The notes beneath the pieces are model-generated. The model was not told where the DNA came from. It saw only the letters and a program-made list of their open reading frames with translations, and made no database searches. A DNA stretch of 45,628 bases. Origin: Actinomycetota bacterium (GTDB taxonomy: Bacteria; Actinomycetota; Actinomycetes; Nanopelagicales; Nanopelagicaceae). The stretch is taken from NCBI GenBank assembly GCA_009726135.1, contig WLIQ01000007.1, forward strand, positions 1 to 45,628, in the 5' to 3' direction. Of the stretch, positions 1 to 45,628 are shown in pieces. Every line of letters starts with the position of its first letter. Position 1 is the stretch's first letter. Made by a program: the position numbers and the translations under genes.

Positions 1-144
1 AACTATGCCGGATGCATTCCATTGTCTCCGCCTGATCTAGATTGCCCAGATATAAAGCGTTTAGGCCTGGCTCCAGTCAAAGTTATTGGTCAAGATGTTC
101 ACAGGCTTGATCGTGATGGTGATGGCATTGGGTGTGACAAATGA
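1..144 (+). CDS. C-terminal fragment of an Excalibur-domain protein
   Basis: The open frame runs in from the left edge and ends at the TGA at 142-144, so only 47 residues are visible. They contain the pattern of the Excalibur calcium-binding domain: a DLDCPDI segment, a short V/G-rich spacer, then HRLDRDGDGIGC near the end. The DRDGDGIGC loop is the EF-hand-like calcium site and the two cysteines bracket it. In known proteins this domain sits at the C-terminus of secreted or wall-associated proteins, often behind a thermonuclease domain, but the N-terminal part lies outside the window. The stop codon overlaps the ATG of the next small frame as ATGA. The domain call is fairly sure; the function of the whole protein cannot be judged. 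Confidence 0.75.
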   Translation, partial: NYAGCIPLSPPDLDCPDIKRLGLAPVKVIGQDVHRLDRDGDGIGCDK

Positions 145-311
145 TCACCGTAACCTTTTTCAACGCAAATGCTCGAATCTATAGCCCCATTCATAGATGT
201 CTGAGGAAAATGAATTCAGCAGAAAAGAATGACTACGCATCACAGCTGTCTGACTACGTCTTGTCACTGGGAGAGCGTACGTTTTCACCATCAACCACAA
301 TAGAAATCTAA
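141..311 (+). CDS. small ORF translationally coupled to the Excalibur gene (56 aa)
   Basis: An ATG at 141 overlaps the preceding stop codon (ATGA), and the frame stays open for 56 codons to the TAA at 309-311. The stop is 10 bases before the next ATG at 322. The overlap is what coupled genes normally show, and without it the stretch 145-321 would be the only gap in this small cluster. The product is mixed polar with no membrane segment and no motif I recognise. It could be a chance frame, so support rests only on its position. Confidence 0.35.
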   Translation: MITVTFFNANARIYSPIHRCLRKMNSAEKNDYASQLSDYVLSLGERTFSPSTTIEI

Positions 312-321
312 GGAGTAGGAA

Positions 322-636
322 ATGTTTAGTCTAATTGGTAATTCACTTACAAAGTACGTTGATTTTCAAGGACGAGCTACACGCAAAGAGTTCTGGAGTT
401 TCTTCCTATTCTTCTATGCGGTCACCTTCATTGCAGGGGGAATAGATGGCTTCTATGGATTTGAATTTGTGGGCGCATTCGCCTTTATTGCACTCATTTT
501 GCCCTATTTGGCGGTTGCAGTTCGTCGCATGAATGATGTGGGCAAGAGTGGATGGTTCATCCTTGTTCCGTTCTATAACTTCATTCTTCTGTGTACTCCT
601 TCCAAGCCAGAGGTAACTCCTCCAACAACTGAATAG
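322..636 (+). CDS. DUF805 family small membrane protein
   Basis: This 104-residue protein matches DUF805 in length and pattern. It has an N-terminal FQGRATRKEFW stretch, about three hydrophobic segments (near 25-45, 48-68 and 77-92), and the family hallmark RRMNDVGKSGW before the last segment. A clear Shine-Dalgarno AAGGAG lies about 6 bases before the ATG. The stop is 6 bases before the start of the protease gene, so the two are probably co-transcribed. DUF805 proteins are inner-membrane proteins of unknown function. Family call is confident. Confidence 0.9.
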   Translation: MFSLIGNSLTKYVDFQGRATRKEFWSFFLFFYAVTFIAGGIDGFYGFEFVGAFAFIALILPYLAVAVRRMNDVGKSGWFILVPFYNFILLCTPSKPEVTPPTTE

Positions 637-642
637 GAATAG

Positions 643-1623
643 ATGATGACTGAGAGCAAAGAACCAGAAAAGCGATACTTTCCCATTCCAAAGCCACTGG
701 CAGAGATGACTGTGGAAGAGCGTAGAGAATATGCGACTGAACTCGCAGACTTTATTTTTCAAAATGAAAATATGACCCCCCCAGGGTTAAGTCTTAATGG
801 ATCAGAAGTCGTGTCAGCTGTTACTGACAGTCCGTCACGGATTAAGAAGGCAGTGGCCTTTTTAAGAAAACCATTCACTTTCTTCAATCGCATTACAAAG
901 AGAGGCGCAGGGGCGCTCGCCCTCATCGCAGTTTTACTTGGCGGCACAGGTGTATATCTTGGGATAGGTCCGTATCTTCATTACAACAATACTGATCCAA
1001 CTGAAGATGGTTTCGTGCAACCAAGAAGTATTGAAGGCTTAGTAGATCGCGTTCAAGCTTCTACAGTTACGGTTTTCTGTGATTACACAGAAGACAAATA
1101 CTCCCAAGGTAGTGGCTGGGCTATTTCGCTTCCAATTTCCCGGCAAGAAAAGTATCCAACTTCCTTAATCACAAACCATCACGTTATTGAAGATTGTTTA
1201 GATGGCGTGGGTAAGGTGGTTGTTAAAACTCTTGGAGGAGATGAATACCCTGCATACATTGACCGTTGGGATAAAAAGAACGATCTCGCTGTAATTGGAA
1301 CAAAAGTTAAATTAGAACCACTTCATCTTTCGGAGTGGATGCCGTATGCAGGCTATTGGGTCATGGCAGTTGGAACTGCGGATGGTTTTGAAGGCTCTGT
1401 AGCCTTTGGAAACGTATTGAATACAACGGATACAGACATTCTTATCACCGCTGCAATTTCACACGGCAATAGCGGTGGTCCGCTGGTTGATAATGAAGGC
1501 AATGTGGTTGGAACAAATACTTGGGGAGCCGAAGGGGAGCAGTACAACGGGGCAGTGTCCCTGGACGCGATGTGTCAAAAAATCATGAAATGTGATGGAG
1601 AGTATTACTGGAGTCGTGATTAG
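643..1623 (+). CDS. membrane-anchored trypsin-like (HtrA-type) serine protease
   Basis: The 326-residue protein has a cytoplasmic N-terminal part (1-87), one membrane segment (about 88-108) and an extracytoplasmic chymotrypsin-fold domain (about 130-315). All three catalytic residues are visible: His180 in TNHHVIED, Asp214 in KKNDLAVI and Ser277 in GNSGGPLVD. There is no PDZ domain after the protease domain, so it is shorter than true DegP/HtrA. Cysteines at 146, 185, 311 and 317 could form disulfides outside the cell. It follows the DUF805 gene by 6 bases. Substrate is unknown; a role in surface proteolysis is the default, while the location beside restriction genes leaves a defence role open. 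Confidence 0.85.
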   Translation: MMTESKEPEKRYFPIPKPLAEMTVEERREYATELADFIFQNENMTPPGLSLNGSEVVSAVTDSPSRIKKAVAFLRKPFTFFNRITKRGAGALALIAVLLGGTGVYLGIGPYLHYNNTDPTEDGFVQPRSIEGLVDRVQASTVTVFCDYTEDKYSQGSGWAISLPISRQEKYPTSLITNHHVIEDCLDGVGKVVVKTLGGDEYPAYIDRWDKKNDLAVIGTKVKLEPLHLSEWMPYAGYWVMAVGTADGFEGSVAFGNVLNTTDTDILITAAISHGNSGGPLVDNEGNVVGTNTWGAEGEQYNGAVSLDAMCQKIMKCDGEYYWSRD

Positions 1624-1638
1624 TGAATTATGCGGCAA

Positions 1639-1672
1639 AGTTACTCTCTGTCACTTGTCAGTTACTCTCTGT
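1639..1672 (+). repeat. two 13-base direct repeats upstream of the mcrB-like gene
   Basis: The 13-mer AGTTACTCTCTGT occurs exactly at 1639-1651 and again at 1660-1672, a 21-base period, or two turns of B-DNA. The second copy ends 11 bases before the ATG at 1684. Same-face spacing so near a start codon fits a protein-binding site controlling the McrBC genes, or a leader element. A TTGTCA hexamer lies between the copies (1655-1660). No regulator is identified. Confidence 0.5.
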
Positions 1673-1683
1673 AAGCTTGGCCA

Positions 1684-3960
1684 ATGGCAACTTGGATAGT
1701 ACGTGCGGGCTCCGAAGATCAGTATCTAGACGAGTGCCTTAATTCGGGCGTAGTTGCAATTGGCTGGAAAGAAGTGCGGGGTCAAATACCCATCAAAGAT
1801 GTTGAGTTCAACGACATCTATCACAAACTCCAAGAGATTTATTCAGCCGATAGTAATCACACTATTGGCGCTTACACGTCTCAGATTCATGCATTTGCAA
1901 ACAAAATCTATGGTGGCGATTTTGTACTGATTCCTAGTGGTAAAGGTAAAAGAATCAGTATCGGATATCTCCTTGGCGAGATAGATCAAGAACCCGCCAA
2001 TGAAAGTCTTTTAGCTACCCGCAAGGTTCTCTGGTTAGTCAAGGAAGCAGAGAGACAAGAGTTTCTCGACCAAGTTAAGGGCACTTCCGCTTTCGAAAAT
2101 CCACGGACAGTAATACAAACAGCCATAAATCATCAGGATATTAGAAAGTATGTTGAGAAGAAAACTGCATCGAACTTTTGGCAAATACTTGGCAATGCAG
2201 GAATCAACTCCTGGGTTTTTCAATCAAATCCGTCTAAATGGAGTTTATTAGACGCAATTGAAAAGAATGTAAATAATGATTGGGCTGCAAATCAAAACAG
2301 AGAGAAAATGAAGATTGGTGATTTGATCATTTTTCGCCAGTCAGAACCTAACTCGGGAGTTTATGCCGTAGGCCATCTAATGAAGGAACCAGTGAACCGA
2401 GGGGAGAACATCTTCGGAGAGTGGGGAGTTGTTATTTCTTTCGACTACAAAGTTGACGAACCTTTGTTGAAAGCTGAGATAGTAGCTAATAAAGACCTAG
2501 CAAGTATTACGCAAATTAACGGTTTACAAGGATCGAATTTCAGTATGCCCAACGAAACGGCACAACTGCTTCTGAAGTACCTAGAACCCCGATTAAAAGT
2601 AATTGATCCTAAACAAACAACAGAAATTCAATATTGGTGGTGCAATGTTGGCGTTACCAAGAAGCCAGCAATCGCAACAGGAACTTTATGGGCTCACGCA
2701 GCATCAAAAAATGGTGCAGTTTTGACACACCACACCGATATGAAAAAGATTAAAAAAGGTGACTTAATCCTTTTGTATGCAGACACAAAGGTTGTAGCCA
2801 TTGGTGCCTGTACGGTTGAAAGCATAGATTCCACAAGGCCGGCGGAATACCCTGACAAGATTTCATCTCCAGAAGATGACTCTCTAGTCCCAGGGTTTGT
2901 AGTTAGGGCTGACTTTAAGGAGTTTGAAACCCCAATACCTTTCAAAGAACTAGAAAGTGATTTGCGTTCTCTTGTAGATGAAAAGGGGCCTCTTGCAGTA
3001 AGTGGCGGGATAAAGATGGGCTATTTGTTTCCATTGAGTAGGGAGTTTGGCGAAAAGTTTGTTGAAAGATTTGGCAACACCGGGGTAGTGCGTGGAGGAG
3101 AAGTGAATATGGAGAATGTAATGAAGGACGAATCTATGAATGCTCTAGCTCGCAAGCTACTTGTACCAGAAGAATGGTTGACAGAAGTGGTAGGGCAGAT
3201 CACTCAGTCCAAGCAAGTCATCTTCTACGGTCCACCTGGAACTGGAAAAACATTTATCGGGAAGGCTATCGCTGAGCATTTAGCATCAAAAGAAAACACC
3301 GAGATCATTCAGTTCCACCCGTCATTTTCCTACGAAGACTTCTTCGAAGGTTTCAGGCCGGCCGAAAAAGCGGATGGCTCTGTTTCGCTAGAAAAAGTCG
3401 ATGGACCTTTAAAAAGAATTGCAGCAGCAGCTCGCTCAAACCCAAACAAAAAATACGTCCTTATAATTGATGAAATCAATCGCGGAAATCTTGCGAAGGT
3501 ATTCGGTGAGCTTTATTTTCTCCTTGAATATCGTGATGAGGAGATCTCTTTAATGTATTCCAAAACTGAAAAGTTCTCCCTCCCATCAAATTTGATATTT
3601 ATTGGCACGATGAACACGGCTGATCGATCAATCGCATTGGTCGATAGTGCCATTAGAAGGCGATTTAAATTCATACACCTTGACCCAACTTCAGAACCTT
3701 GCTCACAGATACTTCCGAAGTGGCTACAAGAAAACAAACTTCCAGCTGTTGCTGGAGCAATTCTTGAAAACCTAAATAACGCCTTGGCCAAGTATGAATT
3801 TTCCGTAGGCCCCGCCTACTTCATGAAAGATAAGAATCAGTCACGGGAAAATTTGGAGCTAACCTGGAAATATTCGATAGAGCCGTTATTGGAGGAATAT
3901 TTCTACGGGGAATGGGCAGAGAAACATAACGAATTTTCATTCGACAAGATTCATCCGTAA
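1684..3960 (+). CDS. McrB-like GTPase/AAA+ subunit with three N-terminal sensor-type domains
   Basis: The C-terminal half is an AAA+ domain of McrB type: Walker A GPPGTGKT at 516-523, Walker B LIIDE at 593-597, and the McrB hallmark MNTADRS at 643-649 followed by the arginine run RRRF. Upstream lie three stretches that look like EVE/PUA-fold modified-base binders: residues 1-100 (WIVRAG...VAIGW, as at the N-terminus of some Mrr-type enzymes), about 163-299 (GDLIIFR...VYAVGHL and a GSNF tail, a good EVE match), and about 317-470 (WWCNVG...GDLILLY, ending with GIKMGYLFPL). McrB makes the ring that drives McrC cleavage of modified DNA. The mcrC-like gene follows 14 bases downstream. The McrB call is sure; the exact domain names in the N-terminal half are inferred from pattern. 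Confidence 0.9.
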   Translation: MATWIVRAGSEDQYLDECLNSGVVAIGWKEVRGQIPIKDVEFNDIYHKLQEIYSADSNHTIGAYTSQIHAFANKIYGGDFVLIPSGKGKRISIGYLLGEIDQEPANESLLATRKVLWLVKEAERQEFLDQVKGTSAFENPRTVIQTAINHQDIRKYVEKKTASNFWQILGNAGINSWVFQSNPSKWSLLDAIEKNVNNDWAANQNREKMKIGDLIIFRQSEPNSGVYAVGHLMKEPVNRGENIFGEWGVVISFDYKVDEPLLKAEIVANKDLASITQINGLQGSNFSMPNETAQLLLKYLEPRLKVIDPKQTTEIQYWWCNVGVTKKPAIATGTLWAHAASKNGAVLTHHTDMKKIKKGDLILLYADTKVVAIGACTVESIDSTRPAEYPDKISSPEDDSLVPGFVVRADFKEFETPIPFKELESDLRSLVDEKGPLAVSGGIKMGYLFPLSREFGEKFVERFGNTGVVRGGEVNMENVMKDESMNALARKLLVPEEWLTEVVGQITQSKQVIFYGPPGTGKTFIGKAIAEHLASKENTEIIQFHPSFSYEDFFEGFRPAEKADGSVSLEKVDGPLKRIAAAARSNPNKKYVLIIDEINRGNLAKVFGELYFLLEYRDEEISLMYSKTEKFSLPSNLIFIGTMNTADRSIALVDSAIRRRFKFIHLDPTSEPCSQILPKWLQENKLPAVAGAILENLNNALAKYEFSVGPAYFMKDKNQSRENLELTWKYSIEPLLEEYFYGEWAEKHNEFSFDKIHP

Positions 3961-3974
3961 GAACCAAGAAAAAT

Positions 3975-5153
3975 ATGCCAAGCACTGAATCGATTACAAA
4001 CTTCTCGTTGTCTGAATACGAGGAGCGAATCGTTGAAGTCTTAGATGCTGAAATAGCTCAAAAGATCCAGAGAACGGGAATCGTAGAGCTCAGTCGAAAA
4101 GTTTCAGGCGAATTCGTAATTAAGGCTGACAGTAAAGTTGGGTTTATCTCGGTCCAAGGAGTGCAAGTAAATGTTGCTCCTCGTTTCCCTATTTACAACA
4201 TCTTCTATTTCTTAGGACTATTGGAAGAGATGAAGCTGGATAGCGAAAAAGTACAAATATCAGAAAGCAATGATTTCCTGACCGTTCTTTTTCAAAGCTT
4301 TATTCATAGCGTTACCTCTTCGACGCGGAAAGGTCTAATAAGTGGATATGTGAACCGTGAAGATTCCTTACAGGTTCTAAGGGGGAGAATCGATTTTTCA
4401 CGGCAATTAAAAAAGAATCCTGGAAATTACTTTCCTTTTGAAGTTACATTTGATGACTTCATTGAAGATGTACCCGAAAATCAGATTCTAAAGAAGGCCT
4501 TGCTTATATCGCTCAAGTACGGGTTACAAAATCGGAATTTAAGAAATCAAGCTCAGAACTTGCTTTTCAATTTCAAGGACGTGTCAGACATCAGCGAGGT
4601 TCCAGCTTGGAATGAATCAAGATTAAATAGTCACTATTGGAATGCACTTCGGCTCGCTGAGTTAATAATTAGCGGAAATGGATTCCATGAAAATACTGGG
4701 GATATCCAGATTAATGGATTTAGTATCGATATGTACAAGGTGTTTGAGGATTTCGTGGCAAAACAATTGGCAGAGCGAATTAACGGTTCAGATGACCTAG
4801 TAGCAACTCAAAAGAGTTTGTTACTCGATGTTGGAGGTATTTATCGAGAAAAGCCAGACCTAATTTGGTATCGGCAAGGTAAGCCATTTCAGGTTTTGGA
4901 TACAAAGTACAAACAACCTGAAGGGGAAACCCAGCAGAGGGACTCCTTGAATGACCTGCGGCAGGTTATTAGTTATGCCTCCTTACTTGGCCTGAAAGAA
5001 GCCCATATTGTTTATGGAGTAGCCGGCAATGCACGATCGATTGAGACTCGGCAAGAAGGGATAACGGTTTATACCCACGGATTAGATCTTGGGAAGTCAC
5101 CTTTAGAAATTGAGAATCAGCTTGATGCTTTAGTCAGCAGTTTAAATAGCTAA
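3975..5153 (+). CDS. mcrC: McrC-like nuclease subunit of a type IV restriction system
   Basis: The 392-residue product has McrC family layout: an N-terminal beta-rich part that binds the McrB ring (QGVQVNVAPRFPI around 55-68), a central helical part with the LRGRIDF motif near residue 138, and a C-terminal PD-(D/E)xK nuclease. The nuclease residues are visible as Asp295 in KPDLIW, Asp309 and Lys311 in DTKYK, followed by a conserved YASLL helix. The gene starts 14 bases after the mcrB-like stop, with only a weak ribosome-binding site, consistent with coupling. Partner and operon position agree: this is the endonuclease that cuts DNA bearing modified bases. Confidence 0.9.
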   Translation: MPSTESITNFSLSEYEERIVEVLDAEIAQKIQRTGIVELSRKVSGEFVIKADSKVGFISVQGVQVNVAPRFPIYNIFYFLGLLEEMKLDSEKVQISESNDFLTVLFQSFIHSVTSSTRKGLISGYVNREDSLQVLRGRIDFSRQLKKNPGNYFPFEVTFDDFIEDVPENQILKKALLISLKYGLQNRNLRNQAQNLLFNFKDVSDISEVPAWNESRLNSHYWNALRLAELIISGNGFHENTGDIQINGFSIDMYKVFEDFVAKQLAERINGSDDLVATQKSLLLDVGGIYREKPDLIWYRQGKPFQVLDTKYKQPEGETQQRDSLNDLRQVISYASLLGLKEAHIVYGVAGNARSIETRQEGITVYTHGLDLGKSPLEIENQLDALVSSLNS

Positions 5154-5179
5154 GAAAAGCAGATAGGAATTAGGGTTAA

Positions 5180-5209
5180 TTGAACTTTGTCTGACCCTTA
5201 CGTCACAAT
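5180..5209 (+). promoter_or_regulatory. possible promoter of the zinc-ribbon gene
   Basis: A TTGAAC at 5180-5185 and a CACAAT at 5204-5209 are 18 bases apart, and the ATG at 5216 lies 6 bases further. Each hexamer matches 4 of 6 consensus positions. If used, the transcript would be almost leaderless, which fits the lack of a Shine-Dalgarno before this ATG. The alternative is read-through from mcrC, whose stop is 62 bases upstream. Confidence 0.3.
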
Positions 5210-5215
5210 CAATCC

Positions 5216-7360
5216 ATGGATCCGAATAAGTCTCTAGCAAAGACTCACCCTAAAATTGCCAAGGAAGCCCATGGCTGGAATCCAGCAGAAGTGTTGCCGG
5301 GGACCGGCAAGAAGTTTGAATGGATATGCTCAAAAAAACATGTTTGGGTGGAAAGCTGCAATTCACGCACTAACCCAAATAGATCAGAAAATGCTGGCTG
5401 TCCTTATTGCAAAGGCGTAAAAGTTCTGAAGGGATACAACGACCTTAAAACTAAAAACCCGACACTTGCTAAGGAAGCGGATGGATGGGACCCATCTGAA
5501 TTTCTTGCAGGGAGCCATAAGAAAGTTAAATGGAAATGTAGAAAAGGTCATAAATGGGAAGCTGAACTTAGGACTCGTTCAGTTAATGGATATGGTTGCC
5601 CTTTCTGTTCTGGTCTGAAGCCAATAGTTGGGGAAACGGATCTTGCTTCAACACATCCCGAAGTTGCCAAAGAAGCCGATGGATGGGATCCAACAACTGT
5701 AAAAAAAGCTTCGAACAAGAAATTAAAATGGAAATGCAAACTTGGTCATAACTGGATGGCATCTCCTGGCGAAAGAATCTCAGGTACGCGAAGTGGTAAA
5801 CCAAATGGATGCCCATTTTGTTCAGGACAGAGACTTCTGAAAGGTTTTAATGATTTAAAAACCATCAACCCTTCGGTTGCAAAGGAAGCACATAAATGGG
5901 ATCCAAGCACTCTCACTTCAGGAGCGAGTATAAAAAAGAAGTGGAAATGTAAAGAAGGCCATATCTGGGATGCAATGGTTTACAGCAGAAAAACCACTGG
6001 ATGCCCCTTTTGCTCTGGAAGAAAAGCAATAAAAGGAGCAAATGATTTGAAAACAATCAATCCCAAATTAGCTCGAGAACTTCACTCCGGTGATGCAACA
6101 AAACTTAAGGCTTCAAGCCACGTTAAAGTTGAATGGAAATGCAATAAGGGTCATATCTGGAAAGCACTAGTAGCAGATAGAACTCGAGGAGATGGTTGTC
6201 CGACGTGTTCTGGTAAGAAACTACTGGTTGGCTTTAACGATTTGGCAACTACTCATCCAGAAATTGCGGCGCAAGCTTCCGGCTGGGATCCTAAAAAAAT
6301 AGGAAAAGGCAGCATTAAACCTTTAAAGTGGGTCTGTTCAGAAGGTCACCAGTGGCAAAGCAGCCCTAATTCAAGAATTAGTGGAACGAGAAGTGGAAAA
6401 CCTAATAGTTGCCCCATTTGCTCGGGCCATAAACTTCAAAAAGGATTCAACGATCTAGCTACCACACACCCTGATATCGCTGCACAAGCTTTTGGTTGGG
6501 ATCCATCGACAGTTCAGGCAGGTTCTCACGGAACTTTTGTTTGGAAATGCAACAAAGGACATACATTTAATGGTCAGGTTTACAACCGCATCACTAGATC
6601 CAGCGGACCTAACTGTCCTGTTTGCTCGAATCGAATAGTAGAGACAGGGTTTAATGACATTGCCACAACCCATCCACAATTAGCAGCTGAAGCTAATGGA
6701 TGGGATACGACCAAAGTAACTGCAGGAACGAATGTTCGTCTTGAATGGCGATGCCGCCTTGGCCATATTTGGAAGGCAACGGGTAACGGCAGAATTCAAG
6801 GAAATGGCTGTCCTGTTTGTGCAAATAAAGTAATAGTCGTTGGGTTTAATGATTTAGCAACTACCCATCCAGACCTGGCTTCCCAAATGGTTAGTGGAGA
6901 CCCAACGAAGGTCACCGCAGGAAGTGGTAAGAACTTTAAATGGAAATGCGAAAAAGGCCATACATGGAATGCTGATGTTGCAAACCGTTCTACAAGAACA
7001 GGTTGTCCATCCTGTGCTGTTGGCGGTTTTGATCCAAACATTGAAGCTTGGTTATATTTCTTGATTCACGAAGAATGGGATATGCACCAAATCGGAATCA
7101 CAAATTATCCAGATGACCGGCTCGCTTCACATAGAAGACTTGGATGGAAGTTAATAGAACTTCGTGGTCCAATGCAAGGTGATGTTACATACGCATGGGA
7201 GCAGTCGATCCTCAAAGCTCTTAAGGAAAGTGGCGCAGACATTGGCAATGCTTCAATCGCAGGTAAATTTGACGGGTTTTCAGAAGCATGGGTTCGGAGC
7301 TCCTATCCGGCCAAGAAACTCAAAGACTTAATGGATTTAGTCAGAGCAAGCGAAGATTGA
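5216..7360 (+). CDS. nine-fold zinc-ribbon (DUF4379-like) protein with C-terminal GIY-YIG-like nuclease domain
   Basis: Residues 1-605 are nine tandem units of about 60-70 residues. Each starts with a (N/T)DL..T/K..HP/NP..A stretch and GWDP, followed by W-x-C-x3-H-x-W/F and ending in C-P-x-x-C. This is the pattern of the probable zinc-ribbon family DUF4379 (PF14311), with C-x3-H plus C-x2-C as metal ligands, present in all nine units. Residues 610-714 resemble a GIY-YIG nuclease: LYF at 613-615, QIG at 625-627 followed by ITN, then Arg635 and Glu662 at the places of the catalytic Arg and Glu. Nine ribbons suggest a long DNA or RNA binding arm. It lies directly downstream of mcrC on the same strand. 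The repeat call is sure, the nuclease call is moderate, and the role is unknown. Confidence 0.8.
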   Translation: MDPNKSLAKTHPKIAKEAHGWNPAEVLPGTGKKFEWICSKKHVWVESCNSRTNPNRSENAGCPYCKGVKVLKGYNDLKTKNPTLAKEADGWDPSEFLAGSHKKVKWKCRKGHKWEAELRTRSVNGYGCPFCSGLKPIVGETDLASTHPEVAKEADGWDPTTVKKASNKKLKWKCKLGHNWMASPGERISGTRSGKPNGCPFCSGQRLLKGFNDLKTINPSVAKEAHKWDPSTLTSGASIKKKWKCKEGHIWDAMVYSRKTTGCPFCSGRKAIKGANDLKTINPKLARELHSGDATKLKASSHVKVEWKCNKGHIWKALVADRTRGDGCPTCSGKKLLVGFNDLATTHPEIAAQASGWDPKKIGKGSIKPLKWVCSEGHQWQSSPNSRISGTRSGKPNSCPICSGHKLQKGFNDLATTHPDIAAQAFGWDPSTVQAGSHGTFVWKCNKGHTFNGQVYNRITRSSGPNCPVCSNRIVETGFNDIATTHPQLAAEANGWDTTKVTAGTNVRLEWRCRLGHIWKATGNGRIQGNGCPVCANKVIVVGFNDLATTHPDLASQMVSGDPTKVTAGSGKNFKWKCEKGHTWNADVANRSTRTGCPSCAVGGFDPNIEAWLYFLIHEEWDMHQIGITNYPDDRLASHRRLGWKLIELRGPMQGDVTYAWEQSILKALKESGADIGNASIAGKFDGFSEAWVRSSYPAKKLKDLMDLVRASED

Positions 7361-7448
7361 ATTAAATTTGCCCTAGTTTTACCCTTAAATTAGAGAAAAC
7401 TGCCTTTAGGTACATGGCCTTACGAGCGTGTAAACTACGAATGTACAA

Positions 7449-7540
7449 GGAGACGTCGCATAGCCCGGTCGAGTGCGCCTCACTGCTAACGAGGTAAGGG
7501 GTTAAACCCTTCAGGAGTTCAAATCTCCTCGTCTCCGCCA
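7449..7540 (+). tRNA. tRNA-Ser(GCU)
   Basis: The acceptor arms GGAGACG (7449-7455) and CGTCTCC (7530-7536) pair fully. The anticodon loop CTGCTAA carries GCT at 7485-7487. A long variable arm of class II type (AAGGG/CCCTT) is present, the T stem AGGAG/CTCCT is perfect, and the CCA end is encoded at 7538-7540. It separates the defence-type region on its left from the polysaccharide genes on its right. Confidence 0.96.
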
Positions 7541-7579
7541 GAAATTCTTTTGATCCTCAAAAATAGGTAATAACCCAAT

Positions 7580-7597
7580 AGAACAATCTATTGTTCT
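7580..7597. repeat. 18-base perfect palindrome with 2-base centre
   Basis: AGAACAAT at 7580-7587 and ATTGTTCT at 7590-7597 are exact inverted copies around a CT centre. It sits between the tRNA-Ser 3' end and the stop of the minus-strand WbsX gene. No T-tract follows on either side, so it is not a classic terminator. An operator or a processing hairpin are both possible. Confidence 0.4.
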
Positions 7598-7629
7598 GTC
7601 AGATCATCCATTTTCAACACAGCCCTTAC

Positions 7630-8673
7630 TTAATTGCGAAATTTTTCAAAAACTGTCTTCACCGCCAGTAGTGAGTCGTACTCATCTTTGAGCCCTGGCT
7701 CAAGATGGGCACCCTCTCCCCATTCATTCCAAGCATTGATGAACAAGACCCTATCGTCATCTTGTGCGATTTTTGAAATCATCTTCTCAAAAGCTCTACT
7801 CATCCAAGAACGAAACTTCTCTGCTGATGCTCCATGAACAATGTTGGAGGCATTTCCTCTTCTAGGAGTGTTATCCCAGCCTGGCATAACGCCTTGATAC
7901 TCCACGAAATCTGACTCAGACGCAACACATTTTTCGGCAACTTCGTCATAACTATAGATACAACCAGAAAAATCACTATTGCAATCAAAATTAAGGCTGA
8001 CATCTTTATATAAGTTGGGGGGAAATTGTACTGCAGCATCAAATCCAAATAATCGTGGGTCTCGTTCACCGAAGAATTGGACCATCAAAAGTGTTAGTTC
8101 TCCCAACCCAAGTTCCCGAGCACGTTCACGAATATTTTCTACAGTTTGTTTTGGGTCTTGCATTAAGTGTGGACGATAAATCAAAAGTGCGAGTTTCCCG
8201 TTAATCTTGAGATAATTGGGATGACTTAGTACAGAAAAATGATCATCAATAAAATTTGCATCAGAATCGGTGAAGTGTTCTTGCCTGATCAGAACATCAT
8301 TTTCGACGCCATCCCAACTACGGGTCCAACTTCCATTTGCCCAAGTTATGCAAAAATTGATAGGCGTTTCATCGGAGAGTGAGAGATACTCAAAGGCTCG
8401 TGTCATAACTTTTCTGCCATTAAACCAGTAAGAATAGATGCAGAATGCAGATATGGAGTTGGCCTTGGCTAACTCCATTTGATCCATCAAAAACATACGA
8501 TGGTTAAGTTCACCCCCCTTGACTGGAATATTTGGTTGAAGATGACCTTCAAAATTAGGTGTTGCACGTTTTACGTATTCCCATTCTGTGAATCCATTAC
8601 CCCAAAATTCGTCATTCTCTTTGAAGGGGTAAAAAGAAGGGAGATAAAACGCGACAATGAAATTTCTTCCCAT
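7630..8673 (-). CDS. WbsX-like glycosyltransferase / GH99-like protein for surface polysaccharide
   Basis: The 347-residue protein has the WbsX family (PF14307) hallmarks: AFYLPSFYPFKEND near the N-terminus, then GNGFTEWEYV, a central FCITWANGSW segment, and INAWNEWGEGAHLEP near the C-terminus. The fold is a TIM-barrel related to GH99. These proteins occur in O-antigen and capsule clusters and are annotated as putative glycosyltransferases or hydrolases; the reaction is not settled. There is no signal peptide, so it acts in the cytosol. It is divergent from gmd across a 210-base AT-rich spacer, which supports a shared polysaccharide role. Confidence 0.85.
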   Translation of the reverse strand: MGRNFIVAFYLPSFYPFKENDEFWGNGFTEWEYVKRATPNFEGHLQPNIPVKGGELNHRMFLMDQMELAKANSISAFCIYSYWFNGRKVMTRAFEYLSLSDETPINFCITWANGSWTRSWDGVENDVLIRQEHFTDSDANFIDDHFSVLSHPNYLKINGKLALLIYRPHLMQDPKQTVENIRERARELGLGELTLLMVQFFGERDPRLFGFDAAVQFPPNLYKDVSLNFDCNSDFSGCIYSYDEVAEKCVASESDFVEYQGVMPGWDNTPRRGNASNIVHGASAEKFRSWMSRAFEKMISKIAQDDDRVLFINAWNEWGEGAHLEPGLKDEYDSLLAVKTVFEKFRN

Positions 8674-8842
8674 AAAAACAACGCTCCAGACTAAGACATC
8701 TCATGTTTTAAACTACCAAAAGGTAGCACTGAAAATTTAGAGGACAATAGTCAGAACATACGAAAAATGTACCAGTATTATAAAAAAGGTGAAAGTGCTA
8801 TTATCATTCAATCACTACGATAATTTAGGGAATCCTGCTCTT

Positions 8843-8871
8843 ATTTCATTTGAAATCTTGATTTATAAGAT
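8843..8871 (+). promoter_or_regulatory. candidate -10 box and small palindrome before gmd
   Basis: A perfect inverted repeat, ATTTCA/TGAAAT with a TT centre, lies at 8843-8856. TATAAGAT follows at 8864-8871, 12 bases before the gmd ATG at 8884. There is no Shine-Dalgarno, so a very short leader is likely. The rest of the 8674-8883 spacer is AT-rich and shows nothing else distinct. Confidence 0.35.
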
Positions 8872-8883
8872 ATCTTTAATTGC

Positions 8884-9858
8884 ATGACTCGAGCCCTTAT
8901 TACAGGTATCACGGGCCAAGACGGGCACCATCTAACTAAATTATTGCTTGAATTAGGCTACGAGGTATTCGGAGTCACCAACGGAGAACAAAAATCTCAA
9001 GAAGAATCTTTTACCAAATTGTTTCCTCATGTAAAACTATTAGAAGGTGACTTAACCGATTTTTCTTCACTGGTCACGATTATTCGTCAGACTAAACCTG
9101 ATGAAGTTTACAATCTTGGAGCAATCAGTTTTGTAGGAATCAGCTTTAAAATGCCAGAAGTTACCGCAAATGTTACTGGTTTAGGATTTTTGCGACTTCT
9201 GGAAGCAATAAGAAAAGTTGGGCTAGAAGACAACGTCAAAATCTATCAAGCATCAAGTAGTGAAATGTATGGGAAAGTCAGAGAAATTCCTCAAAATGAA
9301 CTCACTCCATTTTACCCAAGGTCGCCTTACGGTGTAGCTAAAACATTTGCTCACTACACCGCTGTAAATTACCGCGAAGCATATGATATGCATATTTCAT
9401 GCGGTATTTTGTTCAACCATGAAGGTGAATATCGCGGTCATGAGTTTGTAACGAGGAAAATATCGCACCACGTCGCTTTAATTAAGAATGGTGCAATTAA
9501 GGATTTCACCCTTGGAGATTTAAGCCCACAGCGCGACTGGGGGTATGCCGGGGATTACGTTCAAGCGATGCATACAATGCTTCAACAAAGCTCAGGTGAT
9601 GATTTTGTTATTGCGAGTGGTGAGACCCACTCAGTTCGTGACTTCCTAACACTTGCCCTTAAAATCGCAGGCTTAAAAGGTGATTTAGATTCTTATGTAA
9701 AGTTTGATAAAGAAATGATTCGTCCAAGTGAAGTTGATCTACTAATCGGAGACCCATCGAAAGCTAAAAACGATTTAAACTGGGTAGCAGCAACGAAATT
9801 TGAAGAATTAGTAAGAATTATGGTTGAAAATGATTTAAATCTAACCAAGCAAGCCTAA
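8884..9858 (+). CDS. gmd: GDP-mannose 4,6-dehydratase
   Basis: It converts GDP-D-mannose to GDP-4-keto-6-deoxymannose, the precursor of fucose, rhamnose or perosamine type sugars. This is an extended short-chain dehydrogenase: NAD(P)-binding GITGQDGHH at 8-16, SSSEMYG as the catalytic Ser/Glu site, YGVAK as the Tyr-Lys pair, and the gmd-specific NHEGEYRG and SPQRDWGYAGDYVQAM segments. At 324 residues it is near the short end of the family. No downstream GDP-sugar reductase is in the window; the next gene is an unrelated reductase 18 bases on. Confidence 0.92.
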   Translation: MTRALITGITGQDGHHLTKLLLELGYEVFGVTNGEQKSQEESFTKLFPHVKLLEGDLTDFSSLVTIIRQTKPDEVYNLGAISFVGISFKMPEVTANVTGLGFLRLLEAIRKVGLEDNVKIYQASSSEMYGKVREIPQNELTPFYPRSPYGVAKTFAHYTAVNYREAYDMHISCGILFNHEGEYRGHEFVTRKISHHVALIKNGAIKDFTLGDLSPQRDWGYAGDYVQAMHTMLQQSSGDDFVIASGETHSVRDFLTLALKIAGLKGDLDSYVKFDKEMIRPSEVDLLIGDPSKAKNDLNWVAATKFEELVRIMVENDLNLTKQA

Positions 9859-9876
9859 ATAAAAACGAGGATATGT

Positions 9877-11145
9877 ATGTCATTGTTCAAAATCGCAATT
9901 GTGGGTGCAGGGCCTGCCGGCTACTTTGCGGCGCAAGCGTTACAGAACCTGCAAAACGAGGATCGCATTTTTGCAATCGACATGATTGAGCGTCTTCCAA
10001 CACCGTGGGGATTAGTTCGAAGCGGTGTGGCACCAGATCATCCAAAGATTAAGACTGTTTCTAAGGTCTTTGAAAAAATTGCAGCCGATCCCAATTTTCG
10101 TTTATTTGCAAACGTTGAAATTGGAAGCGACATCACCATTGCCCAGCTGCAAGAAAAATACGATGCAGTTGTTGTGGCAACAGGATCAGCGGTCGGAAAG
10201 AAGTTAGGCATCCCTGGAGAAAATCTAAAGGGTTCGATGTCAGCTGCAGAATTTGTTCCTTGGTATAACGCCCACCCTGATTTTGCCGATGTTGACGTCC
10301 CACTTACATCCGACACCGCAGTTGTTATCGGCGCTGGCAATGTTGCGATGGATGTTGCACGCATGTTGGCGCTGGAACCAAGTGAGTTAGATCCAACAGA
10401 TACGGCAGATCATGCAATTGATGCGTTAAAAGCAAGCGCCATTCGCGATGTTTACATTAGCGCTCGCCGTGGGCCAGAACATGCAGCATTTACATCTCCT
10501 GAGCTTCGCGAACTTCCAAAACTTGAACACACAAATGTTGTAATGAACAAGACTGATATTGAAGCTGCAATAGCGCGCGTCGGCGCAGAACCTGAAAAAG
10601 ATGTGAAAAGTAATTTGGATGCAATGGCGTTAATTGCAGATTCACAAAAAAGTCAACACGAGCGCACCATGCGTTTTCTTTTTCAGCATACCCCTAAAGA
10701 AATTCTGGGTACTGACCATGTTCAAGGCATTGTTTATTCAACACCAAAGGGTGATGTAATCATTAAATGCGGCCTAGTTATTACCGCAATTGGCTATCAA
10801 GCGGCCAACATTGATGGCGTGCCATATGAGAATGGCAAAGTTGTTAATACTAATGGGCGCGTAAAAGAAAACTTATATGTTGTTGGTTGGGCAAAGCGCG
10901 GCCCATCAGGAGTGATTGGTACTAATAAATCAGATGCTGCAGCAGTTGTTGAACTAATGATCAACGATTTAAAATCACCGAAAAACGTGGGAGATATTTC
11001 ACAGTTACTAACTAGTCAAACTGTCATCGATCAAATTGCGTGGCAGAAAATCAATGAGGCTGAAGTTGCAGCGGGAGAGTCTCATGGCAAACCCCGCAAA
11101 AAAGCGATTCTGCGCAAGGATTTACTGCATTTGGGCGGCCTATAA
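9877..11145 (+). CDS. fprA: ferredoxin/adrenodoxin-type NADP+ reductase (FprA-like)
   Basis: The 422-residue flavoprotein has an N-terminal FAD site GAGPAGYFAA, the adrenodoxin-reductase signature PTPWGLVRSGVAPDHP, a second nucleotide site VVIGAGNVAMDVARML for NADPH, and the C-terminal GWAKRGPSGVIGTNK motif. It shuttles electrons between NADPH and ferredoxin in the cytosol. A GAGGA lies about 6 bases before the ATG. The length is slightly below the usual 450. It stands between the two halves of the polysaccharide region and is probably housekeeping. Confidence 0.9.
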   Translation: MSLFKIAIVGAGPAGYFAAQALQNLQNEDRIFAIDMIERLPTPWGLVRSGVAPDHPKIKTVSKVFEKIAADPNFRLFANVEIGSDITIAQLQEKYDAVVVATGSAVGKKLGIPGENLKGSMSAAEFVPWYNAHPDFADVDVPLTSDTAVVIGAGNVAMDVARMLALEPSELDPTDTADHAIDALKASAIRDVYISARRGPEHAAFTSPELRELPKLEHTNVVMNKTDIEAAIARVGAEPEKDVKSNLDAMALIADSQKSQHERTMRFLFQHTPKEILGTDHVQGIVYSTPKGDVIIKCGLVITAIGYQAANIDGVPYENGKVVNTNGRVKENLYVVGWAKRGPSGVIGTNKSDAAAVVELMINDLKSPKNVGDISQLLTSQTVIDQIAWQKINEAEVAAGESHGKPRKKAILRKDLLHLGGL

Positions 11146-11184
11146 AAAGCAGGTAAGATGCGCAGGCTGTACAAAACTAAATAA

Positions 11185-11257
11185 GCGCGCGTAGCTCAAC
11201 GGATAGAGCATCTGACTACGGATCAGAAGGTTAGGGGTTCGAATCCCTTCGCGCGCA
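11185..11257 (+). tRNA. tRNA-Arg(ACG)
   Basis: The acceptor GCGCGCG (11185-11191) pairs with CGCGCGC (11250-11256). The anticodon loop CTACGGA places ACG at 11218-11220, and the T arm AGGGG-TTCGAAT-CCCTT is complete. It is 73 bases long and no CCA is encoded. The position-34 A would be read as inosine, made by TadA, whose gene is at 38935-39393. Confidence 0.96.
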
Positions 11258-11265
11258 CAAGTTAA

Positions 11266-11303
11266 GCTCTCGGTGCCTTTCACACCGAGGGCTTTTCTTT
11301 TTT
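11266..11303 (+). terminator. intrinsic terminator after tRNA-Arg
   Basis: A ten-base stem with one G-T pair, GCTCTCGGTG (11266-11275) against CACCGAGGGC (11283-11292), is followed by TTTTCTTTTTT. The position directly behind the tRNA gives transcript release there. It may also act on the opposing minus-strand operon that ends at 11324. Confidence 0.88.
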
Positions 11304-11323
11304 AGCAATCAAACTCGACGATG

Positions 11324-12793
11324 TTACAACCATTGGATTGCATCTATCATTTCCTGCAAGCCATCTCCTGCAATCATCTCAGGAGTTGAGGAACTAGGAT
11401 ACAGAATTTGGTTTGCAAAAAAATCATCTTGTATCTTTCGAAGTGAATAAAATTCTTTGGCTGATTCATTCCATTCATAGGATTTGCTATATGGATGCAT
11501 AAGAATGTGCCTACGACTTCGTAAACTAAATCGACGGGAATCGTGGATTATCTTCTTCATCAACAATTCAAGTCCGACACCAACAACTGGATCAAAACGA
11601 TCTGGGTGCAAACAGAAATATTCAAAGAAGTTATTCATCTGGGATACAACTGATTTATGAATATAGGTGACAATTAAATCATTTACTGGGACAACAGCTA
11701 TAGAAACATCGCTATCATAATAGTAATTTTTATCCCTACCTAGATGATACCACTCATGACTCAGAGTTGGCGAAAATGAACCCACCCCATTGAGGACCAG
11801 AATCTTTTCTGATGCAGAGAATAATTCTGACCAGTTATTCGATCTGACATCCGCCGTTATAAAAAGCAAAAAATCATTGCTTTGATTAAAATTACTACAG
11901 GCAAATTCCATTTGCCTAAAAAAAGAGATTGGGATTCCGTTAGTCCAACCTGCTTTCTCCTCTGAAGTTGTGTTTAGCACTGTAGTGGCGTAACCAAAGT
12001 TTTTGCACGCTGTTTCCACATCATCTATTGAGTCCCATGTAGAAAACCAATGTGAAATGTAAGCCTGCACTTTTGGGATTTGATTAGATGAGGTGATAGG
12101 GGTCGGATTTAGTAGATTTTCCATATGGCGCATCAATGAGGGGTGTGCAGAGGCAAATTTGCGTTGTGATTCTTCTAAATCAATAAAGACATATGGGCGC
12201 CCCTCCGAATTCTCAGCGATCGTTTGGCATGACAGATTCAATTGAAGCAAAAGAGCCGTAAAGTCTCCACAGGGATTTTGATCAAAATACGACACAAACT
12301 TTTTGGCTCCTTGTCGGGTTAGTAAAAAAGCCAATCTTGAAATCGAGGCAGCTATCTCCAACCCGCCAGAGCCTTCAGCGATTGATTGCCGAGCTGAAGG
12401 AGGTAGAGGCCAAATTGAAAGAGCTTCTGTTTGAGCATTTAGAAGCGCTATAGAACCTAGAAGTATCACTTCAAATTCTTCAGGAATTGCGAGAGACGTA
12501 TCTAAAATCAATAAGTGTGCAGTGTCTGTTCGTAAAAAATTAATGCAGGTACGATTTAGCCAATCCAAGAATAGAATATCCCTATTGTCTTCCTTAAAAT
12601 CGAGCTTACTGCGCAAATCATGAATTCCCGGGGATTTTTCAAAGTTCCTCGAAGTTGAAATCCAACGAAACTGAGGATAAAAACGATTAATTAATGCCCC
12701 ATAATTAATGTCAGAGTTCAATCTTTGGTCTACCTCGGGCTCGCTCTTAAAAACCGCAAATGCTATCGATTGCGAAAAATTAAGATTCGGCAT
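11324..12793 (-). CDS. unrecognised protein, possible two-part glycosyltransferase
   Basis: I do not place this 489-residue cytosolic protein in a family with certainty. The first half shows a weak GT25-like order: LLILDTSLAIPEEFE (near 93-107), LAFLLTRQGAKKFV (near 153-166) and GDFTALLLQL (near 175-184). The second half (from about 240) has FFRQMEFACSN and DFLLFITADVRSN, as in GT-A enzymes with a DxD-like site, here degenerate. It is the last gene of the minus-strand operon behind rmlA and a methyltransferase, 12 bases after the methyltransferase stop, so a job in adding a sugar such as rhamnose is a fair inference. No membrane segments are visible. Confidence 0.55.
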   Translation of the reverse strand: MPNLNFSQSIAFAVFKSEPEVDQRLNSDINYGALINRFYPQFRWISTSRNFEKSPGIHDLRSKLDFKEDNRDILFLDWLNRTCINFLRTDTAHLLILDTSLAIPEEFEVILLGSIALLNAQTEALSIWPLPPSARQSIAEGSGGLEIAASISRLAFLLTRQGAKKFVSYFDQNPCGDFTALLLQLNLSCQTIAENSEGRPYVFIDLEESQRKFASAHPSLMRHMENLLNPTPITSSNQIPKVQAYISHWFSTWDSIDDVETACKNFGYATTVLNTTSEEKAGWTNGIPISFFRQMEFACSNFNQSNDFLLFITADVRSNNWSELFSASEKILVLNGVGSFSPTLSHEWYHLGRDKNYYYDSDVSIAVVPVNDLIVTYIHKSVVSQMNNFFEYFCLHPDRFDPVVGVGLELLMKKIIHDSRRFSLRSRRHILMHPYSKSYEWNESAKEFYSLRKIQDDFFANQILYPSSSTPEMIAGDGLQEMIDAIQWL

Positions 12794-12805
12794 GTTTAAT
12801 TCTAG

Positions 12806-13516
12806 CTATTTCAACAGATCTCGTGAATGCTTTAGAGTTTCGAAGATATCTTCTTCTGAACCCATTTGGAGAATATCTTGGTTTGCAAGAACGTGTTCGT
12901 AGCTCATGTTTGATATTTCTGTGATTCCGGTGAATCGCCTAGTACGATTCTCGGGGAAATCCCACCAGATAACTGTCTGTGGGTTCGATTCTTGGTCCCA
13001 GAAAGTTCTAAAGTGAAGGTTTTGGTGATAATCGTGAATTAACGCTACAACTTTAAAGATATCTCCGTGCCATCGGTAATCAGTCATCGAATTAGGAGCG
13101 ACAGATTTTGCCCTTTCTGTATACGACAAATATTGATCTGGGATAAAGCTGTATTTATCATTAGGGAAAACATCGTCAATCAAGATAAATCCGGTAGGTG
13201 AAAGGTAATCAAGTGCACTAATCAGGTCGCTGTAAGTTTGACTGAAATTATGTAGCCCATCCAGAAAAATGACATCAAACAAAAATTCATGTTCTTCGGC
13301 TTGAGCAAAGAAATCATCTGATGTTACTTGGAAAAACATCTCGTCGGAATTAGAGCGAGCTTGAAAATCAAAGAGAAATTTTGGGTCTACCGCTACCTTA
13401 AAACCAGCCTCAATACCGAAAAATGTATTGCCTTTTTCGACTCCGATCTCCAAATAATGATCATCTTCAGTCAGTTTTAGCAACTTATTTATGCGCGGAA
13501 CACTCCACTGGCTCAC
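12806..13516 (-). CDS. class I SAM-dependent methyltransferase
   Basis: The Rossmann core shows YLEIGVEKGNTFFG (motif I, SAM binding), VAVDPKF, then DVIFLDGLHNFSQTYSDL and GFILIDDVFP, matching the Methyltransf_24 type. The frame is open to 13588, but that would overlap rmlA by 71 bases. The GTG at 13516 lies one base after the rmlA stop and has AAAGGGGG about 6 bases upstream, so I chose it (236 residues). As middle gene of the rmlA operon it may methylate a sugar or sugar nucleotide. Substrate is unknown. Confidence 0.8.
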   Translation of the reverse strand: MSQWSVPRINKLLKLTEDDHYLEIGVEKGNTFFGIEAGFKVAVDPKFLFDFQARSNSDEMFFQVTSDDFFAQAEEHEFLFDVIFLDGLHNFSQTYSDLISALDYLSPTGFILIDDVFPNDKYSFIPDQYLSYTERAKSVAPNSMTDYRWHGDIFKVVALIHDYHQNLHFRTFWDQESNPQTVIWWDFPENRTRRFTGITEISNMSYEHVLANQDILQMGSEEDIFETLKHSRDLLK

Positions 13517-13517
13517 T

Positions 13518-14390
13518 TTATTCCCCCTTTGTTGAAAGCAATGATTGCAGATATTTTCCATAGGAACTAGGCCCGTGAGATTTAGCAAGTGCTTCTAAGC
13601 CCACCTTGGAAACCCACCCATTTCTATAACTAACTTCTTCGATGCATGCAATCTTAAGCCCTGTGCGCTCTTCTATTATTCGGATATAAGCAGCGGCATC
13701 CTGCATTAAGTTGTGATTACCAGTATCTAACCAAGCGGTTCCGCGTGATAATTGCGTGACACCTAGAGTTCCATTTTGTAAATATTGGTTAATAACCGCG
13801 GTGATTTCTAATTCCCCACGCTTACTAGGTTTAACAGTTTTTGCTATCCCTGCTACATCTTTATCAAAAAAATATAATCCAGTGATTGCAAGATTTGAAT
13901 TAGAAGAAGTTGGCTTTTCCTCTATAGATAAAGGGCTGCCTTTTTGATCAAGAGTCAAGATTCCATATTGGCTGGGATCGGCAACTTCGTAGGTGAAAAT
14001 GTGCGCACCATTTTCTGGGAGAACCTTACTTAGCTCTTCTCCAAGACCAACTCCGTGGAATATATTGTCACCCAAGATCATCAAACAAGAATCTCCATTT
14101 AAAAAATCTTCACCAATTATAAATGCCTGAGCAAGCCCCTCAGGTTTTGCTTGAGCAACATAACTTAATGAAATTCCTAATTGCGAACCATCTCCGAGCA
14201 AAACTTTAAATGCGTCTAAGTCTTGTGGCGTCGTAATAATTAAAATATCTTGAACTCCAGCCAACATTAATGTTGAGAGCGGGTAGTAAATCATCGGCTT
14301 ATCGTAAATTGGCAGTAATTGCTTACTCACAACTTTTGTGACAGGCCACAACCGTGAACCCGTCCCGCCAGCTAGCACTATGCCTTTCAT
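13518..14390 (-). CDS. rmlA: glucose-1-phosphate thymidylyltransferase
   Basis: First step of dTDP-L-rhamnose synthesis: dTTP plus glucose-1-phosphate to dTDP-glucose. The protein (290 residues, usual length) starts with MKGIVLAGGTGSRLWPVT, the nucleotidyltransferase loop, then SKQLLPIYDKPMIYYPLS, ILGDNIFHG with the metal-binding Asp, and EEKPTSSNSNLAITGLYFFD. It heads a three-gene minus-strand operon and diverges from rmlB across 49 bases. A perfect TATAAT is placed so that transcription would begin at the ATG itself. Confidence 0.97.
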   Translation of the reverse strand: MKGIVLAGGTGSRLWPVTKVVSKQLLPIYDKPMIYYPLSTLMLAGVQDILIITTPQDLDAFKVLLGDGSQLGISLSYVAQAKPEGLAQAFIIGEDFLNGDSCLMILGDNIFHGVGLGEELSKVLPENGAHIFTYEVADPSQYGILTLDQKGSPLSIEEKPTSSNSNLAITGLYFFDKDVAGIAKTVKPSKRGELEITAVINQYLQNGTLGVTQLSRGTAWLDTGNHNLMQDAAAYIRIIEERTGLKIACIEEVSYRNGWVSKVGLEALAKSHGPSSYGKYLQSLLSTKGE

Positions 14391-14396
14391 GTTCAG

Positions 14397-14402
14397 ATTA
14401 TA
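14397..14402 (-). promoter_or_regulatory. -10 box of rmlA, leaderless arrangement
   Basis: The minus strand reads TATAAT at 14402-14397, and the rmlA ATG begins at 14390, 6 bases later. That spacing puts the start site on or next to the A of the ATG, and there is no Shine-Dalgarno. No good -35 was seen. Leaderless messages are common in actinobacteria. Confidence 0.55.
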
Positions 14403-14439
14403 AGAGATAAAGTACGGCTTCTAGGGAAAAGGACTGCAA

Positions 14440-15420
14440 ATGCGGGTGCTGGTTACAGGTGGGGCAGGATTTATTGGATCCAATTTCACCAAACATGCAA
14501 TCAATGGAGCATTTTCTGAAATTACTGCAGTCACAGTTTTGGACAAATTAACTTATGCCGGTGTCAGATCAAATCTTTCAGAACTTGAAAAATACGCGAA
14601 TTTTCAATTCGTGGAAGGCGATATTTGTGATGGGGATACAGTAAGAGATTTGGTTTCTTCAGTTGACGCAGTTATTAATTTTGCTGCTGAATCTCATGTC
14701 GATCGTTCAATCACAGATGCACAACAATTTATCACTACAAACGTCGGTGGAGTACAAATCTTGCTAGACGCAATAAAGTCAACAGGCAGCAAAAAAAGAT
14801 TTATCCAAGTATCTACGGATGAAGTTTATGGATCTATCGATTCTGGATCTTGGGATGAACAATCACCACTCTTGCCTAATTCTCCATATTCGGCATCGAA
14901 AGCCGGAGGTGAATTGCTGGCAATGGCGTATCACCGAACTTTTGGTACGGATGTCGTAATTACTCGATGTAGCAATAATTATGGCACACACCATTTTCCA
15001 GAAAAACTGATCCCACTTTTTGTTACAAATTTGCTAGAAGGTAAAAAGATTCCTGTTTATGGAAATGGTTTAAATGTCAGAGATTGGCTGCATGTTGATG
15101 ATCACTGCAGAGCTATTTATAAAGTTTTATTGGGTGGGAGAGCTGGACAGGTGTACAACATCGGTGGTGGTCGCGAACTTTCAAACATTGAAATTTCAAA
15201 GATGATTTTGTCAGCGATAGGTGAAGATGAAAGCCGAATTGAATTTGTCGAAGATCGAAAGGGCCATGATTTTCGGTATAGCGTTAATTGGTCGAAAATA
15301 AACCAAGAATTGGGCTATGAACCGGAAGTAGATTTTGAAACGGGTTTAGATGCCACCATTGATTGGTATAGAAATAACCGGAAGTGGTGGGAGCCACTGA
15401 AGTATCCCGATGGGAAATAG
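14440..15420 (+). CDS. rmlB: dTDP-glucose 4,6-dehydratase
   Basis: Second step of the rhamnose pathway: dTDP-glucose to dTDP-4-keto-6-deoxyglucose. Visible motifs are GGAGFIGSNF (NAD binding), FAAESHVDRSI, STDEVYG (catalytic Thr-Asp-Glu) and YSASKAGGE (Tyr-Lys), then NNYGTHHFPEKLIPL. It has 326 residues, the normal size. AAAAGGA about 7 bases before the ATG sets the start. It leads the plus-strand operon rmlB-rmlD-rmlC. Confidence 0.97.
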   Translation: MRVLVTGGAGFIGSNFTKHAINGAFSEITAVTVLDKLTYAGVRSNLSELEKYANFQFVEGDICDGDTVRDLVSSVDAVINFAAESHVDRSITDAQQFITTNVGGVQILLDAIKSTGSKKRFIQVSTDEVYGSIDSGSWDEQSPLLPNSPYSASKAGGELLAMAYHRTFGTDVVITRCSNNYGTHHFPEKLIPLFVTNLLEGKKIPVYGNGLNVRDWLHVDDHCRAIYKVLLGGRAGQVYNIGGGRELSNIEISKMILSAIGEDESRIEFVEDRKGHDFRYSVNWSKINQELGYEPEVDFETGLDATIDWYRNNRKWWEPLKYPDGK

Positions 15421-15426
15421 CCCTGT

Positions 15427-16317
15427 ATGACATGGCTAATTATTGGCGCAAGTGGCCAACTAGGCATGTCCTTAATGTCAGTACTAACTGATCGGGGAAT
15501 AGATTGTCGAGGATGTAATTCTGGTGATGTGGATATTACTTCGGATGCAATGACCATGGAATACATCAGCTCAATTTCTCCAACTGTTATTGTCAATACA
15601 GCCGCTTGGACTGATGTGGACGGTGCAGAAAGTAATGTTGAAAAAGCTCGAGCTGTTAATGCCGATGGGGCACTCCATGTCGCGGCGGCAGCGAAGTCTG
15701 TCGGTTCTCGATTGGTACATATTTCGACCGATTATGTTTTTTCAGGGGATTCAGATATTCCGTGGGGAATAGGTGATTCGCACTCACCGATTTCTGTTTA
15801 TGGGCAAACAAAAGCTGCTGGGGAAAATTCAGTATTAAATACCTACCCAACCGGATCATATATTTTTCGTACCGCATGGCTTTATAGTCGCTGGGGAAAG
15901 AATTTTGTAAAAACTATTATTAGCATTTCCACGAGAGATGGTGAATCAATAAAAGTTGTTAATGATCAATTTGGTCAACCTACATCTGCCCTAGATCTTG
16001 CGAATCAAATTGTCGATTCAGTTTGTGCCCACATACCTTTTGGTATCTATCATGCGACAAATAGTGGCCAAGCAACCTGGTTTGAATTTGCAACGCAAAT
16101 CCTGGATCTAACCGGCACGCCAGTTGAACGTCTCATCCCGGTTAATTCGGAGCAGTTTAAACGCGTCGCAAAACGTCCCAAGTTTTCAGTTCTAAACCAT
16201 GATGCCTGGCCCGTAATAGGTGAAAGCGGGATTCAAGTACCGGCCATGCGTGATTGGCGATTGGCATTAATGAGTGAGATGCCTGAGATTATTCACCAGA
16301 TGGAAGCGAGACAGTAA
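15427..16317 (+). CDS. rmlD: dTDP-4-dehydrorhamnose reductase
   Basis: Last step of the pathway: NAD(P)H reduction to dTDP-L-rhamnose. The 296-residue protein has IIGASGQLG at the N-terminus, VNTAAWTDVDGAE, HISTDYVFSGD and YGQTKAAGE with the Tyr-Lys pair, plus RTAWLYSRWGKNFVKT, all typical of RmlD. The start is 6 bases after the rmlB stop. Order B-D-C with rmlA divergent is complete for the four steps. Confidence 0.95.
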   Translation: MTWLIIGASGQLGMSLMSVLTDRGIDCRGCNSGDVDITSDAMTMEYISSISPTVIVNTAAWTDVDGAESNVEKARAVNADGALHVAAAAKSVGSRLVHISTDYVFSGDSDIPWGIGDSHSPISVYGQTKAAGENSVLNTYPTGSYIFRTAWLYSRWGKNFVKTIISISTRDGESIKVVNDQFGQPTSALDLANQIVDSVCAHIPFGIYHATNSGQATWFEFATQILDLTGTPVERLIPVNSEQFKRVAKRPKFSVLNHDAWPVIGESGIQVPAMRDWRLALMSEMPEIIHQMEARQ

Positions 16318-16321
16318 GGCT

Positions 16322-16897
16322 ATGGAAATAATCCCACTAGGAATTCAAGGTGCTTGGCTGGCCTCATCGAAACTTCATGCCGATTCACGGGGAAGTTTTC
16401 ACGAATGGTTCAAGTTTCCAGAAATTAAAAGCGTTACAGGTATCGACTTCGATATTGCCCAGGCCAATATTTCTGAATCTAAGCGTGGAGTAGTGCGGGG
16501 AATTCACTACAGCCTTGCAGCACAAGGGCAAATGAAATGGATAACCTGTGTTAACGGTGCAATTAAAGATGTAGTGGCTGACATTAGACCTGACTCCAGT
16601 ACATATGGAAAATCTATTTCAATAGATTTAAGAGCTGGTGATGGGCAGATGGTTTTTATTGAGCAAGGATTAGGGCATGGATTTGCAGCACTTAGTGATG
16701 AAACTAAAGTCGCCTATCTAGTTTCGTCAGAATTTTCACCCTCTGATGAATTTGAAATAAATCCTTTAGATCCATTGCTTGCAATAAATTGGGGCCTACC
16801 GATCAACGAAATCCTTTTATCGTCAAAAGATGAGTCTGCTCCGAGTCTAAAAGAACGCGAAGCTAGTCTGAAACTTCCTACATTAAAAGCAAAATAA
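16322..16897 (+). CDS. rmlC: dTDP-4-dehydrorhamnose 3,5-epimerase
   Basis: Third step: double epimerisation of the keto-deoxy sugar. The cupin motifs are HADSRGSFHEWF, RGVVRGIHYS with the catalytic His, KDVVADIRPDSSTYGK and EQGLGHGFAAL. An upstream ATG at 16274 would overlap rmlD by 44 bases; the ATG at 16322 has GTAAGG just upstream, begins at the conserved MEIIPLGIQGAW and follows the rmlD stop by 4 bases, so I use it (191 residues). Confidence 0.94.
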   Translation: MEIIPLGIQGAWLASSKLHADSRGSFHEWFKFPEIKSVTGIDFDIAQANISESKRGVVRGIHYSLAAQGQMKWITCVNGAIKDVVADIRPDSSTYGKSISIDLRAGDGQMVFIEQGLGHGFAALSDETKVAYLVSSEFSPSDEFEINPLDPLLAINWGLPINEILLSSKDESAPSLKEREASLKLPTLKAK

Positions 16898-16910
16898 AGC
16901 ACCGGCGTTT

Positions 16911-18149
16911 TTACGGGTACAGGCCACGCAATCTATGGGCTTCGGCAACACGTGCAACACCGATCATGTGAGCGGCTTCGCGCCATGAAACCCTTTTATC
17001 TGCCGCCATATGTTCAACTTCGCGGAATGATTTCATCATGATGTCGTTAAGGTTTTGCTTAACTTCATCGGCGCTCCAGAAATAGTTTTGTTTATCCTGA
17101 ACCCATTCAAAATAAGAAACGATTACACCACCTGAGTTAGCCAAAATATCTGGAACAACTAAGGTTTTTTTATCATTAAGAATCTGGTCTCCGCCAGGTG
17201 TAGTTGGAGCATTAGCGCCCTCCACAATAATCTTGGCTCTAATTCCAACAGCAGTTTTTTCTGTGATGGAATCAGCAAGAGCTGCGGGGATAAGAACATC
17301 AACATCTAAATGTAAGAGCTCTTCTTGAGTTAACTTATCGGTACCAGGCATATTGAGGTTGCCATTAGTTTGGAAGTATTTCCAGAGTTCGGCAACTGAA
17401 GAAAAGCCAGTAACACCACCACTTACATCGCTGACTGCAATAACTTTTAGACCTAGGTTTTCTAGAGCGATTGCAGCCCAGTAACCAACTTTTCCAAAGC
17501 CCTGAATTGCAACTGTTGCCCCTGCACGATCAATACCTTTGACGCGCAACGCTTCGATTGTTGAGATTGCAACACCGTCACCAGTTGCAGATGTGCGACC
17601 AAGTGAACCACCCAAAACAATTGGTTTTCCAGTAACAACTCCTGGGACAGAAAATCCTGCGTTAACTGAGTACGTATCCATCATCCAAGCCATGTTGCGC
17701 TCATCGGTTCCAACATCAGGTGCTGGGATATCGCGCTCTGGTCCAATGATCGGCAAGATCTCTGATGTGTAGCGACGAGTCAAACGCTCATTTTCACCGA
17801 GTGAAAGCGAATGCGCATCAACTGCAATGCCGCCCTTTGCACCGCCATATGGCAAGTTAGTAAGCGCACATTTCCATGTCATCAACATGGCAAGGGCCAC
17901 GGTTTCATCCATATCTATATCTGGGTGAAAGCGAACACCGCCCTTTGAAGGCCCGCGCGTTGTTGAATACTGAACGCGAAATCCTTTATACATTTCGACA
18001 TTGCCGTTATCGCGACGAAGCGGAACTGCTACTTCGAGAATACGACGCGGTGTTGAAAGGGTTTGCCAATCATTTTCGGTTAGTTCTAGTAGTTCAACGG
18101 CTCGGCGCAACTGCGTGCGAGCGGTTTGAAGAGCTGACTCCGTTGTCAT
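16911..18149 (-). CDS. gdhA: Glu/Leu/Phe/Val dehydrogenase (glutamate dehydrogenase type)
   Basis: Reversible oxidative deamination of an amino acid, most likely glutamate, in the cytosol. Residues 66-108 hold GPSKGGVRFHPDIDMDE, the substrate lysine in TWKC and the catalytic Lys105 in PYGGAKGG. The Rossmann motif IQGFGKVGYWAA follows mid-protein, and EGANAPTT later. Length of 412 is normal. It starts 18 bases after the aminotransferase stop with GGGAAAGAAG upstream, so the two form an operon for amino-group transfer and nitrogen release. Ligand specificity cannot be fixed by eye. Confidence 0.9.
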   Translation of the reverse strand: MTTESALQTARTQLRRAVELLELTENDWQTLSTPRRILEVAVPLRRDNGNVEMYKGFRVQYSTTRGPSKGGVRFHPDIDMDETVALAMLMTWKCALTNLPYGGAKGGIAVDAHSLSLGENERLTRRYTSEILPIIGPERDIPAPDVGTDERNMAWMMDTYSVNAGFSVPGVVTGKPIVLGGSLGRTSATGDGVAISTIEALRVKGIDRAGATVAIQGFGKVGYWAAIALENLGLKVIAVSDVSGGVTGFSSVAELWKYFQTNGNLNMPGTDKLTQEELLHLDVDVLIPAALADSITEKTAVGIRAKIIVEGANAPTTPGGDQILNDKKTLVVPDILANSGGVIVSYFEWVQDKQNYFWSADEVKQNLNDIMMKSFREVEHMAADKRVSWREAAHMIGVARVAEAHRLRGLYP

Positions 18150-18167
18150 TTTCTTCTTTCCCGTTAA

Positions 18168-19562
18168 TTAAGAGCGCAATGCTTTAGCGAAGGATTCGAA
18201 ATCCTCAACCAAGATATCAACTTCCTTTTGGCCATGCGCCAAAGATATTAACCACTGCTCATCTAATCCCGGAGGAGTAATAATTCCGCGGTTAAGTGAG
18301 TACAACCATGACAGTTCAGCAACTGCAAAATCTGTAGCTTTGTAATCACGGTAGTTGCGAACAGGCGTTGTTGACCAAGTAACACAACCCTTTACACCAA
18401 AGCCAACAGTGTGTGCAGGAAGTTGATATTCCTCAATTATTACATTGATGCGATCTAGCGCCTGCTGATTAAAAGCTTCAGCTTGTGCAAGTGATTCTTC
18501 TGTAAAGATGATGTCTGCTGCGCGAACACCAGCCATTGCAAGTGGGTTACCGTTAAATGTTCCAAAGTGAGCCATTTTCCCATTTGTAACAAAATCCATG
18601 TACTTCTTTTTGCCACCGAAAGCAGCCAAAGTAAGTCCGCCACCAATTGATTTAGCAAGAGTGATCAAGTCAGGAGTGACATTTAAACGTTGAGCAGCGC
18701 CTTGATGTCCGGCAGTTAAGCCAGTCTTAACTTCATCAAAGATTAAAACAACGTTGTACTCGTCGCACAATTCACGAACACGCTCCAAGTAACCTTCATC
18801 TGGCAAAACAATGCCAAGGTTTTCAAGAACTGGTTCAAGAATAAAACAAGCGATTGTATCTGCATGCTTTTTGAAGGTGCGTTCCAAGCAATCTGCATCG
18901 TTATAAGGAACAACGTAGATTTCTCCAGGAACGATTCCATCGGGAACATGAGCAATTGGATCGTTGGCATCGCCAATCTGATTGATTGGTGGCTTGCTAG
19001 AAACTACAAATGGGTCATAGCTACCGTGGTAACCGCCTTCAATCTTTACGATGGCGTTCTTATCAGTTGCAGCACGTGCAGTACGAACGGCATACATCGT
19101 TGATTCAGTTCCAGAGTTAGTGAAACGAACTTGATCGATACCGAAGCGGCGACAGATGCGCTCTGCAGCATCGGTTGAAATAGGAGACGGGGTAACAAAG
19201 AGCGTTCCACTTTCAAGGGCCTTCTTTACTTCCTCAACTATTACTGGGTTGAGGTGGCCTGCAAGCATTGCTCCAAAGCCCATAGAAAGATCTAGGAGTT
19301 GACGACCATCCACATCGGTCATCCAAGCGCCTTTAGCGCTGACGATCGAGATTGGATATGGATCCCAGTGCTGGAAGCTAGAAGTTACGCCCAATGGCAG
19401 CGACTTAAATGAGCGCTTGCTTTCTTCGGCGCTCTTGCCAGTCTGTTTGGTAAATAACTCCCACTCATCTTTTAAGAGTTGGGCTACTCGCTCAGGTGAC
19501 ACTGGAGTAGATGTTGTTGGAACGAATCTAAAAGTTTCTCTGTGATTAGTTTGTGTAAGCAT
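18168..19562 (-). CDS. class III PLP-dependent aminotransferase (HemL/GABA-transaminase-like)
   Basis: The 464-residue enzyme has fold-type I PLP motifs: FTNSGTESTMYA at 147-158, GGYHGSYD at 176-183, IFDEVKTG at 274-281 with the PLP aspartate, and Lys304 in LAKSIGGG as the Schiff-base lysine. Similar sequences are labelled glutamate-1-semialdehyde aminomutase or aspartate aminotransferase family. Its pairing with a glutamate dehydrogenase and the nearby polyamine importer suggest an amine or amino-acid transaminase rather than haem synthesis, but that is inference. Confidence 0.85.
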   Translation of the reverse strand: MLTQTNHRETFRFVPTTSTPVSPERVAQLLKDEWELFTKQTGKSAEESKRSFKSLPLGVTSSFQHWDPYPISIVSAKGAWMTDVDGRQLLDLSMGFGAMLAGHLNPVIVEEVKKALESGTLFVTPSPISTDAAERICRRFGIDQVRFTNSGTESTMYAVRTARAATDKNAIVKIEGGYHGSYDPFVVSSKPPINQIGDANDPIAHVPDGIVPGEIYVVPYNDADCLERTFKKHADTIACFILEPVLENLGIVLPDEGYLERVRELCDEYNVVLIFDEVKTGLTAGHQGAAQRLNVTPDLITLAKSIGGGLTLAAFGGKKKYMDFVTNGKMAHFGTFNGNPLAMAGVRAADIIFTEESLAQAEAFNQQALDRINVIIEEYQLPAHTVGFGVKGCVTWSTTPVRNYRDYKATDFAVAELSWLYSLNRGIITPPGLDEQWLISLAHGQKEVDILVEDFESFAKALRS

Positions 19563-19583
19563 TGTAAAACTTGTACGGCAAAG

Positions 19584-19600
19584 GTTTCAGCTTTTGAAAC
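19584..19600. promoter_or_regulatory. inverted repeat upstream of the aminotransferase/gdh operon
   Basis: GTTTCA (19584-19589) and TGAAAC (19595-19600) flank a 5-base centre, 22 bases before the ATG at 19562. Size and position fit a repressor or activator site. The remaining spacer to 19724 has a small CGGGA/TCCCG hairpin near 19712 but no convincing terminator in the needed direction. Confidence 0.35.
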
Positions 19601-19724
19601 TCGTTTGAGAAGTACTCTCCCGGTTCGGTTTTTAGTCCGTTAGAACTAAGGCTTAATCATCTCATGCCGTTTTAAAAAAGCAACCCCCAAAAATACCGGG
19701 TGTGTCATGCGGGAAATCCCGTTT

Positions 19725-20552
19725 TTATTTCATAAAAAGTGCGTTTAAGCGTTTTGTTGTGAAAAAAAGTCCAATAATAATCATTACAACAAAATAGAGC
19801 GCATGGCCCAATAAAGCCAATTCTAGATTACCTAAACATAGCCCGCGGACTAAATTAATCGCATGTGTGAGGGGCATTAAATTAACAGTGAACTGTAACC
19901 ATTGTGGGAAAACACTTATAGGATAAAAAGAGCCAGAAAATAAAAACATAGGAAGCAAAAGCATATTTATGATTTCCAATTGCTGAAAAGACTTCATGTA
20001 AGAAGTAATTGCCATACCACAGGCAGCAAAACCAAAGGCAATTAAAACTGCTGCAGGTATAGCAAGCAAGCCCCATACACTTTCTACTAATCCAAGTGGT
20101 GCAATTACAGCCATGAAGGCGCAAGCGTATGAAAAACCTCGCAGCAACGCCCAACCAATTTCACCAAGAGCAACATCAAGTGGACCCATAGATGTTGCCA
20201 GCATGCCATGATAAATACGATCGTGATTGAGCTTGAAGAACACATTCATAGTTGAGTCATAGATAGCGCCATTCATTGCACTTGTTGCAAGAAGTGCCGG
20301 GGCAATAAAGGCGGCATATTTAATGCTCTCACCACCCACAGCAATTGTTGGCAATAACTTTCCAATACCGTAACCAAAAGAGAGCAGATACAAGACTGGC
20401 TCTAGGAATCCAGAGATAACAATCATGTAGGTAGATGATTTGAAGGCAATAAAACCACGCTCTAATAACTGAGGTACTCGTCCAGAATAGACGCGCTCAC
20501 CACGTTTGCCAGCGCGGGCATCGGCGATTGCAACAGCCATAGGAATAAACAT
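19725..20552 (-). CDS. ABC-2 type exporter permease (NodJ/DrrB-like), second copy
   Basis: The 275-residue protein has six hydrophobic segments and the ABC-2 pattern: SGFLEPVLYLLSFGYGIG near the start, a central FAACGMAITSYMKSF, then LPMFLFSGSFYPIS and PLTHAINLVRGL. It is the third gene of a three-gene operon and begins directly behind the first permease (stop and start adjoin). With that permease it would form a heterodimeric channel. Cargo unknown; lipooligosaccharide or drug export are the known roles of relatives. Confidence 0.88.
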   Translation of the reverse strand: MFIPMAVAIADARAGKRGERVYSGRVPQLLERGFIAFKSSTYMIVISGFLEPVLYLLSFGYGIGKLLPTIAVGGESIKYAAFIAPALLATSAMNGAIYDSTMNVFFKLNHDRIYHGMLATSMGPLDVALGEIGWALLRGFSYACAFMAVIAPLGLVESVWGLLAIPAAVLIAFGFAACGMAITSYMKSFQQLEIINMLLLPMFLFSGSFYPISVFPQWLQFTVNLMPLTHAINLVRGLCLGNLELALLGHALYFVVMIIIGLFFTTKRLNALFMK

Positions 20553-21392
20553 CTACTTAGCCAATCGCTTAGTGAAGATTCGGGCAGAGAAGAAGAGGCC
20601 AAGAACAAGCATGATGCCTAGGAATAAGAAGTGAACCCAAATCATTGTTGGCGAAATAGCGTGACCATAAGTCAGATGGCGTCCTAGCTCCGTTGCATGC
20701 CACAACGGTGAGATCCAACCGATCCACTGTAAAAAGAAAGGCATTGACGTAAGCGGAAAAAACGTTCCAGAAAACATGAAAAGTGGCATCATGACAAAGC
20801 GACCCAAAACAACAAAAAAGATATTTTCATCCTCTAACCGCGCGGCTAATGCCTGCATAAGTGCGCCGAAAGATGCACCCGCAAAAACTGCTGTAGGAAT
20901 CGCCAGCCATGCACGCGGGGATTCCAGTGCGCCAAAGGCCCACATAACACCGAAATACAAAACTACTGTGTAGAAAGCGCGAAATAGCGCAGTAAGAAAA
21001 ACGCCATAAGAAATCTGAACTCCCGACAAAGGTGTTGCATTCATGGAGTAAAAAGTCTTATGCCATTTAAAACCTTCAATAGTCGGGAAAACAGTTTCGT
21101 CCATAGTTCCTTGAATCGCAGCTTGAGCAAGAAGGGCTGGTGCCAAGAAAGTTAAATACTTAACGCCATCAACGCCTGCTGGGCCAACACTTTGATCGAT
21201 TAAGCCACCAAGGCCAATTCCGACTGAAATTAAATACAAAATTGGATTTGCAATTGCAATACCAAGGATTAACCAGATCCACTTCATCATCTGGCGAATT
21301 CGGGCTTGAGCAACATAGAGGGCTCCGCGAGATTGAACTCTGGCTGCATCTACGAGAACTAAAGAGCCTTGTCGGATTTGAGTAAGGCTCAT
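20553..21392 (-). CDS. ABC-2 type exporter permease (NodJ/DrrB-like), first copy
   Basis: 279 residues with six membrane segments and the family signature FVMMPLFMFSGTFFPLTSMP followed by SPLWHATELGR. It resembles its downstream partner in layout, which points to an old gene duplication giving a heterodimer. Its ATG overlaps the ATPase stop by one base (TAATG), so the genes are coupled. Confidence 0.88.
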   Translation of the reverse strand: MSLTQIRQGSLVLVDAARVQSRGALYVAQARIRQMMKWIWLILGIAIANPILYLISVGIGLGGLIDQSVGPAGVDGVKYLTFLAPALLAQAAIQGTMDETVFPTIEGFKWHKTFYSMNATPLSGVQISYGVFLTALFRAFYTVVLYFGVMWAFGALESPRAWLAIPTAVFAGASFGALMQALAARLEDENIFFVVLGRFVMMPLFMFSGTFFPLTSMPFFLQWIGWISPLWHATELGRHLTYGHAISPTMIWVHFLFLGIMLVLGLFFSARIFTKRLAK

Positions 21393-22318
21393 TATTCGAT
21401 CAAAGTTCTTCCGGTGAGGCGCAAGAAAACATCTTCCAAAGAAGATCGGCGCACCAAAGAAGTCTTTGGATGAAAATCAGCCGCATAAATCTTTTCAAGC
21501 AATGCTTCACCATCATCGGTGTACATCAAAACGCGATCAGGTAGTTCTTCAATGCGATCACACATGGTGCGCAGTTTTGCTCCCATCTCTTGATTGCGAT
21601 CTGAACCAAAGCGAAGTTCAAGAACTTCCTTAGTTGCATAATCCTTAATCAGCGAAGCTGGGCTTCCTTCGGCCATAATGGTGCCTTTATCCATAACAAT
21701 GAGGCGATCACACAATTGTTCAGCCTCATCCATAAAGTGTGTAGTGATCAGCAATGTCACGCCCTGTTCTTTTAGGCGAAATAAGCGATCCCACAAAATA
21801 TGACGAGCTTGTGGATCTAATCCTGTTGTTGGCTCATCCAACATCAAGATTTCAGGTTCACTTACTAGTGCGCGGGCAATAGTCAAACGACGCTTCATTC
21901 CACCACTTAACGTTTCAACTTTTGCATCCCGTTTTTCTTCTAACTGAGCAAATGCTAGAAGTTCATCAACTTTGCCTTTGACAAATTTGCGAGGCAAACC
22001 AAAGTAACGCCCATAGATATAAAGGTTTTCAGCAACACTGAGCTGCATATCTAAATTATCTTGCTGAGGTACAACTCCTAAGTGCGCACGAATTTGTGGA
22101 CCATGTAGTTCTGGATCCTTGCCAAGTATGGAGATAGTTCCAGAAGTACGTTGTGAAGTTGCGCCGATAATGCGCATTGCCGTGGATTTACCGGCACCAT
22201 TTGGCCCAAGGAAGCCGAAAGACTCACCTTTAAAGACATCAAAGTCGATGCCATTGACTGCGGTGAAATCTCCAAATTTCTTGGTTAAACCACGCGCTGA
22301 AATAAGTGGATTCGACAT
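21392..22318 (-). CDS. ABC exporter ATP-binding protein (NodI/DrrA-like)
   Basis: The 308-residue ATPase shows Walker A GPNGAGKST, Q-loop VVPQQDNLD, signature LSGGMKRRL, Walker B LMLDEPTTGLDP and the switch His in TTHFMDEAEQL. A C-terminal tail of about 80 residues with RRSSLEDVFLRLTGR is typical of DrrA/NodI. It powers the two permeases encoded downstream. It diverges from guaB1 with 32 bases between. Confidence 0.92.
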   Translation of the reverse strand: MSNPLISARGLTKKFGDFTAVNGIDFDVFKGESFGFLGPNGAGKSTAMRIIGATSQRTSGTISILGKDPELHGPQIRAHLGVVPQQDNLDMQLSVAENLYIYGRYFGLPRKFVKGKVDELLAFAQLEEKRDAKVETLSGGMKRRLTIARALVSEPEILMLDEPTTGLDPQARHILWDRLFRLKEQGVTLLITTHFMDEAEQLCDRLIVMDKGTIMAEGSPASLIKDYATKEVLELRFGSDRNQEMGAKLRTMCDRIEELPDRVLMYTDDGEALLEKIYAADFHPKTSLVRRSSLEDVFLRLTGRTLIE

Positions 22319-22336
22319 CCCTAAATCCTACCTGAG

Positions 22337-23787
<1,451 letters not shown>

Positions 23788-23790
23788 GCT

Positions 23791-24597
23791 TTAAAAGCGC
23801 CCACCAGTTGTTGAATCTTGGCTCAATCGCTGTGACAAATAAATTGGTATAACTGATAAAACAACAAGAGTTGCTGCAACCACGTTAACAATAGGTGCCT
23901 GGTTAGGTCTAAATAAGTTGTTATAAATCCAAATAGGCAATGTTTGGATACCGGGGCCTGCAGTGAATGTTGTAACGACAATCTCATCAAATGAAAGTCC
24001 AAAAGCTAGCAACCCACCGGCAAATAAAGCTGATGCAAGGTTAGGCAGAGTTATAAGCCGGAATGTTGTTATTCCATTTGCACCCAAATCCATAGAGGCC
24101 TCTTGCAAAGAAGTTCCCATACGGCGTAAGCGCGCAATGGCATTGTTATAGACAATCACAATACAAAAAGTTGCATGACCAATAACAACTGTCAACAAGC
24201 CGGTCGACATTCCTAATTGTTTAGTAAATGCGCTATTTAAAGCTATACCAGTAACAACTCCAGGAAGTGAGATCGGCAGAACCACAAGCAATGAGATCAC
24301 CTCACGCCCAAAAAATTGATATCTACTAACTGCAAAAGCCAAGCATGTTCCCAAAACCAGTGCGATTGCTGTTGCAGATAACCCAGCAAAAATGCTCCAT
24401 TTAAGGGCTTCTCTGACCCCAGTGTTTTCTAGCGCTTTTGACCACCAGATAGTTGTGAAATGAGAAGGCGGCCAAGAAAAGGTTTTGCTTGCATTAAATG
24501 AATTGATGATGACAACACTCAAAGGAATATATATAAATGCAAGACCCACTCCCAAAAGAGAGGCTAGAAGCAATCGTGCGTTACGAGATATCGTCAT
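23791..24597 (-). CDS. potC: polyamine-type ABC transporter permease PotC
   Basis: 268 residues, six membrane segments, with the inner-membrane EAA loop (QEASMDLGANGITTFRLITLP near 165-185) that docks on the ATPase. VIINSFNASKTFSWP after the first helix is typical of PotC. It overlaps potB by one base (TAATG). It is the last gene of potA-potD-potB-potC. Substrate by family: spermidine or putrescine, not proven. Confidence 0.9.
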   Translation of the reverse strand: MTISRNARLLLASLLGVGLAFIYIPLSVVIINSFNASKTFSWPPSHFTTIWWSKALENTGVREALKWSIFAGLSATAIALVLGTCLAFAVSRYQFFGREVISLLVVLPISLPGVVTGIALNSAFTKQLGMSTGLLTVVIGHATFCIVIVYNNAIARLRRMGTSLQEASMDLGANGITTFRLITLPNLASALFAGGLLAFGLSFDEIVVTTFTAGPGIQTLPIWIYNNLFRPNQAPIVNVVAATLVVLSVIPIYLSQRLSQDSTTGGRF

Positions 24598-25457
24598 TAC
24601 ATACTCGCTAACGCACCTGTGCGACGCACCAAGTAAAGATAAAGAGCCATGATTGATACTGGAACCATGGCGATAGTTGCGGCAAAAGGTAAGTTAATAC
24701 TGAAGTTTTGATAAACAACATTTCCAAGCATTTGCAATTTTCCACCGATGATTTGCGCAGTAATGTAGTCACCTAAACTCAGTGAAAAAGTAAACATAGA
24801 TCCTGCGACTAAGCTTGGGAAAATCAAAGGAAGAATTACTTTTCTAAAAGTATAAAAATTATGTGCGCCTAGATCACCCGATGCATCCAACAAATTATTT
24901 GGTAAACGCTCTAACCCTGCATAGATTGGCAAGATCATGTACGGAAGCCATAGATATGAAAGTCCAATAATGATTGCGGGTCCACCAAATCCGGGTGAAT
25001 TAATTCCAATCGGCCCAAGTAACCAGTCCAATACTCCGTTTCCGGGCTCTAGCATTGTTCGCCAAGCATAAATTTTTACTAGATAAGAAGCCCATAGTGG
25101 AGTTAATACGAGAGCTACAAGGATCTTTTGTGAGCGTGGGCGAGCAATTTTAGCCATGTAAAAAGCCATGGGGATTGCTAAAACAGAACAGATGAATGTA
25201 ACGCTAATTGCGATTCCTAAAGTTCTTAGAACAACGTTTTTGTAAGCAGCATCTGTCAACATGTCATGAAAATTACCCAGATTGAACTGTTGAATAACAT
25301 TTCCTGTAAAGCTGTCAATCGTGAAAAACGCTGTCACCAAAAGCATTGCTAGCGCACCCAAGTATGCAACTACAAGCCATAAAACTGGAGTAGTTAGTAA
25401 AGCGATGAGTCGCAAGCGTTGGTTTTTATGAAAAAAATTTGGTAAAGAATGTAACAC
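24597..25457 (-). CDS. potB: polyamine-type ABC transporter permease PotB
   Basis: 286 residues with six membrane helices and an EAA loop (LDASGDLGAHNFYTFRKVILP near 190-210). The start is a GTG at 25457 with AAAGGAG about 6 bases upstream. It lies after a strong hairpin that follows potD, so its expression may be lower than that of potD. It forms the channel with PotC. Confidence 0.9.
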   Translation of the reverse strand: MLHSLPNFFHKNQRLRLIALLTTPVLWLVVAYLGALAMLLVTAFFTIDSFTGNVIQQFNLGNFHDMLTDAAYKNVVLRTLGIAISVTFICSVLAIPMAFYMAKIARPRSQKILVALVLTPLWASYLVKIYAWRTMLEPGNGVLDWLLGPIGINSPGFGGPAIIIGLSYLWLPYMILPIYAGLERLPNNLLDASGDLGAHNFYTFRKVILPLIFPSLVAGSMFTFSLSLGDYITAQIIGGKLQMLGNVVYQNFSINLPFAATIAMVPVSIMALYLYLVRRTGALASM

Positions 25458-25480
25458 CCACGACTCCTTTCTTATAAAGA

Positions 25481-25514
25481 AAACCGGGCGTGGGATTTAA
25501 CCCACGCCCGGTTT
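25481..25514 (-). terminator. strong intercistronic hairpin between potD and potB
   Basis: A perfect 14-base stem, AAACCGGGCGTGGG (25481-25494) and its complement (25501-25514), has a 6-base loop and begins 5 bases after the potD stop. On the minus strand it is followed by TCTTTATAAG, a weak U-rich tail. It may be a partial terminator or a 3' stabiliser that keeps binding-protein message high relative to the permeases. Confidence 0.7.
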
Positions 25515-25519
25515 ATAAC

Positions 25520-26713
25520 TTATGAATTACGCAGGCTGGACCAAGCTTTGACCCATTCGGCATAAGGAACACACTTCACATCAGTACGCCCATCAAGGCA
25601 TGCCTCTGTTGCTGTATTCCAGTAGTAAACATCTGCCCAGTAAGCATCATCTGCAGCATGGAAAGTTGCACAGTGATTCTTATCAGCAGTTAGATCGCAA
25701 GACTTTGCATTTGATGGCGCTTCTCCGAACCATTCTGCAACTCCTGCGTTTGCTGCAGGTGATGCAATGTGATTCATCCACATGTATGCACAGTTTGGAT
25801 TCTTAGCCTTGCTGCTAACCATCCAAGTATCTGACCAACCTGTAGAACCACCTGTAGGCTTAATGCCTTCAACCTTGGTGCCTTCACCCTTTGCGAGATT
25901 GATATTTACTTGCCAAGTTGTACCAAGCACGGTTCCACCTGATTTAAGTGATGCAACATGCTTGAGGTAATCGCCCCAATACTCACCAATAAGTGGCTTC
26001 TGAGCCTTTAGAACTTCCACCGCTGCATCAAATTGTGCTTGATCAAGCGCGTAAGGATATGTAATTCCTAGCTCTGGCTGTGTTTCCATCAAATAAAGTG
26101 CAGCATCAGCGATATAAATAGGTGAGTCATATGCTGTGATCTTGCCCTTATAAGGTGAATTAACATCGAATACTGAACTCCATGAAGTTGGAGCTGGCTT
26201 AACGATATCTGTGCGGTATGCCAACAAGTTGGCTCCACGTCCGTGAGGAATACCGTATGCAACACCATCGACTGAGTTCCACTGCTGCATCTTTAGATTT
26301 TCAAAGATATCTGCATAGTTAGGAATCAAGTCTGTGTTTACGGGTGCAACATCGCCGCCATAAATAAGGCGAAGCGATGCATCTCCTGAAGCAGAAACAA
26401 CATCGTATTCGCCGGTTTTCATTAATGCGACCATGTCATCTGATGTTGCGCCGTTCTTTACATTAACTTTGCAACCAGTCTCTTTTTCAAAACCAGTAAC
26501 CCAGTCAACGTTTGGATCTGTTGAACCATTCTCAACATAGCCAGCCCATGCAACTAGATTTACTTGGCCTTCACCAGCGCCAAGCTCTTTCATCATGTCT
26601 ACTTTAGGTACACCGCTGTCGGATGCAGAGTCGCTACCTGAGCTGCAACCAGCGAGAATGAGCGCTGTTACTGAGGCAACAGCTATTAGTGAAACCAGAC
26701 GCTTCTTATGCAT
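25520..26713 (-). CDS. potD: polyamine-type extracellular solute-binding lipoprotein PotD
   Basis: The N-terminus is a lipoprotein signal: MHKKRL, a hydrophobic stretch, then the lipobox ILAGC with Cys23. The remainder is a PotD/PotF-like binding protein (VNLVAWAGYVENG, AYGIPHGRGANLLAYRTD, NSPYKGKITAYDSPIYIADAAL). The frame is open to an ATG at 26725, but GGAGGT lies within those codons, 4 bases before the ATG at 26713, so that ATG is the better start (397 residues). It captures substrate outside the cell for PotBC. Confidence 0.9.
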   Translation of the reverse strand: MHKKRLVSLIAVASVTALILAGCSSGSDSASDSGVPKVDMMKELGAGEGQVNLVAWAGYVENGSTDPNVDWVTGFEKETGCKVNVKNGATSDDMVALMKTGEYDVVSASGDASLRLIYGGDVAPVNTDLIPNYADIFENLKMQQWNSVDGVAYGIPHGRGANLLAYRTDIVKPAPTSWSSVFDVNSPYKGKITAYDSPIYIADAALYLMETQPELGITYPYALDQAQFDAAVEVLKAQKPLIGEYWGDYLKHVASLKSGGTVLGTTWQVNINLAKGEGTKVEGIKPTGGSTGWSDTWMVSSKAKNPNCAYMWMNHIASPAANAGVAEWFGEAPSNAKSCDLTADKNHCATFHAADDAYWADVYYWNTATEACLDGRTDVKCVPYAEWVKAWSSLRNS

Positions 26714-26734
26714 CTGTACCTCCATCTTTACTTA

Positions 26735-26757
26735 ACATATTCAGCGGTTGAATATGT
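26735..26757. promoter_or_regulatory. perfect 9-base inverted repeat between potA and potD
   Basis: ACATATTCA (26735-26743) and TGAATATGT (26749-26757) are exact inverted copies with a 5-base centre. The element fills the 55-base potA-potD gap, starting 21 bases before the potD start. It could be an operator for a separate potD promoter or an RNA hairpin; the T-tract of a terminator is absent. Confidence 0.5.
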
Positions 26758-26768
26758 ACCTTAGTTCT

Positions 26769-27758
26769 TTAGTGAACCAAGAATTCCTTTTCTTTATCCC
26801 ATGACACTGTCACAGCATCGCCAACTCGCAGATCTGCCACTGGAACAACAGAAATAACAGTCCCAGCGTGTGTATCTACAAGGTACCGAGTTGTCGCCCC
26901 TACGAAAATTACATCTCGCAGAGTTCCTTGTAAGGAACGGTTTCCCGATGGCGCTGATTTTGATACTGAAACTAATTCCGGACGGATATTTATTCTCGAG
27001 CCTTCAATCATGATTTTATTTGTTTGACCAACAAATTCAGATACAAATGCGCTGATTGGATTCTCGTAGATTTCTCGTGGAGTACCTAATTGTTCAATTT
27101 TTCCATTATTGAAAACCGCGATTCGATCACTCATAGTGAGCGCTTCTTCTTGATCGTGGGTAACAAAAATAAAAGTAATTCCAACTGCCCGCTGAAGCTC
27201 CTTCAGTTCAATTTGCATCTGTTCGCGCAATTTCAAATCCAGCGCACCCAAGGGCTCATCAAGTAGCAAGACCGAGGGTCTATTAACTAAGGCGCGAGCT
27301 AGCGCAACACGTTGTCGCTGCCCACCTGAAAGTTGAGATGGCTTACGCTCACCGTAACCCTCTAAGCGAACTTGCCTAAGGGCCTCGAGTGCACGAGAAC
27401 TGCAATCTTGTTTGGCAATTCCTTTAACTTTTAAACCATACTCAATATTGCTAATTACATTCATATGTGGGAACAGCGCATAATCTTGAAAAACAGTATT
27501 TACATCCCGCTCATATGGGGGCAGTTGTGAAACATCTTTACCAGCTAATTCAATTGATCCCGAATCTGGCTTCTCAAATCCTGCAATCATTCTAAGCACT
27601 GTAGTTTTTCCAGAACCCGAAGGACCCAATAACGTGATGAACTCACCTTCATAGATATCAAGGTCAACACCAGCAACTGCACGAACATCACCAAAGGATC
27701 GAGTAAGACCTTTGATGGAAACAATCACAGTGCTAGACACCCCGCAGACTTTACTCAA
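26769..27758 (-). CDS. potA: polyamine-type ABC transporter ATP-binding protein PotA
   Basis: 329 residues with Walker A GPSGSGKTT, signature LSGGQRQRV, Walker B VLLLDEPLGALD and the switch His in VTHDQEEAL. A C-terminal TOBE-like part (about 245-329) is present. The frame begins at a TTG at 27758; in-frame GTG codons at residues 7 and 11 are alternatives, and the conserved part starts at VSIKGLTRSFG. It leads the four-gene importer operon. Confidence 0.92.
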   Translation of the reverse strand: MSKVCGVSSTVIVSIKGLTRSFGDVRAVAGVDLDIYEGEFITLLGPSGSGKTTVLRMIAGFEKPDSGSIELAGKDVSQLPPYERDVNTVFQDYALFPHMNVISNIEYGLKVKGIAKQDCSSRALEALRQVRLEGYGERKPSQLSGGQRQRVALARALVNRPSVLLLDEPLGALDLKLREQMQIELKELQRAVGITFIFVTHDQEEALTMSDRIAVFNNGKIEQLGTPREIYENPISAFVSEFVGQTNKIMIEGSRINIRPELVSVSKSAPSGNRSLQGTLRDVIFVGATTRYLVDTHAGTVISVVPVADLRVGDAVTVSWDKEKEFLVH

Positions 27759-27796
27759 AATGGGCTCAGAAGTAACTAATAGATAGGCTTGGCACT

Positions 27797-29206
27797 ATGT
27801 CCAAACCGACGATAATTCTTGCAACCAGCAATGGCGTCGGAATGGGCCATTTGGCAAGAGCAAGCGCGGTTGCGCTGGCCTTAAAGCCCGTGGCTAATCC
27901 GATAATCGTTTCAATGGCCGGTGGTATTGCGGAAATTCCATCCTTTTTGGGTATTCGCTGCGAATACATTCCCGGGCGCGATCGTTTATGGATGTCACGC
28001 GAAAAATGGGATACCTACTTGCGTGATCGGCTATTAGCGTTAGTGGAAGAAACTGATGCAAAAGTTTTATCTTTCGATGGCGTAGTTCCCTATCCAGGAA
28101 TAATCGCCGCCCGCAATGCAAACCCACAGTTAAAACTTGTATGGGTTCGTCGTGGGTTATGGCAAAAAAAACCACAACGTTTCATTTTAGGATTACAAGC
28201 AAAGATGATGGACGCAATTGTTGAGCCTGGGGATATTGCACGCGCTTATGATTTTGGTCCAACTTCAAAGCGTAAAGATTGCGTTCTTACATCACCGGTC
28301 TCACTTTTTAGAAAAGAAGATGCATTTTCCCGCGAAGATGCGCGCAAAGCGTTAGGTCTAGATTTAAACCGTCCTGTGGTTTTAGTTCAACTTGGAACTG
28401 GCGACAGCGATGTGAACCATAAAATGACTGCAGCTCTTGAAGGTCTATTAGGTTGGAAAGATTTACAAGTAATCTTGACTAAAGCTCCGATTGATAAAGA
28501 TGGCAACTCCTTAGCACCTGAGGGCTTAGATATAAAGGTTGCGCGGTATTTTCCCCTAGCAAAAGTTTTGCATGCATTTGATGCAGCTATTTGTGCAACG
28601 GGATATAACGGCGTGCATGAATTATTGCCAGCACAAATTCCAACAGTCTTTGTTTCAAATATTCGTGGCACAGATGATCAAGAAGCTCGTGCGCGATGGT
28701 GCAATGATTTTGGTTTCGCACTACGGGCTAATGAAGCAGATTTAGCCGATATTACAAAAACTGTACGAGAGCTCCAGGATCAAGAGGTTCGATCACGCCT
28801 GAAAGTAAAATGTGCCGAATTGCCAGAGACTAATGGTGGACAAGAGATTGCCGATATTTTGCAAGCGCTAACTACACAAAACACATCGGAAAAAGCTAAG
28901 AACATCGTTTTTTACCGTTTAATTGCGCAAGATCACTTAAACCGTGGATTACGCCATGTGGCCAATATGGGATTGCGCCGAGTTGCTTTGGTATACCGAT
29001 TTATAAATCCGCACACAGTTGAGCAAGTTGCAAAACAAGAACCACCAGTCTTTGGTGACTCAACTGAGTCAAGGGAACTTCAAAAGTTGATTAAGTCCGG
29101 CACAAGATTCGAACATTTAATAACTGGGGCATCAGATGAATATCGAAAAAAGCGAGAAGAGATTGCCTATGCCGCATACGGCGATATAGTTAAAACGGAT
29201 AATTAA
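27797..29206 (+). CDS. MurG-like GT-B family glycosyltransferase with C-terminal extension
   Basis: 469 residues. The N-terminal domain starts NGVGMGHLARASAVALAL, the glycine-rich acceptor loop of MurG-like (GT28) enzymes. The C-terminal domain has VLVQLGTGDSD, KVARYFPLAKVLHAFDAAICATGYNGVHELL and IPTVFVSNIRGTDDQEARA, matching the UDP-sugar binding region. About 110 extra residues follow the GT-B fold, rich in charged residues and with no known motif. Acceptor unknown. It diverges from potA and converges on the DedA gene, with a 4-base overlap. Confidence 0.78.
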   Translation: MSKPTIILATSNGVGMGHLARASAVALALKPVANPIIVSMAGGIAEIPSFLGIRCEYIPGRDRLWMSREKWDTYLRDRLLALVEETDAKVLSFDGVVPYPGIIAARNANPQLKLVWVRRGLWQKKPQRFILGLQAKMMDAIVEPGDIARAYDFGPTSKRKDCVLTSPVSLFRKEDAFSREDARKALGLDLNRPVVLVQLGTGDSDVNHKMTAALEGLLGWKDLQVILTKAPIDKDGNSLAPEGLDIKVARYFPLAKVLHAFDAAICATGYNGVHELLPAQIPTVFVSNIRGTDDQEARARWCNDFGFALRANEADLADITKTVRELQDQEVRSRLKVKCAELPETNGGQEIADILQALTTQNTSEKAKNIVFYRLIAQDHLNRGLRHVANMGLRRVALVYRFINPHTVEQVAKQEPPVFGDSTESRELQKLIKSGTRFEHLITGASDEYRKKREEIAYAAYGDIVKTDN

Positions 29207-29826
29207 TCTTCGATTATCTTTTCAAGTTTATTCTTTAAAATTAAAACAAGAGTTACCACAACAACCAAAAAAAACACGGCCCAGTACTTTAAATATTTTT
29301 CAAGCGTAGTTAGAGAACTAGCAAATTGAAACCCCAAAGTCACCACGACTGTACTAAATACAACGCCACCAGCAGCATTCCATTTTAAAAATGTTCGATA
29401 TGGAACTTGGTGCATGCCAGCTAATGCTGGTACAAGAGCACGTAAAAGAGCCTGGGCTCTACCAAAAAAAATTGCTCCGCCATGATATTTTTCAAATATA
29501 TGTTCTGCCAACCGCCATCGTTTGGCACCAACGAATTTTCCAAATTGAGTTGTTTTAATGCGTGGGCCAAAGTGCTTTCCAACCTCATAACCAACAGAGT
29601 CTCCAGCAATTGCGCCGATTATGGCGCTGATTAAGAAAAGCCAGAAAGACCAAACATGGGCATGGGCAAGAACCCCACCAATTAATAATGAAGTTTCACC
29701 AGGTAGAACAAAGCCTACAAAGGCGGCGGCCTCTGCAAATGCGAGAAGAATCAGTAAAATAAAAAGTGGAGTTTGTAGATTATTAGCAACAAGCCAATCT
29801 GCTGAATTATGAATCCATCCCGACAT
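29203..29826 (-). CDS. DedA family membrane protein (VTT domain)
   Basis: 207 residues with about five hydrophobic segments and the DedA pattern: GFVLPGETSLLIGGVLA, then GAIAGDSVGYEVGKHFGPR and a FFGRAQALLRALVPALAGM stretch with the conserved arginines. DedA proteins are membrane proteins linked to lipid carrier or phospholipid flipping and envelope stress. A second, distinct member lies at 35724-36329. Confidence 0.9.
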   Translation of the reverse strand: MSGWIHNSADWLVANNLQTPLFILLILLAFAEAAAFVGFVLPGETSLLIGGVLAHAHVWSFWLFLISAIIGAIAGDSVGYEVGKHFGPRIKTTQFGKFVGAKRWRLAEHIFEKYHGGAIFFGRAQALLRALVPALAGMHQVPYRTFLKWNAAGGVVFSTVVVTLGFQFASSLTTLEKYLKYWAVFFLVVVVTLVLILKNKLEKIIED

Positions 29827-29859
29827 GCAAGAACTCTAGCCTGCACTTAGACTGCACTA

Positions 29860-30435
29860 ATGATGAAAGCAAAGACGGCTGTAGAAATTCACGAAGTATT
29901 AGCCAATCGACGCAGCCCTCGATCATTAGATTCAACTGCCTTGCTTGCTAATCAGGATTTAATAGCGATTTTAGAAGCAGCCCGATGGGCGCCATCGGCC
30001 AACAATGGTCAACCATGGCGCTTTTTTGTGGGCACGCGCAGTGATGAAGTATTCGGACAGATTCTTGATTCGTTGGCTTCATTTAATCAGGGATGGGCAC
30101 ATCGATCTTCGGCACTCATTCTTGTTGCAGGAGTTCATTCACGTGAAGATGGAACACCAAATAAAGGTTTTCTCTATGACTGTGGATTAGCTGTTGCCCA
30201 GATGGTGGTTGAAACCCACCATCGCGGCTTTGTTGCGCATCAGATGACGGGCTTTGACGCCGTAAAAGCTGCAGAGAATTTGAATATTGATGCATCTTTA
30301 ACGCCTGTTGCAGTAATTGCAATTGGAAAGCAAGCACCTGCAGATCTATTACAAGGTGCGATGTTAGAACGTGAAACCGCGCCACGAGAGCGCAAATCTC
30401 TGCACGATATTGTGCTTAAAGGTTTGCCTGATTAA
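29860..30435 (+). CDS. nitroreductase family FMN oxidoreductase
   Basis: 191 residues with the nitroreductase pattern: NRRSPRSLDS near the N-terminus (FMN phosphate), AARWAPSANNGQPWRFFV, then DCGLAVAQMVVETHHRG and AVIAIGK. The protein reduces nitro or quinone-type compounds with NAD(P)H; physiological substrate unknown. A TAGACT at 29848-29853 lies 6 bases before the ATG, so the message may be leaderless. The 3' end overlaps kynA by 4 bases, head-on. Confidence 0.88.
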   Translation: MMKAKTAVEIHEVLANRRSPRSLDSTALLANQDLIAILEAARWAPSANNGQPWRFFVGTRSDEVFGQILDSLASFNQGWAHRSSALILVAGVHSREDGTPNKGFLYDCGLAVAQMVVETHHRGFVAHQMTGFDAVKAAENLNIDASLTPVAVIAIGKQAPADLLQGAMLERETAPRERKSLHDIVLKGLPD

Positions 30436-31226
30436 AAACGGGAGCGGATTTCCCACAGATCTTTAAACACAGGCGCAAACAAAGTACTTGCTAGATATTC
30501 AACTCCACTAGAACCGCCTGTTCCAATTTTTTGCCCAATAGTTCGTTCAACCATTTTTACATGCCGATATCGCCACTCCTGAACTCCTTCATCGATATCA
30601 ACTAAGCGCTCACACACCATTGCACTTTCAGGGTCCTTAATATGAACCTCTAACAACACATCTTGAACAGGCACGTTAGCCACGTATGGCAATCTACGAT
30701 CACGTTGCAATACTTCAGTTGGAACTGCATGACCACGCTTAACTAAATAAGCCAGAGCTGAATCCCAAATGGAATTTTTAGCGACAATTAATTCGATCTC
30801 AGCTTGAATCGCTGGAGGTAGGTGGCCAGCCATTTTGCTATCTCGGCGTCCAAGCAAAGCTTCTACTTTTCTAAACTGCGCAGATTGAAAACCACTTGAT
30901 GAAGATAGATATGAACGAAATGCATTAAATTGCAATGGCGTCATAGTTTCTAAAATATCAATTTGTGTGACACACACTTTAAGAATTGTGCGAATGCGTC
31001 CAAGAATCGCTAACGAATAATGTGTATCTCCAGATTCCATTGCGCGCTGGGCTTCATTGAACTCATGAATTAATTGCTTAAACCAAAGTTCGTATGTTTG
31101 GTGAATAATAATAAAAAGCATTTCATCATGCTCTGGCCCTTGCGACAGAGGGCGTTGTAAGCCAAGGAGTTCATCAACAGCTAGATAAGAGGTATATGTC
31201 AGGGCTGAATCGAAGTTTTCGCTCAT
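30432..31226 (-). CDS. kynA: tryptophan 2,3-dioxygenase
   Basis: Haem enzyme that opens the indole ring of tryptophan to N-formylkynurenine. Motifs: IIHQTYELWFKQ with the active-site His42, FRSYLSSSSGFQSAQFR, and WRYRHVKMVERTIG with His222 as the axial haem ligand, then GTGGSSGVEYL. 264 residues is typical for bacterial enzymes. Its ATG overlaps the kynU stop (ATGA), so translation is coupled. Confidence 0.95.
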   Translation of the reverse strand: MSENFDSALTYTSYLAVDELLGLQRPLSQGPEHDEMLFIIIHQTYELWFKQLIHEFNEAQRAMESGDTHYSLAILGRIRTILKVCVTQIDILETMTPLQFNAFRSYLSSSSGFQSAQFRKVEALLGRRDSKMAGHLPPAIQAEIELIVAKNSIWDSALAYLVKRGHAVPTEVLQRDRRLPYVANVPVQDVLLEVHIKDPESAMVCERLVDIDEGVQEWRYRHVKMVERTIGQKIGTGGSSGVEYLASTLFAPVFKDLWEIRSRF

Positions 31227-32494
31227 GTGACTCGTGAACCACTCTCTTTTATCTCTTTATATTGGCCAGATGCCACTAAATCGCGCATGCGCGCAAAACC
31301 ATCCCAGACTTCAACGTATGAAGTTGGCAATGGTGAGATTGCTAAACGGATTGAGTTAGGTGTTCTGTAATCAGGAATCACATTAGAAATCTGTCGCAGA
31401 GCAACACAAATTTGTGCAGCATCAGGATGAACTAAAGAGATGTGACCACCACGCTCTTTAGCATTTCGTGAAGTATTGAGTTCCATGCCAAGAGGTGCAA
31501 GCCATGCATCGTAAAGATCAATCATCATCTGGGTTCCAACCGCGGCTTTATGAGCAATGGCATCGATACCAACTTCTTTAATCATTGAGAAAGCCGTCTG
31601 AACGCAACGGATTCCAACAAGTGATGGGCTAGCTATCTGAAAGCCACGGATATTTTGTGCACGTTCAAACACGGCTCCCATTTCAAACTGTGCATCTTGT
31701 GCAAACCAACCTTGAATTGGAACTTGTAGTTCGCTCTGAATTCTTTTGCTGACATATAACCAGGCAGGTGAACCTGGTCCGGAATTTCCATATTTATATG
31801 TACACCCAACACAAAGATCTACACCGTTAGCATCAAGGTTGAGTTCGATTGCACCAACTGCGTGGCTAGCATCCCAAACAACCAACGCCCCGATTGCACG
31901 CACTTGATCGGTAATTGATTTGATGTCTGTGCGTGCACCTGATCGGTATTGAATAACTTCTAATGTAACTAGTGCGACATCGTCATTTAAATAAGGTGCA
32001 AGAATTTGAGTTGTAATGCGCTCATGTGTAGCAATTGCTGGATCTTCATTATCGATAATGACAAGGTTGAGACCAAACTGCTTTGCAATTCCATCAAGAA
32101 TGTAACGATCGGTTGGAAAATTTGCCGCATCAGTAATAATTGTCTTTCTACCGGGACGCGAATGAATTGCGGCAAGACATAGTTGATAGAAATTGACCGA
32201 CGTTGTATCGCAAACAAGAACTTGACCAGGGCCTGCACCAAGAGCAGCTTCACCTAAAAGATTTCCAGTTGGTTGGGCTTCATCTACCCAGTGGCCCCAT
32301 CCGGTGACAACTTCGGCGCCCCATTCGCCCAGAAAATCATTCACTGCAGTAATAGTGGCTTTAGGGATTCGACCTAGTGAATTTCCATCTAAATAACACA
32401 TCTCTGGGTCAGTAACCACAAACTGTGATTTGAAACGGGCTAGCGGATCCTTCTTATCGAGCTCTAACGCGTATTCGCGGTCGGTGACGTTCAT
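31223..32494 (-). CDS. kynU: kynureninase
   Basis: PLP enzyme cleaving kynurenine to anthranilate and alanine. The 423-residue sequence has YLDGNSLGR near 35-42, WGHWVDEAQP, VVWDASHAVGAIEL with the PLP aspartate, and Lys234 in CTYKYGNSGPGSPAW. It is the first gene of a two-gene operon with kynA. No arylformamidase, the enzyme for the step between them, is in the window. It diverges from the ABC-F gene across only 24 bases. Confidence 0.95.
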   Translation of the reverse strand: MNVTDREYALELDKKDPLARFKSQFVVTDPEMCYLDGNSLGRIPKATITAVNDFLGEWGAEVVTGWGHWVDEAQPTGNLLGEAALGAGPGQVLVCDTTSVNFYQLCLAAIHSRPGRKTIITDAANFPTDRYILDGIAKQFGLNLVIIDNEDPAIATHERITTQILAPYLNDDVALVTLEVIQYRSGARTDIKSITDQVRAIGALVVWDASHAVGAIELNLDANGVDLCVGCTYKYGNSGPGSPAWLYVSKRIQSELQVPIQGWFAQDAQFEMGAVFERAQNIRGFQIASPSLVGIRCVQTAFSMIKEVGIDAIAHKAAVGTQMMIDLYDAWLAPLGMELNTSRNAKERGGHISLVHPDAAQICVALRQISNVIPDYRTPNSIRLAISPLPTSYVEVWDGFARMRDLVASGQYKEIKESGSRVT

Positions 32495-32518
32495 GAAGGA
32501 AAGGTACGCTCTCCCATC

Positions 32519-34288
32519 ATGGCGCGCAATGTTGTTAATATCGAAGAGGTTTCAAAAGCCTTTGACATCAAAGAGTTATTAGTAGGCGTCTCTTTAGGCA
32601 TTTCAGAGGGCGATCGCATCGGCATTGTTGGCCGGAATGGCTCAGGTAAATCAACGCTTATGAAGATTATTGCAGGTGTTGAAGCACCAGATGCTGGCCG
32701 CGTCACTAAATCAAACTCAGCTCGAATAGGTCTGTTATCTCAAGTGGATTTAGCTAATCCCGAAAGCACTGTTGGCGAAGTTGTTTTGGGTGATACAGCA
32801 AAACATGAGTGGGCGAGTGAACCCAATATCCGTGAAGTTTTTACGGGTTTGTTTGGTTCTTTCGATGACCACATATTTGATAGAAAGTTTGGTCAGTTAT
32901 CTGGTGGAGAACGCCGCCGTGTTGGTTTAGCAAAACTATTAATTAACGAACTCGATTTAATTTTGCTGGATGAACCAACAAATCATTTGGATGTTGAAGG
33001 TGTTGCCTGGTTAGCCGAATATTTGAATAACCGAAAAGGACTAGCCGTAACCGTAGTAACGCACGATCGATGGTTTCTTGATGCTGTCACCGATCGCACA
33101 TGGGAAGTTGTTGAGGGCAAGGTAGAAGAATATGACGGAGGCTATAGCGCATTTGTTTTAGCTAAAGCCGAGCGCGCTCGCCAATCATCTGTAATGGATC
33201 AACGTCGAAATATGTTGATTAAGAAAGAACTTGCTTGGCTTCGTCGCGGAGCACCGGCACGGACTACTAAACCTAAGTTTCGTGTTGATGCAGCTAATGT
33301 TTTGATTGCTGATGTACCTGCTCCACGTGATCAGGGCGAACTTTTAAAGTTTGCGCTCAACCGCTTAGGCAAAACGGTATATGAGGCACATCATGTACAA
33401 GTAAAACTTGGCGATAACGAACTCATCGATGATTTGTATTGGAATGTTGGCCCAGGCGATCGCATAGGAATAGTTGGCGTTAATGGCGCAGGTAAGACAA
33501 CTTTGATGCGTACATTAGTTGGTGAAATCCAACCAACTGCCGGTAAGTTAGTAACAGGTGTAACGGTAAAGCCCGCCTTTCTTACACAGCATCTTGATGA
33601 ATTGGATCCAACATGGCGAGTACTAGAGGCCGTTGAAAAAGTAGCAAATCGCATTGAAATCGGCGGCGGTCGCGAGCTTTCTGCTTCACAATTATGTGAG
33701 CGTTTAGGTTTTGATCGTGAATCTCAGTGGACACCGGTTGGTGATCTATCGGGAGGCGAAAAACGTAGGCTCCAACTAACGCGATTACTGATGGATAGCC
33801 CCAATGTTTTGCTTCTAGATGAACCTACAAATGATTTTGATATTGAAACTCTTACTGAGCTTGAAGATTTGTTGGACAGTTATGGTGGAACTTTGATTGT
33901 TGTCTCTCATGATAGATATTTCTTAGAGCGTGTTTGTGATCGCTTTGTTGGTTTGTTAGGGGATAAAAAAGTTCGCGATTTACCACGCGCAGTCGATGAA
34001 TACCTAGAACTTCGACACGATTCGTTGCAACCCGAAATCAGTGCACCAAAGGAAAAGAAGAGTTCGAACGCCGCAGAAGAGCGTCAGTTAAAAAAAGACA
34101 AAGTCCGCTTGGAGCGCCAGATGCAAAAAGCTGATGGACGCATTACCGAACTTGAAAATGAGCAGGAGAGCGCCGCTTTTGACGCCGAGCGTTTACAGGC
34201 GATCACAAATGAGCTAACGGTATTACGTGTAGAAAAGAACAAACTTGAGGAAGAATGGCTCCAGACCACTGTTTTGCTAGAGGGTTAA
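32519..34288 (+). CDS. ABC-F family ATPase
   Basis: 589 residues with two ABC cassettes and no membrane segments: Walker A GRNGSGKST and GVNGAGKTT, signatures LSGGERRRV and LSGGEKRRL, Walker B DLILLDEPTNHLD and NVLLLDEPTNDFD. A linker of the P-site tRNA interaction type lies between, and the last 75 residues are a charged coiled coil, as in Uup-like members. ABC-F proteins act on the ribosome or in DNA repair; which applies here is not clear. The stop is 15 bases before the YqhA gene. Confidence 0.9.
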   Translation: MARNVVNIEEVSKAFDIKELLVGVSLGISEGDRIGIVGRNGSGKSTLMKIIAGVEAPDAGRVTKSNSARIGLLSQVDLANPESTVGEVVLGDTAKHEWASEPNIREVFTGLFGSFDDHIFDRKFGQLSGGERRRVGLAKLLINELDLILLDEPTNHLDVEGVAWLAEYLNNRKGLAVTVVTHDRWFLDAVTDRTWEVVEGKVEEYDGGYSAFVLAKAERARQSSVMDQRRNMLIKKELAWLRRGAPARTTKPKFRVDAANVLIADVPAPRDQGELLKFALNRLGKTVYEAHHVQVKLGDNELIDDLYWNVGPGDRIGIVGVNGAGKTTLMRTLVGEIQPTAGKLVTGVTVKPAFLTQHLDELDPTWRVLEAVEKVANRIEIGGGRELSASQLCERLGFDRESQWTPVGDLSGGEKRRLQLTRLLMDSPNVLLLDEPTNDFDIETLTELEDLLDSYGGTLIVVSHDRYFLERVCDRFVGLLGDKKVRDLPRAVDEYLELRHDSLQPEISAPKEKKSSNAAEERQLKKDKVRLERQMQKADGRITELENEQESAAFDAERLQAITNELTVLRVEKNKLEEEWLQTTVLLEG

Positions 34289-34303
34289 GTTAAAGTTAGC
34301 CCC

Positions 34304-34831
34304 ATGAACCGCTTATCGCATGGCATCGAAGTAATACTTTTCCGCTCACGCTTTTTATTAGCACCTCTTTATTTAGGATTAGTTGGAGCCCTCGTTCTTC
34401 TGGGATATCGCTTCATCGTTGAATTTGTTCACTTAGCTGAAAAAATAGGGGATGCAACTCCGCAGAGTTTTACCCTAGATCTACTAGCCCTTTTGGATTT
34501 AACCCTGCTTGCTAATCTGATCTTGATGGTGATTTTTGCTGGTTATGAAAACTTTGTTTCGCGTATCGATGTCGCAACTGAGTCCAAAGATCGCCCGCAC
34601 TGGATGGGAACGATTGACTTCAGTGGTTTAAAAATCAAATTAATTGGCTCATTAGTAGCGATTTCAGTCATTGAACTGCTCAAAGACTTCATTGAACTCT
34701 CTGGTCAAGATCATGTTGGCGCAGGAACTAAGTGGCGAATCGTCATTCACTTAACATTTGTTGCCTCTGGTGTTTTATTTGCATTAATGGATTGGATTGC
34801 CGATAAGCGAGAATTTCACGGCACTCATTAA
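34304..34831 (+). CDS. YqhA family (UPF0114) membrane protein
   Basis: 175 residues with three to four membrane helices (about 15-40, 57-80, 103-122, 138-158). The conserved segments LLDLTLLANLILMVIFAGYENFVSRID and MGTIDFSGLKIKLIGSLVAISVIELLKDF match UPF0114. Function is unknown; relatives are proposed to be channel-like. It is packed 3 bases before the next membrane protein gene. Confidence 0.88.
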   Translation: MNRLSHGIEVILFRSRFLLAPLYLGLVGALVLLGYRFIVEFVHLAEKIGDATPQSFTLDLLALLDLTLLANLILMVIFAGYENFVSRIDVATESKDRPHWMGTIDFSGLKIKLIGSLVAISVIELLKDFIELSGQDHVGAGTKWRIVIHLTFVASGVLFALMDWIADKREFHGTH

Positions 34832-34834
34832 TAA

Positions 34835-35776
34835 ATGCGTTTAGATATTTTGGCCGCGCTTTCGGGCGTGATGATTGCTTTACAAGCCCGTGCCAACGGT
34901 GAGCTCTCGCATCGAATCGATAATGGTTTAGAAGCTGCATTAGTTTCATTTGGTTCAGGGCTAATCATTATTGCCGCTATTGCTATATTCAATCCAGCGA
35001 TAAAGGAGGGAATAAAGAATCTGCGCACAGCAGTTTCGAATAAGGAAATCGCTCGGTGGAAACTATTAGCCGGAGCCCTTGGCGGAAGTTTTGTTGCAAT
35101 CCAAACAAATATCGTCCCCTTAATTGGTGTGGCGATTTATTCTGTAGCTTCAATTGCGGGCCAAACAGCGATGTCATTATTCGTAGATCGAATTGGGTTA
35201 ACTGGAGGCGGGAAAAAACTAATTTCACGTCGCCGAATAGCGGCCGCTATATTAACGGTTTTAGCTGTTCTAGTTTCTGTATTTGATCGAATCGATGCGA
35301 AAAATCTTTCAATGGTGGCGGTTGTCCTTGGCTGTATTGCAGGTGCTGTAGTTGGCGTTCAACGTGCACTGAATGGACAAATAAATGAGCACTCCCATCA
35401 GAGTTTCACTACATCACTTCTCAACTTTGTAACGGGAACAGCGTTGCTTGTGATTTTAATTATTGGTGGTGTTTTTATTCGAAAAATCCATCTTGTTGCC
35501 TTACCGATAGGTCCTTGGTGGATTTATACGGGTGGGATTATTGGCGTCATTTATATAGCTTTTACTTCAACAATTGTGCAGCACCTAGGTGTTTTAACTT
35601 TTACACTTTTTAGTGTTGGTGGCCAATTAGTTGGCTCGTTAGTTATTGATCTGATTTCTCCAACCAATGGAGTAAGCGTAAGTGCTTACCTTGTATCTGG
35701 AATTGTTATGACGTACTTGGGGGTTATCGCCGGTGGCGTAAGTAGTTCACGAGTGCAGAAACCAAAGAGGCAGTAA
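34835..35776 (+). CDS. YdcZ-like (DUF606) DMT-type membrane transporter
   Basis: 313 residues with ten predicted hydrophobic helices arranged as two similar halves, each starting with a charged-plus-glycine helix: ALQARANGELSHRI and GVQRALNGQINEHS. These are the DMT_YdcZ repeats fused in one chain. The substrate is unknown. No Shine-Dalgarno precedes the ATG. The last 53 bases overlap the end of the opposing DedA gene. Confidence 0.85.
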   Translation: MRLDILAALSGVMIALQARANGELSHRIDNGLEAALVSFGSGLIIIAAIAIFNPAIKEGIKNLRTAVSNKEIARWKLLAGALGGSFVAIQTNIVPLIGVAIYSVASIAGQTAMSLFVDRIGLTGGGKKLISRRRIAAAILTVLAVLVSVFDRIDAKNLSMVAVVLGCIAGAVVGVQRALNGQINEHSHQSFTTSLLNFVTGTALLVILIIGGVFIRKIHLVALPIGPWWIYTGGIIGVIYIAFTSTIVQHLGVLTFTLFSVGGQLVGSLVIDLISPTNGVSVSAYLVSGIVMTYLGVIAGGVSSSRVQKPKRQ

Positions 35777-36329
35777 TAAAGAAGGCTGCAATTGCATATG
35801 ACCACGTTTTAACCCATGGCAAAGTAGCTGCGTAATAACCGGCAAGAGTTATGCCAACACCCCACAACAGTGCACCGAGCGCGTTAGCTGATAAGAATTT
35901 GTAGTAATTCATCTTCGATGCGCCGGCAATAGGTGGAACAAAAGTTCGAATCCATGGGAAGAATCGTGCGGCAACTACTGCCCACCATCCCGTTTGCTCA
36001 TAGAAACGTTCAGAACGGGCAATCATTCTTTGCATTCGAGGGGAGTCGTGTTTTTCAAGATAAGGACGGCCCACCAAACGGCCTAAAACAAAACCTATTT
36101 GATCGCCAAAGAATGCAGCGATAAAGATGACGGATACAAGAATGACAATGTTTACATCTTTATGGGCCGCTGCAACCAATCCTGCGCTAAAGAGAATTGA
36201 ATCACCAGGCAGAAAAAATGCAAATAAGACGGCTGTTTCAAAGAAAATAATTGCGCCTGTGATTAGATAAATTAGGTACGGCGCAAGAGGAGCAAGTTGA
36301 GCATCAAAAGATGCGGCTAGTTCAATCAC
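35724..36329 (-). CDS. DedA family membrane protein (VTT domain), second copy
   Basis: 201 residues with FFLPGDSILFSAGLVAA, FFGDQIGFVLGRLVGRPYLE and AARFFPWIRTFVPPIAGASKM, the core DedA motifs with the conserved arginines. It differs clearly from the other DedA gene of this window, so they are separate subfamilies rather than recent copies. Its start overlaps the malic enzyme stop by 4 bases. Confidence 0.9.
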   Translation of the reverse strand: MIELAASFDAQLAPLAPYLIYLITGAIIFFETAVLFAFFLPGDSILFSAGLVAAAHKDVNIVILVSVIFIAAFFGDQIGFVLGRLVGRPYLEKHDSPRMQRMIARSERFYEQTGWWAVVAARFFPWIRTFVPPIAGASKMNYYKFLSANALGALLWGVGITLAGYYAATLPWVKTWSYAIAAFFITASLVSALVNYLRHRR

Positions 36330-37702
36330 ACTGATTTCTTTACCGCAGCGGCCACAGCCTTTGTTACGTTTGGATCAAAGACACTAGGAACAATAAATGA
36401 AGCATTGAGCTGTTCAGGAGAGACACAATCCGCAATTGCCTCAGCCGCAGCTACAAGTAATTGGTCTGTAATCTTGTGTGCATTTGCATCAAGTAGACCA
36501 CGGAAGATTCCTGGAAAAGCCAAAACATTATTAATCTGGTTAGGTTGATCGCTGCGACCAGTTGCAACAACAGTTGCATATTTACGAGCAAGGACAGGAT
36601 CAACCTCTGGATCTGGATTAGCTAGAGCAAAAATAATTGAATCTTTTGCCATTTGCGAAATATCTGCCTCTTTTAGAATATTTGGAGCACTGACACCGAT
36701 GAATACATCTGCTCCGATAAGCGCTTCGGGCATAGTGCCAACAAACTTATGTGGATTACTGTTGTCGATAAACCACTGCTGCATAGAGTCATCAGATTTC
36801 ATGTCACTATGAATTACGCCATGGTGATTGAAACCGATAATGTTTTTAGCACCACTTAAAGTAAGTAGACGAGCAATTGCATTTCCTGCTGCCCCAACTC
36901 CGCTCAGAACAATTTTCACAGAGCTAAGTTCCTTATTTACTAATTTAAGGGCGTTTCGTAAAGCAGCTAGTACAACGATCGCAGTTCCATGTTGATCATC
37001 GTGGAAAACTGGGATATCAAGAAGTTCACGCAAACGACGTTCGACTTCAAAACAACGTGGAGCCGAAATATCTTCCAAGTTAATTCCGCCATATACGGGT
37101 GCGATTAACTGAACTGTTCGAACAATTTCATCTACATCTTGCGTATCTAAACAAACTGGCCACGCATCCACATCGGCAAAGCGCTTAAATAAAGCGGCCT
37201 TTCCTTCCATAACTGGAAGCGCTGCAGCAGGACCGATATTTCCAAGACCCAATACCGCTGATCCATCGGTAACAACTGCCACGGTATTGCGCTTGATAGT
37301 TAAGCGGCGAGCATCAGATGGATCGGCAACAATAGCCTGGCAAATTCGTGCAACACCAGGTGTGTATGCGCGCGATAAATCATCACGTGTTTTTAAAGGA
37401 ACTTTTGATTGAATTTCAATCTTTCCACCAAGATGAAGCAAGAAAGTTCGATCACTAACTTTACGAACTGTTAGCTCTGGATTTTTTGCAAGCGCTACGG
37501 TGATTTGATCTGCGTGATCAGAATCGATTGTGTCGCAGGTGATATCTAGAACAACTTTTTCAAGTAAGGATTCAACAACATCCAATGCTGTAATCGTTGC
37601 TCCAGCTGCTGTAATAACCGTTGTAGCAAGGGCTACTGGTTGAGCAGATGGTGGACCTTCGACACGGATAGTGATTCCGTATCCGGGTGAGGTTGCAGCC
37701 AT
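36326..37702 (-). CDS. NAD(P)-dependent malic enzyme with N-terminal ACT domain
   Basis: Oxidative decarboxylation of malate to pyruvate. Residues 1-80 form an ACT-like regulatory domain; the catalytic part has [48 protein letters not shown] with the metal ligands, and the nucleotide site [15 protein letters not shown]. The 458-residue length with ACT is usual in actinobacteria and suggests control by an amino acid. It abuts upp directly. Confidence 0.93.
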
Positions 37703-38341
37703 TTACACAACTCCATATAAACGATCGCCAGCATCGCCAAGTCCAGGGACGATGTAACCGTTTTCATTGAGTTTTTCATCTAATGCACCAGTAACGATAT
37801 TGATTGGAACTTTACTCCCGGAAAATTCGTTTTCAACTGCCTTAACTCCTTCAGGAGCAGACAAGATGCAGATCGCTGTAATTTCAGTGGCACCTAAATC
37901 AAGTAAATAGTGGAAGGCAGCGATTAAAGTTCCACCTGTTGCAAGCATGGGATCTAATACAAATACATGTCGGCCGGACAAATCTTCAGGTAAACGATTG
38001 GCATAAGTACTGGCTTTTAAAGTTTTTTCATCACGAACCATGCCCAAAAAACCAACTTCAGCATTTGGCATCAACTTACTCATCCCTTCGAGCATTCCAA
38101 GACCTGCTCGCAAGATAGGCACAACCACTGGTCGCGGCTCGGCCATTTTTAAACCTTTAGTTTTAGTAACTGGTGTGGTTATTTCCACTATGTGTGTACG
38201 AATCTCGCGTGTTGCTTCATAGGCAAGCAAAGTTACGAGTTCTTCAACAAGGCGGCGAAATGTTGGGGAATCAGTACGTTCATCGCGCAATACCGTCAAT
38301 TTGTGGGCAATAAGTGGGTGATTGGCAACGTGAACTTTCAT
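37703..38341 (-). CDS. upp: uracil phosphoribosyltransferase
   Basis: Pyrimidine salvage: uracil plus PRPP to UMP. Motifs: [15 protein letters not shown] at the start, [13 protein letters not shown], the PRPP loop [13 protein letters not shown], and the uracil-binding [17 protein letters not shown] at the end. The frame extends to a TTG at 38347, but the ATG at 38341 has TAAGG 8 bases upstream and gives the usual MKVHVANHP start (212 residues). Confidence 0.95.
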
Positions 38342-38395
38342 AGGCAATACCTTACAGGGCTTTCAATCCTTTCCAATGAGTGGAATCATCTGAGC

Positions 38396-38938
38396 ATGGC
38401 CGATTTCGATGATGACCTCGTAGACGACATCGAAGAGTTTGACGTCTTAGAAGAGGATTCGCCAAAAGTAACCAGTCTCACAAATGAGTTAGATATCGCC
38501 GTTGCAGCTTGGCATGAAGACGGGCGCTGGACCTTAGGGATACTTCCTGATCCAAATGACATTACTCAGATAATTACCCATTTAAAAGCACAACAAACAA
38601 ATGGTGGATCCATAGCCCTTATCTCAATCGACGAAGAGTTTTTTATTCTCATTCGCGTACTTGGTTCACACATTTCACTTTTCTTAAGTGATGCAACTGC
38701 AGCACTTGATTACGAAGTTGCAGAAGAGTTATTAGAGATTGCAGATATTCCAATTCCAGAAGAAGATGATGAATCTGGACCAATAGGTCAGTTAGAAATT
38801 CTTGCAGACCTTGGAATGAATGGTATGGAAATTTCTGCGCTCTGTGACGATGCCGAATTGTTTCCTGATGAGCAGCTTGAAGCGATTGCCAACCGACTTG
38901 GATTTGGTGATCAGTTTGCAGAGTTATTAGAACTGTGA
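38396..38938 (+). CDS. tRNA adenosine deaminase-associated protein
   Basis: The 180-residue acidic protein matches the actinobacterial family always found before tadA (TIGR03941): an N-terminal acidic run DFDDDLVDDIEEFD, then AAWHEDGRWTLGILPD and a C-terminal LEILADLGM...GFGDQFAELLEL. Upstream in-frame codons to 38192 would cover upp, so the ATG at 38396 is chosen. Its stop overlaps the tadA GTG (GTGA). Function is unknown; coupling with TadA suggests a helper. Confidence 0.9.
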   Translation: MADFDDDLVDDIEEFDVLEEDSPKVTSLTNELDIAVAAWHEDGRWTLGILPDPNDITQIITHLKAQQTNGGSIALISIDEEFFILIRVLGSHISLFLSDATAALDYEVAEELLEIADIPIPEEDDESGPIGQLEILADLGMNGMEISALCDDAELFPDEQLEAIANRLGFGDQFAELLEL

Positions 38939-39393
38939 ACGATCAAGATTTAATGCGCGCAGCTTTAGCTGTTGCGCAGCAAGCTAGTGCCAGTGGAGAT
39001 GTTCCAGTCGGAGCAGTGATTGTTAATAACGCTGGTGAAATTATTGCAACTGGTCACAATGAACGCGAACTAAATAACGACCCAACTGCTCATGCAGAAA
39101 TTGTTGCAATTCGAAAAGCTGCTCTCGCAGTAGGTGAATGGCGTTTAGAGAATCACACCATCGTTGTAACCCTTGAACCATGTCCGATGTGTGCAGGCGC
39201 AATTGCACAATCTCGTATTTCAACTCTTGTCTTTGGTGCCTGGGATGATAAAGCTGGCGCGGTTGGCTCAGTATGGGATCTAATTCGTGACCCGCGCGCG
39301 CTTAATAAAGCGGAGGTTCGTGGTGGCGTTCTTGCCGATGAATGCTCTGCAGTCTTAAAAGAGTTTATACAAGGAGTTCGTAAGAAGGATTGA
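38935..39393 (+). CDS. tadA: tRNA-specific adenosine deaminase
   Basis: Zinc enzyme converting A34 to inosine in tRNA-Arg(ACG), which is itself encoded at 11185-11257. Visible motifs: PVGAVIVN, the catalytic HAEI with zinc His and Glu, and PCPMCAGAI with the two zinc cysteines. 152 residues is standard. Start GTG at 38935, coupled to the preceding gene. The last 29 bases overlap the end of the opposing permease gene. Confidence 0.95.
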   Translation: MNDQDLMRAALAVAQQASASGDVPVGAVIVNNAGEIIATGHNERELNNDPTAHAEIVAIRKAALAVGEWRLENHTIVVTLEPCPMCAGAIAQSRISTLVFGAWDDKAGAVGSVWDLIRDPRALNKAEVRGGVLADECSAVLKEFIQGVRKKD

Positions 39394-41701
39394 GAATTAC
39401 CATCGAACCTTCTTCTTCACCAACCATGCCCTCAGCCCGCATTTGAGAACCCACTTCAAGACCTGCGATTTCACGTCGGCCTAAGAACTGCAGTGAAACT
39501 CCGCCGGTTTCATCCCAAATTTCCACTTGAAGTGAAGGTGCAGAGCCGCGAGGTGCAGTTTTTATGGATGTGACTCGACCATGCACTTTCGCACGTTTAC
39601 GCCACTGAATCTGACCTATTTTTGTTACATCCTCTGCGTAATGACTAATTGGTTCTATATCTACAGGCGCAATATTTTTAGGCGCAGGTTGTGCTGATTT
39701 AGCAACTCGCACTGTTTCATATGGATGGTGTACTTCTAATTTAGCTCCAGATGTAATTCGATCAACGTCAAAGGGAACGATAGTTGCAACGACTCTAGGT
39801 AACTGTGAGATTGGTGCCGCAATTTGTTCAGCAGTTTGATCGTGCAATAAGCGTCCTAAGAATCGAGAGTATGAACGTCGAGGGAGTAATAAAGTTAATT
39901 CGATATCATCTTTTTCAGTCAATCTAATTGCATAATCAACTACAGAGTTAGCTATTCGACGATCAGGACAGTCGATAAGTTCGAGTGTTACATCATCTAG
40001 TGCATCAGATTTTGCCCAAGCGTTTTGAATTTCTTCAGCATGGCGATCATCGATAACGAAGTGAACAGCTGCCAAATTTCGCGGCTTTAAACTGCGGGCA
40101 TAACGAATTGCCCCAACTGTTGCGATATCAACGCTATCAACTAAAACAGTGACATCGTGGCGGGCAATAGAAGTTGCTCGCTCTTGATGACCCTTTACAA
40201 CCAACGCTTCTTGCTCGCGATCGTATTGGCGGCGCAAACGCAAAAACGTTAGAACCAGGATTGGCGCTGTAACTAATACCAACCAAGCACCCTCAGTAAA
40301 TTTCACGACCGAAAATATAATTACCACTACAAAAGAAATTGAACCTGATAACCCATTAACGAAAACCTTGAATTTCCACTGACCTTCTTTATGGCGTAGA
40401 GCATGACGCACCATTCCAAAACCAGCCAAAGTAAATCCAGTGAATACACCAAGAGCATAGAAAGCAACTAAATGTTCAACCGATCCAGCAGTAAAGAGGA
40501 CCAAGAAAATTCCTCCGCCAGAGAGCAACAAAATTCCATTTGAGAAAGCTAAACGGTGCCCACGCTTTGTTAACTGACGAGGTAGATAACCATCAGTTGC
40601 AACAAAGTTACATAGCAGTGGGAAAGCGCTATATGTTGTGTTTGCGCCAGCAAATAAAATTAACATTGTTGCCAGCTGAACCATAATGAACATGGTTTGC
40701 CCAAATACTCCTTCACCTACAATTGTTTTAGCAATTTGAGAGATAACCGTAGGAGTTCCTAATTCATAAGGCATTGCATGAATTTTGTGCGCAAACCATG
40801 AGACTCCCAAAACTAATGTACCGAGCAAAACACTCATGGTTATTAATGTGCGTCGTGCATTTACGTGTTCAGGTTGCTGAAATAAAGCCACACCATCTGA
40901 AATTGCTTCTAAACCAGTCAGCGATGATCCACCATTTGCAAAAGCGCGTAGCAGGATAAAAATTGCTGCAAAAGTTAGCAGCCCTTGGCCTTCACCAAGT
41001 GGGACTGCCCCGGCATTATCTGTGGCTAACACTTCCAGCGTTCCATTAAATTGACGATACAAGCCCATTCCAAAGACTATGAGCATGCAGCCAATAAAAA
41101 AGTACGTTGGCATTGCAAAAGCTTTACCGGCTTCTTTTACTCCACGAAGATTTCCATAAGTAAGAAAGACAATGACTAATAAAATCATTGGGATTTTCCA
41201 TGAAAGCAAGGATGGGAATGTCGAGATAATTGCTGCAACACCGGCAGCGGATTGGATAGCTACAGTGACTATGTAGTCAAGCATGAGAGCAACAGCTGCA
41301 ATTTGCGCGACAACAGGTCCAAAATTATCGCGTGAAACAATGTAGGCCCCACCAGTTTTTGTATACACATTAATTACGTTGCGATATGACAAAGTGATAA
41401 TTGTGAGAATGACAAGAATAACTGCGGTCATCGGCATCAAAATTGAAAATGCTGCTAAACCAAAAGCTGGCAGAAGTGCAATTAAAATCTGCTCTGAACC
41501 ATAAGCAGATGAAGAAATACAGTCAGAGGATAAAATTCCTAAAGCAAAGCGTTTTTTCAATCGCTGATGACCTAATGAATGTCGGTTCAGAGGATTACCT
41601 AGTAATCGCCGCTTCAATGTATAAAAGAAGGAGTCCTTCAGGTGTGCATGATCCTGCAGCACAACCGGGGTAGGCGCGTCATCGGTCCACGACTTTGGCA
41701 C
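39365..41701 (-). CDS. APC family permease fused to a cytosolic domain and a C-terminal OB-fold
   Basis: 778 residues. Residues about 55-490 carry twelve hydrophobic helices of an amino-acid/polyamine/organocation permease (GILSSDCISSSAYGSEQILIAL, TKTGGAYIVSRDNFG). Residues about 520-655 look like a universal-stress-type domain (HDVTVLVDSVDIATVGAIRYARSL). Residues 696-778 look like an OB-fold (KVHGRVTSIKTA, LQVEIWDETGGVSLQFLGRREIAGL). In many actinobacteria a similar OB-fold protein is a separate gene near an APC permease, so this appears to be a fusion. Substrate unknown. Start GTG with AAGGAG upstream. Confidence 0.85.
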   Translation of the reverse strand: MPKSWTDDAPTPVVLQDHAHLKDSFFYTLKRRLLGNPLNRHSLGHQRLKKRFALGILSSDCISSSAYGSEQILIALLPAFGLAAFSILMPMTAVILVILTIITLSYRNVINVYTKTGGAYIVSRDNFGPVVAQIAAVALMLDYIVTVAIQSAAGVAAIISTFPSLLSWKIPMILLVIVFLTYGNLRGVKEAGKAFAMPTYFFIGCMLIVFGMGLYRQFNGTLEVLATDNAGAVPLGEGQGLLTFAAIFILLRAFANGGSSLTGLEAISDGVALFQQPEHVNARRTLITMSVLLGTLVLGVSWFAHKIHAMPYELGTPTVISQIAKTIVGEGVFGQTMFIMVQLATMLILFAGANTTYSAFPLLCNFVATDGYLPRQLTKRGHRLAFSNGILLLSGGGIFLVLFTAGSVEHLVAFYALGVFTGFTLAGFGMVRHALRHKEGQWKFKVFVNGLSGSISFVVVIIFSVVKFTEGAWLVLVTAPILVLTFLRLRRQYDREQEALVVKGHQERATSIARHDVTVLVDSVDIATVGAIRYARSLKPRNLAAVHFVIDDRHAEEIQNAWAKSDALDDVTLELIDCPDRRIANSVVDYAIRLTEKDDIELTLLLPRRSYSRFLGRLLHDQTAEQIAAPISQLPRVVATIVPFDVDRITSGAKLEVHHPYETVRVAKSAQPAPKNIAPVDIEPISHYAEDVTKIGQIQWRKRAKVHGRVTSIKTAPRGSAPSLQVEIWDETGGVSLQFLGRREIAGLEVGSQMRAEGMVGEEEGSMVILNPSYELLV

Positions 41702-41804
41702 TTATTACTCCTTTTTAATTGCGTTTAACGCAACTGTGTTTCAAGGCTCTATCGTAGAGCGCATCGGCTACAACTTCTCGCAGGCTGAGCGTATGCTTGC
41801 CCGC

Positions 41805-43223
41805 ATGCAAACACAGTTATATATCAATGGCCAATGGGTGGACGGTGCCAGCAAGGTGGCTGTCCATGACCCAAGTGATAACTCAGTAATCGCCGAAGTT
41901 TCACTGGCATCTGATGCACAGTGCGAAGCTGCAATCGCCGCCGCCGATGCTGCTGCTGTGGAGTGGGCAAAGACTGCCCCTCGTTTTAGATCAGAGATTT
42001 TGCGTAAAGCTTTTGAAATTATGACAAGTGAACTTGAAGCAGTTGCAACATTAATTTCACGCGAAAATGGGAAAGCTATGCCTGATGCACGCGGTGAAGC
42101 TGCATATGCTGCCGAGTTTTTCCGCTGGTTTGCCGAAGAAGCGGTTCGCACGCCAGGAGATTTCCGTAAGTCGCCGTCAGGGGATAAGCGAATTCTTGTT
42201 ACTCATCAACCAATTGGACTTTCAATTCTTATTACACCGTGGAACTTTCCTGCAGGAATGGCAACGCGAAAGATTGGCCCAGCAGTTGCCGCAGGTTGCA
42301 CAATGATTTTAAAGCCAGCTACAGAGACTCCACTAACTGCGATGTACATAGTTGATGTCATGGAGCGCGCAGGTTTGCCAAAGGGTGTTCTTAATTTAGT
42401 TTTGCCAGAAAAAACTGGTCCTGCGATTTCAAAGATGTTGCATGATTCACGAGTTAAGAATCTTTCATTCACTGGATCAACTGAAGTTGGTCGCGTTCTG
42501 CTCAAAGAAGCTGCTGACAAGGTAATTCGTTGTTCAATGGAACTAGGCGGAAATGCACAAGTTATTGTTCATGATGATGCAGATCTCGCAGTAACAATTC
42601 CTCAATTACTCCTTGCCAAGATGCGCAACGGCGGTGCTGCTTGTACATCAGCAAATCGCATTTATGTCCAACGTTCAATTTCAGAGGCATTTATTGCGCA
42701 AATGACTAAGTCAATGAGCGCTTATGTAGTGGGCCGCGGTACAGATGCAACTACAACTCTTGGCGCTTCAGTTTCAATGAAAGAGCGCAATAAAATCGCA
42801 CAAATCGTTGATGAATCTGTGGCTGCCGGTGCAAAGATTCAAGTTGGTGGAGTTAAGCCAGAAGGCGATGGTGCTTTCTATCCTGCGACCGTATTAGTTG
42901 TTGAGAAAGATAACCCAATTCTTCTTCACGAAATCTTTGGTCCAGTTGCACCGATTATCATTTTTGATACTGATGAAGAGGGCATTGCATTAGCCAATGA
43001 CACCGAATTTGGTCTTATTAGTTATGTATTTTCGGCCGACCTCACTCGCGCATTGCGCACAGCTGAAGCGATGGAATCAGGAATGGTGGCAATCAATAAA
43101 GGTGTTATCTCTGATCCCGCAGCACCATTTGGTGGCGTGAAGCAATCAGGTTTGGGCCGCGAAGGTGGCTTCGATGGAATTCATGAGTTCTTACAGACCA
43201 AATACATTGGGGTAGAGATTTAA
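41805..43223 (+). CDS. gabD: NAD(P)-dependent succinate-semialdehyde-type dehydrogenase
   Basis: Aldehyde dehydrogenase with ITPWNFPAGMATRKIGPAVAAG, LSFTGSTEVGR, MELGGNAQ with the general-base Glu, and GGAACTSANR with the catalytic Cys. The last part, EVFGPVAP-like EIFGPVAP and FGGVKQSGLGREGG, is typical. The frame is open from a GTG at 41736; ATGs at 41793 and 41805 are in frame. The last gives the usual ALDH start MQTQLYINGQWVDG (472 residues) and leaves room for a promoter, so I use it, without a clear Shine-Dalgarno. It likely oxidises succinate semialdehyde, the end of GABA or putrescine breakdown. Confidence 0.88.
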   Translation: MQTQLYINGQWVDGASKVAVHDPSDNSVIAEVSLASDAQCEAAIAAADAAAVEWAKTAPRFRSEILRKAFEIMTSELEAVATLISRENGKAMPDARGEAAYAAEFFRWFAEEAVRTPGDFRKSPSGDKRILVTHQPIGLSILITPWNFPAGMATRKIGPAVAAGCTMILKPATETPLTAMYIVDVMERAGLPKGVLNLVLPEKTGPAISKMLHDSRVKNLSFTGSTEVGRVLLKEAADKVIRCSMELGGNAQVIVHDDADLAVTIPQLLLAKMRNGGAACTSANRIYVQRSISEAFIAQMTKSMSAYVVGRGTDATTTLGASVSMKERNKIAQIVDESVAAGAKIQVGGVKPEGDGAFYPATVLVVEKDNPILLHEIFGPVAPIIIFDTDEEGIALANDTEFGLISYVFSADLTRALRTAEAMESGMVAINKGVISDPAAPFGGVKQSGLGREGGFDGIHEFLQTKYIGVEI

Positions 43224-43229
43224 AACTTC

Positions 43230-43745
43230 TTACAACGCTCTAAGTTTTGTAAGCATTTCTCTGTCAGTTGTTTTGATTTTCTTTATCAATCCAACAAATA
43301 GATTTTGTCCATTAGCGTAGTAAGCAACAGTGTAAAAGGGATTGGCATTGAATCCATACCCTGATTCTTCTTGAGGGTTAGGCCCTGGAAGCGGAAAGTT
43401 ACTAATTACATCGACATCGCACTGGGCAAAAAACCTTTGGAGTTTTCTGATGTTGTAAAACCTAAGTCTCGTCAACTTGATATCCCGAAGTTCGGTATAA
43501 ATCTCATCGGAACCTAATTTTCTTGCAGAATAGTCAACCTTTCTATTTTTAAGAAAGTACGTTGCTTCTCCGTTTGCAATACTCCTTGTAATTATTCCTT
43601 TGTCCAGAAGTAAATTGGCTTGACTGACATAAAAATCATTATTTATTTCGAGCAAGTACTTATAAAGCGCCCTTCGCTCCTCTTGGAATCGAAGGCCACC
43701 AGAAGTTAAGCATTCTTCAAAGTAACTCACACCCCTATTGTGCAC
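43230..43745 (-). CDS. hypothetical protein, no family recognised
   Basis: Up to 171 residues, no membrane segment. Residues 25-65 alternate helices and a short YFL strand (VSQANLLLDKGIITRSIANGE), reminiscent of a winged helix, but I cannot name it. The frame begins at a GTG at 43745, 11 bases inside the preceding gene; the GTG at 43730, 4 bases after that gene's stop, is an equally good start. It forms a pair with the gene upstream and lies 7 bases from the end of the opposing aldehyde dehydrogenase gene. Sequence style differs from the core genes around it. Confidence 0.6.
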   Translation of the reverse strand: MHNRGVSYFEECLTSGGLRFQEERRALYKYLLEINNDFYVSQANLLLDKGIITRSIANGEATYFLKNRKVDYSARKLGSDEIYTELRDIKLTRLRFYNIRKLQRFFAQCDVDVISNFPLPGPNPQEESGYGFNANPFYTVAYYANGQNLFVGLIKKIKTTDREMLTKLRAL

Positions 43746-44232
43746 CTATCGAACAATCTGCTGCCATATATTTTCCTGAATCAGCTTCCAATGGGTATTT
43801 CTTACCACTCTCCAGCATTGCAAAACCTTTGGCTTCACCCTTATAGGTACTCCAGACACCAAAGAGGCACTCTTTGTAAAGATCTTGGATAACTACCAGG
43901 TTGGAGGATTTAATTTCAGGCACACGGCGTATAACTTGAAATCTATGCGCAAGAGTTTCACGGTTGTTATCTATTTTTTGGATGCTTGAAGCAATTTCTG
44001 AATATTTTTGAGGAACACTACAAGTCACTGTCATGTTGAGTTTGATTGCGTCGATGTTCTTTTTCTCCTTCAAGCTTGTGGAGTAGTGAGGTCGCTCAAC
44101 ATTGAGAGTGCACTTTGGTTCAGGGCCATGACCAACTTGGAAGAATAGAAACTGGGCTACTAATAAGCCAGCGACGAGAACGCTTGGCACTTTAGGTATG
44201 AGCAAATTTGGTTTAGGGATTGTTATTGGCAT
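43735..44232 (-). CDS. hypothetical single-pass membrane protein with four exported cysteines
   Basis: 165 residues. One hydrophobic segment at about 16-32 acts as signal-anchor, so residues from 35 on are likely outside the cell. That part holds exactly four cysteines (41, 71, 122, 160), enough for two disulfides. No domain recognised. It overlaps or adjoins the next minus-strand gene, so the two are probably co-expressed. It starts the accessory patch next to tRNA-Ser(GGA). Confidence 0.65.
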   Translation of the reverse strand: MPITIPKPNLLIPKVPSVLVAGLLVAQFLFFQVGHGPEPKCTLNVERPHYSTSLKEKKNIDAIKLNMTVTCSVPQKYSEIASSIQKIDNNRETLAHRFQVIRRVPEIKSSNLVVIQDLYKECLFGVWSTYKGEAKGFAMLESGKKYPLEADSGKYMAADCSIGAQ

Positions 44233-44756
44233 TCTTTGAAACTAGAGAAACAAGCCGACTTACTTAATCAGGTTATCCCCAGCGGCTACAGCTGCTATCA
44301 AGGTAAATCTGGCGGAGGATGAGGGATTTATCCTCTCCATCCTGGGTAATTCCCCGTTTCTTAGGTAAACGGTTCATAAAAGGCAACTTAGCATTCACAA
44401 TTGATTTTGGCAGCCCCTAAAAGCAAGATTTGAGCATTGACAAGATTTCTAGTGCCTTGCTTAATTCATTCGGTGGAACTCCACGATTTGAAATGAGCAA
44501 AAAGCAGACTTACCGTGTTGGATTTATCCAAGATTAGGTCGCCATTTAGGGGCAATTCCCAAGGGTGAAACTCTTTTAATCCGTGATTCAGCACTTTAAT
44601 AATCCACTTGCTACCAACTTTTTGAGCGTAGATCATCCTCTGAGTGACTCTTATGCTGACTTAGAGCTTGGATCTGTTGCATATCTGTTGGATGCAGAAA
44701 TGGCCACGCTCTTGTTGATGGCAGTTCCTACAAACCAAGTTCATAGGCGTCGAGAT
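44233..44756. other. 524-base stretch without a convincing gene, next to a tRNA
   Basis: It contains the 21-base copy of the tRNA-Ser 3' end (44309-44329), a short GC-rich inverted repeat near 44281-44296, and a fragment of open frame at about 44421-44537 (plus strand) that has no start with a ribosome-binding site and may be a gene relic. A 61-codon plus-strand frame (44583-44768) shows no family match and no Shine-Dalgarno. The stretch reads as decayed or insertion-site DNA. Confidence 0.5.
44309..44329. repeat. 21-base direct copy of the tRNA-Ser(GGA) 3' end (att-like)
   Basis: The bases 44309-44329 are identical to 45481-45501, which hold the encoded CCA, discriminator, 3' acceptor strand and part of the T arm of tRNA-Ser(GGA). 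The copies are 1,172 bases apart in the same orientation. tRNA 3' ends are the usual attachment sites of integrases, and the outer copy is typical of the distal att site left by an integrated element. Confidence 0.7.
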
Positions 44757-45329
44757 TTAATTTTCTAAACTAAGTAGTTTCTCGAGATTTGCTTTAGTTT
44801 CGGGCCAATCCTCAACTATTACAGAATGGTAGGCAGCTGTACGCCATGTTCCATCGCGTTCTTGGCGCTGGTTCCTTAAGAGTCCTTCTAATTTCGCACC
44901 AATCTTTTCAATTGCCTTACGCGATCTTAAATTCGCAGCATTAGCTTTGATTGTAATTCGCACGGCGCCGCGATTTTCAAAAGCTTCCGTCAACATTAAA
45001 TACTTTGCTTCAATATTTCTACCGCCTCCGCGAAAAGTTGGTGCGATGAAAGTACTTCCAATTTCAAAGTGTCGATCAACTTCTCGGATATCTAGAAATG
45101 CTGTGGAACCAATTACAGTTTCGCTCTGCTTGTCAATGATTGCAAAATACTCAGAGTCTGGTCGATTAATCTTTCGAAGAAACTCATCGTGAAGATCTTC
45201 TGCTGAGGACGGAACTGGTGCGCCACTTCCAACCCAGCGCCAGGTATCAGTGTCATTTCCGATGAGATCCCAGAGCTTTTGCGCATCCGATACATCAAGC
45301 GGCCTTAACGCAACACGATTCCCAATCAC
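44757..45329 (-). CDS. GNAT family N-acetyltransferase (RimJ/RimL type)
   Basis: 190 residues. RVALRPLDVSDAQKLWDLI at the start, GSTAFLDIREVDRHFEIGSTFIAPTFRGGGRN with the acetyl-CoA loop, then RITIKANAANLRSRKAIEKIGAKLEGLLRNQ are typical of the RimJ/RimL group. The substrate is unknown. Start is GTG at 45329; a TACCCT lies 6 bases upstream on the minus strand, so the message may be leaderless. The gene sits between the tRNA-Ser and the outer 21-base copy, so it could be the surviving cargo of an integrated element. Confidence 0.88.
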   Translation of the reverse strand: MIGNRVALRPLDVSDAQKLWDLIGNDTDTWRWVGSGAPVPSSAEDLHDEFLRKINRPDSEYFAIIDKQSETVIGSTAFLDIREVDRHFEIGSTFIAPTFRGGGRNIEAKYLMLTEAFENRGAVRITIKANAANLRSRKAIEKIGAKLEGLLRNQRQERDGTWRTAAYHSVIVEDWPETKANLEKLLSLEN

Positions 45330-45447
45330 GGCCTAAGGGTACCTTCTTGAATTTTGTGCGGGCCTAATTTATTTGAAGCCCTTGTGCGCTCATGTGAGGA
45401 GCGTCCGTAACGATGTAAAAATCGTCAGGTTCTGCATTCAAACTTTT

Positions 45448-45474
45448 CGGACTTTTTGAGTCCGGGGAATTCCC
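45448..45474. repeat. small inverted repeats next to the tRNA-Ser 3' end
   Basis: CGGACT (45448-45453) and AGTCCG (45459-45464) form a short hairpin, directly followed by the palindrome GGGAATTCCC (45465-45474). They lie 7 to 33 bases beyond the tRNA CCA end. On the tRNA strand a run of only four A follows, not T, so it is not a standard terminator. Confidence 0.4.
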
Positions 45475-45481
45475 TATGTTC

Positions 45482-45569
45482 TGGCGGAGGATGAGGGATT
45501 TGAACCCTCGATAGGTTGCCCTATACACGCTTTCCAAGCGTGCGCACTCGGCCGCTATGCGAATCCTCC
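45482..45569 (-). tRNA. tRNA-Ser(GGA)
   Basis: On the minus strand the acceptor GGAGGAT (45569-45563) pairs with ATCCTCC (45492-45486). The anticodon loop TTGGAAA has GGA at 45535-45533, a class II variable arm is present, and CCA is encoded (45484-45482). Its 3' end is the source of the direct repeat at 44309-44329. Confidence 0.96.
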
Positions 45570-45628
45570 CGAGGGGAGCACTCTATCGGTGGCTATAACT
45601 ATGATTACGCCAGATCCCTCGTACGGCG

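Follow-up and report, generated by a model that had tools for sequence, protein, structure and literature searches.

The gene that follows mcrC in the 45,628-nucleotide window (the whole stretch of DNA that was analysed, from a small-genome actinobacterium) very probably codes for a homing-type DNA endonuclease, modular and site-specific, which is carried as cargo of a mobile element and is independent of the adjacent mcrBC. Its product, referred to here as the array protein, combines nine tandem DUF4379 units with a GIY-YIG-like domain at the C-terminus. The open reading frame starts with ATG, and the features of the locus are compiled in Table 1.

Table 1. Features of the array gene and its surroundings in the window
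Feature	Position	Strand	Basis
mcrB homolog (EVE domain and AAA_5), within the same island	1684..3960	+	Pfam
mcrC homolog (PF10117), ending 62 bp before the array gene	3975..5153	+	Pfam
Array endonuclease gene (nine DUF4379 units and GIY-YIG-like tail, 714 aa)	5216..7360	+	Open reading frame and Pfam
DUF4379 unit 1 (aa 1-65)	5216..5410	+	Cys/His pattern and Pfam
DUF4379 unit 2 (aa 66-131)	5411..5608	+	Cys/His pattern and Pfam
DUF4379 unit 3 (aa 132-202)	5609..5821	+	Cys/His pattern and Pfam
DUF4379 unit 4 (aa 203-266)	5822..6013	+	Cys/His pattern and Pfam
DUF4379 unit 5 (aa 267-331)	6014..6208	+	Cys/His pattern and Pfam
DUF4379 unit 6 (aa 332-402)	6209..6421	+	Cys/His pattern and Pfam
DUF4379 unit 7 (aa 403-470)	6422..6625	+	Cys/His pattern and Pfam
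DUF4379 unit 8 (aa 471-535)	6626..6820	+	Cys/His pattern and Pfam
DUF4379 unit 9 (aa 536-600)	6821..7015	+	Cys/His pattern and Pfam; fold matches mt-SAF33
Putative GIY-YIG-like nuclease domain (aa 601-714): Tyr614, Gln625-Ile-Gly, Arg635, His639, Glu662, Glu690	7016..7357	+	Fold model and conservation
tRNA-Ser(gct), right edge of the island	7449..7540	+	tRNA; first 47 bases (7449-7495) repeated on contig C41

The DUF4379 array

The protein was compared with the Pfam model of DUF4379 (PF14311), which yielded an E-value of 1.1e-95 over nine separate stretches, and a Pfam scan of the genome returned nine DUF4379 matches, every one above the curated cut-off. The C-x3-H and C-x2-C ligands that the preliminary description had claimed for all nine units were found by pattern in 9/9. 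The nine tandem modules that it had proposed likewise stand; its name for them, zinc ribbons, is only loosely right, because DUF4379 is, according to Pfam, a probable treble clef. Each unit probably binds zinc.

Units 3 and 6 have the insert RISGTRSGKPN in common and are 62% identical. For a broader comparison, 86 units from the array protein and 13 further array proteins were excised by the Cys/His pattern, so that the invariance of the three Cys and the His in this set is by construction; one Pro and one Trp likewise never vary. The alternating residues of the second strand (GHxWxAxVxxR) rank among the most variable positions of the 86 units, which fits a DNA-reading face or mere surface exposure alike. 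Mean unit identity is 45% within a protein and 44% between proteins, with 49% for the last unit across proteins. No tandem repeats were found at the DNA level, and the units are therefore old or diverged. The majority of the units are basic, units 7-9 weakly so, and the tail is net acidic (13 K/R versus 18 D/E). A scan of genome contigs revealed one weak locus only.

In the full-length AlphaFold2 model the units are confident, with a pTM of 0.29 for the whole, and the geometry of the arm is therefore not fixed by this model. A phmmer search of the PDB with the whole protein found nothing; the unit profile, in turn, found mt-SAF33 (E 5.5e-4), and structural comparison of the AlphaFold2 model of unit 9 plus the tail with this protein gave Z values of 8-8.7. 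The predicted structure thus resembles the solved DUF4379 chains. The solved DUF4379 proteins found were trypanosome mitoribosome assembly factors only (mt-SAF33 and another), so the module can serve in ribonucleoprotein complexes. These two proteins, both seen in solved mitoribosome assembly intermediates, would be the precedent for an array that binds RNA or ribosomal particles instead of DNA. Such a role appears very unlikely to us, given that the array is fused to a nuclease domain in an architecture common to phage endonucleases, and that CapR, a related Zn-finger domain, represses the capsid gene of phage ICP1 as a DNA-binding protein (PMC10448857). The array presumably binds DNA.

The C-terminal domain

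The tail residues named in the preliminary description (LYF 613-615, QIGITN 625-630, Arg635 and Glu662) are present, and its reading of the tail as a GIY-YIG nuclease is supported by the fold, by invariant motif residues and by homology to phage tails that pass the cut-offs of T5orf172 and MUG113. Against the Pfam GIY-YIG model (PF01541), the tail scored 12.5 bits, below the cut-off of 22.6, and it is therefore called GIY-YIG-like here. The predicted structure of the C-terminus was compared with GIY-YIG folds, as had been proposed, using an AlphaFold2 model of unit 9 plus the tail that was built from a 16-sequence alignment and reached a mean pLDDT of 83. Residues 72-179 of this model align with Slx1 (Z 5.7), At-HIGLE (5.3), UPF0213 (3.8) and the catalytic domain of I-TevI (3.7), values that are middling, with several independent GIY-YIG entries in agreement, and that support assignment of the predicted tail structure to the GIY-YIG fold.

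Across 16 tails from two array types, the invariant residues are Tyr, Gly-Ile, Arg, His, Gly, Glu and a second Glu. They include Tyr614, Arg635 and Glu662, the first Tyr, the Arg and the Glu of GIY-YIG, which probably have a catalytic role. The second Tyr, that of YIG, is absent, with Gln625 here and Lys or Gln in homologs, and the superfamily call therefore rests on the fold and the other residues; Lys at this position is also found in phage T5orf172-type tails. The spacing of Tyr614, Gln625, Arg635 and His639 presumably equals that of Y6, Y17, R27 and H31 in I-TevI. There was no direct match between the tail and the T5orf172 or MUG113 Pfam models. An hhalign comparison with the tails of Vibrio phage 424E50-1 and Klebsiella phage pKp383 gave 98% probability, and both of these tails score above the T5orf172 and MUG113 cut-offs. 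On the evidence of alignment and modelling, the tail is GIY-YIG-like and close to the T5orf172 type, and it would be expected to cleave DNA.

An island at tRNA-Ser(gct)

To the left of tRNA-Ser, the window holds only a protease gene, mcrBC and the array gene, and two genes lie between the tRNA and fprA. In the complete relatives G006 and G021, tRNA-Ser(gct) is also near fprA, crcB-type genes and a pepP-like gene stand to its left, and the site is free of mcrBC and of the array (the names fprA, crcB-type and pepP-like were assigned by reading of the sequences). The first 47 bases of tRNA-Ser recur without mismatch at 8410-8456 of contig C41, which belongs to the same genome. This contig carries the left flank that the window lacks, with the pepP-like gene and two more genes; the 47-base copy comes next, and unrelated sequence follows it. 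Both edges of the island are therefore marked by 47-bp direct repeats of tRNA-Ser, the pattern of tRNA-targeted integration; the gap between the contigs hides the whole extent of the island and its integrase. The array gene is best read as cargo of an integrative element that is inserted at tRNA-Ser(gct).

The unrelated sequence past the repeat on C41 contains a candidate nuclease gene and a helix-turn-helix or excisionase-like ORF, the latter assigned by reading only and free of Pfam matches. The candidate nuclease, located inside the tRNA-Ser island at L103 (G000:C41:8200-11277) 428-1807 on the minus strand, has 459 residues, is Cys-rich in the middle and by eye resembles a PD-(D/E)xK nuclease in its C-terminal part, and matches PADLOC PDC-S69 weakly (8e-5).

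Relation to the neighbouring McrBC genes

In the mcrB homolog, the AAA domain is preceded by two EVE-domain stretches, and PADLOC PDC-S02 models match the first 130 residues of the protein (1e-20). The array gene lies 62 bp past mcrC on the same strand, with no terminator-like site in the gap, and co-transcription of the two is possible, which by itself proves nothing. Because of its place beside this type IV restriction pair, the array protein had been proposed to be a third McrBC component that acts as effector or sensor, a proposal that we regard as scarcely credible. The order survey covered 251 genomes, of which 15 carry DUF4379 and 2 carry McrC; the two coincide in the genome of the array gene alone. 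No array was seen near the single further mcrBC locus that the order yielded (G097), and no McrC was found near array homologs within the order. Across the 297 genomes of the class survey, McrC is present in 52, DUF4379 in 21 and both in 3, compared with 3.7 expected (Fisher p = 1), and in the other two genomes with both, distances of 966 kb and 572 kb separate array and mcrC. The repeated DUF4379-mcrBC linkage that the neighbourhood survey was to reveal did not emerge: the homologs are, essentially, scattered with no restriction genes nearby, adjacency among the relatives surveyed is confined to the window and co-occurrence is not above that expected. A third McrBC component was therefore rejected on the order and class surveys, and since these show no association, the adjacency is best read as two cargo genes in one island. 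That the array gene stands beside a restriction system looks like chance, and one adjacency is insufficient to call a restriction accessory gene.

Array genes elsewhere in the order

Array genes were found on integrase-bearing segments at tRNA-Leu (G010) and tRNA-Arg (G016), near an integrase in G179, and beside rnpB in G164 and, by homology, in G032 and G084, where an integrase and a Phage_CRI-like replication gene accompany the array gene. The compact rnpB-side element, seen at L071 913-7309, L074 264-6869 and L075 282-6856, comprises a tyrosine integrase, an excisionase-like ORF, a Phage_CRI-like replication protein and the array nuclease, and could be a phage satellite or an integrative plasmid. 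At L073 2147-5204, near an integrase, two tandem array-nuclease genes of one genome have clearly different tails. The first array of G010 (L067 9013-10563, minus strand) consists of six units with C-x5-H instead of C-x3-H and the same GIY-YIG-like tail, and the first ligand spacing is therefore not fixed in the family. It was left out of the unit and tail alignments, as the pattern missed C-x5-H; the motif of the aligned tails is nonetheless present in its own tail.

At the tRNA-Leu site of G047 and the prfB-side site of G058 stands a second type of array, which is weakly similar to CapR and has a related, GIY-YIG-like tail. Each of these two sites is used by both array types, in G010/G047 and G010/G058, respectively. 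Members of this second family, at L083 4310-6115, L084 9271-11448, L085 3627-5093 and L086 8869-9798, carry a PLEPYPGxxxPWKCxCxxCG repeat and a tail with a GGxTET motif, and score below the Pfam cut-offs. At the prfB side, the array gene of G010 takes the place of a Tad pilus operon that is present in the near-identical G014; the operon stands beside prfB in G014, G001 and G003 (L116 4915-9690; L117 1766-6486; L119 3657-8330), and G010 and G058 have a single array-nuclease gene instead. In G005 this site spans 53 bp only and is nearly empty. A defence hotspot beside prfB was accordingly rejected, because three complete relatives hold the Tad operon and G005 is empty; the site is variable rather than a defence island.

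Two genera share one array gene at 99.75% identity over 1.6 kb, in an alignment that begins 140 bp upstream of the gene, with none further upstream, and that joins two draft assemblies, one of which has a contig stopping 100 bp past the gene. In G048, a decayed array remnant lies beside a degenerate second copy of tRNA-Ser. The locus comparisons suggest mobility of the array genes; no clean insertion of a single array gene into an otherwise identical allele was found among them. An intron-borne homing endonuclease gene was also considered and rejected, as Rfam detected no intron families in the window or in seven homologous loci.

Phage and plasmid homologs

The array protein matched 87 phage and 93 plasmid records; several of the phage and plasmid proteins with its architecture are annotated as endonucleases, and 94 matches from a library of viral models fit the fold at E <= 0.001, some of them named T5 Orf172, CapR or GIY-YIG. 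The Klebsiella pKp383 protein has three DUF4379 units plus T5orf172/MUG113 above the cut-off, and the Salmonella SP3 protein has DUF4379, CapR and T5orf172, its gene preceding nrdD. The array of Campylobacter phage CP30A, annotated as a homing endonuclease and encoded between two topoisomerase genes, ends in a Vsr/REase-type tail. The Vibrio 424E50-1 gene lies between tail genes, at a place where the related phage F88 has a transposase. The phage array genes of CP30A, SP3 and 424E50-1 are thus at sites typical for free-standing homing genes. A Rhodococcus plasmid encodes an array of six units with the same kind of tail. The family is best read as one that moves with integrative elements, plasmids and phages and does not depend on mcrBC.

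Proposed function

In the mechanism that we propose, the nine DUF4379 modules, each around a predicted zinc site, would form a beads-on-a-string arm on an extended DNA target, and the GIY-YIG-like domain would nick or cut the DNA at or beside the bound site. Cutting would use Tyr614, Arg635 and His639 together with a metal held by Glu662, and may promote the spread or retention of the gene itself or of its element. Points that speak against this mechanism are the GIY-YIG score below the Pfam cut-off, Gln625 in place of the second Tyr, the net acidic tail, the weak basicity of units 7-9 and the known use of the module in ribonucleoprotein complexes.

The purpose of the cutting could be a different one with the same enzymatic mechanism, namely that a domesticated interference nuclease allows the integrative element to cut the DNA of phages or rival elements, as Odn of ICP1 does against PLE. 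Odn (RepA_N plus T5orf172) is an interference nuclease by experiment (PMC8263062), the array gene lies on an element beside mcrBC, the second candidate nuclease on C41 (weak PDC-S69 match) is in the same island, and arrays recur on integrase-bearing elements. Against this, PADLOC returned no match for the array protein, the sampled array neighbours gave no clear match to a defence family, other arrays are not near known defence genes, and the decayed remnant in G048 fits selfish turnover equally. Interference against phages or rival elements is thus a serious alternative, which we consider possible but on balance unlikely, and cutting that serves the spread of the gene itself is favoured. Further along this line, the zinc-array nucleases of small-genome actinobacteria might be swappable interference weapons, in which DUF4379 and CapR-like arrays with related tails share their chromosomal sites, and the number and sequence of the units would decide the phage or rival element that is cut, as a natural modular DNA-reading code joined to a nuclease. 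We hold this idea to be rather improbable.

With the array protein read as a homing-type nuclease, the Zn-finger-repeat, T5orf172-like homing nucleases extend from phages to bacterial integrative elements. The extension brings arrays of up to nine units and the use of the same sites by two array types, with a divergent tail and a chromosomal integrative-element home. The family is also a practical natural data set on whether DUF4379 modules read DNA modularly.

Comparison with known systems

I-TevI resembles the array protein in its predicted catalytic fold and differs in the second Tyr, which is Gln625 here, in the reversed domain order and in a DNA-binding arm of another type. mt-SAF33 of T. 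brucei has the same zinc module by sequence and fold, in contrast as a single matched unit, in a ribosome assembly particle and with no nuclease. Odn shares with the array protein a GIY-YIG-superfamily nuclease, a separate DNA-binding part, derivation from a homing endonuclease and a mobile genome; it cuts the origin of the satellite (PMC8263062), has RepA_N instead of zinc modules, and its interference role is proven. In phage group II introns, CapR-like/DUF4379-like arrays of three to five Zn modules of ~60 residues precede a C-terminal EDxHD/Vsr-like nuclease and are judged homing endonucleases (PMC12350094). Their nuclease fold differs, and they are intron-borne, whereas no intron RNA was found here.

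The closest known kind is the Zn-finger-repeat homing endonuclease of the T5orf172/CapR type, in which repeated CapR, DUF723 and related Zn-finger domains are arranged as beads on a string, and whose modules are swapped between phages and satellites (PMC10448857). That paper has DUF4397/PF14344 in its text and DUF723/4379 in a legend, and DUF4379 is probably the domain meant. As in this class, the array protein has repeated Zn modules of ~60 residues N-terminal to a GIY-YIG-superfamily nuclease at one end, and is modular, subject to shuffling and located on mobile DNA. It also matches Vibrio phage MW824372, whose T5orf172 homing endonuclease gene is drawn there (PMC10448857), a likeness at the level of the phage. 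It is set apart by its bacterial chromosome or integrative element, its nine units and a tail too divergent for the T5orf172 Pfam model. Within these differences, the array protein fits the T5orf172/CapR class.
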